From Rhizobium sp. BK196 (lineage in GTDB: Bacteria; Pseudomonadota; Alphaproteobacteria; Rhizobiales; Rhizobiaceae): 64,000 nucleotides of DNA. Each line of letters opens with the position of its first letter. Position 1 is the first letter of the stretch. Both the position numbers and the translations under genes were made by a program. The stretch spans positions 620,001-684,000 of the forward strand of contig NZ_JACHZB010000003.1 of NCBI RefSeq assembly GCF_014193255.1, written 5' to 3'. The notes under the pieces were generated by a model. The model saw only the letters and a program-made list of their open reading frames with translations, did not search any database and was not told the DNA's origin. Shown one piece after another: positions 1 through 64,000 of the stretch.

Positions 1-62
1 GACACAAGCTCCGGGCAGGTTTGCCCGATCATGCTGCTGCCGTTTTTCAGGGGGATTTTTTC

Positions 63-563
63 ATGGAAATCGGTAGCAGCCTTTCAATTTATTCCGGCCT
101 TGGTGCGCTTTTCGAGCAGGGCAAATCCAAGAACAAACAGACCGACGAATTTGGCGGCAGTGCGCGCAATCAATCCGGCGCGGGCCTAGAGCCGAGCACG
201 ACGCCTCCGTCCATCGCCAATACGATGTGGGCGGTGCAGGCCGGCAACGAAACCTACATCAATCCGCCCTCCGATGAGGAGGCAACGATCAAGGAGGCAA
301 ATAAACGCGTCGCTGCTGAATTCAGCGAGTGGAGCAGCATGACGCCCGAAGAATTCATCCGTGCGCGTTATCTCGCGGCACACAATCTCACCGAGGACGA
401 CCTCAAGGCGATGTCCGCGGACGAGCGCGCCGCAATCGAGAAGGAAATCGCTGAACAGATCAAGCGCGAACTTGCAGGTATCGAGGATGACGGAGACGGC
501 AACAAAAAACCCGCCGCTGCGCAATCGACGAGCACGCAGGGCGAAGAAAATTCAGCCACCTGA
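63..563 (+). CDS. Hypothetical protein, acidic and helical C-terminus
   Basis: A 166-residue protein of unknown function. I chose the ATG at 63 because a GGGGGA ribosome site lies about 7 nt upstream; an in-frame ATG at 21 has no such site. There is no signal peptide or membrane segment. The first 60 residues are Gly/Ser-rich and probably flexible. Residues about 95-145 form a charged helical block with a TPEEFIRARYLAAHNLTEDD-type stretch followed by an ERAAIEKEIAEQIKREL-type helix. I recall similar C-terminal blocks in other uncharacterised alphaproteobacterial proteins, but that is memory, not a search. The gene stands alone and is followed by a good terminator. Function unknown. Confidence 0.8.
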   Translation: MEIGSSLSIYSGLGALFEQGKSKNKQTDEFGGSARNQSGAGLEPSTTPPSIANTMWAVQAGNETYINPPSDEEATIKEANKRVAAEFSEWSSMTPEEFIRARYLAAHNLTEDDLKAMSADERAAIEKEIAEQIKRELAGIEDDGDGNKKPAAAQSTSTQGEENSAT

Positions 564-579
564 TCGCTACGCAAGTTCA

Positions 580-611
580 AAAAGCCGCGAGTATGCTGCG
601 CCGCGGCTTTT
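580..611 (+). terminator. Rho-independent terminator
   Basis: The 10-bp arms AAAAGCCGCG (580-589) and CGCGGCTTTT (602-611) enclose a 12-nt loop. The A and T runs at either side make it usable in both directions, so it can end both the upstream hypothetical gene and the convergent beta-lactamase gene. Confidence 0.75.
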
Positions 612-683
612 CAATGATCGACGTCCGGCCTGCTCCGATCCGCCAGCCCCGGCTGAAGATCGTAGAAAATCAGGCGGCCTCTC

Positions 684-1568
684 CTACACCATCTCGGTGA
701 TCATCTTGCCGATTTCGGCGAAGACGGGATTGAATTCGTCCATCTTCACGGTTGTTTCCCCGATGTAGACGGCGGCGACGATCGGGCCGCGTTTGGGCGG
801 CCAGATGATGGCAATATCTCCGGCGGAACCATTGTCGCCCGTGCCGGTCTTATCGCCGATCTTCCAGTCGCTTGGCAAGCCTGCGCGCAGGCGCGCGCCG
901 CCGGTCGTGTTCGCAATCATCCAGTCGATCAGCTGATTTGCAGAGCTTTCTGCCAGAACCGAGCCGAGGGCGATATTGCCGAGAGAATCGAGCATTGCGT
1001 CCGGCGTCGTGGTGTCGCGCGGATCGCCTTTCGCGGCCTCGTTCAGCGCGGTTTCCATGCGGTCGAGCCTTGTCGTGCCGTCGCCGACGGAGCGCAGCCA
1101 GTCGGTGAGTGCAGCCGGACCGCCAAAGCTTTCCAGCATCAGGTTGCCGGCGGTGTTGTCGCTCAGCGTAATGGCTGCCTTGCAGATCTCGGCCATCGTC
1201 ATGCCGTCGCCGCCCGCGTGCTTTTCGGTCTCGGGCGAATAGGTGACGAGCTTGTCCTTGCCGTAGGTGACGCGCCGGTCAAGGCTCTCATCGCCCTTGT
1301 CGACACGAGCAAGAACGAGGCCTGCGGCCAGAACCTTGAAGGTGCTGCACATGGCGAAGGGCTCGCTGCCGCGATAGCCGAAGGAGACATTCGTGTCGCT
1401 GTCGAGAACGGAAACCCCGAGGCGCCCGCCAATGCGCGCTTCAAGCGCTGCGAGCCGCTTGTCGATATCGTCATTCTGCTGCTCGGCGCGCAAGCGAGGT
1501 GCAAAGCCCAGCGCAGGCAGCAGCAAGGCAGAGCCAATAAAGCTGCGGCGGGTGAGGCTGTGATTCAT
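684..1568 (-). CDS. bla: Class A beta-lactamase, Tat-exported
   Basis: A periplasmic serine beta-lactamase of 294 residues that hydrolyses beta-lactam rings through an acyl-enzyme. All class A motifs are present: STFK at 75-78 (catalytic serine), SDN at 136-138, the omega-loop ExxLN with Glu172, and KTG at 240-242. The N-terminus has a twin-arginine motif (TRRSF) before a hydrophobic stretch ending in LRA, so export is probably by Tat. A cysteine directly precedes the catalytic serine, the position called Cys69. The usual partner at 238 is glycine, so the disulfide seen in KPC/NMC-type enzymes cannot form. No AmpR/LysR regulator lies next to it, which suggests a resident chromosomal gene. Substrate range cannot be read from the sequence. 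Confidence 0.93.
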   Translation of the reverse strand: MNHSLTRRSFIGSALLLPALGFAPRLRAEQQNDDIDKRLAALEARIGGRLGVSVLDSDTNVSFGYRGSEPFAMCSTFKVLAAGLVLARVDKGDESLDRRVTYGKDKLVTYSPETEKHAGGDGMTMAEICKAAITLSDNTAGNLMLESFGGPAALTDWLRSVGDGTTRLDRMETALNEAAKGDPRDTTTPDAMLDSLGNIALGSVLAESSANQLIDWMIANTTGGARLRAGLPSDWKIGDKTGTGDNGSAGDIAIIWPPKRGPIVAAVYIGETTVKMDEFNPVFAEIGKMITEMV

Positions 1569-1639
1569 GAAGACCTCCGGGGAATCAGGATCACAGGCGT
1601 AAGGCTTGATTGCGGCGGCATCTCGGCTTTTTGGCGGGA

Positions 1640-2599
1640 TCAGGCAGCGCGCGTGACCTCCACCGTCACATGCGACAACTCGCCCAGGCTCGCCAGCCTC
1701 TCCTTGTAGAAGGCGGTATCGCGCGGCTCCGGCGTCAGCACCGCGACGATCGCTGCATGGTGACCGGGGCCAACCTGCCAGACATGCAGATCGGTGATGC
1801 GGTCGCCATCGCCTTCGATCACGTCCCGAATCTCGTCCGGCAGTGTTTCCCCTTCCGAGAGCACATCAAGCAGCACGGCGCCTGACGATTTCATCAGCCC
1901 CCAGGCCCATTGCGCGATGATCAGAGCGCCGACAATGCCCATCAGCGGATCAAGCCAGAGCCAGCCATAGAGGCTGCCGAAGGTGAGCGCGGCGATTGCA
2001 AGCACCGAGGTCAGCGCGTCGGCGATGACGTGCATATAGGCGGAGCGGATATTGTTGTCCGCATGACCATGGTGATCATGGCCATGGGCATGATGATGAT
2101 CGTGATGGTGATCATGCCCGTGACCGTGATGGTGGTGGTCGTGGCCGCCACCACTGAGGAGCCAGGCACTGACGAGGTTGACGGCAAGGCCAATGACGGC
2201 CACGGCAATCGCCTGGCTGAAGCTGATCGGCACCGGCGACGTGATGCGCAGGAAGCTTTCCCACCCCATCAGCAGGGCAATCATCGCCAGAATGATGGCA
2301 CTCGCGAACCCGGCGAGATCGCCGAGTTTGCCGGTGCCGAACGTGAAGCGCGGATTGCGGGCCTGCTTACGGGCGAAGAGATAGGCGAGCGCAGAAATGA
2401 GCAACGCGCTGGCATGGGTGGACATGTGCCAGCCGTCGGCCACCAGAGCCATCGAGCCATAGATCGTGCCGGCGCCGATTTCGACCACCATCATGACTGC
2501 CGTCAGCGCGATTACAAGCCAGATGCGGCGTTCGTTGCGGGCATGGTCCTGCCCCAGGAAGACATGCTCATGTCCGTAGCTATTCGTTCCTGATATCAT
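1640..2599 (-). CDS. dmeF: Cation diffusion facilitator, Co/Ni efflux DmeF
   Basis: An inner-membrane metal/proton antiporter of the CDF family, about 319 residues with six predicted membrane segments. A very His-rich cytoplasmic loop (about residues 152-180) is typical of DmeF. Likely metal sites are the ADGWHMSTH segment in TM2 and HVIADAL in TM5. The ATG at 2599 is preferred over a TTG at 2605 because AAGGAG sits 6 nt upstream of the ATG and touches the TTG. The dmeR repressor gene lies immediately upstream on the same strand, matching the dmeRF operon described in Rhizobium leguminosarum for cobalt and nickel. Metal specificity is inferred from family and context. Confidence 0.92.
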   Translation of the reverse strand: MISGTNSYGHEHVFLGQDHARNERRIWLVIALTAVMMVVEIGAGTIYGSMALVADGWHMSTHASALLISALAYLFARKQARNPRFTFGTGKLGDLAGFASAIILAMIALLMGWESFLRITSPVPISFSQAIAVAVIGLAVNLVSAWLLSGGGHDHHHHGHGHDHHHDHHHAHGHDHHGHADNNIRSAYMHVIADALTSVLAIAALTFGSLYGWLWLDPLMGIVGALIIAQWAWGLMKSSGAVLLDVLSEGETLPDEIRDVIEGDGDRITDLHVWQVGPGHHAAIVAVLTPEPRDTAFYKERLASLGELSHVTVEVTRAA

Positions 2600-2628
2600 T
2601 GCCAACTCCTTACCGATATCGATCCGGC

Positions 2629-2901
2629 TCAGCGGATATAGGTTCGCAATACTTCCGATATTTCCTCGACCGCCTCCGCCCTCGCCTTCTCGTCGGCTGC
2701 ATGCAGCACGTGTTCGTGCAGATGGTCGTCCAGCACCTCGCCCGTGAGACCCGTCAGCGCGCCGCGCACGGAGGCAAGAAGCTGGAGGATTTCGCCGCAG
2801 GGGCGCTCGCCCTCCAGCGCACGTTCGACCGCCTCGAGCTGCCCGCGAATACGGCTGACGCGGGCAATGAGTTTCTTCTTCTGATGGGTCGTATGGGACA
2901 T
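2629..2901 (-). CDS. dmeR: RcnR/CsoR-family metal-sensing repressor DmeR
   Basis: A 90-residue all-helical repressor of the RcnR/CsoR family. It starts with SHTTHQKKKLIARVSRIRGQ, with an N-terminal histidine and the conserved RIRGQ helix, and later carries a Cys (CGEI) and a His (DDHLHEHV) that fit the metal site of Ni/Co sensors. Such proteins bind DNA without metal and release it when nickel or cobalt is bound. It is the first gene of a two-gene unit with dmeF. A G-tract dyad lies 15 bp upstream of its start codon, so autoregulation of the pair is likely. Confidence 0.9.
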   Translation of the reverse strand: MSHTTHQKKKLIARVSRIRGQLEAVERALEGERPCGEILQLLASVRGALTGLTGEVLDDHLHEHVLHAADEKARAEAVEEISEVLRTYIR

Positions 2902-2915
2902 GACAGTCTCTGATG

Positions 2916-2940
2916 TAGTATAGGGGGGTACCCTATACTA
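2916..2940. promoter_or_regulatory. DmeR operator with six-G tract
   Basis: Arms TAGTATAGGG (2916-2925) and CCCTATACTA (2931-2940) form a 10-bp inverted repeat around GGGTA. The run of six G flanked by TA on both sides matches the known RcnR-type target, an A/T-flanked G-tract. It lies 15 bp upstream of dmeR. Confidence 0.8.
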
Positions 2941-2980
2941 TTCCTCGAAAAACGAAAGCGGCAATACATCGCAGCGGCTC

Positions 2981-3008
2981 TTGAATTTACATAGGACTCC
3001 TATATATT
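2981..3008 (+). promoter_or_regulatory. Promoter and dyad for the MarR gene
   Basis: TTGAAT (2981-2986), a 16-bp spacer and TATATT (3003-3008) form a sigma-70-like promoter. The dyad ATAGGA-C-TCCTAT (2991-3003) fills the spacer and reaches the -10 box, a position where a MarR dimer would block RNA polymerase. Transcription would start at about 3015, which is also the A of the start codon. Confidence 0.55.
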
Positions 3009-3014
3009 GACCCT

Positions 3015-3656
3015 ATGGAAACGCCAAAAGACCCGACATCGATCGACAATCGCATCAGCGAAGGCCTGACCCGCATCGCGATCGCGATGCGCAGCGACGA
3101 ATGGTCGAAGGCCGAAAAGGCCGGACTGAAGCCGACGCAGCTTGCGATCCTCGAATTTCTCGCCGGCCGCGACAGTGCGCGGGTGAAGGAGATTGCGGCG
3201 CATCTCGGCGTCTCGCAGCCGACGGCGACGGATTCGATTGCGGCACTGGAGCGCAAGGGGCTCGTCGTCAAGGCGAGCGCTCAAGGCGACAAACGTGCCA
3301 CCGCGATCCGCATCACGGCGGAGGGAAAGGCGGCGTTCGGCTTCGTTTCGCCGATCGAAACGGCAGCGATGGAAGCAGCCCGATCGCTTTCCCCAGGCGA
3401 GCAGGAAGGCCTGCTGCTGTCGCTCGTCAAGATGATCCGGCATCTGCAGGAGGCAGATGCCATACCGATCCAGCGGATGTGCACGAGCTGTCGTTACTTC
3501 CGTCCCTACCAGCATTCCGGTGCGGCCAAACCGCACCACTGCAATTTCGTGAACGCGGCCTTCGGCAGCAATGAGCTGCGCATCGACTGCCGCGACCATG
3601 AAACCGCCGATCCGGCAACCCGGGCTGCCACCTGGGATGCCTTCGAAAAAGGATAG
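3015..3656 (+). CDS. MarR-family regulator with Cys/His-rich C-terminal tail
   Basis: A 213-residue winged-helix regulator. Residues about 10-145 are a MarR fold with recognition helix near SQPTATDSIAALER and wing near GDKRATAIR. The protein then continues about 65 residues beyond a usual MarR. This tail holds C156-x2-C159, HHC (174-176) and DCRDH (C192, H195), an arrangement suggesting bound zinc, iron or a redox switch. No ribosome site precedes the ATG, and the -10 box ends 6 nt before it, so the mRNA may be leaderless. Two genes on the same strand follow, an exported protein and a redoxin with CPGC. A redox- or metal-responsive role is inference. Confidence 0.85.
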   Translation: METPKDPTSIDNRISEGLTRIAIAMRSDEWSKAEKAGLKPTQLAILEFLAGRDSARVKEIAAHLGVSQPTATDSIAALERKGLVVKASAQGDKRATAIRITAEGKAAFGFVSPIETAAMEAARSLSPGEQEGLLLSLVKMIRHLQEADAIPIQRMCTSCRYFRPYQHSGAAKPHHCNFVNAAFGSNELRIDCRDHETADPATRAATWDAFEKG

Positions 3657-3696
3657 GCGCACTCTCCAGGCAACCTAGAAAGAGAAGGAAATCAAA

Positions 3697-4413
3697 ATGT
3701 TGAGAAAATTGATAACTGGCGCGGCCATCGCCGGAGCGCTATCCCTTTGGCTCGGCTCAGCCATGGCGCATCCCGTCAAGGCCGAACCGTCCGAAGGCGT
3801 GAAAGCCTCGTTCGACATCATCGAAACCAAAATCGTCACCAAGGGCGACAAGGCGGTCTTCTCGACCCGCGTACGCGGCGAGGCCGGCGCAGAAAAGCCC
3901 CCTGCGACAGGCAAGTTCGAAGGCTCCGGTGTCTATGCCTATGTCTGGCCGACCTCGCTCAACAGCGGCGATATCGGCTTCGAAAGGGATCAGGGCATCG
4001 TGGCACTTGCCGTGACTTTCCATCCTGACTTCGACGATGCCGCCAATAAGGGCAAAAACCGCGATGTCTGGCATCCGCACTGGGTCGTGCTCAATGAGGA
4101 TAAGGCATGCGCCGGCGGATTGAAGGTGACCGACATCCCTGACGGCGCCAAGCCGAAGCTTCCCGCCACATGGCCGGGCGTTCCGCTGCTGATCGACAGC
4201 CCGAATTATCCGACGGTGCTGAAGGGCGACCGTGTCGATGTCGCCATCCCGCTGTCGCTGCTCGGCGGCATCACAGGCGCTTCCTATGACGGCGTGACCG
4301 CAGGGCTGAAGGTCAACGGCAACCTGCATGCGCCGCTGCTTTGCGTGGACAATGTCTTCAAGGTCGCCTCCGGCAATCTCAGCCTGCCGGGCAAGGTCAT
4401 GCCTGCAAAGTGA
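3697..4413 (+). CDS. Exported protein of unknown function
   Basis: A 238-residue protein with a clear Sec signal peptide; cleavage is likely after SAMA near residue 24. The mature part is rich in beta-type sequence. It contains the motif WHPHW near residue 125, possibly a metal or haem ligand site, and two cysteines (CAGG near 140; LLCVD near 215) that could form a disulfide in the periplasm. I do not recognise the family with certainty. It lies 40 nt after the MarR gene and before a redoxin gene, so a role in oxidative or metal stress is possible but unproven. The ribosome site GAAGGAAA supports the start. Confidence 0.8.
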   Translation: MLRKLITGAAIAGALSLWLGSAMAHPVKAEPSEGVKASFDIIETKIVTKGDKAVFSTRVRGEAGAEKPPATGKFEGSGVYAYVWPTSLNSGDIGFERDQGIVALAVTFHPDFDDAANKGKNRDVWHPHWVVLNEDKACAGGLKVTDIPDGAKPKLPATWPGVPLLIDSPNYPTVLKGDRVDVAIPLSLLGGITGASYDGVTAGLKVNGNLHAPLLCVDNVFKVASGNLSLPGKVMPAK

Positions 4414-4424
4414 GCGGGTCGCCG

Positions 4425-4448
4425 GTCCGGCGACTGCCATCGCCGGAC
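4425..4448 (+). terminator. Hairpin after the exported-protein gene
   Basis: GTCCGGCGA (4425-4433) pairs perfectly with TCGCCGGAC (4440-4448) around a 6-nt loop. A pyrimidine-rich stretch (GGGCTCTTTCCTCTCT) follows. It could be a weak terminator or an mRNA-processing hairpin lowering expression of the redoxin gene downstream. Confidence 0.45.
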
Positions 4449-4565
4449 GGGCTCTTTCCTCTCTCCAGGCAAATAGAGAAGAGAAAACACCAGGCAGGTT
4501 TAATCCTTTGCGCCCCGGATGCAACTGATGACGCAAGCACCTGCCCAAAGAGCAAGGATTTCGCC

Positions 4566-5111
4566 ATGTCCGACCTGACACTCGCAGCGGAACTTTCCGT
4601 CAGCGATTGGTTCAACACACCGCAGCCGCTCTCCATCGCCGGACTGCGCGGCAAGGTGGTCTTCCTGCACAGTTTCCAATTGCTCTGCCCCGGCTGCGTG
4701 GCTGAAAGCCTGCCGCGGGTGCGCCGCATCGAGCGCATCTTCGCCAACACGGATCTCCAGGTCATCGGCCTGCACACGGTCTTCGAACATCACGAGGCGA
4801 TGACGCCAACCGTGCTCAAGGCTTTCATTCACGAATACCGGCTGACCTCGCCCATCGGTGTCGATCAGGCCGAGCAGCGCTCCGACATACCGGTGACGAT
4901 GCGCCGCTATGGTTTCAGGGGAACACCCTCATCCGTCCTGATCGGCCGCGATGGTGCGATCCTGCATCATGCATTCGGCGTCGAGGATGATATCGCACTC
5001 GGCGCTCGCATCGGCATGGCGCTTGCAGCATCCGTTCGGGCGGCGACATCAGATGAAAATGCAGAGGGCTGTGTGGCAGGTATCTGTGCTGCGCCAGCAG
5101 GTGCCGCCTAA
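4566..5111 (+). CDS. Redoxin (thioredoxin-fold, CPGC motif)
   Basis: A 181-residue thioredoxin-fold protein related to AhpC/TSA and TlpA-like redoxins. The active motif CPGC is at residues 41-44 after the LRGKVVFLHSF strand, and the cis-proline element is GTPSS near 119-123. No signal peptide is seen, so it acts in the cytoplasm. A C169-x4-C174 pair near the end is an unusual addition that could form a second disulfide or bind metal. The ATG at 4566 has an AAGGA site upstream; a longer frame opening before it overlaps the previous gene and is not needed. It probably belongs with the upstream MarR and exported-protein genes. Confidence 0.85.
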   Translation: MSDLTLAAELSVSDWFNTPQPLSIAGLRGKVVFLHSFQLLCPGCVAESLPRVRRIERIFANTDLQVIGLHTVFEHHEAMTPTVLKAFIHEYRLTSPIGVDQAEQRSDIPVTMRRYGFRGTPSSVLIGRDGAILHHAFGVEDDIALGARIGMALAASVRAATSDENAEGCVAGICAAPAGAA

Positions 5112-5139
5112 TCGCCTCCGATCTGAGGCCAAACTGCCA

Positions 5140-5280
5140 TTGACAATCAGGCGGTTTCGGAGAATCTATGGCGCATGATCGAGAACGCACACCATAACCG
5201 CTCGTATTTTTGGCTGTACCTGTAAAGGGCGGCCGAGACAGATCATAATGTCAACAAGCCGCCGTCAGGCGGCTTTGTTG
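5140..5280 (+). ncRNA. Candidate small RNA or structured leader
   Basis: TTGACA (5140-5145), then AATCTAT 17-18 bp later, resembles a sigma-70 promoter. A strong terminator ends at 5279. No open reading frame with a ribosome site fits between them, so a transcript of roughly 100 nt starting near 5175 is plausible. It could be a free sRNA, or the 5' leader of the acetyltransferase gene at 5328 ending at an attenuator. I cannot match it to a known family by eye. Confidence 0.35.
5256..5279 (+). terminator. Rho-independent terminator
   Basis: AAGCCGCC (5256-5263) pairs with GGCGGCTT (5268-5275) around a GTCA loop, followed by TGTT. The stem is GC-rich. It lies 145 nt downstream of the redoxin gene and 49 nt upstream of the acetyltransferase start. 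Confidence 0.75.
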
Positions 5281-5327
5281 TATCAGCAGCGTCCTGGCGG
5301 CATAAACGTAAAAAGGACGCGAAGGCC

Positions 5328-5822
5328 ATGCTTGAAATCGAAGACAGCGAAATATCGCTCATGCGCCCGCCGGTGGTGACGATCCGCACCGCCAAACCCC
5401 GCGACATCTGCGAACTCCATGAAATGATCGGCCTGCTTGCCGCCCATCATGGCGACATATCGGCCTCGACGCCGGAACAGCTCGAGCGCGACCTCTTCGG
5501 CCCGACGCCCTGGATTTCTGCCATTGTCGCCGAAGGCAGCGAGGGACTGATCGGTTACGCGATCCTCGTTCCGCTCTACAGGGCGCAGGAAGGCAAGCGC
5601 GGAATGGACCTGCATCACCTTTTCGTGCGCGACGGCCATCGCGGTCATGGCACCGGCCAGCTTCTCGTCGACCGCGCCCGCGAAACGGCGCGCATTGCCG
5701 GCTGCGATTACCTCTCCGTCAGCGCTGCGACCGGCAATCTCAAGGCTCACCGCTTCTACGAACAGATGGACTTCACCCCTCGCCCGGTCACCGGCATGCG
5801 CTATATGCAGGCTCTGTCGTGA
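5328..5822 (+). CDS. GNAT-family N-acetyltransferase
   Basis: A 164-residue acetyltransferase using acetyl-CoA; the acceptor is unknown. The core runs from VTIRTAKPRD to the end. Motif A, HLFVRDGHRGHGTGQLLV (about 104-121), contains the R/Q-x-x-G-x-G pyrophosphate loop, and the C-terminal NLKAHRFYEQMDF segment is typical of the fold. The ATG at 5328 has AAGGAC upstream; an ATG at 5361 (MRPPVV) is an alternative that removes a short non-conserved leader. A PfpI/DJ-1 gene follows after 40 nt, so the two are probably cotranscribed. Confidence 0.85.
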   Translation: MLEIEDSEISLMRPPVVTIRTAKPRDICELHEMIGLLAAHHGDISASTPEQLERDLFGPTPWISAIVAEGSEGLIGYAILVPLYRAQEGKRGMDLHHLFVRDGHRGHGTGQLLVDRARETARIAGCDYLSVSAATGNLKAHRFYEQMDFTPRPVTGMRYMQALS

Positions 5823-5862
5823 GTGGCTCCAGCCGCTCGGCCATCTTGCAAGGGAGGAAGGC

Positions 5863-6441
5863 ATGACCCGACTGGCGGTGGTTCTGACCGAAGGCTTCGC
5901 GGACTGGGAAGTGGGGCAGCTTGCTGCCTCCGCCCGCACTCATTTTGGCTTCGATGTGGTGACGGCAAGTCCCGGCGGCGCGGAAATCCGCTCCATGGGC
6001 GGCATGCGGGTGGCGGCCGATACTGTGGCCGAGAACCTGCATGGCGACGCTTTCGATGCGCTTGTTATCTGCGGGGGCACGATCTGGGAAACCGAAAGGG
6101 CGCCGGATCTTTCACCGGTCATCGATGATTTCATCTCGCGTGGCAAGGTCACTGCTGCGATCTGCGGCGGGACGCTCGCCCTGGCGCGCACGGGCGCGCT
6201 GAACAATATTCCGCATACCAGCAACGCGCCCGACTTTATTGCCAGTGCTGAGGGCTATCGCGGCCAGGCGCATTATCGCGACGGTCCGCAGGCCGTAAGA
6301 TCGGGCATGATCGTGACTGCGCCAGGTTCGGCGCCGATTACTTTTACGGCTGAAATCTACCGGGCGCTCGGCTTCGGCAGTGAAGAACTCGACACCTATG
6401 TGCAGATTCTTGGCGCGGAGCATCAGCCGAAGGCGGCCTGA
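5863..6441 (+). CDS. DJ-1/PfpI-family protein
   Basis: A 192-residue protein of the class I glutamine-amidotransferase-like DJ-1/PfpI superfamily. The nucleophile cysteine sits in AICGGT (residue about 101), the nucleophile elbow, with the acidic residue after TEGFADWE near the N-terminus. Members act as glyoxalases, deglycases or chaperones; this one resembles the group annotated as type 1 glutamine amidotransferase. I chose the ATG at 5863 because AGGGAGGAAGG lies just before it; a longer frame overlapping the previous gene is a shadow. It probably forms a unit with the acetyltransferase. Confidence 0.88.
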   Translation: MTRLAVVLTEGFADWEVGQLAASARTHFGFDVVTASPGGAEIRSMGGMRVAADTVAENLHGDAFDALVICGGTIWETERAPDLSPVIDDFISRGKVTAAICGGTLALARTGALNNIPHTSNAPDFIASAEGYRGQAHYRDGPQAVRSGMIVTAPGSAPITFTAEIYRALGFGSEELDTYVQILGAEHQPKAA

Positions 6442-6458
6442 CGCCCCAAGCATGCCAA

Positions 6459-6737
6459 TCATTTGAGCCGTCGAACCTCTTTCGGCAGGCTGTCTCCGGG
6501 CGCCACCTCATGCACCGGGCGGGTCGCCCATTGGTGCAGTGCTCTCCTCACGAACAGGAAGGCTGCGGCCCTCGCCTGTGCCAGATCGCGGGGATCATCG
6601 AGACGGCTGGCAATCTTTGCCTCCATCACGGCGAGCGTATCGGTGAACCAGCGCGCAAGAACCGCGTTGCGCGCGGCGAGCCGTTCACGCACGCGGGCAA
6701 TTGCGGCGTCTGTTTCCTCAAGGGTCGGGTGCTTCAT
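6459..6737 (-). CDS. Small helical hypothetical protein
   Basis: A 92-residue charged protein, mostly helical, with no signal peptide, membrane segment or cysteine. It reads as a long amphipathic helix (residues 5-55) followed by a second helix (RAAAFLFVRRALHQW). It starts 39 nt after the end of the diheme cytochrome gene on the same strand. The ribosome site is weak, which lowers confidence, but codon use is like that of the neighbours. Function unknown; a role linked to the cytochromes is only suggested by position. Confidence 0.55.
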   Translation of the reverse strand: MKHPTLEETDAAIARVRERLAARNAVLARWFTDTLAVMEAKIASRLDDPRDLAQARAAAFLFVRRALHQWATRPVHEVAPGDSLPKEVRRLK

Positions 6738-6776
6738 TGTGCCAGTGTGGCCAGCTGTGCTTGTGCCAAACAGACG

Positions 6777-7691
6777 CTACTTGCTCGGAACCGCCTTCAG
6801 ATAGGCGGAAATCGCCTCGATGTCGGACTGCGGCAGATGGGCGATGTTCCGCTGCACGTCGACCATCTGGCCGCCGGCAGAGTCGAAATCGGGGGTGAAG
6901 CCGGTCTGCAGGTAGTTGGTGATATCGGCCTCGCTCCAGGAGCCGACGCTCTTCGAGCCCGGCGTGATGTCTGGTATGCGACCCTTGCCTTCCGGGTTCG
7001 GCGCCCCGGAAAGCCACTGGTCACGGACGAAGCCACCGAGGGAATCGCGCGGGGTGTGGCATTCGCCGCAATGGCCGAGACCTTCGACCAGATACTGGCC
7101 ACGCTTCAACTTGTCGTCGGCATTGGCAAGCACGACGCGGGGTTGATCATTGAAATAGAGGAGTTTCCAGCCGCCGAGCGCCAGGCGGATGTTGAAGGGG
7201 AACGGCAATTCGTGCGGCGGAGTGACATTGCTGCTCTTCGGCAAGGTTTTCAAATAGGCGAAAAGGTCGTTGACGTCCTTGTCGCTCATGCGCGTATAGG
7301 AGCCGTAGGGGAAGGACGGATAGAGATGCTGCCCGTCGGGGCCGACGCCGCGCTTCATGGCGTTGCCGAACTGAGCGAGCGTCCAGCGGCCGATGCCGGC
7401 CTGCTCATCCGGGGAAATATTCGGAATATAGAAGGTGCCGAAGGGGCTTTTGAGTGCAAGGCCGCCGGCAAGGATCAGCTTCGCATCGCCTTCCGCTCCG
7501 GGCGTGGCATGACAGCTGACGCAGCCGCCGGTCCAGAAAACCTTCTCGCCATTCGCAACGTCGGTAGCGCCGAGATTGGCCCAGTGGCTTTCCGGCAGCG
7601 CATCGGGCGCCGTGACGAAATAGAAGGCCGCGCCGCCGAGCACCACCACGCCGATGAGACAGAGCAGAATGCGGATGAACCTGCGGACCAT
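6777..7691 (-). CDS. Membrane-anchored diheme cytochrome c
   Basis: A 304-residue cytochrome c with one N-terminal membrane anchor (residues about 6-26) and a periplasmic part with two c-type haem sites, CVSCH (about 57-61) and CGECH (about 212-216). Methionines that could be axial ligands lie after each site. It resembles the cytochrome subunits that accept electrons from periplasmic dehydrogenases. The ATG at 7691 has AAGGAGAGG upstream; an earlier in-frame start at 7772 would add an unlikely arginine-rich leader before the anchor. A cytochrome c' gene lies 124 nt upstream on the same strand, so both probably serve one electron-transfer or nitric-oxide-related function. Confidence 0.87.
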   Translation of the reverse strand: MVRRFIRILLCLIGVVVLGGAAFYFVTAPDALPESHWANLGATDVANGEKVFWTGGCVSCHATPGAEGDAKLILAGGLALKSPFGTFYIPNISPDEQAGIGRWTLAQFGNAMKRGVGPDGQHLYPSFPYGSYTRMSDKDVNDLFAYLKTLPKSSNVTPPHELPFPFNIRLALGGWKLLYFNDQPRVVLANADDKLKRGQYLVEGLGHCGECHTPRDSLGGFVRDQWLSGAPNPEGKGRIPDITPGSKSVGSWSEADITNYLQTGFTPDFDSAGGQMVDVQRNIAHLPQSDIEAISAYLKAVPSK

Positions 7692-7805
7692 GCGCCGCCT
7701 CTCCTTACGGTCGATATCAAGGGCTTGCCGGCCCGGCAGCCGGAAGAATAAGGCAATCCGCACCAGCGGCAAGACCAGTGCGGATCATGGGATCATGCGA
7801 GAAGC

Positions 7806-7840
7806 GCTCTATCGCTTAGTCTTTTTTGATGCGATAGAGC
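7806..7840 (-). other. Hairpin spanning the cytochrome c' stop codon
   Basis: GCTCTATCGC (7806-7815) and GCGATAGAGC (7831-7840) form a perfect 10-bp stem. The loop (7816-7830) carries the last codons and the stop codon of the cytochrome c' gene. There is no T run after it on the transcribed strand, so it is more likely an mRNA stability or processing element than a terminator. Confidence 0.45.
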
Positions 7841-8259
7841 TGATGACAGCCACCACAATTGCCGCCGACCGCGTTCAGCGCAGCGCCGACGCCGGCAGCA
7901 TCGGCCGGAAGCTGAGCGAGAACGGTTTCGGTGTCGGCAGACAGCTTCGCGGCGCGTGCCTTGAAGTCGTCCATGTTTTCCCAGATCTTCGGACTGGCTT
8001 CGCTGTCGCCCGTCTCGGTACCCGGCTTGAACTGGTCCGGAAAAGCCTTCGCCGTTTCGGCGATCGTCTTCAGAGCCGTCTTCACGGCTTCGGCATCATA
8101 GGGCTTGGTGCCCTTGGCGATGGCAGCGAGAGAACCTGCTGCGCCGCCGATCTGCTTCATCATTCCAATGCGTGCGTCGTGCGTGCCGTCGGCGGCCACA
8201 ACCGGGCCAAGGGCGATGCCGGCGAACGCCATGGCCGCAGCCACTGCTTTCCAATTCAT
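7816..8259 (-). CDS. cycP: Cytochrome c'
   Basis: A 147-residue precursor of periplasmic cytochrome c', a four-helix-bundle haem protein that binds NO and CO. A signal peptide ends at VVA-AD near residue 23. The single haem site CGGCH lies near the C-terminus (about 134-138), followed by QLYRIKK, which is the diagnostic position and sequence for this family. The start at 8259 is supported by GGAGAGAGAG just upstream; in-frame ATGs further out are shadows. The membrane diheme cytochrome gene follows. A role in NO tolerance is known for the family and inferred here. Confidence 0.92.
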   Translation of the reverse strand: MNWKAVAAAMAFAGIALGPVVAADGTHDARIGMMKQIGGAAGSLAAIAKGTKPYDAEAVKTALKTIAETAKAFPDQFKPGTETGDSEASPKIWENMDDFKARAAKLSADTETVLAQLPADAAGVGAALNAVGGNCGGCHQLYRIKKD

Positions 8260-8394
8260 ATTCTCTCTCTCCATTGTTCCGCCGGCGACGCCGGCCGAGG
8301 GCAATCTGCACCGTGATCATGACAAAATCCATGTCGCCGAATAGTCACGTTTAGCCGGATCCTCATAAAAACAATGTGATAAGAAGAGGCAGGA

Positions 8395-9030
8395 TCAGGC
8401 CGCCTTCCACCCTTGCCATAGACTGACCGCGGAGATGACAACCAGCAGCAGGCCAGCGAGGCGGCCGATGACGGCCGTCGTCTTCGGGTTGGACACCAGG
8501 AGATCGCGGCTGCGGCCGGCCGTCATCGCAAGCGTGCCGTAGACGGCAAACTGTGTGAGCACAGTCATAATGCCCATGATCAGCCCCTGCAGCCAGATCG
8601 GGCCATATTCCGGCTTTATGAATTGCGGATAGACAGCGAGCACGAAGATATAGGCCTTGGGATTGACGAGGCAGGTGACCGCACCCTGCCGGAACGCCTT
8701 CCAGGTGGAGCGAGCCGTGCTGGGGCCGACCGTTTCGACCTTGACCGAGCTACGCATCAGCGAGATGCCGATCCAGATCATATAGGCGACGCCGGCAAAG
8801 AGCAGCACGTTGAAGACACCAGGCAGCATGGCGACGAGAATGCCGACGCCCGCCGCACCATAGGCCGAATGCACCGCCCCGCCGAGCATGATGCCGCTGG
8901 TGGCGGCCAGACCCCGCCTGGTGCCGCCCGTCAGCGAATTGGCGAGCACGAAGAGCATGTCCATACCGGGCACGATGATGATGCCGAAGAGAAGGGTGAA
9001 GTAGAGCCAGAGGCTTTCGTGGTAGTCCAT
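8395..9030 (-). CDS. LysE-family amino-acid exporter
   Basis: A 211-residue inner-membrane exporter of the LysE/RhtB family with about six membrane segments. Family marks include the N-terminal IIIVPGMDMLFV (PGP-like) motif and the central VNPKAYIFVLA segment. Substrate is unknown; related proteins export amino acids or similar small molecules. The ATG at 9030 begins a hydrophobic N-terminus as expected; the 68 residues that could be read before it do not fit the family. It is divergent from a WYL regulator gene with a perfect dyad between them, so control by that regulator is likely. Confidence 0.88.
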   Translation of the reverse strand: MDYHESLWLYFTLLFGIIIVPGMDMLFVLANSLTGGTRRGLAATSGIMLGGAVHSAYGAAGVGILVAMLPGVFNVLLFAGVAYMIWIGISLMRSSVKVETVGPSTARSTWKAFRQGAVTCLVNPKAYIFVLAVYPQFIKPEYGPIWLQGLIMGIMTVLTQFAVYGTLAMTAGRSRDLLVSNPKTTAVIGRLAGLLLVVISAVSLWQGWKAA

Positions 9031-9116
9031 GTCAGTTGCCCATCTTCCTTTCAGGCACGCTTCTGACGAAGCGCGTTGAATTTCAATTCGATAGACGACT
9101 CTATACGGCAAGCCAA

Positions 9117-9134
9117 CTGACAGTGTATTGTCAG
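9117..9134. promoter_or_regulatory. Operator between lysE and the WYL regulator
   Basis: CTGACA (9117-9122), a 6-bp spacer and TGTCAG (9129-9134) form a perfect inverted repeat in the divergent promoter region, 23 bp upstream of the regulator start. I recall similar CTGACA...TGTCAG sites next to YafY-type regulators. Confidence 0.65.
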
Positions 9135-9157
9135 GAGCGTGGGAGAAAGGGCGGCAA

Positions 9158-9859
9158 ATGCGCAAGGCCTCCAGGCTTTTCGAGATCATCCAGATATTGC
9201 GGCTGGCGAAGAAGCCGATGACCGCCGCGGTCATGGCTGAAAAGCTGGAAGTGACCGTACGCTCGATCTACCGCGATATCGCCGCGCTGCAGGCGATGCG
9301 GGTGCCGATCGAGGGCGGGCGGGGCATCGGCTATATCATGCGGCCGGGCTTCGACCTCCCGCCGTTGATGTTTTCGATCGAGGAGACGGAGGCGATCGTG
9401 CTGTCGCTGGCGTTGCTGGAGCGCACCGGTGACGAGGAGTTGAAGCTCGCGGCCCGACGTGTCAACCAGAAGCTTGCCGGCGCCGTGCCGCCGCCGTTGC
9501 GGCAGGCGATGGAGACCAAGGCGCTGTATGCCTGGGGCACGGTCGCACCGGCACCTGCAGGAGTGGACCTTGCCATTGTGCGCCGGGCGATCCGCGACGA
9601 ACGCAAACTCAAGCTCAACTATCGCGACGAAATGGGACGCGCGACTGAGCGGATGATCCGCCCCATCGCGCTGATCTATTATTCCCAGACCGCCAATATC
9701 GTCGCCTGGTGCGAACTCAGGCAGGCGATCCGCAATTTCCGCGGCGACCGGGTGGAGGTCTGCTCGGAGGCCGACACCTTTTTCAAGGGCGAAGGTGACG
9801 GGCTGCGCTCGCTCTGGACGCAGAGCTGGATGGAGAAGCCGCTGGCCGCGAATGCTTGA
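9158..9859 (+). CDS. YafY-type HTH/WYL transcriptional regulator
   Basis: A 233-residue regulator. The N-terminal winged HTH (residues 1-60, RKASRLFEIIQILRLAKKPM, then SIYRDIAALQ) is of the DeoR/YafY type. The C-terminal half is a WYL domain (about 135-200; the variant YYSQTANIVAWCE carries the effector-binding strand). Such proteins sense small ligands or, in some cases, nucleic acids. The ATG at 9158 is preferred; an upstream start at 9128 would run through the operator. It faces the LysE exporter gene, its probable target. Confidence 0.88.
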   Translation: MRKASRLFEIIQILRLAKKPMTAAVMAEKLEVTVRSIYRDIAALQAMRVPIEGGRGIGYIMRPGFDLPPLMFSIEETEAIVLSLALLERTGDEELKLAARRVNQKLAGAVPPPLRQAMETKALYAWGTVAPAPAGVDLAIVRRAIRDERKLKLNYRDEMGRATERMIRPIALIYYSQTANIVAWCELRQAIRNFRGDRVEVCSEADTFFKGEGDGLRSLWTQSWMEKPLAANA

Positions 9860-9964
9860 GTACGCGATACCCTGCAAATAGGCGTTCACCACCGAGGGCG
9901 GAAGCGCCGGAGCAGCGAGCACAGAAACCGACGCTTGCGCCAGGAGGACGGAAGGCCGCCGAAT

Positions 9965-10810
9965 TCAGTAAACCAACGTGCGGCTATCCTCGCGGCCGAA
10001 ACCGCGAATCTCCATCCGGTTCGCATACACATCGACGATGGCGAAGGTGTTTTCGCTCTCGGTATCGACCACGCCCTTGAAATTGACGAAGTGGCAGCCA
10101 CCGACCTTGCCGTAATTGCCGACATGGTTGTGACCGTTGAGATAAGCGACGACGTTTTGCTGCGGGGACAGGAGTGCGATGATGCGCTCGCGGTCCCACA
10201 TATCATGTTCACAGGGTGGATAGACGGGGAAGTGATTCATCACAATCACCTTCTCGCCCGCGACCTTCGCCGCTTCGATTTCGCCAGCCAGCCAGGCGAA
10301 CTGTCCGTCACTCAGCGACGCGTTCCATTCATGGGCGTTATTGGCGCCGGCTGCCAGCAGAGCCGCCAGACGCTCGCGACCAAGCGCACGATGGGGATGG
10401 TCTTCCGGCGGCGCGAAGGTGCTCACCTCATTGCCGTTGAGCACGATGAAGCGGAAACTATGGCGCTGGAAGCTGTAATAAGGTGCTGGCATCCCGACCC
10501 GTTCCGCGACCTTCTCCAGATGCTCAGGAGCGACTCCGAAGTCGTGATTGCCGAGCAGGAAGTGCGCCTCGTGCCGCAGCTTTTCATAGACCGGGAGGAT
10601 ATCGTCGAAGCTATTGAAATCGCGGTCGATGATATCGCCGAGCGTCATAACGAAGCTCAGTTTCTCGCCATTGAAAGTTTCGATCGCAGCCGCGACCTTG
10701 GCGAGGCTGTTGGCGTAATAGCGGCCCATCTCGACTTGCGGTTCGATGGCAGCATATTGCGGATCGGCGATGATGCCGAAGCGGAAAAGGGGAAGATCGG
10801 CGGAAGACAT
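9965..10810 (-). CDS. Metallophosphoesterase, ADP-ribose/CDP-alcohol diphosphatase-like
   Basis: A 281-residue two-metal phosphoesterase. Motifs in order are ADPQYA (residues 15-20), LGDIIDRD (57-64), GNHD (about 87-90), MNHFPVY and NGHNHVGNYG near the C-terminus. The ADPQYA variant of the first motif and the spacing resemble the Mn-dependent ADP-ribose/CDP-alcohol diphosphatase family rather than CpdA. There is no signal peptide, so it is cytoplasmic. The exact substrate is not determined by these motifs. It stands alone, 83 bp from the small membrane-protein gene upstream. Confidence 0.85.
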   Translation of the reverse strand: MSSADLPLFRFGIIADPQYAAIEPQVEMGRYYANSLAKVAAAIETFNGEKLSFVMTLGDIIDRDFNSFDDILPVYEKLRHEAHFLLGNHDFGVAPEHLEKVAERVGMPAPYYSFQRHSFRFIVLNGNEVSTFAPPEDHPHRALGRERLAALLAAGANNAHEWNASLSDGQFAWLAGEIEAAKVAGEKVIVMNHFPVYPPCEHDMWDRERIIALLSPQQNVVAYLNGHNHVGNYGKVGGCHFVNFKGVVDTESENTFAIVDVYANRMEIRGFGREDSRTLVY

Positions 10811-10893
10811 GCGGCGTGATGTAGAGACGGCGGATGACAGCGATGTGACGGCGCTGCCAGCCGCGGCCTCTTAACAAAAAGCCGCGCGATGTC

Positions 10894-11115
10894 TCAGCTC
10901 GCGACCGATGCCTGGTCACGCCGGTCCGTAAAGTAGGGCAATGCAAACATGTAAAGGCCACTGAACAAAAGCAGGAAAAGCGGCGGCAGTGGCGAATAGA
11001 CCACCCATGCGGGCGGTGTTCCGAGTGCCATCGCGGCGAAATTGGCAATGACTGTCACCGTGAAGATGATCGACAGCCAACGGTGGAGCTGGCGGATAGA
11101 CTTGTTCCAATTCAT
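10894..11115 (-). CDS. Small two-helix membrane protein
   Basis: A 73-residue protein with two membrane segments (about residues 14-32 and 41-60) and a charged C-terminus. The ribosome site GAGGAGGAAT is excellent and supports the gene. It begins 34 nt after the SRPBCC gene, so it is likely the third gene of the ArsR-SRPBCC unit. No known domain is recognised. Confidence 0.75.
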   Translation of the reverse strand: MNWNKSIRQLHRWLSIIFTVTVIANFAAMALGTPPAWVVYSPLPPLFLLLFSGLYMFALPYFTDRRDQASVAS

Positions 11116-11149
11116 TGGTATTCCTCCTCAAACAGGCCGATGTTACTGA

Positions 11150-11560
11150 TCAGTCGGCGCGCGCCAGAACCTGCTGCAGATTTTCGAAGAAGCGCTGCCA
11201 TCCGAACTTGGCGCCCTGGTAGGCCTGTTCCTGATCCGGGCGGAAGCCCGCCTGCTCCATGCGCAGATGGGTGCCCGAACCGGCGGGCGTCAGTGTCCAG
11301 GTGACTGTGCTTTCGAGACCGTAGGCATCCCAGGTATAGGCAAGCGTCCTGTTCGGTTCGATCTCCAGCACCCGGCAATCGACTGAACCCCATTCGGCAG
11401 TCAGCTTGAAGCGGTGGTCCGGAACGAGCTTGAAGTCGTTCTTCATCAGCCATTCCCCGATCAGATGTGGCTGGGTCAGCGCGCGCCAGATCTTTTCGGG
11501 CGGGAAAGCGATCTCCCGCTCGACGATGACGGAGCGGATTTCAGGCGAGGTCTCGTTCAT
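11150..11560 (-). CDS. SRPBCC (AHSA1-type) domain protein
   Basis: A 136-residue single-domain protein of the START/SRPBCC superfamily, Activator of Hsp90 ATPase type. The typical opening REIAFPPEKIWRALTQPHLIGEWLM and the final GWQRFFENLQQVL helix are present. Members form a deep hydrophobic pocket; ligands are mostly unknown. Its ATG overlaps the ArsR stop codon (ATGA, 11557-11560), so translation is probably coupled to the regulator gene. ArsR plus AHSA1 pairs are common in rhizobia, and their inducer is generally not known. Confidence 0.9.
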   Translation of the reverse strand: MNETSPEIRSVIVEREIAFPPEKIWRALTQPHLIGEWLMKNDFKLVPDHRFKLTAEWGSVDCRVLEIEPNRTLAYTWDAYGLESTVTWTLTPAGSGTHLRMEQAGFRPDQEQAYQGAKFGWQRFFENLQQVLARAD

Positions 11561-11880
11561 TGGTCCATCCTTTTGAGCAGATCTTCGAGATCGTCGAACC
11601 GCTTCTCCCAGAAGCCGGCCATCTCCGTCGTCCATTCCGCCAGAGGGGCAAGGGCCTTGATCTCGGCGGTATAGTGAGTCTGGCGGCCTTCGTGGCGGTC
11701 GCGCACGAGGCCGGCGGTTTTGAGCACCGCCAGATGTTTCGAGACGACCGGTTGGGAAACGCCGGCTCGTGCCGTCAGGGCACCGACTGTCTTCTCGCCC
11801 TCGCGGCACAGGCGCTCGAAGATGCCTCGACGGGTAGGATCGGAAAGCGCCCTGAAAAGCGCATCATCGGCGTTCGACAT
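11557..11880 (-). CDS. ArsR-family transcriptional repressor
   Basis: A 107-residue winged-helix repressor. The HTH region GVSQPVVSKHLAVLKTAGLV (about 41-60) and wing RHEGRQTHY are standard. The metal-binding CxC motif in the alpha-3 helix of arsenic or zinc sensors is absent; the single Cys (RLCREG) is not in that motif. It is therefore probably a ligand- or redox-responsive member of the group paired with SRPBCC proteins. Two interlaced dyads lie directly upstream of the start codon, consistent with autoregulation. Confidence 0.92.
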   Translation of the reverse strand: MSNADDALFRALSDPTRRGIFERLCREGEKTVGALTARAGVSQPVVSKHLAVLKTAGLVRDRHEGRQTHYTAEIKALAPLAEWTTEMAGFWEKRFDDLEDLLKRMDQ

Positions 11881-11884
11881 ATGG

Positions 11885-11922
11885 ATTCATATCCGATTGG
11901 CTATGAATAAACCAATAGCCAA
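11885..11922. promoter_or_regulatory. Interlaced dyads upstream of arsR
   Basis: Two inverted repeats share bases: ATTCATA (11885-11891) with TATGAAT (11902-11908), and TTGGCTAT (11897-11904) with ATAGCCAA (11915-11922). Both have 10-bp spacers. They begin 5 bp upstream of the arsR ATG and would overlap its promoter. Confidence 0.6.
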
Positions 11923-11977
11923 ACAGGTATGAGTAAGTCAAGCGTCTTCGAAGGATTTTCAGCCGCGGAAACGAAAA

Positions 11978-12002
11978 CACCCGGCGCTTGCGGCGCCGGG
12001 TG
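11978..12002 (-). terminator. Terminator of sodB
   Basis: CACCCGGCGC (11978-11987) and GCGCCGGGTG (11993-12002) form a perfect 10-bp stem with a 5-nt loop. On the minus strand the stem is followed by TTTTCGTTTCC. It lies 26 bp after the sodB stop codon. Confidence 0.85.
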
Positions 12003-12027
12003 CGGAAAATCAGACGCTCAGAAGAAC

Positions 12028-12630
12028 TTACTTCGTGGCGGCTTCGTAACGTTCCAGGACGTAGTCCCAGTTGATCAGGCTGTCGATGAAGGCTTCGAGA
12101 TACTTCGGACGAGCGTTGCGGTAGTCGATGTAATAGGAATGTTCCCAGACATCGACGCCGAGGATCGGTGTCGCGCCGTGCACGAGCGGGTTTTCGCCGT
12201 TCGGGGTCTTGGAGATTTCGAGCTTGCCGTTCTTGACGGAAACCCAGGCCCAGCCGGAGCCGAACTGGGTGGCGCCGGCATTCGCGAAATCGGCCTTGAA
12301 CTTGTCGTAGCCGCCGAGGTCGGAATTGAAGGCTGCTTCGAGCTTGCCCGGCAGCTTGTTGCCGCCGCCGCCCTTCTTCATCCACTTCCAGAAATGGATG
12401 TGGTTGTAGTGCTGGGCAGCATTGTTGAAGAGGCCGGCATTGGTGCCGAAAGACTTCTTGACGACCTCTTCCAGGGAGAGATCGGCAAGGCCGGCTTCCG
12501 CTGCAAGCTTGTTGCCGTTGTCGACGTAAGCTTTGTGGTGCTTGTCGTGGTGGAACTCCAGCGTCTCCTTCGACATGAAGGGAGCAAGGGCTTCGTAGTC
12601 ATAGGGAAGTTCAGGCAATTCGAAAGCCAT
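12028..12630 (-). CDS. sodB: Superoxide dismutase, Fe/Mn type
   Basis: A 200-residue cytoplasmic superoxide dismutase that converts superoxide to hydrogen peroxide and oxygen. The four metal ligands are His27 (LEFHHDKHHKAYVD), His79 region (AAQHYNHIHFW), and Asp/His in DVWEHSYYIDY near 160-164. The signature DVWEHSYY is intact. GAGGAGAT upstream supports the ATG at 12630; the longer reading from 12840 lacks a ribosome site. Metal choice (Fe or Mn) cannot be settled by eye. The gene is monocistronic with its own terminator and is divergent from the methyltransferase gene. Confidence 0.97.
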   Translation of the reverse strand: MAFELPELPYDYEALAPFMSKETLEFHHDKHHKAYVDNGNKLAAEAGLADLSLEEVVKKSFGTNAGLFNNAAQHYNHIHFWKWMKKGGGGNKLPGKLEAAFNSDLGGYDKFKADFANAGATQFGSGWAWVSVKNGKLEISKTPNGENPLVHGATPILGVDVWEHSYYIDYRNARPKYLEAFIDSLINWDYVLERYEAATK

Positions 12631-12902
12631 ATCAGATCTCCTCTTGGCAATAGATTGCGTCATCGGCAGGTGAGGCGGAACATAGGAGGGGAAGCACAGA
12701 CAGGCAACCGGCGAATTATCAAAAAACAACGACTTCGAGGAAAAAACACCTCTCGCCACAGGCTCTCTTCGAAAGCGCAAACCGCGGGGAGTATCGCGCT
12801 TTGCGGGACATGAAAGCGGCGTGGCCACAAGGAATTGCAATGCCGCCGGAACCGGAGCCTGCCTTCATGAGTTTGAAGGCAGGGTCTGGAGGAGGCGCGC
12901 AC

Positions 12903-13553
12903 GTGGGACAAGTTCACAATCAGGCGGAAGACCAGCAGAAAATTTATCAGCGCTGGGCGCCGGTCTATGACCGGCTCTATCGGGGTCTCCTGCGCGACGG
13001 GCATCGCACGCTGGCGCAGCTTGCAGCTAGGGCCGGTACGGACATTCTGGAAATCGGCGTCGGCACCGGGCTGGTTCTTTCCCACTATCCCCGGCGCTCC
13101 AGGGTGACGGGCATCGACATTTCCGAGCATATGATCGCCAAGGCGCGGGAAAAAATCGCCCGCGACAAGCTTTTCCATGTGCGGCAATTGCAGGTGATGG
13201 ACGCGCACGCGCTGGCTTTTGAAGATAAATCTTTCGATGCTGTCTGCCTGCCTTTCGTCATTACGCTTATTCCCGAGCCGGAACGGGCGCTGGACGAATG
13301 CGCCCGTGTTTTGAGGCCGGGCGGCGAGATCATCCTGGCCAGCAAGCTCGGCGACGGTGCAGGACTTCAGGGCGCGATCGAGGAGGCGGTGGCGCCGCTT
13401 GCCCGGCGGATCGGCTGGAGCTCGTCTTTCCGGATCAGCCGGATCACCGACTGGGCACGCAGGAGCGGTTTCGATGCAATTGAAATATTGCCGGTTTTCC
13501 CGAACGGCTTCTTCAAGGTCATGCGCCTCAAGCAGCGCTTTCCAAACGTCTGA
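12903..13553 (+). CDS. SAM-dependent methyltransferase, PmtA/UbiE-like
   Basis: A class I methyltransferase of about 216 residues. Motif I, ILEIGVGTGLVLSHYP (about 49-64), binds SAM, and motif II lies at FDAVCLPFVITLIPEPERAL. The opening YQRWAPVYDRLYRGLLRDGH resembles the Rhodobacter-type phosphatidylethanolamine N-methyltransferase PmtA and UbiE. A role in phosphatidylcholine synthesis is therefore plausible but not certain. I chose a GTG at 12903 because GGAGGAGG sits 7 nt upstream; ATGs at 12867 and 12801 are in frame alternatives. It stands alone before a TauE-family gene. Confidence 0.82.
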   Translation: MGQVHNQAEDQQKIYQRWAPVYDRLYRGLLRDGHRTLAQLAARAGTDILEIGVGTGLVLSHYPRRSRVTGIDISEHMIAKAREKIARDKLFHVRQLQVMDAHALAFEDKSFDAVCLPFVITLIPEPERALDECARVLRPGGEIILASKLGDGAGLQGAIEEAVAPLARRIGWSSSFRISRITDWARRSGFDAIEILPVFPNGFFKVMRLKQRFPNV

Positions 13554-13613
13554 GACGGAACCTTTTCGTGCTCGACATGTTTGCGGCCAAGCCTTCGCTC
13601 GTCAGGGATTTTC

Positions 13614-14345
13614 ATGAGCACGGATTTCTTCCTCTTCGTCATCGTCGGTTTCTGCGCGCAGATCGTTGATGGCGCCCTCGGCATGGCCTTCGGTGTGCTG
13701 TCCACGACCAGCCTGCTGACGCTCGGCGTGCCTGCTGCCAACGCCAGCGCCATGACGCATGTGACGGAACTGTTCACGACGGCGGCGTCGGGCATCTCCC
13801 ATGTCTGGCATCGCAATGTCGACTGGAAGCTAGTGGCGCGGCTGGCGCCGGCCGGCATGATTGGCGGGGCGGTTGGCGCCTTCCTGCTTGCCAGTGTCGA
13901 CGGCAAGGTGATCGAGCCCTTCGTCTCGGCCTATCTGATCGCAATCGGCCTCCTCATTCTCTGGAAGGCCTTCCACCCGACGCCGAAGCGCGATGTCCGC
14001 GACTGGATGGTGCCGCCAGTCGGGCTTTGCGGCGGCGTGCTGGACGCTATCGGCGGCGGCGGATGGGGGCCGGTCGTCACCAGCTCGCTCGTCGGCGTTG
14101 GTCACGATCCGAAGCGGGTGATCGGCTCGACCAATTTCACAGAATTCGCCGTGACGCTGATCATCTCGATCACCTTCGCGCTGGCGCTCGGCTGGTCGGA
14201 ACTCGGCTCGGCGGCGGGCCTGATCATCGGCGGGGTTATCGCCGCGCCGTTCGGAGCGATCCTCGTCAAGCGGCTGCCGGTGAAACCGCTGATGATCGCA
14301 GTTTCCATCGTCATTATCGCGACATCGGCCGTGCGGCTCTTCTAG
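13614..14345 (+). CDS. TauE/SafE-family anion exporter
   Basis: A 243-residue inner-membrane protein with about seven to eight membrane segments in two repeats, as in the TauE/SafE (DUF81) family. Family marks are GFCAQIVDGALGMAFG at the start and the second-half repeat CGGVLDAIGGGGWGP. Members move sulfite, sulfoacetate or related anions; the substrate here is unknown. AGGGA upstream supports the ATG at 13614. The 3' end overlaps the convergent SnoaL-like gene by 32 bp. Confidence 0.87.
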   Translation: MSTDFFLFVIVGFCAQIVDGALGMAFGVLSTTSLLTLGVPAANASAMTHVTELFTTAASGISHVWHRNVDWKLVARLAPAGMIGGAVGAFLLASVDGKVIEPFVSAYLIAIGLLILWKAFHPTPKRDVRDWMVPPVGLCGGVLDAIGGGGWGPVVTSSLVGVGHDPKRVIGSTNFTEFAVTLIISITFALALGWSELGSAAGLIIGGVIAAPFGAILVKRLPVKPLMIAVSIVIIATSAVRLF

Positions 14346-14688
14346 GCGTGTTGCGGCCGAAATAGACATCGACCGAGGCTATCCTGTCACCGTCGAAACG
14401 GAAACTTTCCATGTTGCGGAAGGCCTTGCCATCAGTCATTTCGGCACGGTAACGGACGACCGCCTCATCACCCTGAACCGTGAGGAACTCGATGTCGAAG
14501 GCCTTCAACGCCGGCTCGTTCGGCCAGCATCGCTCGAAATAAGCGGTGCGGTCGATATGATTGTCCTGCGGACTGGAGAAAGTGAAATCCTCAGCCAGCA
14601 TCGCGCCGACGAGATCCTTGCGGTGAGCGATATAGGCTGCGTAGAGATCGCGCAGCATCTGTGCGCGGTGTTGATCGCTATTAATCAT
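14314..14688 (-). CDS. SnoaL-like / NTF2-fold protein
   Basis: A 124-residue cone-shaped NTF2-fold protein of the SnoaL-like group. The sequence follows the usual order: helix LRDLYAAYIAHRKDLVGAMLAEDFTFSSP, then strands with RTAYFERCWP, and the final RIASVDVYFG. Members can be polyketide cyclases, isomerases or ligand-binding proteins; no catalytic assignment is possible here. Upstream lies a 27-bp palindrome (14704-14730), 15 bp before the start codon, so this gene is likely tightly regulated. No regulator gene is adjacent. Confidence 0.82.
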   Translation of the reverse strand: MINSDQHRAQMLRDLYAAYIAHRKDLVGAMLAEDFTFSSPQDNHIDRTAYFERCWPNEPALKAFDIEFLTVQGDEAVVRYRAEMTDGKAFRNMESFRFDGDRIASVDVYFGRNTPRRAARPMSR

Positions 14689-14703
14689 GTCTGCTCCTTC
14701 ACA

Positions 14704-14730
14704 TTACTGATTGCATATTGCAATCAGTAA
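14704..14730. promoter_or_regulatory. 27-bp palindrome, likely operator
   Basis: Arms TTACTGATTGCA (14704-14715) and TGCAATCAGTAA (14719-14730) are perfectly complementary around TAT. The size and symmetry suit a TetR-family dimer. It sits 15 bp upstream of the SnoaL-like gene and about 147 bp upstream of the divergent MFS gene. Confidence 0.7.
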
Positions 14731-14876
14731 GCGGCGAAATCATGACATTCAAACTGCCGTCCCCTTGCCGACAGGTCTGATCGGGGGGAATTCGTCCTTG
14801 GCAGGATTCCGGTCGGTGCGTAAAGTGAGGATCGCTTCATCTTGGCCGCGCCAGACTGTACCGAAGAAGATCCGCA

Positions 14877-16103
14877 ATGACAGACACTCAATGGGACGCC
14901 GCGAAGGTGGTGCCCGGATCCGCCTACTGGAAACGCAATCTCGTCATCTCATTGCTTGGTTCGTTCACGACCATCGTGGCGATGACGCTGCTGCTTCCGT
15001 TTCTTCCGCTTTATGTGGAAGAACTTGGCGTGAGCGATCATGCGGCGATCGTGCAGTGGTCGGGCATCGCCTATGGCGCGACCTTCTTTGCTGCCGCCTG
15101 TGTGGCGCCGCTCTGGGGCCGGCTGGGGGACATCTACGGGCGCAAGCTGATGCTGGTGCGCGCCAGCCTCGGCATGACCATCGCCATCTCGCTGATGGGA
15201 ATGGCCGGCAGCGTCTGGCAGTTGGTGGCGCTGCGCCTCTTCGTGGGCCTGGCGGGCGGTTATGCCTCCGGCTCGACGGTGCTGGTGGCGACGCAGACGC
15301 CGAAGGACCGGTCTGCCTGGGCGCTCGGCGTGCTCTCGTCCGGCATCATGGCCGGCAATCTCGTCGGGCCGCTGATCGGCGGGGCACTGCCGCCCATCAT
15401 CGGCATCCGCGGCACGTTTCTGGCCGCAGGCGGCATGATCTTCATTGCCTTCCTGGCAACCACGTTCCTGATCAAGGAGGAGAAATCGGCAGCCCGAAAG
15501 CAGGCGGCCAAGGCCTCCGGCGACTGGAAATCCATTCCAGACAAGGGGCCGGTGGTCGCCATGCTCGCGACCGGCCTGCTGCTGATGCTCGCCAACATGT
15601 CGATCGAGCCGATCATCACCGTCTATGTGGCGCAACTCGTCCCTGATCAGGATCAGGTGACGATGGTGGCCGGCATCGTGATGTCGGCGGCAGCGCTCGG
15701 CAGCATTCTCTCGGCCTCGCGGCTCGGGAAGCTTGCCGACCGGATCGGCCACTGGCCGGTCATTGCCGGCGCGCTCGCAATCGCGGGACTGCTGCTCATT
15801 CCGCAGGCCTTCGTGACCGCCTCATGGCAGCTGATCGGCCTGCGCTTCCTGATGGGCTTGGCGCTCGGCGGGCTGCTGCCGTGCATCACTGCCGTCATCC
15901 GGCACAATGTGCCGGATAGTGCCGCCGGCAGCATTCTCGGACTGTCCATTTCTTCGCAATATGTGGGACAGGTCACCGGGCCCATCCTTGGTGGCTTCGT
16001 CGGCGGGCATATCGGCATGCCGGCTGTCTTTCTCGGTACCAGCGTCCTGCTGCTGGCGGGCGCGGCCTTCACATGGCTGGTGCGGACGAAGGAGGAAGCC
16101 TGA
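14877..16103 (+). CDS. MFS efflux transporter
   Basis: A 408-residue, 12-helix major facilitator of the drug:proton antiporter type. The loop 2-3 motif A reads GRLGDIYGRKLMLV, and the motif-C-like GNLVGPLIGG lies in TM5, both marks of exporters. A soluble loop of about 25 residues (EEKSAARKQ...) separates the two halves. Substrate unknown. The convergent TetR gene ends 3 bp downstream; that regulator's large operator is next to the GST gene, so it need not control this transporter. Confidence 0.88.
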   Translation: MTDTQWDAAKVVPGSAYWKRNLVISLLGSFTTIVAMTLLLPFLPLYVEELGVSDHAAIVQWSGIAYGATFFAAACVAPLWGRLGDIYGRKLMLVRASLGMTIAISLMGMAGSVWQLVALRLFVGLAGGYASGSTVLVATQTPKDRSAWALGVLSSGIMAGNLVGPLIGGALPPIIGIRGTFLAAGGMIFIAFLATTFLIKEEKSAARKQAAKASGDWKSIPDKGPVVAMLATGLLLMLANMSIEPIITVYVAQLVPDQDQVTMVAGIVMSAAALGSILSASRLGKLADRIGHWPVIAGALAIAGLLLIPQAFVTASWQLIGLRFLMGLALGGLLPCITAVIRHNVPDSAAGSILGLSISSQYVGQVTGPILGGFVGGHIGMPAVFLGTSVLLLAGAAFTWLVRTKEEA

Positions 16104-16106
16104 ACC

Positions 16107-16715
16107 TCAGGCTTTGCCGCAGATCATATCTACGCCGGACTGTGCCAAAGCCTCCAGCGTCTTCCGGCTGTCGCCGGCCCGGGCGCGCACGGCGAGGGAA
16201 TGCATGACGGCCGAGGCAAGCCTCGCAAGCATGTGGACATCGCTGCCGTCAGGCAGTTCGCCGCGTTCGACGGCGAGCGCCATGCGCTGTTCGATCGCAC
16301 TGTCAAAATCCTCGAGACTGCGGCGCAGGAGCTCTCGAACACGCTCGTGCTGGATTGCCTCAGCCGTCGCGGTGCTGATGAGAAAACAGCCGCGCGCAGC
16401 GGTTTCGCCATGAAGATAAATCTTCAGAGCGCCCTTATAGACGTTCGCGAGATTGTCGCGCAGCGGCAGTGACAGATCGAGTGCATCCGCCAGCACATCC
16501 ATGCTTTCGGCCCGATACGCCTCCATGACATCGAGATAGAGAGCCTCCTTGTCGCCGAACGCACCGTAGAGGCTCGGACGATTGAGCTGGGTGGCAGCGC
16601 TCAGCGTATCCAGCGACGTGCCGGCAAAACCGCGGTCCCAGAATACGTCCCTCGCCTTTTCCAGGGTCACTTTAGCATCGAAGGCTCTCGGGCGGCCACG
16701 CTTCTTCTCGCTCAT
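16107..16715 (-). CDS. TetR-family repressor
   Basis: A 202-residue TetR regulator. The HTH (residues about 16-60) contains GFAGTSLDTLSAATQLNRPSLYGAFGDKEALY, the normal TetR signature. The ligand-binding part has two cysteines (RGCFL near 110 and MICGK at the end). It is divergent from a glutathione S-transferase gene. A 58-bp composite palindrome begins 1 bp upstream of its ATG, so it very likely represses itself and the GST. The inducer is probably an electrophile or xenobiotic, an inference from the GST partner. Confidence 0.92.
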   Translation of the reverse strand: MSEKKRGRPRAFDAKVTLEKARDVFWDRGFAGTSLDTLSAATQLNRPSLYGAFGDKEALYLDVMEAYRAESMDVLADALDLSLPLRDNLANVYKGALKIYLHGETAARGCFLISTATAEAIQHERVRELLRRSLEDFDSAIEQRMALAVERGELPDGSDVHMLARLASAVMHSLAVRARAGDSRKTLEALAQSGVDMICGKA

Positions 16716-16773
16716 TTTGTACCGTTTCGCATAAAATAATTGACCGAGGAAATTTTATGCGAAATAGTACAAA
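16716..16773. promoter_or_regulatory. Composite TetR operator (nested dyads)
   Basis: Outer arms TTTGTAC (16716-16722) and GTACAAA (16767-16773) enclose inner arms TTTCGCATAAAAT (16725-16737) and ATTTTATGCGAAA (16752-16764). Each outer and inner arm is separated by 2 bp, and the centre is 14 bp. The whole block is symmetric over 58 bp and fills the space directly upstream of the TetR ATG. Confidence 0.85.
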
Positions 16774-16824
16774 TGTCCAACGGATTGATGCGGCCGGTCG
16801 CGAACCGCCGCAGGAGGAGAAGCC

Positions 16825-17508
16825 ATGAAGCTTTATATGCATGCAGCCGCCTGTTCGCTGTCGCCGCACATTATCTGCCGCGAACTCGATATCGATATCG
16901 AGCTCATCACGGTCGATCGAAAGACGCACAGGACCAGCGAGGGAGACGACTATTTTTTGATCAACGGCAACGGCTATGTTCCGGCGCTGGTACTTGACGA
17001 TGGCAAGGTGCTGACGGAGGGACCGGCGATCGCCCAATTTCTCGCCGACAGTTCCCCTGATGGACGAAGGATGCTGCCGGAATTCGGCAACTTTGCCCGT
17101 AACCAGGTGCAGTCTCTGCTGAACTTTATCACGTCGGAATTGCACAAGCCGATGGCGATGCTTTTCAACGCCGACTATGCGACGGCACATGACGCGATGC
17201 GGGAGGTCGTCCACAAGCGTCTCGATTGGATCAACGGAAAGCTTGCCGGCCCCTATCTCACCGGCGAGGATTTCACGGTCGCGGATGCTTATCTTTTCGT
17301 CTGCCTTAACTGGTCGCCATGGATCAAAATCGATCTCGACCGGTTTCCGGCGCTTCCCGCTTTCATGAAGCGTGTCGGGTCGCGGCCGGCAGTGCAGACG
17401 GCATTGAGCGAGGAAGGGCTGATGGCCTTCGATGCTGGCGGGAATTTCTTTGCACCGATCGCCTATATCCAGTCCGCCGGTTACATCGGCTCGCCGGTCC
17501 GGCCGTGA
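16825..17508 (+). CDS. Glutathione S-transferase, beta-class-like
   Basis: A 227-residue cytosolic glutathione S-transferase that conjugates glutathione to electrophiles. The N-terminal thioredoxin fold has the beta-class active-site motif AACSLSPHI with Cys10, and the cis-Pro element GYVPALVLDDG (about 51-61), followed by the ExxAI glutathione-binding stretch TEGPAIAQFL. The C-terminal helical domain has GEDFTVADAYLFV, the conserved N-capping box. CAGGAGGAG upstream supports the start. It is under probable control of the divergent TetR gene through the composite palindrome. Confidence 0.92.
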   Translation: MKLYMHAAACSLSPHIICRELDIDIELITVDRKTHRTSEGDDYFLINGNGYVPALVLDDGKVLTEGPAIAQFLADSSPDGRRMLPEFGNFARNQVQSLLNFITSELHKPMAMLFNADYATAHDAMREVVHKRLDWINGKLAGPYLTGEDFTVADAYLFVCLNWSPWIKIDLDRFPALPAFMKRVGSRPAVQTALSEEGLMAFDAGGNFFAPIAYIQSAGYIGSPVRP

Positions 17509-17560
17509 TAGAGTGCCGATCCGGCAGCGCCGTCGATTGCCGGACCGGCCAAGCGGCGCC

Positions 17561-17634
17561 TGGCCCTTCGCGTGGCTCAGGGCGTTCGAGCCTGCAATCG
17601 ATCCACTGGATCGATTGCTGCCGCTACGCGGCAC
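17561..17634. repeat. RIME-like palindromic repeat, copy A
   Basis: About 75 bp that reappears at 47755-47829. It holds three dyads: GCCC...GGGC, CAATCGATCC-ACT-GGATCGATTG (17595-17617) and GCCGC-TAC-GCGGC (17620-17632). It lies between convergent gene ends (GST and aminotransferase). Such elements are typical of rhizobial chromosomes. Confidence 0.75.
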
Positions 17635-17652
17635 CGGCTCTCACCACCACCA

Positions 17653-18540
17653 CTATTCATCGCTCGCAGAGCGGCCGTAGGCCCAGTCCATGTAGAGTTC
17701 CAGCGCCTTGCGTGTGACCGGGCCTTCCTGGAAATGACGGCCGTCGAGCCTGTTGACGCCGACCACCTTGGAATAGTTGCCACTCGTAAAGACCTCGTCG
17801 GCACCCATGAAATCCTCGACCGACAGCGTTGCCTCGCGCATCTCAAAGCCTGCCTTGCGTAAAAGGCCCATGACGCGCAGCCGCGTGATGCCGGCGAGGA
17901 AGGTGCGGTTGGCGATCGGCGTGAAGACCACGCCGTCCTTGACCATGAAGACGTTCGAGGAAGCGGTTTCGGCCACATTGCCGTTCATGTCGCGCATCAG
18001 GGCATTGTCGAAGCCGCGGCTTTTCGCTTCGGCGATGGCGCGGCCGCTATTCGGATAGAGCGAACCTGCCTTGGCGTCCGTCATCGCCGTTTCCGGGGTC
18101 GGGCGACGGTAGGGAGAGACAGTGAGGGAGGAGCCGCCGTGTCCGCCCATGGCCGCCTCGAACAGGCAGAGCGCAAAACGGGTGGATTCGCCGTCGACGG
18201 TCACGACGCTGCCCGCCGAACCGTGCTCGCCCCAATACATCGGCTTGATATAGATTGGCGTCTTGCCGTCGAACTTCTCGACACCTTCCCAGGCAAGCGC
18301 TTCGATCTCCTCAGCCGTCTTGACCGGTTTCAGGCCCATGGCGACGGCGGAGCGGTTGATGCGCTGACAGTGCAGGTGGAGATCGGGCGCGATGCCATTA
18401 AACCAGCGGGCGCCGTCGAAGACGGTAGAGCCCAGCCACATGGCATGCGAAGTCGGCCCGATCAGCGACGGGTTGCCGGCAATCCACTCTCCGTCGACAT
18501 AAGTCCAGGTGGTCGTGCGGGGTGATGTATCGACGGGCAT
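17653..18540 (-). CDS. ilvE: Branched-chain amino acid aminotransferase
   Basis: A 295-residue fold-type IV PLP aminotransferase that interconverts Leu/Ile/Val with their keto acids. The catalytic lysine lies in TDAKAGSLYPN (about 163-173), and the PLP phosphate region is ETASSNVFMVKDG followed by GITRLRVMGL. The substrate loop IYIKPMYWGEHG is typical of the bacterial BCAT group. The ATG at 18540 (MPVDTSPRT) fits family starts; a longer frame to 18630 does not. It is monocistronic and not beside other ilv genes. A D-amino-acid aminotransferase is less likely given the length and motifs. Confidence 0.88.
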   Translation of the reverse strand: MPVDTSPRTTTWTYVDGEWIAGNPSLIGPTSHAMWLGSTVFDGARWFNGIAPDLHLHCQRINRSAVAMGLKPVKTAEEIEALAWEGVEKFDGKTPIYIKPMYWGEHGSAGSVVTVDGESTRFALCLFEAAMGGHGGSSLTVSPYRRPTPETAMTDAKAGSLYPNSGRAIAEAKSRGFDNALMRDMNGNVAETASSNVFMVKDGVVFTPIANRTFLAGITRLRVMGLLRKAGFEMREATLSVEDFMGADEVFTSGNYSKVVGVNRLDGRHFQEGPVTRKALELYMDWAYGRSASDE

Positions 18541-18791
18541 TTTGGGCTCTCCTCTGAAGTCGGCAAAGCAAAATCCTCCGTACGCGGACCGGTCAAGCGC
18601 AAATTGACGGTTGAAACATCGAAGCAACAAAATGCCGGAGACCGCGCTGCGATTGAAATATTGATGCGCGTGTCACGGTACCAAAGCGATGGGTCCATAA
18701 CGGAAAATGATGGAAGGACGACTGGATGAAAACCCTCACCGCATGGCATCATGGATGAAGACAGCCCCGTGCCGCCCGAGGAGAAGAACAA

Positions 18792-19832
18792 ATGAAAGCC
18801 ATGTACTATGAAGCCTTCGAGCAGGCGCCTGATATCCGCACCGTGCCGGATCCGACACCGACTGAAGATGGTGTGGTGATCAAGGTCGGCGCGACCGGGC
18901 TTTGCCGCAGCGACTGGCACGGCTGGATGGGCCATGACCCGGATATCCGGCTGCCGCATGTGCCGGGGCACGAGCTTGCCGGCAAGATCGTCGCTGCCGG
19001 CAAGGGCGTGGTACGCTTCAAGGTCGGCGACCGGGTGACGGTGCCCTTCGTTTCCGGCTGCGGCCATTGCAGCGAATGCCATTCCGGCAATCAGCAGGTC
19101 TGCCCCAACCAGTTCCAGCCGGGCTTCACCCACTGGGGCTCGTTCGCCGAATATGTCGGCATCGATTATGCCGATACCAATCTGGTGCATCTGCCGGAGA
19201 GCGTGGACGATGCCACCGCGGCGAGCCTCGGCTGCCGCTTCGCCACCTCCTTTCGCGCTGTCGCCGACCAGGCCCGCACCGGCCCCGGCGAATGGATCGC
19301 CGTGCACGGCTGCGGCGGTGTCGGGCTTTCGGCGATCATGATCGCGAGCGCACTTGGGGCCAATGCGATCGCCATCGATATCTCCGAGGAGAAGCTTGCC
19401 TTCGCGCGCGAATGCGGAGCGGTGGCGACGATCAATGCCTCCGCAGTCGCCGACGTGGCAGAAGCCGTGCGCGAGCTCACAAAGGGCGGCGCGCATGTTT
19501 CCATCGATGCACTCGGCCATCCCGTCACCTGCTTCAATTCGATCAAGAACCTGCGCCGGCGCGGCCGGCACGTGCAGGTGGGGTTAATGCTCGGCGAGCA
19601 TTCCACGCCGCAGATCCCGATGGCGCAGGTGATCGGCCACGAGCTGGAAATCTACGGCAGCCATGGCATGCAGGCCTGGCGCTACGACGCCATGCTTTCG
19701 ATGCTCGCATCCGGCAAGATCGCGCCGCAGAAACTAATCGGCCGGCGCATCAGCCTTGCCGAGGCCGTGCCGGCGCTGATGGCGCTCGACAGGGCCGAGG
19801 GCACCGGTATCAGCGTGATTACGCAGTTCTAG
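18792..19832 (+). CDS. Zinc-dependent alcohol dehydrogenase
   Basis: A 346-residue medium-chain dehydrogenase with zinc. The catalytic zinc ligands are Cys38 ([11 protein letters not shown]) and the His/Glu in PGHELAG. The structural zinc site is the four-Cys lobe [15 protein letters not shown] (about 90-104). The Rossmann motif [14 protein letters not shown] (about 171-184) binds NAD(P). Family members oxidise primary alcohols or polyols; the substrate is unknown. CGAGGAGAAG upstream supports the start. The gene stands alone between ilvE (divergent) and the cyclase gene. Confidence 0.92.
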
Positions 19833-19930
19833 GATCGTGGGATGGGTTTGAAACGAACTACCGGGCTAAAGATTGCGATCCCACCTATGGTAGATGAGGC
19901 CGCGGGTTCGCCGGCGGCATGGGGGATTTC

Positions 19931-20845
19931 ATGAGCGAGACGCAACGCAAGCTGACGACGATTTTTGCAGCCGACGTGCAGGACTATACGCGCATGATGG
20001 GCGAGGACGAGGAAGGGACGCTCGCGATGCTGAAGCATTACCGCGATGCCATGTCCCGCCTGATTGCCTCGCATGGCGGACGGGTGATCAATACGTGGGG
20101 TGACGGGCTGCTTGCCGATTTCCCGAGTGTGGTCGAAGCCGTCCGGGCAGCGATCGACGTGCAGAACGAGCTTGCCGGCAAGAATGCGGCGCGGCCCACG
20201 GATGGACGGATGCTCTTCCGCATCGGCATCAATCTCGGCGACGTCATCGTCGAAGGTGAGGATATATATGGCGACGGCGTCAATATCGCGGCCCGCCTGC
20301 AGGCCTCCGCGCCGGCCGGAGGGATCGTGATCTCGAACACTGTCTACGATCAGGTGCGAAACAAGGTCGCTGTGGGGTTCGACTTTCTGGGGCCGCTGGA
20401 GATGAAGAATGTTTCCGATGCCGTGCCGAGCTATGCCGTGCGCATCGGCGATATCAGCCCGGAGCCGCGGAAGCCGGCAGCCGCTCCCGAACGGTCCCTC
20501 GAAACGCCGGCGTCAAAACCCGGCCCGGCGCTGCGCCCGCGCGGCAGGCTGCGCAAGCTCGGTGGCATTCTCGCTCTTATCGGCGCGGTACTCATCTTCA
20601 TAAACATTGTCACTTGGGAAGGCGAGTTTTGGGCGGTTTGGCCGCTGCTTGCCTTCGCCTTCGTGGCGGCAATGATATGGGTGCGGAGGCAGGACCGGTT
20701 CGATCAGCGCGTCGCCGCGCTTGCCGTCAGCGGGGTTGGCATCGTGGCCATCAACATGCTGACATGGCACGGGACATTCTGGGCAATATGGCCGTTGCTG
20801 GGGCTGTCTGTCGCCGCCGGCATTCGCTGGGCGATGCGCGACTGA
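19931..20845 (+). CDS. Class III adenylate cyclase with C-terminal membrane domain
   Basis: A 304-residue protein. Residues about 5-175 form a class III nucleotide cyclase domain: FAADVQDYT carries the first metal Asp (D15) and NTWGDGLLADF the second (D58); GDGVNIAARLQ is the usual transition-state region. After a Pro/Ala-rich linker, residues about 200-304 hold four membrane helices arranged as a duplicated two-helix unit, because INIVTWEGEFWAVWPLL is repeated as INMLTWHGTFWAIWPLL. Catalysis would be cytoplasmic, producing cAMP. The start at 19931 has GGGGGA upstream. No sensor domain is visible, so the duplicated helices may be the input. Confidence 0.88.
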   Translation: MSETQRKLTTIFAADVQDYTRMMGEDEEGTLAMLKHYRDAMSRLIASHGGRVINTWGDGLLADFPSVVEAVRAAIDVQNELAGKNAARPTDGRMLFRIGINLGDVIVEGEDIYGDGVNIAARLQASAPAGGIVISNTVYDQVRNKVAVGFDFLGPLEMKNVSDAVPSYAVRIGDISPEPRKPAAAPERSLETPASKPGPALRPRGRLRKLGGILALIGAVLIFINIVTWEGEFWAVWPLLAFAFVAAMIWVRRQDRFDQRVAALAVSGVGIVAINMLTWHGTFWAIWPLLGLSVAAGIRWAMRD

Positions 20846-20848
20846 GCC

Positions 20849-21460
20849 TCAGGCGCGTTCTGCGAGCCGCCGTTCAGCGCCATCGATTATCATCTGCAAA
20901 CCGGCTTCGAAAAAGGCTTCGTGGCCCGATTTTCGGTAATGCGCAATAGCCCGGCGGGTCAGCGGGAAATCGGCTGCGGCAGCGTCGAGCTTTTCCTGCT
21001 CCGGCGGCGGTTCGGCCTGTTCCTCGATGACGCAGCCGACAGTGTAGCGGGCGACAGCGACGAGCAGCTCCATGGCGAATTCCGCTTCGATGCCAGCTCC
21101 AACAAGGACGGCGATATGGGCTTCGACATTGGGAAGATCCTGCGGGCTGGTTTCGGTGCCGGCGTGGACGCGGGCGCCATCGCGATAGCTCAAGAGCGTG
21201 CGACGGAAGTCACGGGCGTTTTCGAGCATGAATTCCCGCCAATTCTCAGGTACGACCGACCAGTCGTGGGTGTGACCTCGCGCCATGATCTCCTCGGCCA
21301 TGGCCTCCACCAGCGCTCGTTTGCTCTTGAAATGCCAGTAAAGGGCGGGCTGGCGCACATCCAGTCGCTCGGCGAGCATTCGTGTGGAGAGCGCATCGAT
21401 GCCCACCTCGTTCAAGAGCTTCAGCGCTTCGTCGACGATTTGCGCGCGGTCTACCTTCAT
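20849..21460 (-). CDS. tetR: Tetracycline-type repressor TetR
   Basis: A TetR regulator of about 203 residues, close in pattern to class TetR proteins: KVDRAQIVDEALKLLNEVG, then a HTH with QPALYWHFKSKRALVEAMA. It faces a TetA-like exporter gene, and two operator palindromes of the tetO type lie between them. The ATG at 21460 follows a GGAACCGGG stretch; an ATG at 21484 lies only 7 nt from the first operator and has no ribosome site. The pair resembles TetR/TetA(30) of Agrobacterium tumefaciens. Induction by tetracyclines is inferred from this similarity. Confidence 0.9.
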   Translation of the reverse strand: MKVDRAQIVDEALKLLNEVGIDALSTRMLAERLDVRQPALYWHFKSKRALVEAMAEEIMARGHTHDWSVVPENWREFMLENARDFRRTLLSYRDGARVHAGTETSPQDLPNVEAHIAVLVGAGIEAEFAMELLVAVARYTVGCVIEEQAEPPPEQEKLDAAAADFPLTRRAIAHYRKSGHEAFFEAGLQMIIDGAERRLAERA

Positions 21461-21490
21461 CCCGGTTCCATTCCCTGTTGCCATTTCGAT

Positions 21491-21521
21491 TTATCAGCGA
21501 TAAGGAACTTATCAGTGATAA
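21491..21521. promoter_or_regulatory. Twin tetO-like operators
   Basis: TTATCAGCGATAA (21491-21503) and TTATCAGTGATAA (21509-21521) are near-identical palindromes with centres 18 bp apart, the arrangement of classical tetO1/tetO2. The core TATCAGTGATA is the known TetR target. Confidence 0.88.
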
Positions 21522-21537
21522 ATTTTCAGACGATCCT

Positions 21538-22716
21538 ATGAAAAAAGCGCTCGCAGTCGTCTATGCCACCGTGATCCTCGATGCCGCCGGCATTGGGCTG
21601 ACCCTGCCGATCTTTCCGCGGCTGCTGCAGGATGTCGGCCATACTGACGATCTCGGATGGCGGTTCGGTGCCTTTCTGGCACTTTATGCGCTGATGCAAT
21701 TCATCTTCTCCCCGGTGCTGGGTTCACTGTCGGACCGGTTCGGCCGCAAGCCGGTGTTGATGGTGTCACTCGCCGGCGCCGCAGTCGACTATGTCTTCAT
21801 GGCCGCAGCACCATCGCTGTGGCTGCTCTTCGTCGGCCGGGCGATTGCCGGTATTACCGGCGCCAGCAACGCGGTGGCCGCAGCCTGCGTGACCGACCTC
21901 ACCGAGGATGCCGAGCGCACCCGCCGCTTCGGCCAACTCAGCGCCTGCTTCGGCATCGGCTTCATTGCCGGCCCGGCGATCGGCGGCGTTCTGGGTGAAT
22001 TCTCGGTGAGGCTGCCCTTCATTGCTGCTGCTGCACTCAATGCTGCCAATCTGCTGATGGCGCTCTTCATGCTGCCGGAGACGCGCATGACCGGTGCGAA
22101 AGCCGAGAAACAGGAGTTTTCACCGCTCGCGCATTTCCGCTGGCTGATGGGCTACCGGCTGCTGCTGCCGCTTGCCGGCGCCTATTTCATCCTTGCCCTT
22201 GTCGGCGAGGTTGGCGGCACGATCTGGGTTCTCTACGGTCAGGACAAATTCTCCTGGTCGCCGATGATGGTCGGCCTTTCACTTGCCGCCTTCGGCTTTT
22301 TCCATGCGGTCGTGCAGGCCTTCATCGCCGGGCCGATCAGCGAAAGATGGGGAGAGCACCGGACGCTGCTGATTGGCATCGTCGCCGACAGCGCGGCCTA
22401 TATCACCATCGCGCTGGTGACGCAGGGCTGGATGGCCTTCCTGCTCATGCCGCTCTTCTGCCTCGGCGGCATCGGGGCGCCGGCCCTCCAGTCTCTGGTG
22501 ACAGGGCGGGTCAATGGCGATCATCAGGGACGCGCACAGGGGCTGCTGGCGAGCATGACGAGCCTTGCCTCGATCGTCGGGCCACTGGCGATCAGCACGG
22601 TCTATTTTGCCTCACGCGATGTCTTTCCGGGGTTGGTCTGGGTGTTGGGCGCAGGTCTCTATGTACTCTGCCTGCCGGTCGCGTTCGCGCAGCGGCCGAA
22701 AGATGCCGCGGCCTGA
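21538..22716 (+). CDS. tetA: Tetracycline-type MFS exporter TetA
   Basis: A 392-residue, 12-helix drug:proton antiporter. Motif A in loop 2-3 is GSLSDRFGRKPVLMVSL, and Asp residues of the TetA family are present in TM1 (VILDAAGIGLTLPIFP). Length and order match TetA classes. The ATG at 21538 directly follows the operator region; the longer frame opens inside tetR and is a shadow. Regulation by TetR through two operators is strongly suggested. Whether it gives useful resistance depends on expression; the related TetA(30) of Agrobacterium was described as silent until derepressed. Confidence 0.9.
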   Translation: MKKALAVVYATVILDAAGIGLTLPIFPRLLQDVGHTDDLGWRFGAFLALYALMQFIFSPVLGSLSDRFGRKPVLMVSLAGAAVDYVFMAAAPSLWLLFVGRAIAGITGASNAVAAACVTDLTEDAERTRRFGQLSACFGIGFIAGPAIGGVLGEFSVRLPFIAAAALNAANLLMALFMLPETRMTGAKAEKQEFSPLAHFRWLMGYRLLLPLAGAYFILALVGEVGGTIWVLYGQDKFSWSPMMVGLSLAAFGFFHAVVQAFIAGPISERWGEHRTLLIGIVADSAAYITIALVTQGWMAFLLMPLFCLGGIGAPALQSLVTGRVNGDHQGRAQGLLASMTSLASIVGPLAISTVYFASRDVFPGLVWVLGAGLYVLCLPVAFAQRPKDAAA

Positions 22717-22754
22717 AGGGCGGCGGCGAGACATCACTCGCCGCCAATCGTGAT

Positions 22755-23573
22755 TTACTGCGCTACGCCGATCGAAGCCAGATATTCGGCCGAAGCGATG
22801 ATCTTCGACTTGTCCTTGATCTCGATGATCAGGCGCGGTTTGCTTTCAACCTTGGCAAGGGCCGCAAATACCGCACGCCAGTTGACGGTGCCTTGGCCGA
22901 GCGGCCAGTGGCGATCGGCATAACCATCGGCGTCCTGCAGATGAACATGGCCGAGGCGGTTGCCGGCGGCATGGACGTAATAATCGACCGGCGGGGCGCC
23001 GGTGGAGCCGTGAGCGTAGTGCGCATGGCCGGTGTCTATGGAGACGGCGACGGTCGGCGAATTGAAACTCTCAGCCAGCGCCACACGGATATGCGGATCC
23101 TTATCCTCGATGTTTTCGATGACGAGAGTGCAGCCGATTTCCTCGGCACGCTTCACGGCTTCCCGCATCGTCTGATGGCAATAATCGATGATACTCTCGC
23201 GCTCGCCGGGATTGTTGTCGAGATTGTTATAGCCCCAGGTCGTGTAAGGGCTGTGGATGACCATATGCGTGCCGCCGATCGCAGCGCAGACATCGAGGCC
23301 CTGCAGCATGCGGCGGGAGACAACCGCGCGGATATCCGGATCCTGCGAGGCGATGACAAAGCCCCAGAACGGGCCATGGATGCCGACGCGACCCTTGAAG
23401 CCATCGAGCAGTTTCCTGGCGCGATCTGCGCGCGGCGTCCAGTCGCCATTCAGAACGTCGGCATCGATGAAGCTCTGCAATTCGAGGTCGCGGGACTTTT
23501 CGAAGAGCCAGTCACGATGGTTTACGAGTTCGTCGATCGTCATGGCGGCGCCGACGACGGGAAGAGAAGACAT
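22755..23573 (-). CDS. Sugar phosphate isomerase/epimerase family (TIM barrel)
   Basis: A 272-residue AP-endonuclease-2-like TIM-barrel protein. Metal-binding positions appear in order: HGPF (about 66-69), HSPYTTWG (about 109-116), IENIEDKDP (Glu, about 154-162), DTGHAHYAHG (His, about 179-188), HVHLQDADGYADRHWPLGQG (about 211-230) and IEIK. The family includes sugar isomerases, epimerases and inosose dehydratase; the substrate cannot be named. It is a single gene, convergent with tetA. Confidence 0.85.
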   Translation of the reverse strand: MSSLPVVGAAMTIDELVNHRDWLFEKSRDLELQSFIDADVLNGDWTPRADRARKLLDGFKGRVGIHGPFWGFVIASQDPDIRAVVSRRMLQGLDVCAAIGGTHMVIHSPYTTWGYNNLDNNPGERESIIDYCHQTMREAVKRAEEIGCTLVIENIEDKDPHIRVALAESFNSPTVAVSIDTGHAHYAHGSTGAPPVDYYVHAAGNRLGHVHLQDADGYADRHWPLGQGTVNWRAVFAALAKVESKPRLIIEIKDKSKIIASAEYLASIGVAQ

Positions 23574-23776
23574 GGGGTTGCTCCGCTGGTGGTATGCCGG
23601 ATTGGCGGGAAGGATCGGCGCGTTCTATGCGCCTCTTCTGTGTCGCCGATATTACAGGAATGGTGGTGGCCAACCTGTCGCACTTGCGAAGAGAAGAAGC
23701 CATACCGATATGATCGCGGTCGGTTTCAGGGCCTGAAAGCACGCAAAAGCCGCTCTTTCCTTCCCTCCCCGATTTT

Positions 23777-23799
23777 GCGGCGGTTGCCAAAACCGCCGC
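23777..23799 (+). other. Strong hairpin upstream of the cupin gene
   Basis: GCGGCGGTT (23777-23785) and AACCGCCGC (23791-23799) make a perfect 9-bp stem with a 5-nt loop, 44 bp before the cupin start. No T run follows on either strand, so it is probably a 5' leader structure rather than a terminator. Confidence 0.4.
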
Positions 23800-23842
23800 G
23801 AAGGTCTATCGGACCGCCCCGCAAGAACAAGAAAGAGACATC

Positions 23843-24307
23843 ATGTCCAACTCATTTGTGAAAACAAATGCCCGGACGGAGGCAAAAAGCTTCTTCGTGC
23901 TGGGTGACAAGGTCGAGCGACGGGCTCGCCTCACAGGCAACTGGCTCAACATCTTCGACGTGACGGTCGAGCCCGGTGGCAGGACGCCGCGCCACACCCA
24001 TGCAAGCCCGGAAGTCTTTCGGATCATCGAAGGTACACTGACGATCTGGCGGCTCACCGATACAGGGCCGGAAGAGATCGAGGCGAGCGAAGGCGATATC
24101 GTCACTATCGCGCCCTTCATGGTGCACGGCTATTCCAACAATGGAACCGTCCCCACAGTCTTTTCCGCCATCGTCGATCGCGACATGGCCGAATTCATCG
24201 AAACCGAGGGTGTTACCGAGCAGCCGCCTGGCAGCCCGTCACCGGAAACCGTGGCCCGTATGCGGGCCGCTGCAAACGCCCACGGGATCACCATACTGGC
24301 GGCGTAA
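23843..24307 (+). CDS. Cupin-domain protein
   Basis: A 154-residue single-cupin protein. Cupin motif 1 is PGGRTPRHTHASPEVFRIIEG (about 46-66) with the two His and Glu metal ligands, and motif 2 is FMVHGYSNNG (about 92-101). Residues after 115 form a short helical tail. Such proteins bind a metal and act as small-molecule enzymes or sensors; no substrate can be assigned. The gene is not in an evident operon. Confidence 0.87.
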   Translation: MSNSFVKTNARTEAKSFFVLGDKVERRARLTGNWLNIFDVTVEPGGRTPRHTHASPEVFRIIEGTLTIWRLTDTGPEEIEASEGDIVTIAPFMVHGYSNNGTVPTVFSAIVDRDMAEFIETEGVTEQPPGSPSPETVARMRAAANAHGITILAA

Positions 24308-24445
24308 GCGCCGTCAGTTTCTCCCGATGCTACGGAGCGACCAGCGAAGAGGTCGTCCTCAAGGCGTCGCCCGCGTTGAACACATTCGCTATTTGACTGC
24401 CTAAGCACCGCTTTCAGTATTGTGCGCAGCAGTTGATCCGTTAGC

Positions 24446-25033
24446 ATGTATTTTGCGGTGTCTGGGGATTTGATCGTGTTTCTGCGTACTGTCGTTTTAG
24501 GGGTCTTGACGTCCACATCCTGGTTCGGAACTGCATGCGCAGACATCGCACTACAGCGCGTGCCCGCCGCAGTGTCTCCCGCAATCACGGTCGAGCGGCC
24601 AAACGCAACCGACTTTCCGGTTCAAGGCCGGTTTACCGGAAAGACGGTGTTGCCGGATTTCAAAAGGCGTGACCGTGACTTCAATAGTTTCAGAACGCGC
24701 ATCCGCGAGGGAATGCGTCAAGGACCGAATTTCGCTGGACACTATACGCTTATCCAGATTGGTTGCGGTGCCGGGTGTTCTTTCGCCATAGTCGCCGACA
24801 ACCAGACAGGTCGTCCGGCATCTTTCCCCCGTGGTGGCGAAGACAATATGTATCTGGACCTCGATTATAGCCCGGACAGCCGGCTCGTTGCCGCCCAGTG
24901 GCTGAGCTACGAGGTCAACAAGTGTTTCATCGAGTTCTTCGACTTCGATCGGAATACATGGAAGCCCATCAGCAAGACCGAGATCGGCGACACCGATGCC
25001 TGCTACAAGCCGATAAAAGAAAATCTTCGCTGA
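24446..25033 (+). CDS. Exported hypothetical protein with CGAGC motif
   Basis: A 195-residue protein with a signal peptide (cleavage probably after TACA near 32). The mature part contains GPNFAGHYTLIQIGCGAGCSFAIVAD (Cys pair spaced by three), a DLDYSPDSRLVAAQWLSY segment resembling one blade of a propeller or a beta-sandwich, and further cysteines (NKCF, DACY) that may form periplasmic disulfides. I recall similar proteins only as hypothetical. It stands alone; the ribosome site is weak, and the exact start is uncertain. Confidence 0.7.
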   Translation: MYFAVSGDLIVFLRTVVLGVLTSTSWFGTACADIALQRVPAAVSPAITVERPNATDFPVQGRFTGKTVLPDFKRRDRDFNSFRTRIREGMRQGPNFAGHYTLIQIGCGAGCSFAIVADNQTGRPASFPRGGEDNMYLDLDYSPDSRLVAAQWLSYEVNKCFIEFFDFDRNTWKPISKTEIGDTDACYKPIKENLR

Positions 25034-25367
25034 CCCCGCCGACATTCGTCGAGATCTGAAATGTGCAGGTGTTGGTGCGGCGGTCCTGGTCGCCTGAATC
25101 GGTCGGCCTGCGCGGCCGATCCTCTTGCGCCGACGGATGCACGGTCCAACGTTCACGGGGAGATAGGACCTACGCTCTGAATACCCTCAGAGATAACCAC
25201 CATCATCGCGTTCGGAAGGATGCCGACGCTTTGCGGACGCCGTAGCTCCCGCAGGTCTCAGCGCGCCCAGAGGATTGGACCCGCCTTCCCGGCCGATAGT
25301 AACATCGGGCAGCGCTTAAAAGGCAATGGACTCTACGCGCCGTGATTGCAGCCTGTGGCAACAGAGT
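25034..25367. other. Intergenic stretch without a recognised gene
   Basis: About 330 bp between two exported-protein genes. I see no frame with a ribosome site and normal codon use. The only structure is a short GC-rich dyad, GGTCGGCC (25101-25108) with GGCCGATC (25113-25120), which has one G-T pair and no following T run. Confidence 0.5.
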
Positions 25368-25634
25368 CTAGTCGCAGACGGTCCTGTATCGTACCACGCG
25401 GTGGTGATGCCTATATCCGTAGTATCTCTGTGTCCAGCACCGGTCGCGATGGCGATACCTCGGGCGGTCATAGTCGTCATCGTAGGCGTAGCGTGGCGGA
25501 TAGCGATAGTACCGTGGTTCTGGGCGATCGTAATAGCGAGGGCCGGTCCCATACTCGAAGTAGATCTGAGAGAATGCCGGCGACGCTGTTAACGCCGTCG
25601 CTAAGGCCAGAGCTGCGATAATGAGCTTTTTCAT
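25368..25634 (-). CDS. Small secreted Tyr/Arg-rich protein
   Basis: An 88-residue protein with a textbook signal peptide (KKLIIAALALATALTASPAFS) cleaved near residue 22. The mature 65 residues are very rich in Tyr, Arg, Pro and Asp, with repeats of the type YYDRPEPRYYRYPPR and a Cys pair (CW near the middle, C near the end). Rhizobia encode many such small periplasmic or surface proteins of unknown role. GGAAGAAG upstream supports the start. Two 12-bp near-palindromes lie 94-128 bp upstream, between it and the divergent penicillin-binding protein gene. Confidence 0.75.
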   Translation of the reverse strand: MKKLIIAALALATALTASPAFSQIYFEYGTGPRYYDRPEPRYYRYPPRYAYDDDYDRPRYRHRDRCWTQRYYGYRHHHRVVRYRTVCD

Positions 25635-25727
25635 GTCTTCTTCCAATTCCGATTCATGCGCACTCCGTTGAAGGCAATCTCCCCACGCCTGAATCTTAAT
25701 ATGTCGTCTGCACTATGTCTGGACACT

Positions 25728-25762
25728 GGACCTAGGTCCCGCTCGAACAAGGACTTAGGTCC
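25728..25762. promoter_or_regulatory. Paired 12-bp near-identical palindromes
   Basis: GGACCTAGGTCC (25728-25739) is a perfect palindrome, and GGACTTAGGTCC (25751-25762) repeats it with one change. Centres are 23 bp apart, about two helical turns. They lie between divergent genes and may bind a dimeric regulator cooperatively. Confidence 0.5.
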
Positions 25763-25882
25763 GATGACATAAAGCGGGGATCCTCGGCGAACGCATTACG
25801 CGTCCGTTTTGCGATGGATCATTTGGCATTGCCGCGTTATAAGCGCGCGCTATTTTCGGGAAGAGCCTTTTAGCGGTAACCG

Positions 25883-28219
25883 ATGCCAAGTCCTCCCAAA
25901 TCCCCAACGCAAAGTGCCGGTGGCCCAAGCACGGGTGCCGATCAATCGGCAAATATGGGGCTTCCGACTGACGATGCTGGGGCGCAGGCGCCCGCCACGG
26001 ACCCATTGGACGGAACCAGTTCACCCCCCCAGACCGACCAACCGCAACAACCCGTCAAGTCCTTCGGCCAAAGCAAACAGGCGGCGTACAATTTACTGCA
26101 TGCCCTGGCTCATGATTTGCGGGTGAGTTCAACCTGGGCCAAGGCCAAGACAGTCGCAGCCGCTTCGTATTTGAGGACGAAATTCAAGGGATCAATCCGG
26201 CCGGAAACCACAACGACGATCGGCAATCTTGGCAAGTGGTTTGCGACTGCTCTGGCTAAAGCAGGACGCGGTATCCGTGCGATGCCCTTCAAAAATCGCC
26301 GACGCGGCTCGCATGCAGGATGGTGGAAAATCGCTCTGGGATCGGCCTTTCTTGTCTGCCTCCTCCTGACGGGAAGCCTGCTGGTGTGGGCGCTAAAGGA
26401 CGTTCCCTGGGGCGAGATCCGCGATGGAACCTTGAAGCCTGTCGTGGTGCTGGAAACCGCTGACGGTGCACCGTTGGTCAGGCAGGGGCCGTATCAAGGA
26501 GCCTATGCGCAATACAGCCAGTTTCCGCCGTATCTGATCGGCGCCGTCCTCTCAATCGAGGATCGGCGGTTCATGCATCACTTTGGCATCGACGTCAGAG
26601 GGATCGGAAGAGCGCTCCTGCGGAATTTCCAAGCCGGCTCGGTGGTAGAGGGCGGCAGCACGATCACCCAGCAGCTTATCAAGCTGCAGTATCTCGACAG
26701 CGATCGGACAATAAAACGAAAGATACAGGAGGTCGTCATCGCCCTCTGGCTGGAGTGGAAACTCGGCAAGCAAGAAATCCTGACACGCTATCTCAACAGC
26801 GCTTATCTCGGCGCCGGCGCGACCGGCATGCCTGCGGCCGCACGGATCTACTTCAACAAGGATATCGTCGCCCTGGATCTGCCGGAATCGGCAATGCTGG
26901 CGGGATTGCTGCGGGCACCGAGCCAGTGGAATCCGATCGATAATTTCGAAGGCGCCCGGCAACGCACCGCCGTTGTTCTTGACGCGATGGTGGCCAATGG
27001 CAAGATCACCGGACCGGAGGCGGAGAAAGCCAAGACGAGTTTCGCCAAGCTGCATCCCACGACACCGACACCGCGCTCCGGAAGCTGGTTTGCTGACTGG
27101 ATTTCGCCGCAGGCGAGCGAGATCGCCGGCTCCTCGCCAGGATCGACGACGGTGCGCACCACCCTCGTGCCGCATCTGCAACAGATCGCTGAAAGCGTCG
27201 TAAAAAGAGCCTTAGACAAGGAAGGAACGGCTGCTGGAGTATCGCAGGCAGCGTTGGTTGCGATGACACCGGACGGCGCTGTCGTTGCCATGGTCGGCGG
27301 CCGCGACTACAAGGCAAGCCAGTTCAACCGCGCCGCCACGGCGATGCGGCAGCCGGGCTCCACCTTCAAGCTGTTCGTCTATTACGCCGCCCTGAAGGCT
27401 GGGCTCACCTTGTCTGATTGGGTTCTCGACGCGCCGATCGACATCGACGGCTGGTCGCCGGAAAATTCCGGCGGCCGTTATCACGGCTGGGTAACACTCG
27501 CCGAGGCTTTCGCCCGGTCGCTCAATGCCGCGACTGTCAGGCTTGCCGAACAGGTGGGGCTCGACAATGTGATTGCCGCCGCACGCGAGCTCGGCATCGA
27601 TGCGCCGCTTGCCAATACACCATCCCTGGCACTCGGCACATCCGAAGTGAACCTGCTTGACCTGACCAGTGCCTACGCATCTGTCCTTTTTGGCAAGGCG
27701 CCCGTAAGGCCCTGGGGTATCATCGACTTTCAGGCGGCGGGGCAGCCAAAGGCGTTTCGGGTTGGTTCACAAGCCAGGCCGAATATCGACCTTTCTCCCT
27801 ATCAATCCGATCTTCTCGGGCTCTTGCAGTTGGTGGTCGAGCGCGGCACCGGAAGGGGCGCCGACCCCGGGACGTTCGCGGCCGGCAAGACCGGCACCAG
27901 CCAGAACAACCGCGATGCCTGGTTCGTCGGCTTCACGAAACCGCTCGTCGCCGGCGTCTGGGTGGGCAATGACGACGACGCACCGATGAACGGCGTCACG
28001 GGCGGCGCCTTGCCGGCACGGATTTGGCGTGACTTCATGCGGGAGGCTATGACCGAGCCTGCCCCGAATGCGGCGAAGTCGCCAGGAACAATGACTGACG
28101 GTCAAGGCGCACCGCAGTCCTGCAACATCATCGCCTGCTCCCGCAGCTACCGTTCCTTCCGGCCGTCGGACTGTACTTACCAACCCTACTCTGGCGAGCG
28201 CCTGCTTTGCGAAAAGTGA
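25883..28219 (+). CDS. Class A penicillin-binding protein with BA14K-like tail
   Basis: A 778-residue bifunctional peptidoglycan synthase. A disordered Pro/Gln-rich cytoplasmic N-terminus (1-60) precedes a membrane anchor (about 149-171). The glycosyltransferase domain has [12 protein letters not shown] (226-237), with the catalytic Glu, and GGSTITQQL (257-265). The transpeptidase domain has STFK (493-496), SLN (546-548) and KTGTS (669-673). After the usual end, a Pro-rich linker leads to C747/C752, YRSFRP, C764, [12 protein letters not shown]776, which matches the BA14K-type lectin-like motif of Rhizobiales. Both enzymatic sites look intact. The tail probably binds glycan or envelope, an inference. 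It is the only gene of its unit. Confidence 0.93.
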
Positions 28220-28392
28220 TCTTCGCCTCGACGCAGGAACTCTGCTGGACGGCCCATTCGAACCGAATGGCAGCAAGTGAAATTATCGGAAATAGGTCGT
28301 TCGAGTTCGAAATAGTTAAACTCGATGGCTGCAATCGACAAGGTTCGCATTCGCCTCGTCCCAAGACGTGGCCCGACATCAGGAGAAAAATG

Positions 28393-29163
28393 ATGGCATG
28401 GTCAGCAGGCCAATATGTGAAATTCGAGGATGAACGCACCCGCCCGGCGCGCGACCTGCTGGCGCAGGTGCCGCTGACGGAATTGCGCCACGCGGTCGAT
28501 CTCGGCTGCGGGCCGGGAAATTCAACAGAACTGATCATCGACCGCTATGGCGCCGCCAATGTGTCCGGTCTCGACAGCGACCTCAACATGCTGGAGGCGG
28601 CCCGCAAGCGTCTGCCGGGCACGGCTTTCGTGGAGGCCGACCTTTCCACCTGGCAGCCTTCCGAGCCGGCCGACCTGCTCTTTGCCAATGCAGTGTTCCA
28701 GTGGCTGCCCAATCATCTCGACATTTTCGACAGGCTGATGGACGGGCTGGCGCCGGGCGGCGTGCTCGCAGTGCAGATGCCCGACAATCTTGGCGAGCAG
28801 AGCCATCTGATGATGGAGGAGACGGCGCATGCCGGCCCTTGGAGGGCGGCCTTCGAGACGAAGAGCGTGCGGCGCAATGGGCTTGCGCCGCCATCCACCT
28901 ATTACAGCCGGCTGACCGCCAAATCCTCCCGCGTCGACATCTGGCATACGATCTATAATCATCCGATGGACAATGCCGCTGCGATCGTCGAGTGGGTGAA
29001 GGGAACGGGCCTGCGTCCCTATCTCGATCATGCCGGCGAAGAGCATCGCGAGGCATTTCTGGCCGACTATCTCGAACGCATCGAGCGAGTCTATCCGAAG
29101 ACTGCCGACGGCAAGCTTCTGCTCAAGTTCCCGCGGCTCTTCATGGTGGCCGTAAAGGCCTGA
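28393..29163 (+). CDS. tam: Trans-aconitate 2-methyltransferase
   Basis: A 256-residue class I SAM-dependent methyltransferase that esterifies trans-aconitate, an inhibitor of aconitase. It opens with [22 protein letters not shown], the family hallmark. The SAM motif is [14 protein letters not shown] (about 34-47), and [12 protein letters not shown] (about 93-104) matches the Tam substrate region. The second of two adjacent ATGs (28393) is preferred because AGGAG lies 7 nt upstream. It acts in the cytoplasm and stands alone. Confidence 0.92.
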
Positions 29164-29387
29164 TCGCACAGTCCCGGTTTATTGCCCTGAATGCCGGCGG
29201 CGGTCCTTGTGGTTACTGCCGTCGCAGCTTTGCCGCCATCGGCAAGCCACACGCAAAGTTTGAAGTGTAGTGATCAGCCCTGTGTTTCTCCATCCAGACG
29301 TGCTTTTGCTGGCGTCATCGATGCCAATCCCTATCCGTTAAACGCCTTTGCGCCGCCATGTGCGAGGCCTGATAAAGAGATTTTGAG

Positions 29388-30044
29388 ATGGTTTCTTCTG
29401 TTTCGAACATGAAGCTCATGACGGCGCAGATCGCGTTGCAGACGATCAAAGGCAATTCTTCTGACGGCGGCTCCAGCAGCCCGAGCGATCACGACTATTC
29501 CAGCCTTCCCTCGCAGTCCCGTTCGGCTCTGTCGGTCATGCTCGACAGGATCAATGCCGGCAAGGCAGGATCGACAGACGCATCCGGCAACACCACCGCC
29601 AGCACCGATATCACCACCGCCTCTTTCATGGCGCTGCTGCGGCAGAACATGACGGCTGCGGCAGACGCCAAGGGCGAAGGCAGCCAGGAAGCCGCCATGC
29701 TTGCCGCCTTCAAGAAGGGCAAGCTGACGGTAACCGATCCGACCCAGGGCGTTTCGATCAAGGCCTGGGACGTGACCGACCCCAAGGAAGCCGATATCGA
29801 CCAGAAGAAGGGCACTGATATCAAGACCGACGACTGGAACGACTTCCTGCGCGACCATCTCCAGCGCGATTCGCACGGACGCCTGGTCCGAAGCGAAAAT
29901 GGCAGCTTCATCGAGAAAGGCACCGGCAATGAGGTCTACTTCGGACAGGTGGGCACGCAGAATTATTACATTACCTGGCCGGTAAAGACCGAAACGAAGC
30001 CGGCCACCGGTACGACAACGGACAAGTCCTCCTCCAAGGCGTAA
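29388..30044 (+). CDS. Hypothetical Ser/Thr-rich protein
   Basis: A 218-residue protein of unknown function. There is no signal peptide or membrane segment. It begins with a short helix (VSNMKLMTAQIALQTIKGN), then a Ser/Gly-rich stretch, a helical middle (MALLRQNMTAAADAKGEG, AAMLAAFKKGKL) and a more ordered part ending in YFGQVGTQNYYITWPVK. The tail is again Thr/Ser/Lys-rich. The low-complexity ends resemble secreted or appendage-associated proteins, but no motif proves this. It is a single gene closed by its own terminator. Confidence 0.75.
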   Translation: MVSSVSNMKLMTAQIALQTIKGNSSDGGSSSPSDHDYSSLPSQSRSALSVMLDRINAGKAGSTDASGNTTASTDITTASFMALLRQNMTAAADAKGEGSQEAAMLAAFKKGKLTVTDPTQGVSIKAWDVTDPKEADIDQKKGTDIKTDDWNDFLRDHLQRDSHGRLVRSENGSFIEKGTGNEVYFGQVGTQNYYITWPVKTETKPATGTTTDKSSSKA

Positions 30045-30064
30045 ATTGTCATCACCTAAAAACG

Positions 30065-30093
30065 GCCATTACGGAAAGCTCTTCCGCAATGGC
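30065..30093 (+). terminator. Rho-independent terminator
   Basis: GCCATT-A-CGGAA (30065-30076) pairs with TTCCG-C-AATGGC (30082-30093), one mismatch, 5-nt loop, followed by TTATTGT. It ends the hypothetical gene and may also serve the convergent LysE gene. Confidence 0.7.
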
Positions 30094-30101
30094 TTATTGT
30101 C

Positions 30102-30719
30102 TCAGGTGCCGACAAGTTCGACCAGCGACACTATCGCAGTCGCGAGAATGACGAGGCCAAAGCAGATGTTGAGCGCCCGCTCGCTCGATTGTTCCAGCTT
30201 CGCCTTGCCCAAAGCAACGCCCAGCCATAGCCAGAAAATATCGACCACGATCATGACGAGGACGCAGAGCGCCCATTTGGCCTGCATGTCCAGCGCGCCA
30301 TCCTGCGAAAGCCGGTAAGCAGCAAAAAGCGAGGCGAAAGCAATATAGGCCTTGGGGTTTGTGAGGCCCAGCACGACACCGCCGGCAAGGGTCGGAGACG
30401 TCTCGCGCCGAGCAACGGATAGATCGGCACCGACTGGCGCCGAGGCAATCTTCCAGGACAACCAAACGAGATAGAGGGAGGCGGCAACCGTCATCACCAG
30501 CATTGCCAGAGGGATTGCCTCGATCAACGACAGCAGGCCGGCCGCAGCCGCTGCGGCCGCAATCGCGAGGCCGATCTGCAAACCGAGATAAAAGCGCAGG
30601 CCGGTCGCCATGCCGTGCAGGCGGCCTGTTGCGAGAAGGGCGGCGATCGCAGGCCCCGGCGAGCCGAGAAGTGCGAGAGCGGCCATGACGAAGAAGCCGG
30701 CGCTGACAATGTCGATCAA
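30102..30719 (-). CDS. LysE-family exporter
   Basis: A 205-residue inner-membrane exporter of the LysE/RhtB family, six membrane segments. It carries GSPGPAIAALLATG near the N-terminus and the central GLTNPKAYIAFASLF, the two conserved regions. It is the second LysE-family gene in this window, but the two are only distantly similar. Substrate unknown. The promoter region, shared with the divergent glucose-6-phosphate dehydrogenase gene, contains GACAT dyads. No adjacent regulator gene is seen. Confidence 0.87.
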   Translation of the reverse strand: MIDIVSAGFFVMAALALLGSPGPAIAALLATGRLHGMATGLRFYLGLQIGLAIAAAAAAAGLLSLIEAIPLAMLVMTVAASLYLVWLSWKIASAPVGADLSVARRETSPTLAGGVVLGLTNPKAYIAFASLFAAYRLSQDGALDMQAKWALCVLVMIVVDIFWLWLGVALGKAKLEQSSERALNICFGLVILATAIVSLVELVGT

Positions 30720-30734
30720 TGGCTACCCCCTGAA

Positions 30735-30757
30735 TGACATAATGACATCTTTATGTC
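30735..30757. promoter_or_regulatory. GACAT repeats between lysE and zwf
   Basis: TGACAT occurs twice in direct order (30735-30740 and 30743-30748), and the second copy forms an inverted repeat with ATGTC (30753-30757). This lies 16-38 bp upstream of the LysE start and about 115 bp upstream of zwf. It is a possible operator of unknown regulator. Confidence 0.4.
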
Positions 30758-30872
30758 TTTATATATTTGGCTCACCATGTCAAACGCTTGTTATCGTTGA
30801 ACCGCAAGGTGCTTGCGACAAAGCCGGAGCGCTTTATATTCGGCCGGGACAATTCAGCAGGAGATGGCACGT

Positions 30873-32381
30873 ATGGACGCACACCCCACCCCGCCCGTCA
30901 CTCTCGTCATCTTCGGCGCCACCGGTGACCTGACACGGCGATTGCTGGTTCCGGCCATCATCAATCTCACCCGTAGCCGCCTCGTCGGCCAGGATCTGAA
31001 CATCCTCGGCGTCGGCATCGAGCCCGGCGACGATGAATTCCTGCGCCAGCGGCTGGATGCTTTTCTTGCCCATCTCGAAGGCGAGGAGGCGAGCGCGAAG
31101 GATGAAGCCTGGGAGAGCCTGCGAGCGCGCATCTCCTATCTGCAAGGCGATTTCACCAAGGACGATATCTTTCTCGAAATCGGCAAGCGCCTTGGCACGA
31201 CCTGCAATGCAGCCTTCTATCTCGCCGTGCCGCCGAGCTTCTTCGGCCCGATCGTCGAGAAACTCTCCGATCTCGGGCTGATGGACGAAAGCGGCGGCTG
31301 CTTCCGCCGTGTGGCGATCGAAAAGCCCTTCGGCACCGACCTTGCCTCGGCCCGGGCCTTGAACGCGCGCATCCTCGCACGCGTGGACGAAAGCCAAGTT
31401 TACCGGCTCGACCATTTCCTCGGCAAGGAAACGGTGCAGAACCTGATGACGGCGCGTTTCGCCAACATGATGATCGAGTCGCTATGGAACAATCGCTATA
31501 TCGATCACGTGCAGATCACCGCCTCGGAGATCGTTGATGTCGGCACGCGCGGGAAGTTCTACGATGCAACCGGCGCGCTGCGTGACATGATCCCCAACCA
31601 CCTCTTCCAGCTTCTGGCGATGATCGCCATGGAGCCGCCGAACAGCTTCGACGCGGAGGCGATCCGCAACGAGAAGAGCAAGGTGCTGAAGGCGCTGCGC
31701 ATCTATACGCCGGAAGAAGCCAAGGCGAATGGCGTGCGCGGGGCTTACACCGCCGGTCCGCTTAACGGCACCAGCTTGCCCGCTTATCGCGATACGAAGG
31801 ATGTTTCACCCACCAGCAAGACCGAGACATATGTGGCGTTGAAACTCTATGCCGATACCTGGCGCTGGGCAGGCGTTCCCTTCTATTTGCGCACCGGCAA
31901 GGCGATGACGGCGCGCGATACCGAAATCGTCATCACCTTTCAACCCGTTCCTTTCGCGCAGTTCCGCGAGACGGAGGTTAACCGACGGCTGCCGCCGAAC
32001 AGGCTCGTCATCCAGGTGCAGCCCGATGAGGGCATGAGCATGGAGATTTCCATCAAGTCACCGGGGCAATCCGTCGACACCGTACCGGTCTCGCTCGATT
32101 TCCGCTATGCCGACAAATTCGATATCAGCAAGACAACCGGCTATGAATCCCTGCTCTACGACCTCTTCATCGGCGACCAGACGCTCTTCCAGCGCGCCGA
32201 CGGCATCGAGGCCGGCTGGGCGGCGGTGCAGCCCTTCCTGGACGAGTGGGCAAAAGATGACCGCATTCCTGATCCCTATGTTCCGGGCAGCATGGGACCT
32301 GCCTGTGCCGACGAACTGATTCAGCGCGACGGCCGCGAGTGGCATGAACTGGGCGTGATCCTGCACAGGAACGGGAAATAG
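30873..32381 (+). CDS. zwf: Glucose-6-phosphate 1-dehydrogenase
   Basis: A 502-residue enzyme that oxidises glucose 6-phosphate to 6-phosphogluconolactone with NADP, feeding the Entner-Doudoroff and pentose phosphate pathways. The nucleotide loop is IFGATGDLTRR near the N-terminus, EKPFGTD follows, and the active-site signature is YRLDHFLGKETVQN (about 177-190). Full length for the family. The ATG at 30873 has CAGGAG 9 nt upstream, while the ATG at 30864 touches it. In rhizobia zwf is often followed by pgl and edd; here it is alone, so it may be a second copy. Confidence 0.95.
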   Translation: MDAHPTPPVTLVIFGATGDLTRRLLVPAIINLTRSRLVGQDLNILGVGIEPGDDEFLRQRLDAFLAHLEGEEASAKDEAWESLRARISYLQGDFTKDDIFLEIGKRLGTTCNAAFYLAVPPSFFGPIVEKLSDLGLMDESGGCFRRVAIEKPFGTDLASARALNARILARVDESQVYRLDHFLGKETVQNLMTARFANMMIESLWNNRYIDHVQITASEIVDVGTRGKFYDATGALRDMIPNHLFQLLAMIAMEPPNSFDAEAIRNEKSKVLKALRIYTPEEAKANGVRGAYTAGPLNGTSLPAYRDTKDVSPTSKTETYVALKLYADTWRWAGVPFYLRTGKAMTARDTEIVITFQPVPFAQFRETEVNRRLPPNRLVIQVQPDEGMSMEISIKSPGQSVDTVPVSLDFRYADKFDISKTTGYESLLYDLFIGDQTLFQRADGIEAGWAAVQPFLDEWAKDDRIPDPYVPGSMGPACADELIQRDGREWHELGVILHRNGK

Positions 32382-32415
32382 CCGTTCCTGCTCTATCTAA
32401 CCTGAACTTATTCCG

Positions 32416-32706
32416 TCAGCGGCAGGCGGCTGCCAGCGTGCCATCGCGCTCGGCCACGCGATATGCCCGCGTGCCATGCTTCGGGCAAACCGTCCGATCG
32501 GACGGAACGACGACGGTGATGTTCTCGCTTTCGACCGGGTCGAGCGGAATGGAGATGCCGCCGCCGCTGGCGTCAGCATCAGGCACGGTTCCAGGCGGCA
32601 TGCCGCCGAAACGACCGGAATAGTCCATATCGCCAAGGGTTTGGGAGAAGACCGGTGCGGCGAAACCGAGGAGAATGATCGAGGCTGCTGCAATGACCGT
32701 ACGCAT
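32416..32706 (-). CDS. Small exported hypothetical protein
   Basis: A 96-residue protein with a signal peptide (RTVIAAASIILLGFAAPVFSQ, cleavage near 22). The mature part is short, Gly/Pro/Asp-rich in the first half and ends with a Cys pair (TVCPKHG and AAACR) that could form a disulfide. The ATG at 32706 has AAGGA 8 nt upstream; an ATG at 32712 is too close to it. Function unknown; no operon partner. Confidence 0.72.
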   Translation of the reverse strand: MRTVIAAASIILLGFAAPVFSQTLGDMDYSGRFGGMPPGTVPDADASGGGISIPLDPVESENITVVVPSDRTVCPKHGTRAYRVAERDGTLAAACR

Positions 32707-32828
32707 GACCATATTCCTTCTTATCTGGCCGGTATAAAACGGGATCTGGGCATCCATCGTTCCAGCCGATCCGGCCGTCGGTGAAAAAATCCGGCATGCA
32801 CTTATCTAGGAAGAGTCGGTGCGGATTT

Positions 32829-32864
32829 CCATCCGGCGACTGACGCCGCCGGATGGTTTGCTTT
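32829..32864 (+). terminator. Strong hairpin with T run, no gene attached
   Basis: CCATCCGGCG (32829-32838) and CGCCGGATGG (32847-32856) form a perfect 10-bp stem with an 8-nt loop, followed by TTTGCTTTG on the plus strand. The nearest plus-strand gene, zwf, ends 450 bp upstream, with a minus-strand gene in between. Confidence 0.6.
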
Positions 32865-32964
32865 GATCTCAAAAAAACAACCGACCATTGGCGAATAAGG
32901 TGCTCTCATCACCGGCGAAGATCGATCATTCGTGTTCATCGAGACAAAAACCGCCCTGCGCCTC

Positions 32965-34323
32965 TCAACCTGCAATACTCAGCCTCAGGCTCTCGCCCAT
33001 TAACGGGCGGTCGCGCTTACCTTTCTGACCATGGCCGACACTCCAGCAAGACGGCCAGACGAGGCGTTCAAGCCCTGCCGAGGCGATCGCCTCCAAGGAG
33101 GACCAGGCCCCGCTGCCGTCGCATCGCCAGAGTACGCCGCCCGGTCCCATGCCGCCATGCAGGAGGATGTGGAGATCGAAATCCTCGCCCGGCGGCAGGT
33201 CCGGACCGAAGAAATAATAGGGGCTGCGACCGGGATCGCGACCGAGGATGAGCGTCAATTGCTGCCGCCTGCCGCGCAGGCCAAGCCATAGGGGCGCCAA
33301 GCCTTCATCGCCGAAAGCCGAGAAGATCGTCTGCGGAGGGGTCCGGGCGTCCGATGCCATGCGGCCGCTCAGGCGCAGTTCGATGATCCGGTCGGCACCC
33401 ATCGGCCCAGTCCAGAGAGCGTCGCCCACGCCATGGGGAAGGCTAAGCCATCTATCCTCGCGCGCAAGGACAGGCGGCCATTGCAGGCTTTCCCGCGCAA
33501 TGCCTTCGGTATCGAGAACCTGATAGCAAAGGCGCTCTTCATCGAGGGCTGCCTGGATGCAATGGAGATATTCGACGCCCTCGGGCATTCTGTGCGCGGT
33601 TCCGGCCCCTGCCGTGCATATCTGCAGCACGCCGCGATGGACCTGCACATCGAAAGCCAGGATATGGCTGCAACAATAGGCAAGAACACCAGCCTCCACG
33701 AGAATATCCCAGAAGCGCTCGGCATATTCATGGCCGATCTCGCGCTGATAGGTGCCGGCGTAGCCATTGACCGGAAAGACCGGATGATGGCCGAGCACAA
33801 GCTTATAGCGAGCATCAGCATGGTCCTTCAGCGTCGCCTCCAGCCACTCCGTTTCGACGTGACCTTCCCCGCCAAGACCGCTCCAGAGGGTATGTACGAA
33901 AACCATAAGCAGATCGCCGCGGCGAACCCAATAGGCGAGCCCCTCCTGCCCCGCCGGCCCGTTTGCCGGAAGGCCGAGCACGTCGCGGAAGACGGCCTCG
34001 CTCATCTCGTCATAGGTCGTATGATTGCCGGTCGTGTGCCACATCGGAATGCTCGCCCGGTCGAGCCAGGCCATCTCGACATCGAACCAATGCCGCCACT
34101 GGGCGCGCAGCGATGCTTCATCCGTCGTCAGGCCGATGATCTCATCGCCCGGAAAGAGAATGAACTGCGGCTGGGGTTCAAGCCTGCGCAAGACAGCATT
34201 AACGGATGCAATAGTACGCTCGTGCAGAGCGTCGGCAACGCCCGAGCAGGAATCGCCATAGAGCACGAATTGGTGGCCGCCCGACTTGGGCAGCAAAGCT
34301 TTGATCGGGAATGTGTCGGCCAT
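32965..34323 (-). CDS. Calcineurin-like metallophosphoesterase
   Basis: A protein of about 452 residues. The first 250 residues are a two-metal phosphoesterase: LYGDSCSG (in place of the usual DxH), FPGDEIIG, TTGNHTTYD (GNH), LGHHPVFPV (GHH) and a later SHILAFDVQVH. The last 170 residues form a separate, mostly beta domain (LRLSGR..., RGRRQQLTLILGRDPG...). The odd first motif means metal binding may be altered. The ATG at 34323 begins just before the conserved core; ribosome site poor. A terminator of the upstream gene lies between it and that gene, so it has its own promoter. Substrate unknown. Confidence 0.8.
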   Translation of the reverse strand: MADTFPIKALLPKSGGHQFVLYGDSCSGVADALHERTIASVNAVLRRLEPQPQFILFPGDEIIGLTTDEASLRAQWRHWFDVEMAWLDRASIPMWHTTGNHTTYDEMSEAVFRDVLGLPANGPAGQEGLAYWVRRGDLLMVFVHTLWSGLGGEGHVETEWLEATLKDHADARYKLVLGHHPVFPVNGYAGTYQREIGHEYAERFWDILVEAGVLAYCCSHILAFDVQVHRGVLQICTAGAGTAHRMPEGVEYLHCIQAALDEERLCYQVLDTEGIARESLQWPPVLAREDRWLSLPHGVGDALWTGPMGADRIIELRLSGRMASDARTPPQTIFSAFGDEGLAPLWLGLRGRRQQLTLILGRDPGRSPYYFFGPDLPPGEDFDLHILLHGGMGPGGVLWRCDGSGAWSSLEAIASAGLERLVWPSCWSVGHGQKGKRDRPLMGESLRLSIAG

Positions 34324-34365
34324 GAAAAACATACAGAGAAAAGAGGGAAAGGCTTTAAAAACAAA

Positions 34366-34387
34366 GCCCCCGGACGATGCCGGGGGC
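34366..34387 (-). terminator. Terminator of the DUF2267 gene
   Basis: GCCCCCGG (34366-34373) pairs with CCGGGGGC (34380-34387) around a 6-nt loop. On the minus strand the stem is followed by TTTGTTTTTAAA. It lies 21 bp after the stop codon of the DUF2267 gene. Confidence 0.85.
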
Positions 34388-34408
34388 CCCAGGAAATGAT
34401 GAGTCGCC

Positions 34409-34804
34409 TCAGACGAACTGGCTGAGGCCGGGTACGGAGGCGACGACCTGATCGACCACCTCTTCGCCGGCATGTTGCTTAGCGATGGCTATGGTTTCCT
34501 TGGCGAGCGAGGTGATTTCGCTCATGCCGAGGCCTTCGCTCATCAGCTGCTGGCCGAGGCCCATGATGCCGCCACCACCGAGCGCGCTCATCAGGCCGCC
34601 GAGCAGGCCACCGCCACCGCTGGAACCTTCGCCATTGAACTGGGCGACGAGTTCGGTGGCGCCGGGGATCTTCTCGATCATCTCGGCAACCGGGCCGTCG
34701 GCCGCTTCGCACTGCAGGAAGCCGAGCATCATGCCGAGCGCTTTTTCGGCCAGATCAGGCGCAATGCCCACACGATTGGCGATTTCAGTCACAATCTCAT
34801 TCAT
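34409..34804 (-). CDS. DUF2267-type protein
   Basis: A 131-residue protein of the DUF2267-type seen in rhizobia: helical start NEIVTEIANRVGIAPDLAEKAL, a Gly-rich middle (GGGGLLGGLMSALGGGG, about 65-82), a helix GLGQQLMSEGLGMSEITSLAKE and the final VVASVPGLSQFV. Function is unknown. AGGAGG upstream supports the ATG at 34804. A perfect 16-bp palindrome lies 15 bp upstream of the start, and a clean terminator follows, so it is a well-defined single-gene unit with its own control. Confidence 0.8.
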   Translation of the reverse strand: MNEIVTEIANRVGIAPDLAEKALGMMLGFLQCEAADGPVAEMIEKIPGATELVAQFNGEGSSGGGGLLGGLMSALGGGGIMGLGQQLMSEGLGMSEITSLAKETIAIAKQHAGEEVVDQVVASVPGLSQFV

Positions 34805-34818
34805 CGTCTGCCTCCTAT

Positions 34819-34834
34819 TTGACGTTAACGTCAA
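34819..34834. promoter_or_regulatory. TTGACG-TTAA-CGTCAA palindrome
   Basis: A perfect 16-bp palindrome directly upstream of the DUF2267 gene. It matches the site I recall for LiuR-type MerR regulators of branched-chain amino-acid and fatty-acid breakdown. No such regulator gene is nearby, so the assignment is tentative. Confidence 0.55.
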
Positions 34835-35030
34835 CGTAATCGAATCAAGGCGGCAACTCAAGCGGCTCCGTTGGAGAGTGCCCGCTCCTGCTTTTCCTTT
34901 TGACACAGACAGTTGTCCGTCTCCCGTCGCCTGCTTATAACAGAGAAACGATATTTGCATGACTGTGCGGAAAGAGCATCCCGCATATTCTGGAATTGAG
35001 CGGCGGCATCGACCGAGGGAGACATTCTAC

Positions 35031-36593
35031 ATGCTCGAGGACGGCAAGATTTTCATCGGCGCAAGCCGCAATCCCGACGACAGCATCAACAAGGGCGAAT
35101 ATCTCGACCTCAAATTCGGCAACCGGCACGGCCTGGTGACCGGCGCAACCGGTACCGGAAAGACGGTGACCCTGCAGGTGCTGGCGGAGGGTTTTGCAAG
35201 AGCCGGCGTGCCGGTTTTCGCTGCCGATATCAAGGGCGACCTTTCGGGCATCGCCGCCAAGGGCGAGCCGAAGGATTTCCTCACCAAACGGGCCGAGCAG
35301 ATCGGCTTTACCGATTACGAATTCGACCAGTTTCCAGTCATTTTCTGGGACCTCTTCGGCGAGAAGGGTCACCGGGTGCGTACGACAGTCGCCGAGATGG
35401 GGCCGCTGCTGCTGGCCCGCCTGATGGATGCTTCCGAGCCGCAGGAAGGCGTCATCAATATCGCCTTCAAGATCGCCGACAAGGCCGGCCTGCCGCTGCT
35501 CGACCTCAAGGACTTCACGGCGCTGCTCAACTATATGGGCGAGAATGCGTCAGAGCTTTCCAGCCAGTTCGGGCTGATTTCCAAAGCCTCGGTCGGTTCC
35601 ATCCAGCGTGCGCTGCTGGTGCTGGAACAGCAGGGGGCGGAACATTTCTTCGGCGAACCGGCCCTTAAGATCACCGACATTATGCGCACGTCGAACAATG
35701 GCTACGGGCAGATCTCCGTGCTTGCCGCCGACAAGCTGATGATGAACCCGCGCCTTTACGCCACCTTCCTGCTGTGGCTGCTCTCCGAGCTCTTCGAGGA
35801 ACTGCCTGAGGTCGGCGACCCCGACAAGCCGAAGCTGGTGTTCTTCTTCGACGAAGCGCATCTGCTCTTCAACGATGCGCCGAAGGTGCTAGTCGAGCGT
35901 GTTGAGCAGGTGGTGCGCCTCATCCGCTCCAAGGGCGTCGGAGTCTATTTCGTGACGCAGAACCCGCTCGACGTGCCGGAAACGGTACTCGCCCAGCTCG
36001 GCAACCGCCTGCAGCATGCGCTTCGCGCCTATTCGCCGCGCGAGCAGAAGGCGGTGAAGACGGCCGCCGATACGTTCCGCCCCAACCCGGCTTTCGATTG
36101 CGCCACGGTCATCACCACTCTCGGCACCGGGGAAGCGTTGGTCTCGACGCTCGAAGCCAAGGGTGCGCCTTCGATCGTCGAACGCACGCTGGTCCGCCCG
36201 CCATCCGGCCGCGTCGGACCGGTGAGCGATGCCGAGCGCCAGCAAGTGATGGACCATAGCCCCGTTCTCGGCGTCTATGACGAGGATATCGACCGCGAAT
36301 CCGCTTTTGAAATGCTCGCCGCACGTGCCAAGAAGGCGGCTGATTCCGAAGCCGCCAAGCGGGCGCAGGAAGAGGCCCCGGCGCCACAGGAGGGCGGCAC
36401 GACGTCCGGCTGGACGCTGCCGGGCTTTGGCGGCGCCGACGACGACCAGCCCGCCCGCGGCCAGTCTCGCGGCCGCGCCGGCTACCAGCGTGAAACCGTC
36501 GTGGAAGCGGCGATGAAGAGCGTTGCGCGCACGGTGGCGACCCAGGTTGGGCGGGCGCTGGTGCGTGGCATCCTCGGCAGCCTAAAGCGCTAA
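35031..36593 (+). CDS. HerA-like ATPase, DUF853 family
   Basis: A 520-residue P-loop ATPase of the HerA/FtsK superfamily, related to YjgR of E. coli. Walker A is TGATGTGKT (about 41-49), Walker B is LVFFFDEAHLLF (about 275-286), and an arginine-containing RLIRSKGVGVYFVTQNP follows. The last 100 residues are low-complexity and charged, then a helix with VARTVATQVGRALVRGILGSLKR. No nuclease or partner gene (NurA, SIR2) is adjacent, so an anti-phage role is not supported. GAGGGAG upstream fixes the start at 35031. The cellular role of DUF853 proteins is not established. Confidence 0.9.
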   Translation: MLEDGKIFIGASRNPDDSINKGEYLDLKFGNRHGLVTGATGTGKTVTLQVLAEGFARAGVPVFAADIKGDLSGIAAKGEPKDFLTKRAEQIGFTDYEFDQFPVIFWDLFGEKGHRVRTTVAEMGPLLLARLMDASEPQEGVINIAFKIADKAGLPLLDLKDFTALLNYMGENASELSSQFGLISKASVGSIQRALLVLEQQGAEHFFGEPALKITDIMRTSNNGYGQISVLAADKLMMNPRLYATFLLWLLSELFEELPEVGDPDKPKLVFFFDEAHLLFNDAPKVLVERVEQVVRLIRSKGVGVYFVTQNPLDVPETVLAQLGNRLQHALRAYSPREQKAVKTAADTFRPNPAFDCATVITTLGTGEALVSTLEAKGAPSIVERTLVRPPSGRVGPVSDAERQQVMDHSPVLGVYDEDIDRESAFEMLAARAKKAADSEAAKRAQEEAPAPQEGGTTSGWTLPGFGGADDDQPARGQSRGRAGYQRETVVEAAMKSVARTVATQVGRALVRGILGSLKR

Positions 36594-36597
36594 GACT

Positions 36598-36690
36598 AAA
36601 GCGTGGGGCAATCTTTCAGATTCGCTTGCCACGCTTTAAATCCCTGTTTGACGCATATTGCGCAAAATCGCTGCACGCTTTGCGCAACAT
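36598..36690. repeat. Rhizobial ABC-type intergenic repeat
   Basis: It begins with AAAGCGTGG (36598-36606) paired with CCACGCTTT (36629-36637), followed by TTTGACGCATATTGCGCAAAATCGCTG, words seen in A/B/C mosaic elements of Rhizobiaceae. It sits between convergent gene ends and may also terminate transcription. Confidence 0.6.
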
Positions 36691-36697
36691 GCCTTGA

Positions 36698-37000
36698 TCA
36701 GCGCTTACGGACAAATTCCGTGCGCAGCACGAGGCCCTTGATCGTATCGTGACGGCAGTCGATCTCTTCCGGATTGTCCGTCAGACGGATCGAGCGGATG
36801 ACCGTGCCCTGCTTCAGTGTCTGGTTGGCGCCCTTCACCTTCAGATCCTTGATCAGCGTGACGGAGTCACCGTCCTTCAACACATTTCCCGAGGCGTCAC
36901 GAACCTCGGACGCGGCCTGTGCGGCTGCCGCCATCTCGGAGGCAGGGCGCCATTCGCCTGTCGCCTCGTCGTAAACATATTCGTCGTCACCGCCTGCCAT
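36698..37000 (-). CDS. PhnA/YjdM-domain protein
   Basis: A 100-residue protein. Residues about 34-98 match the C-terminal PhnA domain: RDASGNVLKDGDSVTLIKDLKVKG and the final IDCRHDTIKGLVLRTEFVRK. The N-terminal zinc ribbon of E. coli YjdM is absent; instead there is a short acidic leader. Despite the old name, the domain is not tied to phosphonate use, and its role is unknown. It is a single gene convergent with the DUF853 ATPase. Confidence 0.88.
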   Translation of the reverse strand: MAGGDDEYVYDEATGEWRPASEMAAAAQAASEVRDASGNVLKDGDSVTLIKDLKVKGANQTLKQGTVIRSIRLTDNPEEIDCRHDTIKGLVLRTEFVRKR

Positions 37001-37149
37001 CGCTTCGTCCTCGATCAGGAATTTCCTCAGTCCATCGACGGCCGCTTACAACGATCACAGGGTGTTGTGCAACTATAGTGCAGATGCGCGATGAGCATGC
37101 GGTGCCTTCCCGTGATGCCTGACATCGCTAAGAAGCGATTGTGTCGGGA

Positions 37150-37653
37150 TCAAAGCAATCGCGACATGAAGACTTCGGTGTGGCTGATTTCAGCCGGCAC
37201 GGTGTGAAAAGGCGGGCAATGGGTAAAGCCGAAGGCTTCGTAGAGCGAGAGCGCACTTTTCAGATAGGCAGCGGTATTGACGAGCATAGTGGGACGGCCG
37301 CTCTTTTTTGCCTCCTCGAACACCCGCCGCATCAGCACATTGCCGATGCCCCGGCCGCGAAAGGCGGGGTCTACGTAGAATTTATGGATCTCCATGGCAT
37401 CGGTCTCGAAGGGTGCGAGCGCGATGCAGCCCGCCGGTGCTCCCTCCCATCTGGCGAGGAACATCATCGCTTCGTCGGAGGTGTATTTCCGGGCGAGGCT
37501 TTCATGATTTTCGCCGTGAAAAAGCGTCATGACAATCTCGGCAGGAACGCCATGATCACGTCCCATCGCCACATCCAGGGCACCGAGCGCCTCGCAGAAG
37601 CCAGCGGCGATGACGAAATCCTCTGTGCTGCCTGCCCTTGAAACGGAAATCAT
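37150..37653 (-). CDS. GNAT-family N-acetyltransferase
   Basis: A 167-residue acetyltransferase. The acetyl-CoA motif is IHKFYVDPAFRGRGIGNVLMRR (about 105-126), with the R-G-x-G-I-G loop, followed by NTAAYLKSALSLYEAFGF. The acceptor is unknown. The ATG at 37653 opens a frame of family length; the frame continues upstream through a region that has the ABC-F leader on the other strand and does not look coding. It is divergent from the ABC-F gene. Confidence 0.85.
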   Translation of the reverse strand: MISVSRAGSTEDFVIAAGFCEALGALDVAMGRDHGVPAEIVMTLFHGENHESLARKYTSDEAMMFLARWEGAPAGCIALAPFETDAMEIHKFYVDPAFRGRGIGNVLMRRVFEEAKKSGRPTMLVNTAAYLKSALSLYEAFGFTHCPPFHTVPAEISHTEVFMSRLL

Positions 37654-37759
37654 CCCCACGCCCCCGGATGACGAAGGCCCTTTATACCATCTGAGCGTGT
37701 TTACTGCCATCGTGATCCCTTGTTTCCAGACGCAAGCAATGGTATTTCCCTCGTGTAAC

Positions 37760-38028
37760 CGAGAAAGAAAGGAGGGCTGCGCGTGAATATCTATTTCCGG
37801 CATCATCGCCAGCGTGGCCCAGTCAACGCCCTGCAGATGCGTTTGCAGGGCTGACCAGAGACCGTTTCTCGTAAATCTCTTCCTGGTCTGCCCCCAGTGG
37901 CACTGCTGCACCTGAATGCCCGCCGTTCAAGCTGCAGCATTTCATAATCCGCCAAGCATAACGCGCTTTCCGTCGATGGCTGCAAGCCCCGGATAGGCGC
38001 GATCGCTTGGCAAGACCAGGATCCGATC
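37760..38028 (+). promoter_or_regulatory. Structured leader of the ABC-F gene
   Basis: A 5' region of about 270 nt with several pairings: CGAGAAA (37760-37766) with TTTCTCG (37865-37871), which could mask the upstream-ORF ribosome site; GCCCTGCA (37828-37835) with TGCAGGGC (37844-37851), inside the upstream ORF; and GCCAAGC (37951-37957) with GCTTGGC (38005-38011), close to the ABC-F ribosome site AGGA. This suggests translation-dependent switching, as known for other ABC-F resistance genes. It is otherwise a 375-bp gap. Confidence 0.5.
37783..37854 (+). CDS. Upstream ORF (23-codon leader peptide)
   Basis: A GTG-started frame with GGAGG 7 nt upstream (37771-37775). The peptide is rich in His, Arg and Gln (NIYFRHHRQRGPVNALQMRL after the start) and ends at TGA 37852-37854. 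A perfect 8-bp hairpin overlaps its last codons. It lies 174 nt before the ABC-F start codon. Its quality as a translated frame is good for so short an ORF, but expression is not proven. Confidence 0.5.
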   Translation: MNIYFRHHRQRGPVNALQMRLQG

Positions 38029-39555
38029 ATGACCCTCATCAATATCCGCAATCTCGGCATCGTTCTGTCCGCCCCGCTGTTTTCGAAACTCAATCTCGTC
38101 GTCAATGCCGGCGACCGGATCGGCCTCGTGGCGGCGAACGGGCGCGGCAAATCCACGCTGCTCCACCTCATGACGGGCAAGCTGGAACCGACCGAAGGCG
38201 AGATTACGCGGGCGCGCGGGCTCACCATCGGCCATGTGGAGCAGAATATGTCACCGGCACTTCTCGACGCCAGCTTCCGTGACGCCGTGCTTCTCGCCCT
38301 TCCTCCTGACCAGGCTGACGGCGAAAGCTGGCGTGCAGATGTCGTGCTGGAATCGCTCGAAGTGCCCGAGGAATTGCGCGAGCGGCCGCTCCGACAGCTC
38401 AGCGGCGGCTGGCAGCGGCTGGCACTGATTGCCCGCACATGGGTGAACGAACCTGATGTGCTGCTGCTCGACGAGCCGACCAACCATCTCGACCTCGAAA
38501 AGATCGCGCAGGTGGAAAACTGGCTGAACGCATTGCCCCGCGATACGCCCGTGATCATCTCCAGCCACGACCGCGCCTTCCTCGATGCGACGACCAACCG
38601 GACGCTCTTCCTGCGGCCGGAGCAATCGCCGGTCTTCTCCCTGCCCTATAGCCGGGCGAGAGCGGCACTCGACGAGGCTGACGCCTCCGATGCGCGGCGC
38701 TACGAGAAGGACATGAAGACGGTCGAGCAGTTGCGGAAGCAAGCGGCCAAGCTCAACAATATCGGCATCAATTCCGGCAGCGACCTGCTGGTGGTCAAGA
38801 CAAAGCAGTTGAAACAGCGCGCCGAAAAGCTGGAGGAAACGGCAAAGCCTGCGCATCTGGAGCGTTCAGCAGGCGCGATCCGCCTCGCCAATCGCGGCAC
38901 GCATGCCAAGGTGTTGGTCACGCTTGAGGATGCAGAAGTCACCACGCCTGACGGCATGCTGCTCTTCCGAACGGGAAAGCAGTTCATCTGCCAAGGCGAC
39001 CGCATCGTGCTGCTCGGCCTCAATGGTGCCGGCAAGTCGCGGCTCGTCTCCATGCTGCGCGCGGCGATCGCCGAGCCTGAAACGGCAAAGGCCGGCATCA
39101 AGGCGACACCCTCGCTGGTGCTCGGCTATGGCGACCAGTTGCTTGCCGATCTCAGCGATGCCGACACGCCGCTGCAAACGATCATCCGCCGCTTCGATGT
39201 CGGCGACCAGCGGGCGCGCTCACTGCTTGCCGGTGCCGGCATGACGATCGAGATGCAGAGCAAGCCGGTCAAACTGCTGTCGGGCGGGCAGAAGGCACGG
39301 CTCGGCATGCTGGTGCTCAGGCTGACGCAGCCGAACTTCTACCTGCTCGATGAGCCCACCAACCATCTCGACATCGAGGGGCAGGAAGCACTGGAAAGCG
39401 AGTTGCTGGCCCATGAGGCAAGCTGCCTGCTCGTCTCCCACGACCGCAGCTTCGTGCGCGCGGTCGGCAATCGCTTCTGGCTGATCGAGCGGAAAAAGCT
39501 GGTGGAGGTGGAGAGCCCGGAAGGCTTCTTTGCGAGCGTTGGCGGGGCTGGGTAA
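38029..39555 (+). CDS. ABC-F family ATPase
   Basis: A 508-residue protein with two ABC ATPase domains and no membrane part. Domain 1: Walker A ANGRGKST (about 36-43), signature LSGGW (about 124), Walker B DVLLLDEPTNHLD (about 141-153). Linker with charged coiled coil (about 215-280). Domain 2: Walker A GLNGAGKS, signature LSGGQKAR, Walker B FYLLDEPTNHLD. ABC-F proteins bind the ribosomal E site and act as translation factors or give resistance to ribosome-targeting antibiotics. The structured leader with an upstream ORF points to regulation by ribosome stalling. Precise subfamily is unassigned. Confidence 0.93.
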   Translation: MTLINIRNLGIVLSAPLFSKLNLVVNAGDRIGLVAANGRGKSTLLHLMTGKLEPTEGEITRARGLTIGHVEQNMSPALLDASFRDAVLLALPPDQADGESWRADVVLESLEVPEELRERPLRQLSGGWQRLALIARTWVNEPDVLLLDEPTNHLDLEKIAQVENWLNALPRDTPVIISSHDRAFLDATTNRTLFLRPEQSPVFSLPYSRARAALDEADASDARRYEKDMKTVEQLRKQAAKLNNIGINSGSDLLVVKTKQLKQRAEKLEETAKPAHLERSAGAIRLANRGTHAKVLVTLEDAEVTTPDGMLLFRTGKQFICQGDRIVLLGLNGAGKSRLVSMLRAAIAEPETAKAGIKATPSLVLGYGDQLLADLSDADTPLQTIIRRFDVGDQRARSLLAGAGMTIEMQSKPVKLLSGGQKARLGMLVLRLTQPNFYLLDEPTNHLDIEGQEALESELLAHEASCLLVSHDRSFVRAVGNRFWLIERKKLVEVESPEGFFASVGGAG

Positions 39556-39597
39556 CAGGGTTTGAAGGCTACAATTCGTCGTCAGCCGCGTCGTGTG

Positions 39598-39755
39598 CCC
39601 TCTCATCCGCCCTTCGGGCACCTTCTCCCCAATGGGTAGAGGGGAGTTGCGGCAATAGCCTATTCTTGCCGCCGCCATTTGTGATGAGAGGCAGTGCGGC
39701 ATATCCCTTCTCCCCAGCGGGGAGAAGATGCCGGCAGGCAGATGAGGGGGGCCAC
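39598..39755. repeat. RIME2-like palindromic repeat
   Basis: The block opens with CCCTCTCATCCGCCCTTCGG and CACCTTCTCCCC, then reads the complement, GGGGAGAAG and GGCAGATGAGGGG, at its far end (39719-39750). The inner part repeats CTTCTCCCC. This is a typical dispersed element of Rhizobiaceae. It fills the gap between convergent genes. Confidence 0.7.
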
Positions 39756-39833
39756 ACGGCACATGTTCCAAGTCTTCGTTCCTGCCGTTTTCAGGAACGA
39801 AGAAGCGCGAGATGCATGCGCCCTATTTTGCGG

Positions 39834-40610
39834 CTATCGCTTGCCCGCCGAAAGGCAGAAATAGGCGCCTTGCGGGTCCACTGCCTGGCAGACCCAGCCG
39901 CCGGGGACTTCCATGGGGCCGTTGACGACCTTGCCTCCGCCGGCATTGGTGCGCTCGATCGCGGCATCGAGCGCCGGCACGGTGAAATAGTAGGACCAGA
40001 AGGCCATCTTGACTTCGGGTGGGCGGGTCATCATGCCGCCGGTCTGTTTTCCATGTTCGGCGAAGATGTGGTAGACGCCCATCGGCCCCATGTCGAAGTC
40101 CTGATCCTTCGTCCAGCCGAAGAGCTTGGAATAGAAGTCGAACGCCTTCGCCCCGTCATTGGCGTAGAGCTCGCGCCAGCCGACATGGCCGGGCGTGTCG
40201 AAGGGCAGTTCCGGCGGCGGATTTTCCATCGGCAGCGGCGTCATGATGCAGAGCACAGCTCCGTCAGGATCGGCTACCACGGCAAAGCGTCCTATGCCTG
40301 GAATATCCGCCGGCTGGCGGCGGACGGTACCGCCGTTTGCCGCGAAGTCGCGTGCCGACTGATCGACATTGTCGACGGCGACATAGCCGGTCCAATTCGG
40401 CGGAATGCCCTGCCCTTCCAACTCTGCGGGAAAAGGCATCATGCCGGCCACTCTGACGCCGTTCGCTTCGAAGATCACGTATTCCGGCTGGTCTTCGGCC
40501 GGCATTTTACTGGACGTCCAGCCAACCACCGAGCCATAGAATTTCGCCGCCGCGTCCGGATCCGGCGTCATCAGTTCGCACCATATGAACTTGCCATGCG
40601 TATTGGACAT
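39834..40610 (-). CDS. VOC-family protein with two domains
   Basis: A 258-residue protein made of two vicinal-oxygen-chelate units (about 5-125 and 135-255). The first starts FIWCELMTPDPDAAAKFYGSVVGW, the second GHVGWRELYANDGAKAFDFYSKLFGW, so it arose by duplication. Members include glyoxalases and dioxygenases; the pattern here is that of uncharacterised hydroxylase-like VOC proteins. It lies after DUF1579 and DUF899 genes on the same strand and may belong to the same stress-related unit governed by the MarR gene at 42095. Confidence 0.88.
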   Translation of the reverse strand: MSNTHGKFIWCELMTPDPDAAAKFYGSVVGWTSSKMPAEDQPEYVIFEANGVRVAGMMPFPAELEGQGIPPNWTGYVAVDNVDQSARDFAANGGTVRRQPADIPGIGRFAVVADPDGAVLCIMTPLPMENPPPELPFDTPGHVGWRELYANDGAKAFDFYSKLFGWTKDQDFDMGPMGVYHIFAEHGKQTGGMMTRPPEVKMAFWSYYFTVPALDAAIERTNAGGGKVVNGPMEVPGGWVCQAVDPQGAYFCLSAGKR

Positions 40611-40662
40611 CGTGTTCTCCTCGGTCCACGCTTGAGTTCTGTCTCCTGGCTTTCATGCAATT

Positions 40663-41127
40663 TCAGCCCTTGCGGGTATATCTGGCTTCCATGCACTGCT
40701 TCCAGGTGCCATCAGGCTCCCTGGTGCTCGATGTGAAGGTTCTGACGTCGTGGTCGAGGAAGGTGATCTGCTCGCGATAGTCAGCAAGGCCGCTGCCGTC
40801 GAAGGCCGGCCCCCTCGTATACAGCGACAGCACGTTGCCCGACGGCTCGACCTCGCCCTCATAGGTCCACATGTAATCCATCATGGAGCCGATCCAGCTG
40901 CCGACGTACTTGCCTTTGCTCGGGTCGTAGCCGAGGGTCAGGATCGTCGTCGCTTGCTTGCCGTCAGTCATTTCGCCGCTGCCTTCAGCGACAAACCAGA
41001 TACCCTGCAGGGAACGAACGGTCTCCTCCCAAGGCTTCTGACCGGTCATGTCTGGAGCGTTGACGGTCCATTGACCGACCATTCTCTCCAGAAAACTATG
41101 CTCCTTCAGCACTTCTGCGGTCTTCAT
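40663..41127 (-). CDS. DUF1579-type protein
   Basis: A 154-residue protein of the DUF1579 type, about one lipocalin-like beta barrel. It begins HSFLERMVGQWTVNAPDMTGQKPWEETV, followed by ILTLGYDPSKGKYVGSWIGSMMDYMWTYEG, both typical. No enzyme activity is known. The protein is cytoplasmic. It is 52 bp upstream of the VOC gene, and 133 bp with an ABC-type repeat separate it from the DUF899 gene. Confidence 0.82.
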   Translation of the reverse strand: MKTAEVLKEHSFLERMVGQWTVNAPDMTGQKPWEETVRSLQGIWFVAEGSGEMTDGKQATTILTLGYDPSKGKYVGSWIGSMMDYMWTYEGEVEPSGNVLSLYTRGPAFDGSGLADYREQITFLDHDVRTFTSSTREPDGTWKQCMEARYTRKG

Positions 41128-41160
41128 CGTCCTTCTCCTGCGGATGATGGATGGCTGGCT

Positions 41161-41240
41161 AGAGCATTTCCGTGTTACTTCGAGTCCCGAAACTGCTCTG
41201 TCTCACTGCTTTGACGCAATTCCGGATGCAAGACCGCCGC
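41161..41240. repeat. ABC-type palindromic repeat
   Basis: It reads AGAGCATTTCCGTG, then GAAACTGCTCT, then CTTTGACGCAATTCCGGATGCAAG. AGAGCA (41161-41166) pairs with TGCTCT (41194-41199). The TTTGACGCAATTCCGGA word is the mark of A/B/C elements in Rhizobiaceae. It is inserted between the DUF899 and DUF1579 genes. Confidence 0.65.
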
Positions 41241-41260
41241 CTACTTTAGGTTGAATCGCG

Positions 41261-42004
41261 TTAGTGGCAGCTGGATGAGGCCTTGGGGGCTTCCTCATAT
41301 TCGTCATGGCGCTTTACGAAATCCATGGTCGAATCTTCGTTGCGACCCTTGGGGGCGTGATCCAGGATCATCAACGTACCGAGCAATTCTTCCGCACCTC
41401 GGGCATAGCTCGAATAGGTATGAAACACTTCGCCCTTATCATTTTTGTAGAAGGCGGAAAGTCCCGGCAGTTCGTCATTGGCATCAGAGGGCGCTATCGG
41501 AGAGAAATTATAAAAGACCTTGTCCTTGGCAAGGTCCTCAGGCGTGAAAGATACGTGATAATCGAAGTTGAAGTCGCTGCCGAAGGACGAAACCCAGGGA
41601 AACTTCCATCCCATGCGCTGCTTGTAGGCCCGGATCTTGGCGAGCGGCGCGCGGGCGACGCCAACGAGAGTGACGTCGTGGTGGTTGAGGTGAGGCAGTG
41701 TGCCATCGAGGTGATCGGCTAGGAACGAGCAGCCAGGGCAGCCGGCTTCCCATTCGGGGCCGAACATGAAGTGATAGACCATCAGCTGGCTGCGGCCGTC
41801 AAAAAGATCGGCGAGCGATTTCGGGCCGTCGAGGGTGTCGAACGTATAGTCCTTGTCCACCTTCACCCAGGGCAAAGCCATGCGCTCGGCATTCAGCTTG
41901 TCCCTGAGATGGGTTGCCTCCTTCTCCTTCAGGAGAAAGGCGCGGCGGGCTTCGAGCCACTCCTCGCGGGAAACGACGGGATTTTGAATCACCTTGTTCA
42001 ACAT
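41261..42004 (-). CDS. DUF899 thioredoxin-like protein
   Basis: A 247-residue protein of the DUF899 family, a distant thioredoxin fold. It has the pattern VSREEWLEARRAFLLKEKEATHLRDKL, a redox motif CPGCSF (about 88-93) after FMFGPEWEAG, and the end RHDEYEE. A cysteine near the C-terminus (SSSCH) is extra. Function is not established; the CxxC suggests disulfide reduction. GGAGGAGGG upstream fixes the ATG at 42004. It is divergent from a MarR gene, with a perfect 12-bp palindrome between them. Confidence 0.88.
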   Translation of the reverse strand: MLNKVIQNPVVSREEWLEARRAFLLKEKEATHLRDKLNAERMALPWVKVDKDYTFDTLDGPKSLADLFDGRSQLMVYHFMFGPEWEAGCPGCSFLADHLDGTLPHLNHHDVTLVGVARAPLAKIRAYKQRMGWKFPWVSSFGSDFNFDYHVSFTPEDLAKDKVFYNFSPIAPSDANDELPGLSAFYKNDKGEVFHTYSSYARGAEELLGTLMILDHAPKGRNEDSTMDFVKRHDEYEEAPKASSSCH

Positions 42005-42071
42005 GGTCTGCGCCCTCCTCCGGCGCGGCCGGACTTTTCCGACGGACAGTCTCCTCGTCTTGACTAAATAC

Positions 42072-42083
42072 ATTGATATCAAT
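42072..42083. promoter_or_regulatory. Palindrome between DUF899 and marR
   Basis: ATTGATATCAAT is a perfect 12-bp palindrome, 11 bp upstream of the MarR start codon and 67 bp upstream of the DUF899 start. It is of a type MarR dimers bind. Confidence 0.55.
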
Positions 42084-42094
42084 AGAAATAGGCC

Positions 42095-42538
42095 ATGTCA
42101 AACGTGACGATTCCTTTCTCTACGACGCTTCTGGTGCGGGATACGTGTCTGTGCCTGCATGTGCAGCGTGCCGCCCGTGCGCTCGCAAGGCTGTTCGACG
42201 ATGCGCTGCGGCCTGTCGGCCTTACCAACGGCCAATTCTCCCTGCTGATGTCCCTGAACCGGCCGGAGCCACCGCCCATGGGGCCGGTGGCGAACCTGCT
42301 CGCCATGGACCAGACCACGCTGACGGCGGCGCTGAAGCCGCTGCAGCGCAAGGGTTTCGTCGATATCGTGGCCAACCCGAGAGACCGGCGCGGCCGCCTA
42401 CTCCGCCTGACAGATGACGGGCGAGCGGCACTGCAGAAGGCCTTGCCGATATGGGAAAGCACACATGCTGCTCTGGAAACGAAGCTGCCGAACGGCAATG
42501 CGGATGAGCTGAGGCGGGACCTGCAGTACCTGGCTTGA
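42095..42538 (+). CDS. MarR-family regulator
   Basis: A 147-residue winged-helix regulator. HTH: PVANLLAMDQTTLTAALKPLQRKGFV (about 67-92); wing: NPRDRRGRLLRLT. Two cysteines near the N-terminus (DTCLCLHV, positions 17 and 19) resemble the redox-sensing cysteine of OhrR/MarR proteins. It is divergent from the DUF899 gene and probably controls it. An oxidant as signal is plausible but inferred. Confidence 0.88.
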   Translation: MSNVTIPFSTTLLVRDTCLCLHVQRAARALARLFDDALRPVGLTNGQFSLLMSLNRPEPPPMGPVANLLAMDQTTLTAALKPLQRKGFVDIVANPRDRRGRLLRLTDDGRAALQKALPIWESTHAALETKLPNGNADELRRDLQYLA

Positions 42539-42586
42539 TCCTGCAAACCGGAATCTGACGACCGCAAAATAAGCAACAAAAGCCTC

Positions 42587-42617
42587 TTGACTTAGAGTGC
42601 GCTCGAAGCCGTAGCTT
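42587..42617 (+). promoter_or_regulatory. MerR-type promoter with 19-bp spacer
   Basis: TTGACT (42587-42592) and TAGCTT (42612-42617) are separated by 19 bp, the long spacing that MerR proteins correct by twisting DNA. The spacer holds the dyad CTTAGAGTG-CGCTCGAAG (42591-42608), with one mismatch pair. Confidence 0.75.
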
Positions 42618-43008
42618 CGTTGGCGTCGTGACGAGAACAGGTGTCTCATGAAGATCAGTGACCTCGCGAAACGGTGCGGTTTGTCGGCTCATACGCTGCG
42701 TTATTACGAGCGTATCGGCCTGCTACCCTATGCCGACCGCGACCGATCCGGACAACGCGACTACGACGCTTCCATCCTTTCCTGGATCGAATTTCTCGGC
42801 CGTCTGAAGACGACCGGCATGCCGATCCGCGACATGCTGCTTTATGCAAAGCTTGCCGACAGCGGGAAAGCCACTTTCAGCGAGCGTCGCCAGATGCTCG
42901 AGGAGCATCGCGAGCGTGTCCGGGCCCATGTGGCCGATCTCGAAGCCTGCCTTCGCGTCCTCGACGGCAAAATCGCCTCCTATGCGGAGGCGGAAGAAAG
43001 GACGAGAG

Positions 43009-44013
<1,005 letters not shown>

Positions 44014-44057
44014 ATTCCGAAACAAAGGAACAGCAGGCGGCGTATTGAATTCAAACG

Positions 44058-44086
44058 AAAAGGCCGGAGCGCTGCCCCGGCCCTTC
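44058..44086. terminator. Bidirectional terminator
   Basis: AAGGCCGG (44060-44067) pairs with CCGGCC (44077-44082) plus CTT after one unpaired C. The stem is flanked by GAAAA and TTCT. It separates the convergent aldo/keto reductase and ohr genes. Confidence 0.6.
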
Positions 44087-44107
44087 TCAATCGATATTAC
44101 AGAATAA

Positions 44108-44530
44108 TCAGGCGACCGTGACCGGAACTTCGGTCGAAGTGCGCATCGCGTGGCTGTAAGGGCAGACAATATGGGCGGCCGCCGCAAGCTTTTCGGCGGT
44201 TTCGCGGTCGACACCCGGGATGTTGACGGTCAGGGCCACTTCGATGCCGAAGCCGCCGCCATCTTCACGCGGACCGATGCCGACGGTTGCGGAGACGGTG
44301 GTTTCCTCGGGAATCTTGACCTTTTCCTTGCCGGCCACAAATTTCAAGGCACCGAGGAAGCAGGCGGAATAACCGGCCGCAAAGAGCTGTTCGGGATTGG
44401 TGCCGGTTGCGCCGTCGCCGCCGAGTTCCTTCGGCACGGTCAGCGTGACGTCGAGAACGCCGTTTTCGGAAACGGCGCGGCCGGCGCGGCCACCGGTGGC
44501 GGAAGCTTTGGTCGTATAGAGAATAGGCAT
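44108..44530 (-). CDS. ohr: Organic hydroperoxide resistance protein Ohr
   Basis: A 140-residue thiol peroxidase of the Ohr/OsmC fold that reduces organic hydroperoxides. The two reactive cysteines are in GYSACFLGALK (about 54-64) and HIVCPYSHAMR (about 121-131), and the conserved Arg of the active site lies near the N-terminus (GGRAGRA). The start is fixed by AAAGGAG. It is divergent from ohrR, and A/T-rich operators lie between them, the well-known Ohr/OhrR arrangement. Confidence 0.96.
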   Translation of the reverse strand: MPILYTTKASATGGRAGRAVSENGVLDVTLTVPKELGGDGATGTNPEQLFAAGYSACFLGALKFVAGKEKVKIPEETTVSATVGIGPREDGGGFGIEVALTVNIPGVDRETAEKLAAAAHIVCPYSHAMRTSTEVPVTVA

Positions 44531-44583
44531 GACAATCTCCTTTGGTTGGCCCCGTTCGTTCGGGTTGAGTTTTTAATAACGTC

Positions 44584-44620
44584 CAATTAAATTGCACGCA
44601 AGTGAATTTTGCAAATTGCA
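44584..44620. promoter_or_regulatory. OhrR operator region
   Basis: CAATT-A-AATTG (44584-44594) and TGCAA-A-TTGCA (44610-44620) are two perfect short dyads with centres 26 bp apart. They fit OhrR boxes built on (T)GCAATT/AATTGC words and sit between ohr and ohrR. Confidence 0.75.
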
Positions 44621-44665
44621 TTCAGAATTGAAAAGAGGACAATGAGACCTCTAGGGATGGCAGCG

Positions 44666-45133
44666 ATGAAAGCGAGAACGGCGAAAGTGATGGAAATACC
44701 GGAAGAGGAAAAGCGGCTGGAGAAGCAGCTCTGTTTCGCGGTCTATGCGACGGCGCATGCCTTCACCCGCGCCTACAAGCCCATACTCGACAGGGTGGGC
44801 CTCACCTATCCGCAATATCTCGTCATGCTGGTTCTATGGGAAAAGGCCGAACTGCCGGTCAAGACGATCGGGGAGCAGCTCGATCTCGATTCCGGCACGC
44901 TCTCCCCTCTCCTCAAGCGGCTGGAGCAGAATGGCCTCATCAAGCGCACCCGCGATTCCCGCGACGAGCGGCAGGTCATCGTGTCACTGACGCCGAAAGG
45001 TCAGGCGATGAGGGGTGAGGTCAATACGATCATGTCTTCAATCGGCGAGGCGATCGGCTGCACGCTGGAGGAAATGGCGGTCATGCGTGACATGCTGACC
45101 CGGCTGCGCGGAAACCTCAACGCAAGCATATAG
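44666..45133 (+). CDS. ohrR: Peroxide-sensing MarR repressor OhrR
   Basis: A 155-residue MarR-family repressor of ohr. The reactive cysteine is in EKQLCFAVYATAHAFTRAYKPIL (about 18-22), the exact OhrR signature, and YPQYLVMLVLWE follows with conserved Tyr. HTH: LDLDSGTLSPLLKRLEQNGLIKR. A second Cys (GCTLEEM near 134) allows a disulfide-type OhrR, as in Xanthomonas. The start is uncertain among ATGs at 44642, 44657 and 44666. I chose 44666 because AGGG lies 9 nt upstream and the length suits the family. Confidence 0.93.
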   Translation: MKARTAKVMEIPEEEKRLEKQLCFAVYATAHAFTRAYKPILDRVGLTYPQYLVMLVLWEKAELPVKTIGEQLDLDSGTLSPLLKRLEQNGLIKRTRDSRDERQVIVSLTPKGQAMRGEVNTIMSSIGEAIGCTLEEMAVMRDMLTRLRGNLNASI

Positions 45134-45162
45134 GCCGAGACTGAACACGGCCTGAAAGAGGA

Positions 45163-45187
45163 TGCCCGCGCAAGGGCGGCGCGGGCA
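45163..45187. terminator. Terminator after ohrR
   Basis: TGCCCGCGC (45163-45171) and GCGCGGGCA (45179-45187) form a perfect 9-bp stem, 7-nt loop, followed by CTTTGCATTATT on the plus strand. It also lies just beyond the end of the convergent MFS gene. Confidence 0.7.
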
Positions 45188-45194
45188 CTTTGCA

Positions 45195-46595
45195 TTATTC
45201 CGCTGCCTGATAGGCCTGCGGGCGAAGCGTGGCGCTCTTCGGACCGACAGCGGCAAGCAGGGTGATCAGGATCGCCAGCAGCGCCACGAAGACGATGCCG
45301 CCGACATAGGGATCCCAGCCGAAGTGCGGGGCTGCGGCGAAGATGGCGGAAGCGGCCGCAAGCACGATGCCGCCGCCGATCTGGAAGGAAGCGAAGAGCA
45401 GGCCGGAGGCAAGGCCGGACTTGTCTTCCTCGACGTCAGACAGTGCTGCAACCTGGATTGCCGGATAGGTCATGGCATAACCGACGCCGAGCGGGATCTG
45501 GTTCAAGGCAACCAGGATGATCGGATCGATGTGACCGACCAGAGCAACCCAGAGGATATAGCTCGTCGCCTGCAGCCCGACGCCAACCGCCATCAGGCCC
45601 GTCGTGCCGCGGATCTGCGCGACAGTGGCAAAACGCGGTGCAAGGAACATCACGCAGACACCGCCGAAAGCGAAACAGAAGCCGGTGGCAAAGGCCGACC
45701 AGCCGATCACATCCTGATAGTAGAGCGTCGCGATGAACTGGAAGCCGACATAGGCGCCCTGGAACAAAGCGGCGATGGCATTGGCATGGCTGAGCTTTGC
45801 CCGGCGGAAGATATGCAGCGGCACCATGGGATCGGCATGGCGCGATTCGACGATCAGGAAGAGTGCGATCAGCACCACGGAGGCAACGAGCGAGCCCCAG
45901 GTGAAGAAGTCATTCCAGCCGGCTGCGGCAGCGTTGGTAATGCCGAAGACGAAGAGCAGCAGGCCGGGGGTGATCGTCAAGGCACCCGCCCAGTCGAAAT
46001 GCTTGCGTCCCTCGCCGCGCCGAGCATCCGGAGGCAGGACAAAGGGAGCGATCGCCAGCGTGAGGATCGCGACCGGAGCGCCCATGACGAGCGTTGCCCG
46101 CCAGCTCACGAGGGTGGCGGCACCGCCGAGCACCATACCGAGCACAAAGCCGGTGGCACCCGTCGAGGCGAAGACGCCGAGCGCCTTGGCCCGCTTTTCG
46201 CCCTCGCCGAAGACGGAGAGCAGCAGGGCAAGCGCCGCCGGGGCGGTGAAGGCGGCAGCGATTCCCTTCACCAGGCGGGCAGCGATCAGCGTCGGCCCGC
46301 TATCCACGAAGCCGCCGGCAATGCTGGCGGCCGCGAAGATGCCAAGCGACCAGAGAAAGACGCGGCGGTGGCCGAAGAGGTCGGCGACGCGGCCGCCAAG
46401 CAGCAGGAATCCGCCGTAACCTAGCACATAGGCGCTGACGGCCCATTGAAGCGAGGTTGCCGGCATACCAAGTTCGGTCTGGATGGCAGGCAGGGCGACC
46501 CCGATGGTGGAAACATCCATGGCGTCAAGGAAGTTCGCAGCGCAGAGCAGCAGCAACGCCAGGCCGGCTCCGCGTGGAGATGGGGAATTGGTCAT
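45195..46595 (-). CDS. MFS multidrug transporter, 14-helix type
   Basis: A 466-residue major facilitator of the DHA2 family with about 14 membrane segments. Motif A is GGRVADLFGHRRVFLWSL, the D1 motif DVSTIGVALPAIQ is at TM1, and motif C in TM5 is STGATGFVLGMVLGG, all typical of drug:proton antiporters. The substrate is unknown. It is divergent from a LysR gene that probably controls it. An overlapping long frame on the opposite strand is a GC-rich shadow. Confidence 0.9.
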   Translation of the reverse strand: MTNSPSPRGAGLALLLLCAANFLDAMDVSTIGVALPAIQTELGMPATSLQWAVSAYVLGYGGFLLLGGRVADLFGHRRVFLWSLGIFAAASIAGGFVDSGPTLIAARLVKGIAAAFTAPAALALLLSVFGEGEKRAKALGVFASTGATGFVLGMVLGGAATLVSWRATLVMGAPVAILTLAIAPFVLPPDARRGEGRKHFDWAGALTITPGLLLFVFGITNAAAAGWNDFFTWGSLVASVVLIALFLIVESRHADPMVPLHIFRRAKLSHANAIAALFQGAYVGFQFIATLYYQDVIGWSAFATGFCFAFGGVCVMFLAPRFATVAQIRGTTGLMAVGVGLQATSYILWVALVGHIDPIILVALNQIPLGVGYAMTYPAIQVAALSDVEEDKSGLASGLLFASFQIGGGIVLAAASAIFAAAPHFGWDPYVGGIVFVALLAILITLLAAVGPKSATLRPQAYQAAE

Positions 46596-46690
46596 CGATC
46601 TCGGTTCCTTCTTTGCTGCCGCCTTCGCCGGGAGGCTGGCGGGCGGCAGGGAACGAGAAAATGTACAGCTTCAAACCCCATTGCAAATTG

Positions 46691-46701
46691 ATAGTAGCTA
46701 T
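46691..46701. promoter_or_regulatory. LysR-type dyad
   Basis: ATAG-TAG-CTAT (46691-46701), a short dyad with T-N-A-type symmetry as in LysR boxes, is located 17 bp upstream of the LysR start and 95 bp upstream of the MFS start. Confidence 0.4.
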
Positions 46702-46718
46702 GTCAGGTATTACTCATA

Positions 46719-47681
46719 ATGATGAATGATGCTGTGCTTCGCAAAATTGATCTGAACCTTCTGCTTGCCTTTTCAGTGCTGATGCAGGAGCGCAACGTCA
46801 GCCGTGCAGCCGAAAGGCTGTTGCTCGGCCAGCCCGGACTTTCCGCCGCGCTCAAGCGGCTGCGCGAAGCGCTGGACGACGAGTTGTTCGTACGCGTCGG
46901 CCGCGGCCTGCAGCCGACCGCGCGGGCGTTGGCCATCGCACCGGCGATCGAGGATGCGCTTTCCGGCATCGAACGGGCGATCCGCCCGCCCAAGGGTTTC
47001 GACCCATCGACCTGGCAGGGCGAATTCCGCGTCGGCATGTGCGACAATCTGGAAACCGCTTTCTTCGGCCCGCTGGTTGCGCGGCTGCGCCAGCTTGCGC
47101 CGGGCGCGCGGCTCGTGGGCGTGGCAGCCGACAAACGCGATGCGGCGCAGATGCTTGATGACGGCGCCTACGAATTCAGCATTTCCGTGCATGGCGAACC
47201 CGCCTCCTGGCATATCCGCAAGCCGCTGTTCGAGCAGTGTTCGATCGCCATTTATGACCCGCAGCAATTGAAGCTGAAGCCGCCGATCAGCGTCGCGGAT
47301 TTCGTCGCTGCACCGCATATCGCCATCTCCTTCGTCGGCAGTGCGACGACGGCGGTCGACGCTGCGCTCGACAAGGTAGGCTTGAGCCGCAATGTGGTGG
47401 CGACCGTTCCCCGTTATTCGGCCGTGCCGCCGGCGCTGAGAGCCATGCCGTCGATCGCCATCGTGCCGGAATCGCTCGGACGCTGCATGGCGCAGCTTCA
47501 CAATCTCGAGGTCTCGATGCCGCCGATCGAGCTGCCGGCCGATCCCGTGTCGATGCTGTATCGGCGGGTGGACAGGGCGGATGAGCGGGCGTCGTGGTTT
47601 CGGCAGTTGTTTGTCGACGTGGCGGATAAGGCGCTACTTGCTTCGGGGTGCAAGGCTGGGATTTGCGCCGAGGCGGCATAA
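46719..47681 (+). CDS. LysR-family regulator
   Basis: A 320-residue LysR regulator. The HTH is LLAFSVLMQERNVSRAAERLLLGQPGLSAALKRLREALDD (about 15-54). The rest is the effector domain, with VGMCDNLETAF, ISVHGEPASW and IAIVPESLG. It resembles the NodD/NahR/LinR subgroup that binds aromatic compounds. A tandem ATG (46719 and 46722) leaves the exact start open. It is divergent from the MFS exporter, the likely target, and ends in a good terminator. Confidence 0.92.
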   Translation: MMNDAVLRKIDLNLLLAFSVLMQERNVSRAAERLLLGQPGLSAALKRLREALDDELFVRVGRGLQPTARALAIAPAIEDALSGIERAIRPPKGFDPSTWQGEFRVGMCDNLETAFFGPLVARLRQLAPGARLVGVAADKRDAAQMLDDGAYEFSISVHGEPASWHIRKPLFEQCSIAIYDPQQLKLKPPISVADFVAAPHIAISFVGSATTAVDAALDKVGLSRNVVATVPRYSAVPPALRAMPSIAIVPESLGRCMAQLHNLEVSMPPIELPADPVSMLYRRVDRADERASWFRQLFVDVADKALLASGCKAGICAEAA

Positions 47682-47700
47682 TTTGATTTCGAAGCCAAAC

Positions 47701-47732
47701 AAAAAGCCGCCCGTTTGACGAGCGGCTTTTTT
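47701..47732. terminator. Terminator after lysR
   Basis: AAAAAGCCGC (47701-47710) pairs with GCGGCTTTTT (47722-47731), loop CCGTTTGACGA with CGT/ACG extending the stem. Long A and T runs on each side make it functional on both strands. Confidence 0.88.
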
Positions 47733-47754
47733 GTTTTTGGTCGGGCACCCTTCC

Positions 47755-47829
47755 AGCCCTTCGCTTGGGCTCAGGGCGTTCGTCGTTACAATCGATTCAC
47801 TGGATCGATTGTTGCCGCTCCGCGGCATC
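47755..47829. repeat. RIME-like palindromic repeat, copy B
   Basis: Matches copy A at 17561-17634 along about 75 bp. Shared dyads are CAATCGATTC-ACT-GGATCGATTG (47789-47811, one wobble) and GCCGC-TCC-GCGGC. Like copy A it lies at the 3' ends of convergent genes. Confidence 0.75.
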
Positions 47830-47834
47830 ACTCC

Positions 47835-48560
47835 TCACTGCCAAACAACGATCGGGGTTTTGTTGGGGACGCGATCGTAGAGGTCGATGATGTCTTGGTT
47901 AAGCAGGCGCACGCAGCCCGATGAGACGGCCTTGCCGATGGAGCGCCATTCGGGATTGCCGTGCAGGCGGTAGAGCGTATCTTCACCGTCGGAGAAGATG
48001 TAGAGCGCGCGCGCACCGAGCGGATTCAAGAGCCCTGGCTCCATGCCGCCACGCTCGATCGAGTATTTCGCAAGCTCCGGCTGGCGGGCAACCATCTCAT
48101 TCGGCGGCTTCCAGCGCGGCCATTTCTGCTTCCACTGGATCACGCCATTACCCGACCAGGCAAAGCCTTCGCGGCCGATGCCGACGCCGTAGCGCATGGC
48201 CATGCCGCCAGGCTGGACGAGATAAAGGAAGCGCGAGGGCGTATCGACGACGATGGTGCCGGGCGGTTGGCCGGTCGGATCCACGACCTGTTGGCGATAG
48301 TAGCGCGGGTCGATCTGCTGGTAGGGAACGGCGGGGATGAGGAAACCGCCGTCTTCGATTGGGCCGTACATGACGGCAAGTTCTGCTTCGCTGGGTACGC
48401 TCGTCGTCTGGAACGCGCGGAAGGGCGAACGGTAGCTGATCGACATGCCGCCATTTTCGACCGTGTTCGAAGTGGAGGCACAGCCTGCCAGCGCGGAAGC
48501 CGCTGTCAAAGCCGAAAAGGAAAGGAAGCTACGACGGGAGAGGGGTTTATCGAGGCTCAT
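47835..48560 (-). CDS. L,D-transpeptidase lipoprotein
   Basis: A 241-residue YkuD-domain enzyme that makes 3-3 peptidoglycan cross-links or attaches proteins to peptidoglycan. It has a twin-arginine-like start (SRRSFLSF) and a lipobox LAGC with lipidated Cys27. The catalytic motif is HGNPEWRSIGKAVSSGCVRL with His200 and Cys215. It is closely related to the next gene, 174 bp upstream on the same strand, so the two arose by duplication. An envelope location is expected. Confidence 0.94.
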   Translation of the reverse strand: MSLDKPLSRRSFLSFSALTAASALAGCASTSNTVENGGMSISYRSPFRAFQTTSVPSEAELAVMYGPIEDGGFLIPAVPYQQIDPRYYRQQVVDPTGQPPGTIVVDTPSRFLYLVQPGGMAMRYGVGIGREGFAWSGNGVIQWKQKWPRWKPPNEMVARQPELAKYSIERGGMEPGLLNPLGARALYIFSDGEDTLYRLHGNPEWRSIGKAVSSGCVRLLNQDIIDLYDRVPNKTPIVVWQ

Positions 48561-48734
48561 GACGCGGGACTGATTTCCTTCGTGATGCGGGGCTTGCCAT
48601 AAACGCAGCTCACCCCTGATTCGTCCAATGCGAAATCGACAAGGAAAGATCTATCGGCTTATGCTGAATAAACCATAGCATCACGCAGACGTGTGCGGCT
48701 TCAGGCAGACGATCTCGCCCGCTCTGTTGCAGCC

Positions 48735-49547
48735 CTACATCACCACGATCTCGGACTTGGCCGGCACGCGGTCATAGAGGTCGATTACATCCTGATTGAG
48801 CATGCGTACGCAGCCGGAGGAAACCGCCTTGCCGATCGACTGCCAGTCGGGCGTACCGTGGATGCGATAGAGCGTGTCCTGGCCGTCCTTGAAAATATAC
48901 ATGGCGCGGGCGCCGAGGGGATTTGCAAGGCCCGGATTCATGCCGCCATTTTCCGCAGAGAAGGGGCGAACTTCCGGCTGGCGGGAGACCATTTCGATCG
49001 GCGGCGTCCAGCGCGGCCACTTCTGCTTCCATTGGATGACGCCACGGCCTTTCCACGCGAAGCCCTCCCGGCCGAGGCCGACGCCGTAGCGCATCGCCTT
49101 GCCGTTGCCTTCGACGAAATAGAGGAAGCGGTCCTTGGTATCGACAACAATCGTGCCCGGTCGCTCGTTGGTCTGGTAATCGACCTCCTGGCGTAGATAT
49201 TCCGGACGGATGCGAGTGGCGGGGATGGCCGGCAGCGTGAAATCGCCGTCCCTGACCTGGCCGTACATGCCCATATCCAGGTTCAGCGGGTTGCTGACCG
49301 GCAGGCCGTAAGTCTGATGGAACTGCGTCTTGTAGAGTTCGCGCGTCTGCGGCACCGGCTGATCGGGGATCGGCTTGACGCGGCGCGGGTCGACGCCGGG
49401 CGGCTCGTAAAAGACCGGCGAGATTTCCTGGACGAAGCGCGCAGGCGAATCGGCTGCGACATCGGGAACGAGAATGTTGCAGCCGCTGAGCGTCATTGCG
49501 GCAGCCGCGAGCCCGGCAAAGGGGAAAGCCCGGCGCAGAAAATTCAT
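48735..49547 (-). CDS. L,D-transpeptidase lipoprotein (paralogue)
   Basis: A 270-residue YkuD-domain enzyme with a Sec signal and lipobox LSGC (Cys23). The catalytic region is HGTPDWQSIGKAVSSGCVRM with His230 and Cys245. Over the last 150 residues it is nearly the same as the downstream paralogue (GVIQWKQKWPRW, LYRxHG); the N-terminal 100 residues differ. It probably differs in anchoring or partner rather than chemistry. Confidence 0.94.
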   Translation of the reverse strand: MNFLRRAFPFAGLAAAAMTLSGCNILVPDVAADSPARFVQEISPVFYEPPGVDPRRVKPIPDQPVPQTRELYKTQFHQTYGLPVSNPLNLDMGMYGQVRDGDFTLPAIPATRIRPEYLRQEVDYQTNERPGTIVVDTKDRFLYFVEGNGKAMRYGVGLGREGFAWKGRGVIQWKQKWPRWTPPIEMVSRQPEVRPFSAENGGMNPGLANPLGARAMYIFKDGQDTLYRIHGTPDWQSIGKAVSSGCVRMLNQDVIDLYDRVPAKSEIVVM

Positions 49548-49695
49548 CTAACCACCCTCATCAGCGATAACAGAGACAGCATAATCTGCTCGCAGGATGG
49601 CATTCGCGGCTGGCGCGAGGCTGGTGGCCGACGCTAAAAGCCGGCTGAAAAAGCATGATGATGCGGGGCCTTGCCGGACCCGCACCCGACAGCCA

Positions 49696-50619
49696 TCAGG
49701 CCGCCACACCGTGGAAGAACTGGATGCTCTGAGCGATCTCGGCCGGCAGCGCCGAGGTATGGTTGCCGACGACAGTATTGGCTTCGATATGCGTGCCCGC
49801 CGCGCGAGCGCGGACGACAAGCAGATCGGCGCGATCGTTGAAGTGAGACTCTTCCGTGCCGTGCAGCACCCGCACCGGGCATTTGAAGCTGTGCGCGTAG
49901 CAAAGCGCCGTGCGCACCTCGAATTCATGTGCGTTGGAATCGTCGAAGCGGATGTCCTCAGGGTAGCGGTTGAAGAAGCGGAAGGCATCTGCGTTGCCCG
50001 AGATTGGCACCGCAGCCCGGAACTGGCGGGTACTCATCGCTGTCAGCATGGTCAGCGTGCCGCCGATGCTGTGACCTGCGATGAAGAGGCGCTCGGGATC
50101 GACGCCCGGCAGATGGCGCAGGCGCTCGGTCGCGGCGAGCACGTCGTCTACCTCGTCATAGAAGCCTGAGAAATTTCCCATCTGGCCGTTTTCGCCGCGC
50201 AAGGACGGCATCATCACGACATAACCGGCATCGATGTAAGGTTTCACGAGCTGCCAATGGCCGATACCCATGGCATTGCCGCCATGAAGAAAAAGAATAC
50301 CGGGCTTTGCCTTGTGCTCACGCTTGTATTTGGACACCCAGGCGGTCAGCTCCAGCTCCCCGCCATAGCCGGAGCGGTAAAAGATCCGGTCGGCATCGGC
50401 GGGTGCTGCCAGCGGCTCGTATTTGTCCGGCGCCGGCCCCTTCTGCAGCAGCTTCGTGCGGAAGTGACGACGAACACTGGCATAGTCATGCTTAGCGAGC
50501 CTCGGGACGTCGGGCACATCGAAGGCTTTCGCAAGGTTTGGCAGCAGAAGAGAGCCGGCCATGCCTGCAAGCAGGCCGCGGCGTTGACGGAAAAAGGCAT
50601 TTCGTTCTTGCGAGCTCAT
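49696..50619 (-). CDS. Alpha/beta hydrolase (prolyl-oligopeptidase-like)
   Basis: A 307-residue hydrolase. An N-terminal twin-Arg-like signal (RQRRGLLAGMAGSLLLPNLAKAF) suggests export. The nucleophile elbow is AGHSIGG (Ser about 180), the oxyanion region is LFLHGGNAMGIG, and a final NHTS with His (about 289) completes the triad. It resembles dienelactone-hydrolase or S9-type proteins. Substrate unknown. It sits directly downstream of the ATP-dependent DNA ligase gene with 115 bp between, probably by chance. Confidence 0.85.
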   Translation of the reverse strand: MSSQERNAFFRQRRGLLAGMAGSLLLPNLAKAFDVPDVPRLAKHDYASVRRHFRTKLLQKGPAPDKYEPLAAPADADRIFYRSGYGGELELTAWVSKYKREHKAKPGILFLHGGNAMGIGHWQLVKPYIDAGYVVMMPSLRGENGQMGNFSGFYDEVDDVLAATERLRHLPGVDPERLFIAGHSIGGTLTMLTAMSTRQFRAAVPISGNADAFRFFNRYPEDIRFDDSNAHEFEVRTALCYAHSFKCPVRVLHGTEESHFNDRADLLVVRARAAGTHIEANTVVGNHTSALPAEIAQSIQFFHGVAA

Positions 50620-50734
50620 ACGCGGCACCCATCGTTTCCCCGGCTCAAAAAACCTGCACCGGAAGAGCGTTGCCGCCAATACACATGCTGTTGAAAACAT
50701 GGTGTCTGCGTCATTTTTGCGCAGGCAGATAATA

Positions 50735-52360
50735 TCAGCCCGCTTTGGCGTCGATCATGGCAATGAGCGTGCGCAGGCGATCGGCCTCGTAGGACGGCTT
50801 GTCGGGACGCAATCTCGCGATGCGGGGGAAGCGCATGGCGACGCCTGACTTGTGGCGGGTGGAGCGATTGATCCCCTCGAAGGCGACTTCCACCACGAAG
50901 CCGAACTCCTTGTCCGCACGCACTGCCCTGACTGGGCCGAAGCGTTCGGTCGTATTATTGCGCACGAACTTGTCCAGCACTTCGAGCTCGGCATCGGTGA
51001 AGCCGAAATACGCCTTGCCAACCGGGACGAGCTGTTCCCCATCCTCGTCCTCCGCCCAAACGCCGAAGGTGAAATCCGAATAATAGCTGGAACGCTTGCC
51101 GTGGCCGCGCTGGGCATACATCAGCACGGCGTCGACATTATAGGGGTTGCGCTTCCACTTGAACCACGGCCCCTTCATGCGACCGGCCTGATAGATGCTG
51201 TCGCGGCGCTTGATCATTACGCCTTCGATGACGGGATCGGGCGGCGCGGCCCGCAGATCGTCCAGCTGCTCCCAGGTCGAGAAAGGCACGAGCGGTGAAA
51301 GATCGAAGCGATCGTGGGGCGCGTGCTCGATGATTTCGGAGAGACGGTCGCGGCGCTCGACATAATTCCTGCCGCGCACATCCTCCTCGCCGTCGAAGAG
51401 CATGTCATAGGCGCGGATGAAGGCTGGGTATTCGTCCAGCATCTTTGCCGTCACCGTCTTCCGGTTCAGGCGCTGCTGCAGATCGGAAAAAGTGCGGGTC
51501 GGACTATTGGAGCGCGCCGTGCCGCCGACCAGAAGCTCGCCATCGATGACACCGGAAAAGCTGATCGATTCCAGAATGTCCGGGAAGGCACCGGAGATAT
51601 CGTCGCCGGAACGGGAGTAAATCTTGCGTGTCTCTCCAGCGCGCGACAGCTGGACGCGGATGCCGTCCCATTTCCACTCGGCAGCGTAATCGGCAGGGTC
51701 GAGTGCACTCAGATCACCCTCCTCCACCGGATTGGCAAGCATGACGGAATGGAAGATGGCGGGCGTTGCGAGCACCGGCTTTCCTTCTCTGCCCTCAAGC
51801 CATTTGAAGAGCGATTCATAAGGCGGCTGCAGGCCGTGCCAGAGGGTCTCGATCTCCGTGACATCCTTGTCGCCAAGATCGGCGAGCGCCTGCTTGGCAA
51901 GCCGGGCGGAAACGCCAATGCGCAGCGCTCCGGTCGTGAGTTTGATGAAGGCGAAGCGACCGGAGGAATCGAGGCGGTCGAGCAGGTCGCGCACGAAGCC
52001 GCGCACCTCGGTGCGGCCGAGCGAATTCATCCTGACGACTACTTCCCCGAGGCGCGGCTGGGCAAATGCGGAGCGGTCGATATCGCGCTCGTTGTCCCAG
52101 ACCAGCGAGATGGTTTCGGCGAGGTCGCCGACATAATCATAGGAATAGTGGAAGAGCACCTCGTCCATGCGCTCCAGCACCAGATCGCGCAGCATGGCGG
52201 GCTTGACGTCGCGCACTTCGAGCGTGCCGGCGATGGCGGCAAGGCCGTAACCGCGGTCAGGGTCCGGCGTATCGCGGAAATAGTCGGTCAGAAGCTTCAG
52301 CTTGCCGTTGCGGCTGGGGGTGAGAACCAGGCGGTCGAGGAGATCGGCGAAAGCCTTCAT
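50735..52360 (-). CDS. ATP-dependent DNA ligase, damage-response type
   Basis: A 541-residue ATP-dependent DNA ligase of the LigB/Lhr-associated type (annotated elsewhere as cisplatin damage response ligase). An N-terminal DNA-binding domain (1-210) precedes the nucleotidyltransferase domain with EWKWDGIRVQ, where Lys230 takes AMP, then motifs GRNYVERRDRL, EGVMIKRRDSIY and GPWFKWKRN, and an OB-fold domain with RFPRIARLRPDK at the end. Upstream lies the gene for its usual exonuclease partner. The helicase and PdeM phosphoesterase that complete this set in many bacteria are not adjacent here. A GGAGG site supports the start. Confidence 0.93.
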   Translation of the reverse strand: MKAFADLLDRLVLTPSRNGKLKLLTDYFRDTPDPDRGYGLAAIAGTLEVRDVKPAMLRDLVLERMDEVLFHYSYDYVGDLAETISLVWDNERDIDRSAFAQPRLGEVVVRMNSLGRTEVRGFVRDLLDRLDSSGRFAFIKLTTGALRIGVSARLAKQALADLGDKDVTEIETLWHGLQPPYESLFKWLEGREGKPVLATPAIFHSVMLANPVEEGDLSALDPADYAAEWKWDGIRVQLSRAGETRKIYSRSGDDISGAFPDILESISFSGVIDGELLVGGTARSNSPTRTFSDLQQRLNRKTVTAKMLDEYPAFIRAYDMLFDGEEDVRGRNYVERRDRLSEIIEHAPHDRFDLSPLVPFSTWEQLDDLRAAPPDPVIEGVMIKRRDSIYQAGRMKGPWFKWKRNPYNVDAVLMYAQRGHGKRSSYYSDFTFGVWAEDEDGEQLVPVGKAYFGFTDAELEVLDKFVRNNTTERFGPVRAVRADKEFGFVVEVAFEGINRSTRHKSGVAMRFPRIARLRPDKPSYEADRLRTLIAMIDAKAG

Positions 52361-52386
52361 GTTGAGCCTCCGACCAAGGGAAAAGT

Positions 52387-52513
52387 CCCCTCCCCAACCC
52401 CTCCCCACAAGGGGGAGGGACTAGACTGCCGATGCCACCGGATCGCTTCAAAGGGAGCACCGAGGTTGAGGCGAAGGAGCCCCTCCCCCTTGTGGGGAGG
52501 GGTTGGGGAGGGG
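52387..52513. repeat. 33-bp perfect inverted repeat between two genes
   Basis: Arms 52387-52419 and 52481-52513 are exact complements, rich in CCCCTCCCC / GGGGAGGGG with ACAAG/CTTGT. The 61-nt centre contains no gene. It lies between the exonuclease and ligase genes. Translated, it gives the PSPTPPHKGEG-type peptides known from repeats scattered in Rhizobiales genomes. Confidence 0.85.
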
Positions 52514-52535
52514 GTTTCAGCCACGAACTCCATCC

Positions 52536-53546
52536 TCAATCCCCCTCATCCTCATAGCCGACCAGATGCAGCGGCTTGGCCTTGATGCCCTGCAGCTCGC
52601 ACCAGCGCACCAGAGCCTCCTCACGGCCGTGGGTGACCCAGACCTCCTGCGGGGCAAGTTCGGTGATCGTCTCGATCAGTTCCGGCCAATCGCAATGGTC
52701 CGAAATGACGAGCGGCAGTTCAACGCCGAGCTGCTTGGCGCGCTGGCGCACCATCATCCAGCCGGAGGCGAAGGACGGCAGCGGATCGTTGAAGCGGCGC
52801 GCCCAGCGGTCAGCAAAGGCCGAGGACGGCCCGATGACAACGGCACCCTTGAAGATAGACTTGTCACGACTTTCGATGGTTGCCGGCAATAGTTCGCCGA
52901 GATCGATACCTTGGCTCACGTAATAATCGCAGAGCCGTTCCATGGCGCCGTGGATATAGATCGGCTCGCGATAACCGGCATCGCGCAGCAGGCGGATGAC
53001 GCGCTGCGCTTTGCCGAGCGCGTAGGCGCCCACGAGGTGCGTGCGTTCCGGGAACTGGCGCAGCGATGCGAGAAGCTTGCCGGTCTCGTCGATCGGATCG
53101 GGATGGTGGAAGACCGGCAGGCCGAAGGTCGCCTCGGTGATGAAGACATCGCAGGGCACCGGCACATAGGCTTCGCAGGTCGGGTCGGGGCGGCGCTTGT
53201 AATCGCCCGATACGACGATGCGTGTGCCGTTCTTCTCGATGGCGATCTGCGCCGAGCCGAGTACATGGCCGGCAGGATGGAAACTTACGTTCACGCCGTT
53301 GACGACGAGTTCCTCCCCGAAAGCGACAGGCTGTTCGCTGGCTGAAAAACCGTCGCCGTAGCGGATGCGCATGATATCAAGCGTCTGGGCGGTGGCGAGC
53401 ACGTTCACGTGGCCCGGACGGGCATGGTCGGAATGGCCATGGGTAATGAGCGCCCGCTCCACCGGCCGCACCGGATCGACATAGAAGCCGCCTTCCGGGC
53501 AATAGAGCCCTTCGGGGGCGGGATAGAGCAGCGCGTCTGGTCTCAT
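52536..53546 (-). CDS. Ligase-associated exonuclease (metallo-beta-lactamase fold)
   Basis: A 336-residue nuclease of the beta-CASP/metallo-beta-lactamase fold. Motif 2 is THGHSDHARPGH (about 35-46), followed by HPAGHVLGSAQ and VSGDY, with a beta-CASP region SGWMMVRQRAK and a final SDHCDWPEL/ WVTHG. Homologues are annotated as ligase-associated DNA damage response exonuclease. It is paired with the ATP-dependent ligase downstream on the same strand, so the proteins probably act together in repair. A palindromic repeat of 127 bp separates them, which may reduce coupling. Confidence 0.9.
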   Translation of the reverse strand: MRPDALLYPAPEGLYCPEGGFYVDPVRPVERALITHGHSDHARPGHVNVLATAQTLDIMRIRYGDGFSASEQPVAFGEELVVNGVNVSFHPAGHVLGSAQIAIEKNGTRIVVSGDYKRRPDPTCEAYVPVPCDVFITEATFGLPVFHHPDPIDETGKLLASLRQFPERTHLVGAYALGKAQRVIRLLRDAGYREPIYIHGAMERLCDYYVSQGIDLGELLPATIESRDKSIFKGAVVIGPSSAFADRWARRFNDPLPSFASGWMMVRQRAKQLGVELPLVISDHCDWPELIETITELAPQEVWVTHGREEALVRWCELQGIKAKPLHLVGYEDEGD

Positions 53547-53674
53547 GACAGCAAAGATAGTGGGAAATGTGTTTTGCGCCAGAGGGATGGCGCGTGTCGC
53601 CTTTTCCTTCGTTGCATCAACCCATCAGTCTCGCTAGCTTCGCCCGCGCTGCAACAAGGAAGCGATCGAGGCGC

Positions 53675-54271
53675 ATGCGGACTGTTTTCGGATTTGGACT
53701 ACTGGCGCTCGGGCTGATGCTGCCTGCCGTGGCCTCGGCAACCGACTGGCAGCCGAGCGAAGAAGTGAAGGCCTATGCGATCACCGGCCGCACCGGCATG
53801 GAACTTTACCGGTCCATCGGCGAACACGGGCCGCAGGCTGGGCCAGGACGGGTGATCGCGCATACGACTTTCAAACTGACCTGGACGCGCAAATACGAAC
53901 AGCAGGGCAGCGCCTGCACTCTTACCTATGCGAAGCCGAAGCTCATCATCATCTACACATTGCCGAAAGCGCCAAGCGACCTCCCGGCCGCAACCAAGGC
54001 AAGCTGGGAGAGCTTCATCTCCGGTGTGCGCACCCATGAGCGCTGGCATGGCGAGACGATCATCGAAATGGTCAAGGAGATCGAGACGCTGAGCAACGGC
54101 TTCTCCGTGCCCGACGATCCCGGCTGCAAGAAGATCAGGCCGGAGCTGACGGTGCGGCTCGGAGAGCTCTCCAACAGGCAGCGGCAGCGCGGCCGGGATT
54201 TCGACCGCGTGGAAATGAGCGAGGGCGGCAATATCCAGCAGCTCATCCTGAAGCTGGTGAACGGTCCCTGA
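53675..54271 (+). CDS. DUF922 secreted protease-like protein
   Basis: A 198-residue protein with a signal peptide (RTVFGFGLLALGLMLPAVASA). The mature part matches DUF922, a predicted secreted zinc protease: GVRTHERWHGETIIEM contains H-E-R-W-H, a variant of HExxH with the catalytic Glu. Two cysteines (SACTLT, PGCKK) may form a disulfide. AAGGA lies upstream of the ATG at 53675; the longer frame from 53567 lacks a signal. Activity is not proven in this family. Confidence 0.85.
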   Translation: MRTVFGFGLLALGLMLPAVASATDWQPSEEVKAYAITGRTGMELYRSIGEHGPQAGPGRVIAHTTFKLTWTRKYEQQGSACTLTYAKPKLIIIYTLPKAPSDLPAATKASWESFISGVRTHERWHGETIIEMVKEIETLSNGFSVPDDPGCKKIRPELTVRLGELSNRQRQRGRDFDRVEMSEGGNIQQLILKLVNGP

Positions 54272-54276
54272 CCGGT

Positions 54277-54843
54277 TCAGAGCGCGGCGAGGAAAGCGTC
54301 GACGCGGCTCCATGTAGCTTCCGCCGCCTTTGCGTCATAGTCAGGCAGCGACGGATCGGTATAGAGATGACCGACGCCGGGATAGAGGAAGACCTCAAGG
54401 GCGATATTGGCTCTTGCGGCATGCGCGCGCCACGGAGCCACCTCGTCCGCCGGCGCGAACTCGTCGGGCTCTGCCAGGTGGACCTGAAGCGGAATGCCTT
54501 CGCGCGCATTGGCAGGAATTTCTGCGATACCGTGCAGCAAGAGAATGCCGGCCGCTTGCGGTCGGCCTGGCCAGAGGCTTGCCGCTACGCCTGCTCCCAT
54601 GGAGAAGCCGCCGAGGACGGCCGAGGACGGCAAGTCGGTGACCGCTTTTTCAGCACGCTTGCAAAGTTCGGGCCAGCCAATCTCTTTCTTGAAGGCGAAG
54701 CCTTCTTCGAGGGTGCGCCCTACCCTGCCCTCATAGAGATCGGGCGCGATCACCTGATGGCCCGCCGCGCGCAGGCGCTCAGCCGCGTCCCGCTCAAGCG
54801 ACCGAAACCCGTAGACCGAATGAAAAAGGACAATCGCCGCCAT
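54277..54843 (-). CDS. Dienelactone hydrolase-family protein
   Basis: A 188-residue alpha/beta hydrolase. The nucleophile region is GGFSMGAGVA (normally GxCxGG or GxSxG), the acid LAEPDEFAP and the His GVGHLYTDPSLPDYD, so a Ser-Asp-His triad appears instead of the classical Cys. The substrate is unknown. GGGAGG upstream supports the start at 54843. It is convergent with the DUF922 gene and divergent from GDPD. Confidence 0.85.
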   Translation of the reverse strand: MAAIVLFHSVYGFRSLERDAAERLRAAGHQVIAPDLYEGRVGRTLEEGFAFKKEIGWPELCKRAEKAVTDLPSSAVLGGFSMGAGVAASLWPGRPQAAGILLLHGIAEIPANAREGIPLQVHLAEPDEFAPADEVAPWRAHAARANIALEVFLYPGVGHLYTDPSLPDYDAKAAEATWSRVDAFLAAL

Positions 54844-54979
54844 CGCTACCTCCCTGTTTTGCGGGCTAAACATAGGGTTTCTGCAACGTGAAGGCGAGCC
54901 TTTACCCACAAAAGCCCTGAATGAGCCCAAGAACCACCGGAATCACTTTTTAGCCATTTGCCGAGCAGGAGCGGAGGGG

Positions 54980-56020
54980 ATGATGAGACGCAAGCTCAAA
55001 TATACCGGCATGGCGGTTCTTATCTTTGCCGCCGCAGTTTATGTCAACAATACCAGCTTTTTAGCCGAACATCGCGAGGGTAAGCCATTGCTTCTGGCGC
55101 ATCGCGGCATCGCCCAGCGTTTCGACGAAACGGACCTCAAGAACGACACCTGCACTGCCGCGCGCATGCTGCCGCCGAAACATGACTATCTGGAAAATAC
55201 CATCCGCTCCATGCAGGCGGGATTCGATGCCGGCGCCGACGTTGTGGAGATCGACGTGCATCCGACGACGGACGGACAATTTGCCGTCTTCCACGACTGG
55301 ACGCTCGATTGCCGCACGAACGGTCATGGCGTCACGCGCGAACATTCCATGGCTGAGATGAAGACACTCGATATCGGTTACGGCTATACGGCCGATGGCG
55401 GCAAGAGTTTCCCGTTCCGCGGCAAAGGCGTCGGCCTGATGCCCGCCCTTGACGAGGTTCTTTCCACCTTCCCGGACAAACATCTGCTCATCAATGTCAA
55501 AAGCCGCGATCCCTTGGAGGGCGAAAAACTCGCGGCCGTGCTGAATGGCCTGCCGGCTGAGCGGCGCGCCAGGATCATCGTTTATGGCGGCAACGAGCCG
55601 ATCGGTCGGCTCCGGCAATTGGCGCCCGATATCCGCACCGCCTCACGCGCCAGCCTGATGGGCTGCCTTACCGGCTATATCGGCTACGGCTGGACGGGTA
55701 TTCTGCCTGGCGATTGCAAGAATGCGATGATGCTGGTTCCAATCAACTACGCGCCATGGCTGTGGGGCTGGCCGGACAGGTTCCTCAACCGGATGCAGGG
55801 TGCCAATACCCAGGTCTTCGTCATCGGCCCCTATCACGGCGGCGGTTTTTCGACAGGTATCGACAATGCCGAACGCTTCGCGCAACTGCCTGCCAGTTAT
55901 TCCGGCGGCATATGGACGAACGAGATCGAGACAATCGCCGATCTGATGAGTGATCAGGTGCCTCGCGCCAGCAGCATGACGACGATATCTTCCGGTGCGA
56001 CAGGCCTGGAGAAGCGATAG
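54980..56020 (+). CDS. Glycerophosphodiester phosphodiesterase family
   Basis: A 346-residue envelope protein: an N-terminal anchor (about 8-26) and then a GDPD TIM barrel. The active-site pieces are LLLAHRGIAQ (His about 41, Arg), ENTIRSMQAGFDAGADVVEIDVH (Glu about 73; Glu-Asp about 91), and FHDWTLDCRTNGHG. The family hydrolyses glycerophosphodiesters to glycerol 3-phosphate. The C-terminus is longer than in cytosolic UgpQ. Its last 67 bp overlap the end of the convergent GGDEF/EAL gene. Confidence 0.9.
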   Translation: MMRRKLKYTGMAVLIFAAAVYVNNTSFLAEHREGKPLLLAHRGIAQRFDETDLKNDTCTAARMLPPKHDYLENTIRSMQAGFDAGADVVEIDVHPTTDGQFAVFHDWTLDCRTNGHGVTREHSMAEMKTLDIGYGYTADGGKSFPFRGKGVGLMPALDEVLSTFPDKHLLINVKSRDPLEGEKLAAVLNGLPAERRARIIVYGGNEPIGRLRQLAPDIRTASRASLMGCLTGYIGYGWTGILPGDCKNAMMLVPINYAPWLWGWPDRFLNRMQGANTQVFVIGPYHGGGFSTGIDNAERFAQLPASYSGGIWTNEIETIADLMSDQVPRASSMTTISSGATGLEKR

Positions 56021-58251
56021 CCCTGCGCCTCTTCGCATCCGGCATGACGCAGGAACTCCAGCTGCGCATCGGTTTCCACGCCTTCGGCGAGCACCGAGAG
56101 TTTGAGCGTCTGGGCGAGCGAAATGACGGCCGAGGCAATGGCGACGGCGGTCTTGTCCGCAGGCAGAGCCTCGACCAGCGAGCGGTCCATCTTCAGCCGG
56201 TCGAAGGGGAAGGTCTTCAGCGCCGCAAGCGAGGAATAGCCGGAACCGAAATCATCAATCGACAGGCGCACGCCGAGAGCACGCAACGACAGCATCATGG
56301 AGAGCGCGCGCGCAGCATCCTGCATGATAACGCTCTCGGTCACCTCCAGCTCGAGCCAGTGCGCGCTCAGGCGGTGGCTGTCGATCGCCTCGGCGACGTG
56401 AGAGGCGAAATCCGGATCGGCAAACTGCTTGGGCGAAACATTGACTGCAATAGTCAGCGGCGTCAGGCCCATATCCTGCCAGGCGCGAGCCTGACGACAG
56501 GCCTCGTTCAGTACCCAGAGACCGAGCGGCACGATGAGACCGGTTTCTTCGGCAAGGGGAATGAAATTGACGGGCGGTATCACACCCTTCGCCGGATGGT
56601 TCCAGCGCACCAGAGCTTCGAGGCCGGTGATGCGGCCGGTCGCGACATCGACCTGCGGCTGATAGAGCAGGAAAAGCTGGTTGGAAACGATCGCTTGGCG
56701 CAACTCCTCCTGCTCGCTGAGCGGCAGGTCGACGGGATTGCTCACGACGCCGTCGTGATATTGCAACGTATTCCCCCCAAGCTGCTTGGCGCGGTACATG
56801 GCGCGGTCGGCATTGGTGAGCAATTCTTCCGGTGTTGCGCCATCCCATGGGAAGGCGGCGATGCCGATGCTGGATGTGACAGCGATTTCCCCCGCCTCGG
56901 AGCGGACCGGCTTGGAAATCGCCTTCTGCAGCTCGCGCAGGCGCCGCATGATGCCAGCATCATGGCCGGACTGGTGGACGAGCACGACGAGGAATTCATC
57001 GCCGCCGAGACGCACGACCATATCGGAGGCGCGCACGCAGTTTGCCATGCGGGCAGCGGTCTCCTTGAGCACCTCGTCGCCGACGGTGTGCCCGCTCGTG
57101 TCATTGATTTCCTTGAAATTGTCGAGATCGATGTAGGCAACCGTGACCTTGCGGTTGTTGCGCCGGGCCTGATCGAGGATCTTCGCCATGCGCTCCTTCA
57201 GGAAGGCGCGGTTCGGCAGACCCGTCAGATCGTCATGATGGGCCATGAAATGGATGCGGTCATCGACGCGCTTGCGCTCGATAGCAATGCCGGCGATATG
57301 GGTGGCGAGCGCCACCAGCGTCATTTCGTGTTCGGTCGGGCGGCGCGTCTCTTTCGAATAAAGCGCGAAGGTGCCGAGCACATTCTTCTGCGAAGTGCAG
57401 ATCGGCGTGGACCAGCAGGAGCGGAAGCCGAACTGGCTGACCATCGCCCGGAAATCTTCCCAGAGCGGATCGGCCATGACGTCCTCAACGATGATGGTTT
57501 CGCCACGCCAGGCTGCCGTGCCACAAGAGCCCACCTTCGGGCCGATGGCAACGCCGTCGATCATACGGCTGTAGGCGCCGGGCAAATTGGGAGCCGCGCC
57601 GTGGTAGAGCCGTGTGCCCTCGCTGTCGAGCAGCAGCACGGAGCCGGAAATGCCGGTCATCTGCCGTTCGATCATCAACACCAGCGCCTCGAGTATCATC
57701 GGCAGCGGCTCATTGCGGGCGATCATTTCCAGTAGGTTCGCCTGACCGCGATAGAGCTCCTCCTGTCGCTTGCGCTCGGTGATGTCACGGGACACGCCAA
57801 TCAGGCCAACCACCTCGCCGTTATCGTTGCGCAACGGTATCTTCGAGGTCAGGCGACACACGGTGCCGCCACCTGGCAGGGGCACGAGTTCTTCCATGTC
57901 GATGCGGGGCTCGCCGCTCGACATGATTTCCTGCTCGATATCGAAATACCGGCGGGCCGTTTCAAAATCGAACATATCGAAATCGCGTTTGCCAGCGATC
58001 TCGGCAGCGTTCTCCAGCCCGTGGCTGCGCGCCACGACGGCATTGGCGAAGACGAAGCGGCTGTCGCGGTCCTTGACGTAAAGAAAATCGGGAAGCTCGT
58101 GGACGATCGCCTTGAGGCGGAGGTTTTCTATGCCTTCGGAAATATGATGGGCAGTCGCCGCCATCAAGGCTTCGGTGGCAGCCACGATACGCTGTGTCTC
58201 GGCACTGAAGCTGTCACCAGATTCCCAACGCCGGGCACCCATTTCATTCAT
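55954..58251 (-). CDS. PAS-GAF-GGDEF-EAL cyclic-di-GMP protein
   Basis: A soluble protein of about 765 residues. Order: PAS (about 45-160), GAF (about 175-325), GGDEF (about 335-505) and EAL (about 520-760). GGDEF is intact (416-420) with an RxxD inhibitory site five residues before it, so it could make c-di-GMP and be feedback-inhibited. The EAL domain has EALVRW, NVSPKQF, EVTES, DDFGSGYSSL and AEGVET, all needed for hydrolysis. It may switch between activities by PAS or GAF input. Start: GGGAG upstream of 58251; a second possible ATG at 58293 adds 14 residues. Confidence 0.92.
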   Translation of the reverse strand: MNEMGARRWESGDSFSAETQRIVAATEALMAATAHHISEGIENLRLKAIVHELPDFLYVKDRDSRFVFANAVVARSHGLENAAEIAGKRDFDMFDFETARRYFDIEQEIMSSGEPRIDMEELVPLPGGGTVCRLTSKIPLRNDNGEVVGLIGVSRDITERKRQEELYRGQANLLEMIARNEPLPMILEALVLMIERQMTGISGSVLLLDSEGTRLYHGAAPNLPGAYSRMIDGVAIGPKVGSCGTAAWRGETIIVEDVMADPLWEDFRAMVSQFGFRSCWSTPICTSQKNVLGTFALYSKETRRPTEHEMTLVALATHIAGIAIERKRVDDRIHFMAHHDDLTGLPNRAFLKERMAKILDQARRNNRKVTVAYIDLDNFKEINDTSGHTVGDEVLKETAARMANCVRASDMVVRLGGDEFLVVLVHQSGHDAGIMRRLRELQKAISKPVRSEAGEIAVTSSIGIAAFPWDGATPEELLTNADRAMYRAKQLGGNTLQYHDGVVSNPVDLPLSEQEELRQAIVSNQLFLLYQPQVDVATGRITGLEALVRWNHPAKGVIPPVNFIPLAEETGLIVPLGLWVLNEACRQARAWQDMGLTPLTIAVNVSPKQFADPDFASHVAEAIDSHRLSAHWLELEVTESVIMQDAARALSMMLSLRALGVRLSIDDFGSGYSSLAALKTFPFDRLKMDRSLVEALPADKTAVAIASAVISLAQTLKLSVLAEGVETDAQLEFLRHAGCEEAQGYRFSRPVAPEDIVVMLLARGT

Positions 58252-58472
58252 GACGCTGTTCTCCCGGTAACCGCAGCTGTCCACAATAGTCATAATTGAA
58301 ACCGCTTTCTAAAATAACGGGCATTTCCTTCGGGGTGCTTAAATGGAAAGGTGAACAAGACGACAATATCGGAACGGTTTGGTTTGCTACTCGACCGATG
58401 ATTATTCTTCCCCTGCGGATATGCGTCAAAAAGAGACACTTCTGCTGGCATGAATCCTGCGTGGACACCGCT

Positions 58473-59855
58473 ATGAAGAAGGATTTCACCGAATTCTCCC
58501 GACGGGATATACTTGGCATGGCAGCAGCCACCGCAGCAGCCATGCTGGCGCCGCGCGCTTTTGCTGCTCCGCTCGGTGCGGAACAGTCTGACCTGCGCGG
58601 TGCGATCGATACGGTGCAGTATCGCGCCATTCCCGAAAGCGGCGAACAGACGAACCGTAACCTGCAGCAAATGATCGGGAAAGCGGCGCGCGAGAACGTG
58701 CCGGTCTTCCTGCCGCCAGGCACCTACCGCATCTCCAACCTGACGTTGCCGGACAATACGCGCATCATTGGCGTGCCCGGTGCGACGCGGATCGTCTATA
58801 CCGGAGAAGGACACCTCTTCGCCGCTGAAAATAGCGGCCGTATCGAACTTTCCAATCTGGTCATCGACGGATCGAACCGCTGGCTCGCGGACTATGCCGG
58901 CGCTCTCATCCAGTTCACCGGCATCAGTGAGGTGCTGATCGACAATTGCGAGATCGTCGGCAGCCGGAAGCATGCGCTGCAGCTCGAGCGCTGCAGCGGG
59001 CGGATCGAGCGCAGTAGGATCTCCGGCGCAGGGCAGTCTGGCATCTATGCCGTGGAATCTTCGGGGCTTTCGATATCAGGCAATACGGTTTCGGACTGCG
59101 GCAATGGCGGCATTCTGGTCCATCGCTGGAAGAAGGCCGAGGATGGTACGATCGTTTCTGGCAACCGTGTTTTCAACATCCGAGCCAATGACGGCGGCAC
59201 CGGCGAAAACGGCAATGGCATCAATATCTTCCGCGCCGATGGCGTGACGGTGACTGATAACCAGATTTCCGATTGCGCCTTCACCGCGATCCGGGCCAAT
59301 TCCGGCTCCAACATCCTCATCAGCAACAACCAGTGCCGGCGCTCCGGCGAGACGGCGATCTATGTGGAATTCGAGTTCGTCGGCGCCGTCGTTTCAGGCA
59401 ACATGATCGACGGGGCGGCAAACGGCATCTCCATTGCAAATTTCGACCAGGGAGGCCGGTTGGCGAGCGTGACGGGAAATGTTATCCGCAATCTGACGCT
59501 CAAAGGCCCCTACAAGCACGAGGTCGGCTTCGGTATCGGCATTGCGGCGGAGGCTGATACGCTCGTATCAGGCAATGTCATCGAGGATGCGCCGCGCTGG
59601 GGGTTGCAGATCGGCTGGGGGCCTTATCTGCGCAATGTCGTCGTCAGCGGCAATGTGGTGCGCAAGTCGCCGGTCGGTTGCGCGGTCTCCGTTGCTGAAG
59701 GCGCGGGTTCGGCCGTCATCTGCGACAATATTTTTCAGGAGATGGGCAAGGGCGCCGTCATGGGGTTCGAATGGGACAAGCAGGTTTCGGACGAGCTTGC
59801 CGACAACAGCTCCCGCTATAAGCAGCTGACAGTCGAACGAAACCGGACTTCCTGA
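58473..59855 (+). CDS. Tat-exported right-handed beta-helix protein (TIGR03808-like)
   Basis: A 460-residue protein. It has a twin-arginine signal (SRRDILGMAAATAAAMLAPRAFA), then a right-handed parallel beta-helix made of many short repeats such as GISEVLIDNCEI, GLSISGNTVSD and GVTVTDNQISD, each with a G-x-x-I/V-x-x-N pattern. This matches the uncharacterised rhizobial family TIGR03808. Similar folds bind or cut polysaccharide, but no catalytic residues can be named. It is divergent from the GGDEF/EAL gene, which hints at, but does not show, a surface or biofilm role. Confidence 0.85.
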   Translation: MKKDFTEFSRRDILGMAAATAAAMLAPRAFAAPLGAEQSDLRGAIDTVQYRAIPESGEQTNRNLQQMIGKAARENVPVFLPPGTYRISNLTLPDNTRIIGVPGATRIVYTGEGHLFAAENSGRIELSNLVIDGSNRWLADYAGALIQFTGISEVLIDNCEIVGSRKHALQLERCSGRIERSRISGAGQSGIYAVESSGLSISGNTVSDCGNGGILVHRWKKAEDGTIVSGNRVFNIRANDGGTGENGNGINIFRADGVTVTDNQISDCAFTAIRANSGSNILISNNQCRRSGETAIYVEFEFVGAVVSGNMIDGAANGISIANFDQGGRLASVTGNVIRNLTLKGPYKHEVGFGIGIAAEADTLVSGNVIEDAPRWGLQIGWGPYLRNVVVSGNVVRKSPVGCAVSVAEGAGSAVICDNIFQEMGKGAVMGFEWDKQVSDELADNSSRYKQLTVERNRTS

Positions 59856-59950
59856 GCGCTATCAAAAGCTTTCATCGACATATCATCCGCAGGCGCTTTG
59901 TTCGCGGCGGTGCTGGCTTTAGGGTCTGCGCATCGAGGAGAGGACATGCC

Positions 59951-60616
59951 ATGCTGACAGTCTATGGGGTTTATCGCTCGCGTTCCGCACGCGTTTACTG
60001 GATGCTCGAGGAACTGAGGATCGAATTCCGTTCCGTGCCGGTGCTGCAGGCCAAGCGGCTTGCCAATCCGCTATCCCCGGATGCACCCATCAACACGCTC
60101 TCACCGGAATTCCTGGCCATCAATCCGATGGCGATGATCCCTGCCATTAAGGATGGCGACCTCGTCATGAACGAGTCGCTGGCGATCAATCTCTACCTCG
60201 CGCGCAAGTACGGTGGCGGTCTCGGCGGAAAAACCGTCGAGGAGGACGGTTTGATGACGATGTGGACGACATGGGCCGTTTCCGAACTCGATTCAAACAC
60301 AGGTAAAATCGTTTCGACCTACGACGACGGCAAGGAAAACACTGAAGCGGGACGCGCCGTAATCGATGTCGCCTGCCGTGCGATGAAGCGTCCGCTTTTG
60401 GTTCTCGAAAAGCATCTCGACGGCAAGGAATGGATCGTCGGCGGGCGCTTCACCGTCGTCGACCTCAATATCGCGGAGGTGCTGCGTTACGCCCAGAGCG
60501 AAACCGCTCTCTTTGAGGCGCATCCGAATATCAATGCCTGGATCACGCGCTGCCAATCGCGCCCGGCCTACCTGGAAATGCAGCGCAAGCGTTCGCTGGA
60601 GCCAATCGAAGTCTAG
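59951..60616 (+). CDS. Glutathione S-transferase family
   Basis: A 221-residue glutathione transferase-like protein. The N-terminal fold opens LTVYGVYRSRSARVYWMLEELRIEF, the region that binds glutathione with a Ser/Arg pair rather than Cys, and has PMAMIPAIKDGDLVMNESLAI (cis-Pro, Glu-Ser). The C-terminal domain ends with GRFTVVDLNIAEVLRY. It may be of the zeta/theta-like group. Convergent with a LysR gene only 3 bp away, so no shared promoter. Confidence 0.9.
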   Translation: MLTVYGVYRSRSARVYWMLEELRIEFRSVPVLQAKRLANPLSPDAPINTLSPEFLAINPMAMIPAIKDGDLVMNESLAINLYLARKYGGGLGGKTVEEDGLMTMWTTWAVSELDSNTGKIVSTYDDGKENTEAGRAVIDVACRAMKRPLLVLEKHLDGKEWIVGGRFTVVDLNIAEVLRYAQSETALFEAHPNINAWITRCQSRPAYLEMQRKRSLEPIEV

Positions 60617-60619
60617 TGG

Positions 60620-61516
60620 TCAGCCGAAGATCGCGGCGGTTGCGGCCATTTCCTCGCGGATCCAGGCCTTGAAGTCGCGCACCTTCTTCGGCTCGCGGCT
60701 GCCTTCGGCGGTGACGAAGTAATAGCCATCGCCGGTACTGGCGCGGATGCCGAAAGGCGCGACCAGCCGCCCTTCCTGCAGCGAAAAGCCCGCGAGCGTC
60801 TGCCAGGCGAGCATCACGCCCTGTCCGGCAATTGCTGCATCGAGACAGAGCGAGGCGTCGTTGAACACGTGACGCACGGTTGGCGGCGGGCCCGAAAGGC
60901 CGGCGGCTCTCATCCAGACATCCCATGTGAACATGGCATGGGCATCGATGACGGCGGGGAGTTTCGTGATATCGGCCGGCTCCTTCAGCTTTGCGGCCAT
61001 TTCGGGAGAGCAGACCGGAAACACCTCCTGTTCCAGGAGATGCTCGACCTTGACGCCCGGCCAATGGCCTTTGCCGACACGGATCGCGACATCGATGTCG
61101 GAGGCGGCCAGATTGACGAGCCTGGTGGTCGCATCGAGACGCAGGTTGATTTCCGGGTGACGCTCCATGAAACGGTCCAGCCGGCAGACCAGCCAGCGGG
61201 CGGCGAGAACAGGCGCCACCGAAATGGTCAGGATGCATTCGTCCTTGCGTTGTGCCATCGCGACGGCTTCAGAAAGCCGAAGGAAGCCTTCGTTCAGCGC
61301 GGCAAGAACAGGGGTGCCGGCTTCCGTTACCAGCATGCCCTTCGATGTGCGCTCAAAGAGCAACCGGCCGAGTTGGGCTTCAGCCTTTATGACCTGCTGG
61401 CTGACGGCGCCGACGGAAACGCCGAGCTCATCCGCGGCCGCCTGAAGCGAGCCCAGCCGACCGACCGCTTCCACGGCGCGAAGGCCGTTGAGATGTACGG
61501 AACTGAGGTTTCTCAT
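60620..61516 (-). CDS. LysR-family regulator, GcvA-like
   Basis: A 298-residue LysR regulator of the GcvA group. HTH: LRAVEAVGRLGSLQAAADELGVSVGAVSQQVIKAEAQLG (about 12-50). The effector domain has LTISVAPVLAARWLV and DIDVAIRVGKGHWPG, both typical. Its target is not clear: the adjacent GST is convergent, and the upstream intergenic region leads to a small hypothetical gene. Confidence 0.9.
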   Translation of the reverse strand: MRNLSSVHLNGLRAVEAVGRLGSLQAAADELGVSVGAVSQQVIKAEAQLGRLLFERTSKGMLVTEAGTPVLAALNEGFLRLSEAVAMAQRKDECILTISVAPVLAARWLVCRLDRFMERHPEINLRLDATTRLVNLAASDIDVAIRVGKGHWPGVKVEHLLEQEVFPVCSPEMAAKLKEPADITKLPAVIDAHAMFTWDVWMRAAGLSGPPPTVRHVFNDASLCLDAAIAGQGVMLAWQTLAGFSLQEGRLVAPFGIRASTGDGYYFVTAEGSREPKKVRDFKAWIREEMAATAAIFG

Positions 61517-61684
61517 ATAGCTTTTCTATAGCATGAAATCGGTAATCTCAATTGAAAACCAACCCAGCCGCCGCCAATATTGATATCACAAGAGTGGTGC
61601 AAGCAGTTCAGAATCTATAAACGAGCCGGCGAAGTATGTCTCTACGCCGCGAGCCGAACACGACCCTCAGAAAGCGAGAGCAAG

Positions 61685-61882
61685 ATGTCGCTACTGAAGT
61701 TTTTCTGGAGCCAATCGACCCCTAGCTGGGTCGCTCAACGCAAATATGACGAGGACGAAGATTTCCTCGATCATCCTGATATCGCCACGATGTCGCAGCG
61801 GGAGCTTGCGGACCTGCCTTTGCCGATACCTGCGCCAAAATGCTCGACGCAACCGCAATCAGGCTCAGGATCTATCGGTTGA
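61685..61882 (+). CDS. Small hypothetical protein
   Basis: A 65-residue protein: SLLKFFWSQSTPSWVAQRKYDED then DHPDIATMSQRELADLPLPI, ending in a Ser/Gly-rich tail. It has a ribosome site (GAGAGCAAG) and rhizobial codon use, but is too short for certainty. It lies downstream of the LysR gene on the opposite strand and ends 4 bp before the DUF4142 gene. Confidence 0.5.
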   Translation: MSLLKFFWSQSTPSWVAQRKYDEDEDFLDHPDIATMSQRELADLPLPIPAPKCSTQPQSGSGSIG

Positions 61883-61886
61883 CGGC

Positions 61887-62507
61887 TTATGGCCCGCTCT
61901 TTTTTGCCATCTCTTGCGGCGGAAGTCTAATCGCCGCACCCGTCAGGACGTTATTGAGTTCCTGCGCCATCCGGAGGTGATCCAGCACCTTCGGAAGAAG
62001 GGCCGCCGCCAGCCGCTGCATATCCGCATCCTCGCCCATAGAGATCTCCCATGAAAGCAGTTGCGCGGTTTTCTGATGGTCGACAATCTGGGATTTGACG
62101 TAGGCGGCGTCAAAGTCGTCGCCATTCAGCTTCTGAAGCCGGTCGCGCAGGATTGAGTGCTCCGCGTCAAGCTGGTCTGGGACAGGGATTTTGGCGGCGT
62201 CAGCCAAATCCTTCAGCTTGGCGTTGGCATCGGAATGATCCCGGACCATCATCTCGGCGAAGCGCTGTACGGCGTCTGCCTTCGCCTTTTCACCGGCCAG
62301 TTTTCCAAAATCGACTTCAGCGACGCCGCCGGCTATCGCGAGCTGCGCGAACAGCCTGTCCTGGTTGTTGGTCTGATGCGGTGCGGGAAATCCCGGCTTC
62401 GTCATGCGGGTATCGACGCCCATGCCGGCCGGGTTGCCCATTTGCGCCGCGGCGGCGAGCGGCATGACGCAGAGCGCGGCGCTTAGAATTGTCGTGCGGA
62501 TTTTCAT
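61887..62507 (-). CDS. DUF4142 exported protein
   Basis: A 206-residue periplasmic protein. A signal peptide (KIRTTILSAALCVMPLAAAA) is followed by the DUF4142 four-helix bundle: FAQLAIAGGVAEVDFGKLA, then AEMMVRDHSDANAKLKDLADA, later DAAYVKSQIVDHQKTAQLL. The family is ferritin-like in outline, function unknown. It begins 9 bp after the end of the diheme peroxidase-like gene and is the second gene of that operon, so a role with that protein is likely. Confidence 0.85.
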   Translation of the reverse strand: MKIRTTILSAALCVMPLAAAAQMGNPAGMGVDTRMTKPGFPAPHQTNNQDRLFAQLAIAGGVAEVDFGKLAGEKAKADAVQRFAEMMVRDHSDANAKLKDLADAAKIPVPDQLDAEHSILRDRLQKLNGDDFDAAYVKSQIVDHQKTAQLLSWEISMGEDADMQRLAAALLPKVLDHLRMAQELNNVLTGAAIRLPPQEMAKKSGP

Positions 62508-62516
62508 CGCGTTCTC

Positions 62517-63926
62517 CTATAGCGTCAGCATGTAAGCGACGAGGTCCTGCTTTTCCTGCTCCTCCAGCTTGGTGCCGAGAACGAGGTTGAAGAACTCGAC
62601 GGTGTCGGCAAGCGTCATCAGGCGGCCGTCGTGCAGGTATGGTGGCGAGTCTTTGATGCCGCGCAGCGTGAAGGTCTTGATCGGGCCATCGGGGAGTGTG
62701 ACGAGGTCGTTGAAGACTTGGCCGACCTTATAGAAACGCTCGAGCTTCAGATCGTGCATGTTGTTGTCCATGAACTCCGTCTGCGGCACGTGGCATTCGG
62801 AACAACGCCCCTTGCCCATAAAGATCTTTTCGCCTGCCAACTCCTGTGGAGTGGCAAGTGAAGGATCAAGCCGATTGAACGGGTCGAGCTTGGGCGCCGG
62901 GGGAAAGTCGATAATGTTTTGCATCTGCGCCATCATCGCGACCTGGTTCGTCCGGTCCGGCAGGTTGGGGCCTTTGCGAGTGGCGCTGACATGGTCGCCA
63001 TTAAAGTAGGCCGTCCGCTGTTCAAATTCACTGAAATCTTCGACGGACCGCAAGGAGCGCTTTGATCCATGGATCTGCTGGTTGAACAGACCTCTTATGC
63101 TTGTCGTATCGAGACGGAAGCGGTCTGCCTGCGGCCTTACATCTGGCGTCAGATGAAAGGCCGCGTTGGTGTGAAAATTCGAATGACAGTCGAGACAGGC
63201 GACGCCGGTGCTCTGATCAGCCACCTTCCGGTCTTCCGTCTGGTTGAACTCCTCTTGCGGGAACGGCGTCAGCAGCAGGCGCAGTCCTTCCATCTGCACC
63301 GGCGTCACAATCCCGTTCATGATCTCGTAGAAGTTCTTGATGGTGAGGAGCTGCCCTCGGGACACGTCGCCGAGTTCTGGATGAGTGGTCAGGAAGATCG
63401 GCGGCGGAAATTCCGGCGTGAGATTGTCGGGCAGATCGAAATCGACGTCGAAACGACGAAGATCGCGCATCTCCTGCGTATGAATCTCGTCTATCTGCCG
63501 GTTAGGGAACACCTGGCCGCCAGTCGCCTGCTTGACGTGAGGCAGGGGCAGGAAGCCTTCGGGCAGGAGGTTTTTGTTCCTGATCTCGAGCGGCTTCATC
63601 GTTGCGAGGTCAGTCCAGCTCGTACCAGGGGCGAGTTTGACGCGGACGCCGTCTTGAACCGGTTTCAGTCCGCCGGACATCATTACGCCTGCCATCGGCC
63701 TGTCGGAAAGATCGTAGCGCCTTTCGAGCAGGTCGCGCTGGCGCTTCATGACCTCGGGCTTCTGGGCCTCGTCGATTTGACGAGCCTGGGAAAACGGCAT
63801 CGTCGGTAACGGCCGGTATGTCGTGTCGGGAGGCAGCGGATCGGAAAAGGCTCCGACCGCAAAAATAGAGACCCCTACTGACAGAGATCCAGCAATGAGC
63901 GTCATAAAGATTCGTGAATTGGACAT
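62517..63926 (-). CDS. Diheme cytochrome c peroxidase/MauG-like protein
   Basis: A 469-residue periplasmic protein with an N-terminal membrane anchor or signal (SRIFMTLIAGSLSVGVSIFAVGAF). It holds two c-type haem sites, CLDCH (244-248) and CSECH (375-379), and the C-terminal YLHDGRLMTLADTVEFFN of the MauG/CcpA family. Family members reduce H2O2 or oxidise protein side chains (MauG makes TTQ). The N-terminal 240 residues, before the first haem, are longer than in CcpA. The ATG at 63926 has GGGGGA upstream. The operon partner is the DUF4142 gene. Confidence 0.88.
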   Translation of the reverse strand: MSNSRIFMTLIAGSLSVGVSIFAVGAFSDPLPPDTTYRPLPTMPFSQARQIDEAQKPEVMKRQRDLLERRYDLSDRPMAGVMMSGGLKPVQDGVRVKLAPGTSWTDLATMKPLEIRNKNLLPEGFLPLPHVKQATGGQVFPNRQIDEIHTQEMRDLRRFDVDFDLPDNLTPEFPPPIFLTTHPELGDVSRGQLLTIKNFYEIMNGIVTPVQMEGLRLLLTPFPQEEFNQTEDRKVADQSTGVACLDCHSNFHTNAAFHLTPDVRPQADRFRLDTTSIRGLFNQQIHGSKRSLRSVEDFSEFEQRTAYFNGDHVSATRKGPNLPDRTNQVAMMAQMQNIIDFPPAPKLDPFNRLDPSLATPQELAGEKIFMGKGRCSECHVPQTEFMDNNMHDLKLERFYKVGQVFNDLVTLPDGPIKTFTLRGIKDSPPYLHDGRLMTLADTVEFFNLVLGTKLEEQEKQDLVAYMLTL

Positions 63927-64000
63927 GATTTCCCCCTGCGTCGAGCGCACGTCCAACTCCGAAGAATTCAAAATGTTCCCGTTAAGGCATCTTGATCCAG

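Follow-up and report, generated by a model that had tools for sequence, protein, structure and literature searches.

Organization of the locus

The window studied here, a stretch of 64,000 nucleotides from the genome of Rhizobium sp. BK196, carries a gene for an ABC-F ATPase preceded by a short upstream open reading frame (uORF) and by several complementary RNA segments (Table 1). The uORF starts at GTG 37783, 7 nt downstream of GGAGG (37771-37775) in a strong ribosome site, and ends at 37854; the ATG of the ABC-F gene (38029) is found 174 nt past this end. A perfect 8-bp hairpin, hereafter P1 (37828-37835/37844-37851), covers the last codons of the uORF and reaches 10 bp if the next G-U and A-U pairs are counted. 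The uORF, its GGAGG, the hairpin, the words thought to pair and the ABC-F start, as described in an initial annotation of this DNA, are all present at the coordinates given there.

Upstream of the uORF, a putative promoter was recognized by eye. It is absent from the output of a consensus promoter scan, and weak T-rich positions occur at comparable distances 5′ of the uORF Shine-Dalgarno (SD) sequence in a set of 100 leaders. A search of positions 37600-38200 against Rfam gave nothing above the gathering score, the best model being isrJ with 20.1 bits for a gathering score of 37.

Table 1. Coordinates of the genes, leader elements and predicted sites in the window (negative numbers count uORF codons back from the stop).
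Feature	Position	Strand	Remarks
Divergent GNAT acetyltransferase gene	37150..37710	-	ATG 37710-37708; common intergenic region with the leader
Putative promoter, TTGTTT-17 nt-TATTTC	37720..37748	+	By eye; transcription start expected at about 37755
uORF SD sequence, GAAAGGAGG	37767..37775	+	Near-invariant in 100 leaders (set anchored on GGAGG)
P0 5′ arm, uORF SD/start region	37774..37782	+	96.2% of cells paired in the alignment
uORF, 23 codons, MNIYFRHHRQRGPVNALQMRLQG	37783..37854	+	GTG start; TGA 37852-37854
Conserved peptide core R-Q-R-G-P, codons -15 to -11	37807..37821	+	dN/dS 0.185; switch position
P0 3′ arm	37812..37820	+	Codons -13 and -12, preceded by the last base of codon -14 and followed by the first two of codon -11
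Predicted stall	37816-37818 (P-site Gly), 37819-37821 (A-site Pro)	+	Switch calculation
Arm 1 (P1 5′ side), within the uORF	37828..37835	+	
P1 3′ side	37844..37851	+	Its GGGC doubles as the start of arm 2
Arm 2, GGGCTGACCAG, spanning the uORF stop	37848..37858	+	96.1% of cells paired in the 10-pair helix with arm 3
Arm 3, CTGGTCTGCCC, anti-SD arm	37883..37893	+	
Arm 4, AGACCAGGA, including the ABC-F SD AGGA	38013..38021	+	Pairs with arm 3 (P3)
ABC-F ATPase gene	38029..39555	+	508 aa; the genome has at least five ABC-Fs

Distribution of the leader and linkage to the ABC-F gene

A search with the leader DNA (E≤1e-3) matched all 90 genomes of the same genus, the window's own included, and only 3 of 60 others, weakly. 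Leaders were read in 89 of the 90 same-genus genomes, those of G068 and G024 being broken, and the 90th (G039) is intact according to the covariance model described below (142 bits). Among 47 fetched ABC-F loci, which include Rhizobium, Neorhizobium, Pararhizobium, Agrobacterium and Bradyrhizobium, the P1 core and its surroundings are found in 46. The locus without the core (L047) encodes a protein only 30% identical, and in one of the 46 (L014) the uORF lacks its 5′ half.

A covariance model, R1, was built from 40 leaders. It matched 57 of 297 genomes in a sample of the family (27 of 109 genera), 40 of 297 in a sample of the order (17 of 122 genera) and 7 of 289 in a sample of the class, with one significant match only in the window's own genome. 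For the 57 and 40 matches of the family and order samples, leaders were read where the locus was fetched. In the order sample, the ABC-F (E≤1e-100) occurs in 41 of the 297 genomes and each of these 41 has a uORF leader, recognized by R1 (E≤1e-3) in 38 and by eye, as a diverged form, in 3. For 36 of the 38, a single contig carries the leader and ABC-F matches at a short distance from each other. The two matches fall on separate contigs in G493, a leader with RQRGPV is located about 1.5 kb upstream of the ABC-F in G532 (L191), and the match to the ABC-F protein is partial in G363. Diverged leaders are represented by G622 and G667, with RTRGPV and R1 E values of 1.6e-7 and 6.4e-6, and by G473 (L257), missed by R1 even at E≤1, where WFGPRFAL and a P1-like stem were recognized by eye. 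Two genomes of the order sample (G099 and G137) have a leader match only, and these matches are weak (E above 1e-4).

In the class sample, 11 genomes carry the ABC-F and R1 finds the leader in 6 of them. In G761 and G846 the leader was seen by eye (R1 E values of 1.1e-4 and 3.6e-5), and none was seen by eye in the ABC-F genomes G924 (63% identical), G703 (42%) and G673 (41%). G924 (L238) has a good ABC-F orthologue without a recognizable leader. A single leader-only match in this sample (G906) is weak. The leader is linked to the ABC-F gene: in 56 of 57 model matches with loci, two of which are the window's own locus, the ABC-F start is 82-229 nt past the end of P1, the exception being L191 (G532).

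Twelve plasmid records carry the ABC-F, including those of Sinorhizobium meliloti psymA, Shinella, Ketogulonicigenium and Gemmobacter. Five of the twelve were opened and all five have the leader, with the core RQRGPV in S. meliloti and Pararhizobium, RTHGPD in Shinella, and RTRGPV and RNCGPV in two Rhodobacterales. psymA (L246) and the Ketogulonicigenium plasmid (L247), on which the ABC-F and its leader reside, are large and typed as conjugative. About 1.4 kb upstream on psymA, the annotation shows a toxin-antitoxin pair of the ParDE type.

The locus had been taken for an undescribed rhizobial case. Full-text searches of a PubMed Central library listed no paper describing this leader. Judging from the matches above, the leader is not a rhizobial speciality, since it reaches other alphaproteobacterial orders, including Rhodobacterales.

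The leader peptide

The leaders show a conserved AAAGGAGG, an open frame and selection at the peptide level, which points to a translated uORF. The peptide mostly has 21-24 residues, and distant leaders reach 28. All 101 unique leaders have Arg -15, Gly -12 and Pro -11, with varying codons for these invariant residues (CGC, CGG or CGT for Arg; GGC or GGT for Gly; CCC, CCG, CCA or CCT for Pro). In the same 101 leaders, codons -20 to -9 have a dN/dS of 0.455 when read in the uORF frame vs. 0.91 and 1.60 in the other frames, and the ratio falls to 0.185 over codons -15 to -11 (RQxGP). In distant leaders the residues before GP are RQF, RQC, LSH, LTY, LQY or LQH, and L235 has QP in place of GP. On the evidence of these substitution rates, selection acts on the peptide, with RxxGP as its core (dN/dS 0.19); RxxGP replaces the richness in His, Arg and Gln noted in the initial annotation as the conserved feature. 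Because the Gly-Pro codons are within the 3′ arm of the hairpin P0, part of the Gly-Pro conservation may be due to RNA structure.

The +x+ motif of ErmDL-type leaders stalls erythromycin-bound ribosomes, and R-Q-R might be read as such a motif, making the leader a classical macrolide sensor: Arg is indeed invariant at -15 (101/101) and found at -13 in 75 of 101 leaders. However, Phe occupies -13 in 24 of 101, and a +x+ stall would place Gln -14 in the P site, a position at which the computed switch (see below) does not open for any footprint from +12 to +17. After the RQF group and the switch scan, the assignment of R-Q-R to the +x+ motif was dropped, and a macrolide sensor of this type appears quite improbable.

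A few uORFs (L102, L187, L233 and L257 of G473) end early inside P1, at or soon after GPxxAL, with the stem kept.

RNA hairpins of the leader

RNAalifold applied to 40 leaders (alignment A1, made of the window and of 39 of the 101 unique leaders, chosen by similarity) yields three hairpins. P0 joins the uORF ribosome site to codons -14 to -11, P1 covers the last codons and P2 associates the region after the stop with the anti-SD segment. They were evaluated in a second alignment (A3, n=49) composed of the window and of 48 of 52 selected leaders, L188, L190, L192 and L193 being excluded. In A3, 96.2% of the cells are paired in P0, with double changes at 3 of 8 pairs, 99.8% in P1 and 93.9% in P2. 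Jointly, 97.1% are paired vs. 31-53% for slid versions of the helices, and 31 cells carry double changes vs. 10.3 in shuffles, a count reached in 0 of 500 shuffles. Two of the five shuffle measures in A3 are at chance level, namely the number of pairs with double changes (5 vs. 4.0) and the number of pair types (18 vs. 18.8).

P1 is nearly constant among near relatives, and both of its arms co-vary in distant ones. Thus, the arms GCCCTGCA/TGCAGGGC are replaced by GCCCCGCG/CGCGGGGC or GCCCCGCA/TGCGGGGC in some distant relatives and by GCCCCACG/CGTGGGGC or GCCCTGTA/TACAGGGC in others, among 165 leaders counted (L192, one of them, is in the wrong register). In L233 only one P1 arm is changed. The end of the uORF lies inside the stem in L233 and L187, and the uORF extends beyond it in L240, L242 and L235. 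Since the end of the uORF shifts inside or past P1 while the stem persists, the stem would be kept for the RNA. The alignments thus indicate that selection acts on the RNA as well, P0 apparently masking the uORF start and P1 showing compensatory changes in distant relatives.

As judged from these comparisons, the conservation of the leader is not due to chance; chance, or conservation as an att site only, was rejected in view of the frame-specific dN/dS and of the compensatory stem changes. The expectation that the ORF and the hairpins would be conserved in orthologues was borne out by the alignment and covariance checks, and a structured leader with a uORF suited to ribosome-stalling control of the ABC-F gains support from this conservation.

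Competing helices and predicted masking of the ABC-F Shine-Dalgarno sequence

GCCAAGC (37951-37957) and GCTTGGC (38005-38011), near the ABC-F start, had been proposed to form a masking pair. Both words exist in the window, and the pair was rejected as a conserved element because they occur together in only 6 of 158 leaders. The conserved masking pair is instead CTGGTC (37883-37888) with GACCAG (38014-38019). The leader contains two copies of GACCAG. One (37853-37858) overlaps the uORF stop and extends past it; the other (38014-38019) is just 5′ of the ABC-F start, where it overlaps the SD AGGA. Both copies are complementary to CTGGTC. At most 26 nt from the ABC-F start, GACCAG is found exactly in 116 of 157 leaders and with at most one mismatch in 151 of 157. 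In control windows 30, 50 and 70 nt farther upstream, exact copies are found in 0 of 157 leaders each and copies with one mismatch in 5, 8 and 6.

Two helices use arm 3. One is P3, between arms 3 and 4 (93.5% of cells paired vs. 18-40% for slid versions). The other is the competing arm 2:arm 3 helix GGGCuGACCAG/CUGGUCuGCCC, which has 10 pairs and 96.1% of cells paired. Both are conserved without covariation, and in P2, as in P3, compensatory double changes are absent despite the conservation. GGGC belongs both to the arm 2:arm 3 helix and to the 3′ arm of P1. In the ErmC attenuator, pairing of arms 1:2 and 3:4 alternates with pairing of arms 2:3. Likewise, because GGGC is common to P1 and to the arm 2:arm 3 helix, the combination 1:2 + 3:4 excludes 2:3 in the present leader.

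An apparently analogous competition, with other letters, was seen by eye in L225, L229, L249 and L247, which carry RTRGPV or RNCGPV, the last two being Rhodobacterales. There, GGCTGA(C) faces (G)TCAGCC after the stop, and GTCTCAT(C) faces (G)ATGAGAC just before the ABC-F start; the pairing contains one wobble in L229 and is weaker in L247.

Attenuation of transcription, intrinsic or Rho-dependent, might operate rather than masking of the start site, and in the literature compared here it is used, or combined with other modes, by the known ABC-F leaders of MsrD, VmlR and CplR. We give it almost no credence for this leader, as no terminator-like site was found in 37400-38400 and the conserved 3′ element sits on the ABC-F SD sequence. 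The leader would apparently act by masking translation without a visible terminator, and its deep conservation allows the constraints on the peptide to be told apart, in part, from those on the RNA.

A further pairing, of CGAGAAA (37760-37766) with TTTCTCG (37865-37871), had been proposed to mask the ribosome site. The complementarity is present and partly conserved, 66 of 110 leaders having 6 bp or more, but it is not the well-conserved masking pair. Its mean length is 5.7 bp vs. 4.0 bp in shuffled loops, the shuffles leaving the relatedness among leaders uncorrected. It may represent an extra, non-essential contact of the uORF ribosome site with the P2 loop.

A computed switch at the conserved Gly-Pro

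The effect of a ribosome on the leader was calculated by removing the RNA 5′ of the ribosome leading edge (P-site base +15) and folding the remainder, in 157 leaders. This set excludes L014, L016, L047, L107, L132, L137, L138-L140, L145, L184, L187, L191 and L194, which are disrupted, duplicate, odd or without an ABC-F match, as well as identical sequences and L042, whose start is one base out of register. P3 has a median probability of 0.95-0.98 when the P site is at codons -19 to -13, of 0.03-0.04 at -12 to -7, where the means are 0.27-0.31, and again of 0.92-0.99 for codons from -6 up to the stop. The first opening codon, -12, is the glycine of the conserved Gly-Pro. In 39 leaders, the opening codon is -12 for footprint edges of +14 to +16, -11 for +12 or +13, and partly -13 for +17. 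When arm 1 is covered, as compared with a ribosome at the stop, the probability of P3 falls by more than 0.05 in 122 of 157 leaders, changes by at most 0.05 in 35 and rises in none; the ABC-F SD sequence becomes more open in 92 of 157 and less open in 17.

In its full length, the leader of the window does not switch at equilibrium, P3 remaining at 0.99 or above at every position. Folding was also calculated for RNA ending just after arm 3. In this case, a ribosome at Gly -12 brings the probability of the GGGC:GCCC extension of the arm 2:arm 3 helix above 0.5 in 156 of 157 leaders, vs. 1 of 157 when no ribosome is present; for the window the values are 0.99 and 0.00. Since the window switches only in this co-transcriptional calculation, its switch would have to act during transcription. 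Sequence and computation agree on mutually exclusive helices with the ABC-F SD sequence in arm 4, though not at equilibrium for the window's leader.

Starvation for an amino acid or a charged tRNA (Arg, Gly or Pro) could in principle provide the pause: Arg is frequent in the peptide and the geometry would permit a stall at -12 or -11. Such an attenuator is nevertheless very improbable, as the uORF lacks a series of identical regulatory codons and the gene under its control encodes an ATPase of a ribosome-acting type, not a biosynthetic enzyme.

The ABC-F protein

The window genome has four further ABC-F matches at E≤1e-20, whose best NCBIfam models are EttA (above its cut-off), Uup and, twice, a YheS type (below their cut-offs). 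The ABC-F of the window is divergent, its best solved relatives being VmlR2 (8buu, 179 bits) and YheS (177 bits). Among the best 25 models listed, it scores under the cut-off of every antibiotic-resistance (ARE) subfamily model, namely Sal, Msr, Vga, Lsa, CplR, producer, OptrA, VgaF and CarA. With NF000355 it reaches 297 bits for a cut-off of 380. Its assignment to a recognized resistance type was dropped because this model scores higher, 361-469, on the genome's four other ABC-Fs. An AlphaFold model made with ten aligned sequences has a mean pLDDT of 71 and a pTM of 0.42; as its best Foldseek matches are ABC-Fs of several types, it does not place the protein. With no resistance-subfamily cut-off reached among the models listed, a role of this ABC-F in resistance is a guess drawn from its regulation.

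A model for the control of the ABC-F gene

The leader is probably a translation attenuator of the ErmC type, where a drug-provoked stall at Gly-Pro would unmask the ABC-F gene, whose product would then clear the ribosomes. This proposal is based on conservation at the peptide and RNA levels, on the competing complementarities and on the computed switch. From these we infer where the transcript would start, that the ribosome would stall, what would trigger the stall and how the ABC-F would act. In this model, the mRNA would start just upstream of the uORF. In the OFF state, the uORF would be translated to its stop, or be idle; arm 1 would then be paired to the beginning of arm 2 as P1, and the ABC-F SD sequence would be hidden by P3, the helix of arm 4 with the anti-SD arm 3. 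In the ON state, a ribosome stalled at the conserved Gly-Pro would cover the start of arm 1. Arm 2 would then capture arm 3 in the 10-bp helix, arm 4 would be freed and the ABC-F would be translated. According to the computation, a pause anywhere at codons -12 to -7 would produce this state. The trigger of the stall would most likely be an antibiotic at the peptidyl-transferase centre or in the exit tunnel, and the ABC-F product would then clear drug-stalled ribosomes. The model makes a precise prediction, a stall in which Gly occupies the P site and Pro the A site. The leader would also be a natural reporter for the drug or stress answered by this ABC-F.

In ErmC/ErmCL, the stalled ribosome alters the mRNA structure and exposes the SD sequence of the main gene (PMC10219788). 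The present leader would work similarly, with a short uORF and a predicted stall that would expose the main-gene SD sequence. It differs by the controlled gene, an ABC-F instead of an rRNA methylase, by an unrelated peptide and by the alphaproteobacterial host. Moreover, arms 1 and 2 overlap here the last codons and the stop of the uORF, and an additional hairpin, P0, covers the uORF start.

Closer in terms of the controlled gene are CplR, VmlR, VmlR2 and LsaA, Gram-positive ABC-Fs preceded by a uORF and a structured leader (PMC10201436). CplR combines transcription and translation attenuation; premature termination is presented as typical of this group, and the uORF consensuses given have 3-4 residues, MR[I/M], MIN, MK[L/Q] and MAGN (PMC10201436). 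The present leader shares the uORF and the structured leader 5′ of an ABC-F, whereas its peptide mostly has 21-24 residues with an RxxGP core, and the terminator search cited above was negative. As far as the literature compared here extends, leader-controlled ABC-Fs are Gram-positive; the present case belongs to a major Gram-negative class.

In MsrD/MsrDL, the leader peptide senses drug-stalled ribosomes and attenuates transcription, and MsrD suppresses its own drug-induced expression, which the authors read as rescue of the leader-stalled ribosomes (PMC10314930). A sensing leader peptide and, possibly, feedback of the ABC-F on the leader complex would be common to both systems; MsrD/MsrDL differs by its transcription attenuation and by its peptide, MYLIFM.

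The suppression by MsrD, as read by its authors, is a precedent for feedback of an ABC-F on the leader of its own gene (PMC10314930). It is also relevant to another reading, where the arrest at Gly-Pro would be intrinsic, as in SecM, and resolved by the ABC-F. The leader would then gauge the free stall-clearing capacity of the cell, and any stress occupying the ABC-F would raise expression of the gene. SecM arrests with a P-site Gly and an A-site Pro, within the motif FxxxxWIxxxxGIRAGP (PMC10951299). The predicted state in our leader is the same, with an Arg nearby and a downstream ribosome-binding site exposed; the computed switch opens at this SecM arrest state, and the Arg/Gly/Pro core is invariant in 101 leaders. 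However, SecM is long and regulates secA, and its Arg163 is two residues before the P-site Gly, whereas the invariant Arg is three residues before it here. In addition, this Arg is lost in the LSHGP and LTYGP leaders. In the window, the chain has 12 residues when Gly -12 is in the P site, so contacts over the full tunnel length used by SecM are impossible. Finally, the ABC-F leaders in the literature compared respond to drugs. An intrinsic arrest is therefore unlikely. With similarly limited confidence, it may be imagined that the self-arresting peptide, relieved by its own ABC-F, constitutes a stalled-ribosome gauge throughout the alphaproteobacterial class. If true, ABC-F output would track how much ribosome rescue the cell still lacks, independently of the drug or other cause.

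The inducer of the attenuator is thus probably a ribosome-targeting antibiotic, an intrinsic arrest relieved by the ABC-F being less likely. Phazolicin, a ribosome-targeting peptide of a Rhizobium, blocks the exit tunnel (PMC6783444). As rhizobia meet ribosome-targeting peptides such as this one, a natural inducer is plausible, the link to this leader being a guess. Eleven novel sORFs located in 5′ UTRs are reported from the small proteome of S. meliloti (PMC10117765).

P1 as an insertion site

In two genomes, G068 and that of Rhizobium sp. Root1220 (L014), the sequences indicate that elements with related integrases have inserted at the P1 hairpin. In G068 (L195), an element of about 10 kb sits in P1; the junction on the gene side has the whole hairpin and the other side its first 17 bases. 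A 507-aa integrase adjoins the junction (phrog_1, E 2.4e-10; Pfam phage-integrase weakly, E 0.005), and farther in are a resolvase and a terminase-small-like frame. In L014 (841-2229), a 462-aa integrase (phrog_1, E 5.5e-16) is found beside the leader, which has lost its own 5′ half to other sequence. This integrase shares 74% identity with that of G068, and both loci retain arms 3 and 4 without the RxxGP half of the uORF. In the other broken leader of the genus, G024 (L196), the 5′ half of the leader is followed by foreign DNA and only a C-terminal remnant of the ABC-F is left; no integrase was identified beside this disrupted leader. The P1 pattern has no exact match in the viral contigs searched, and comparison of the leader with phage records gave short pieces only (65 records, best E 0.4). 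In G068 (L107), the end of the element supplies a new in-frame ATG, giving MDSQNALQMRLQG, a uORF without the RxxGP core.
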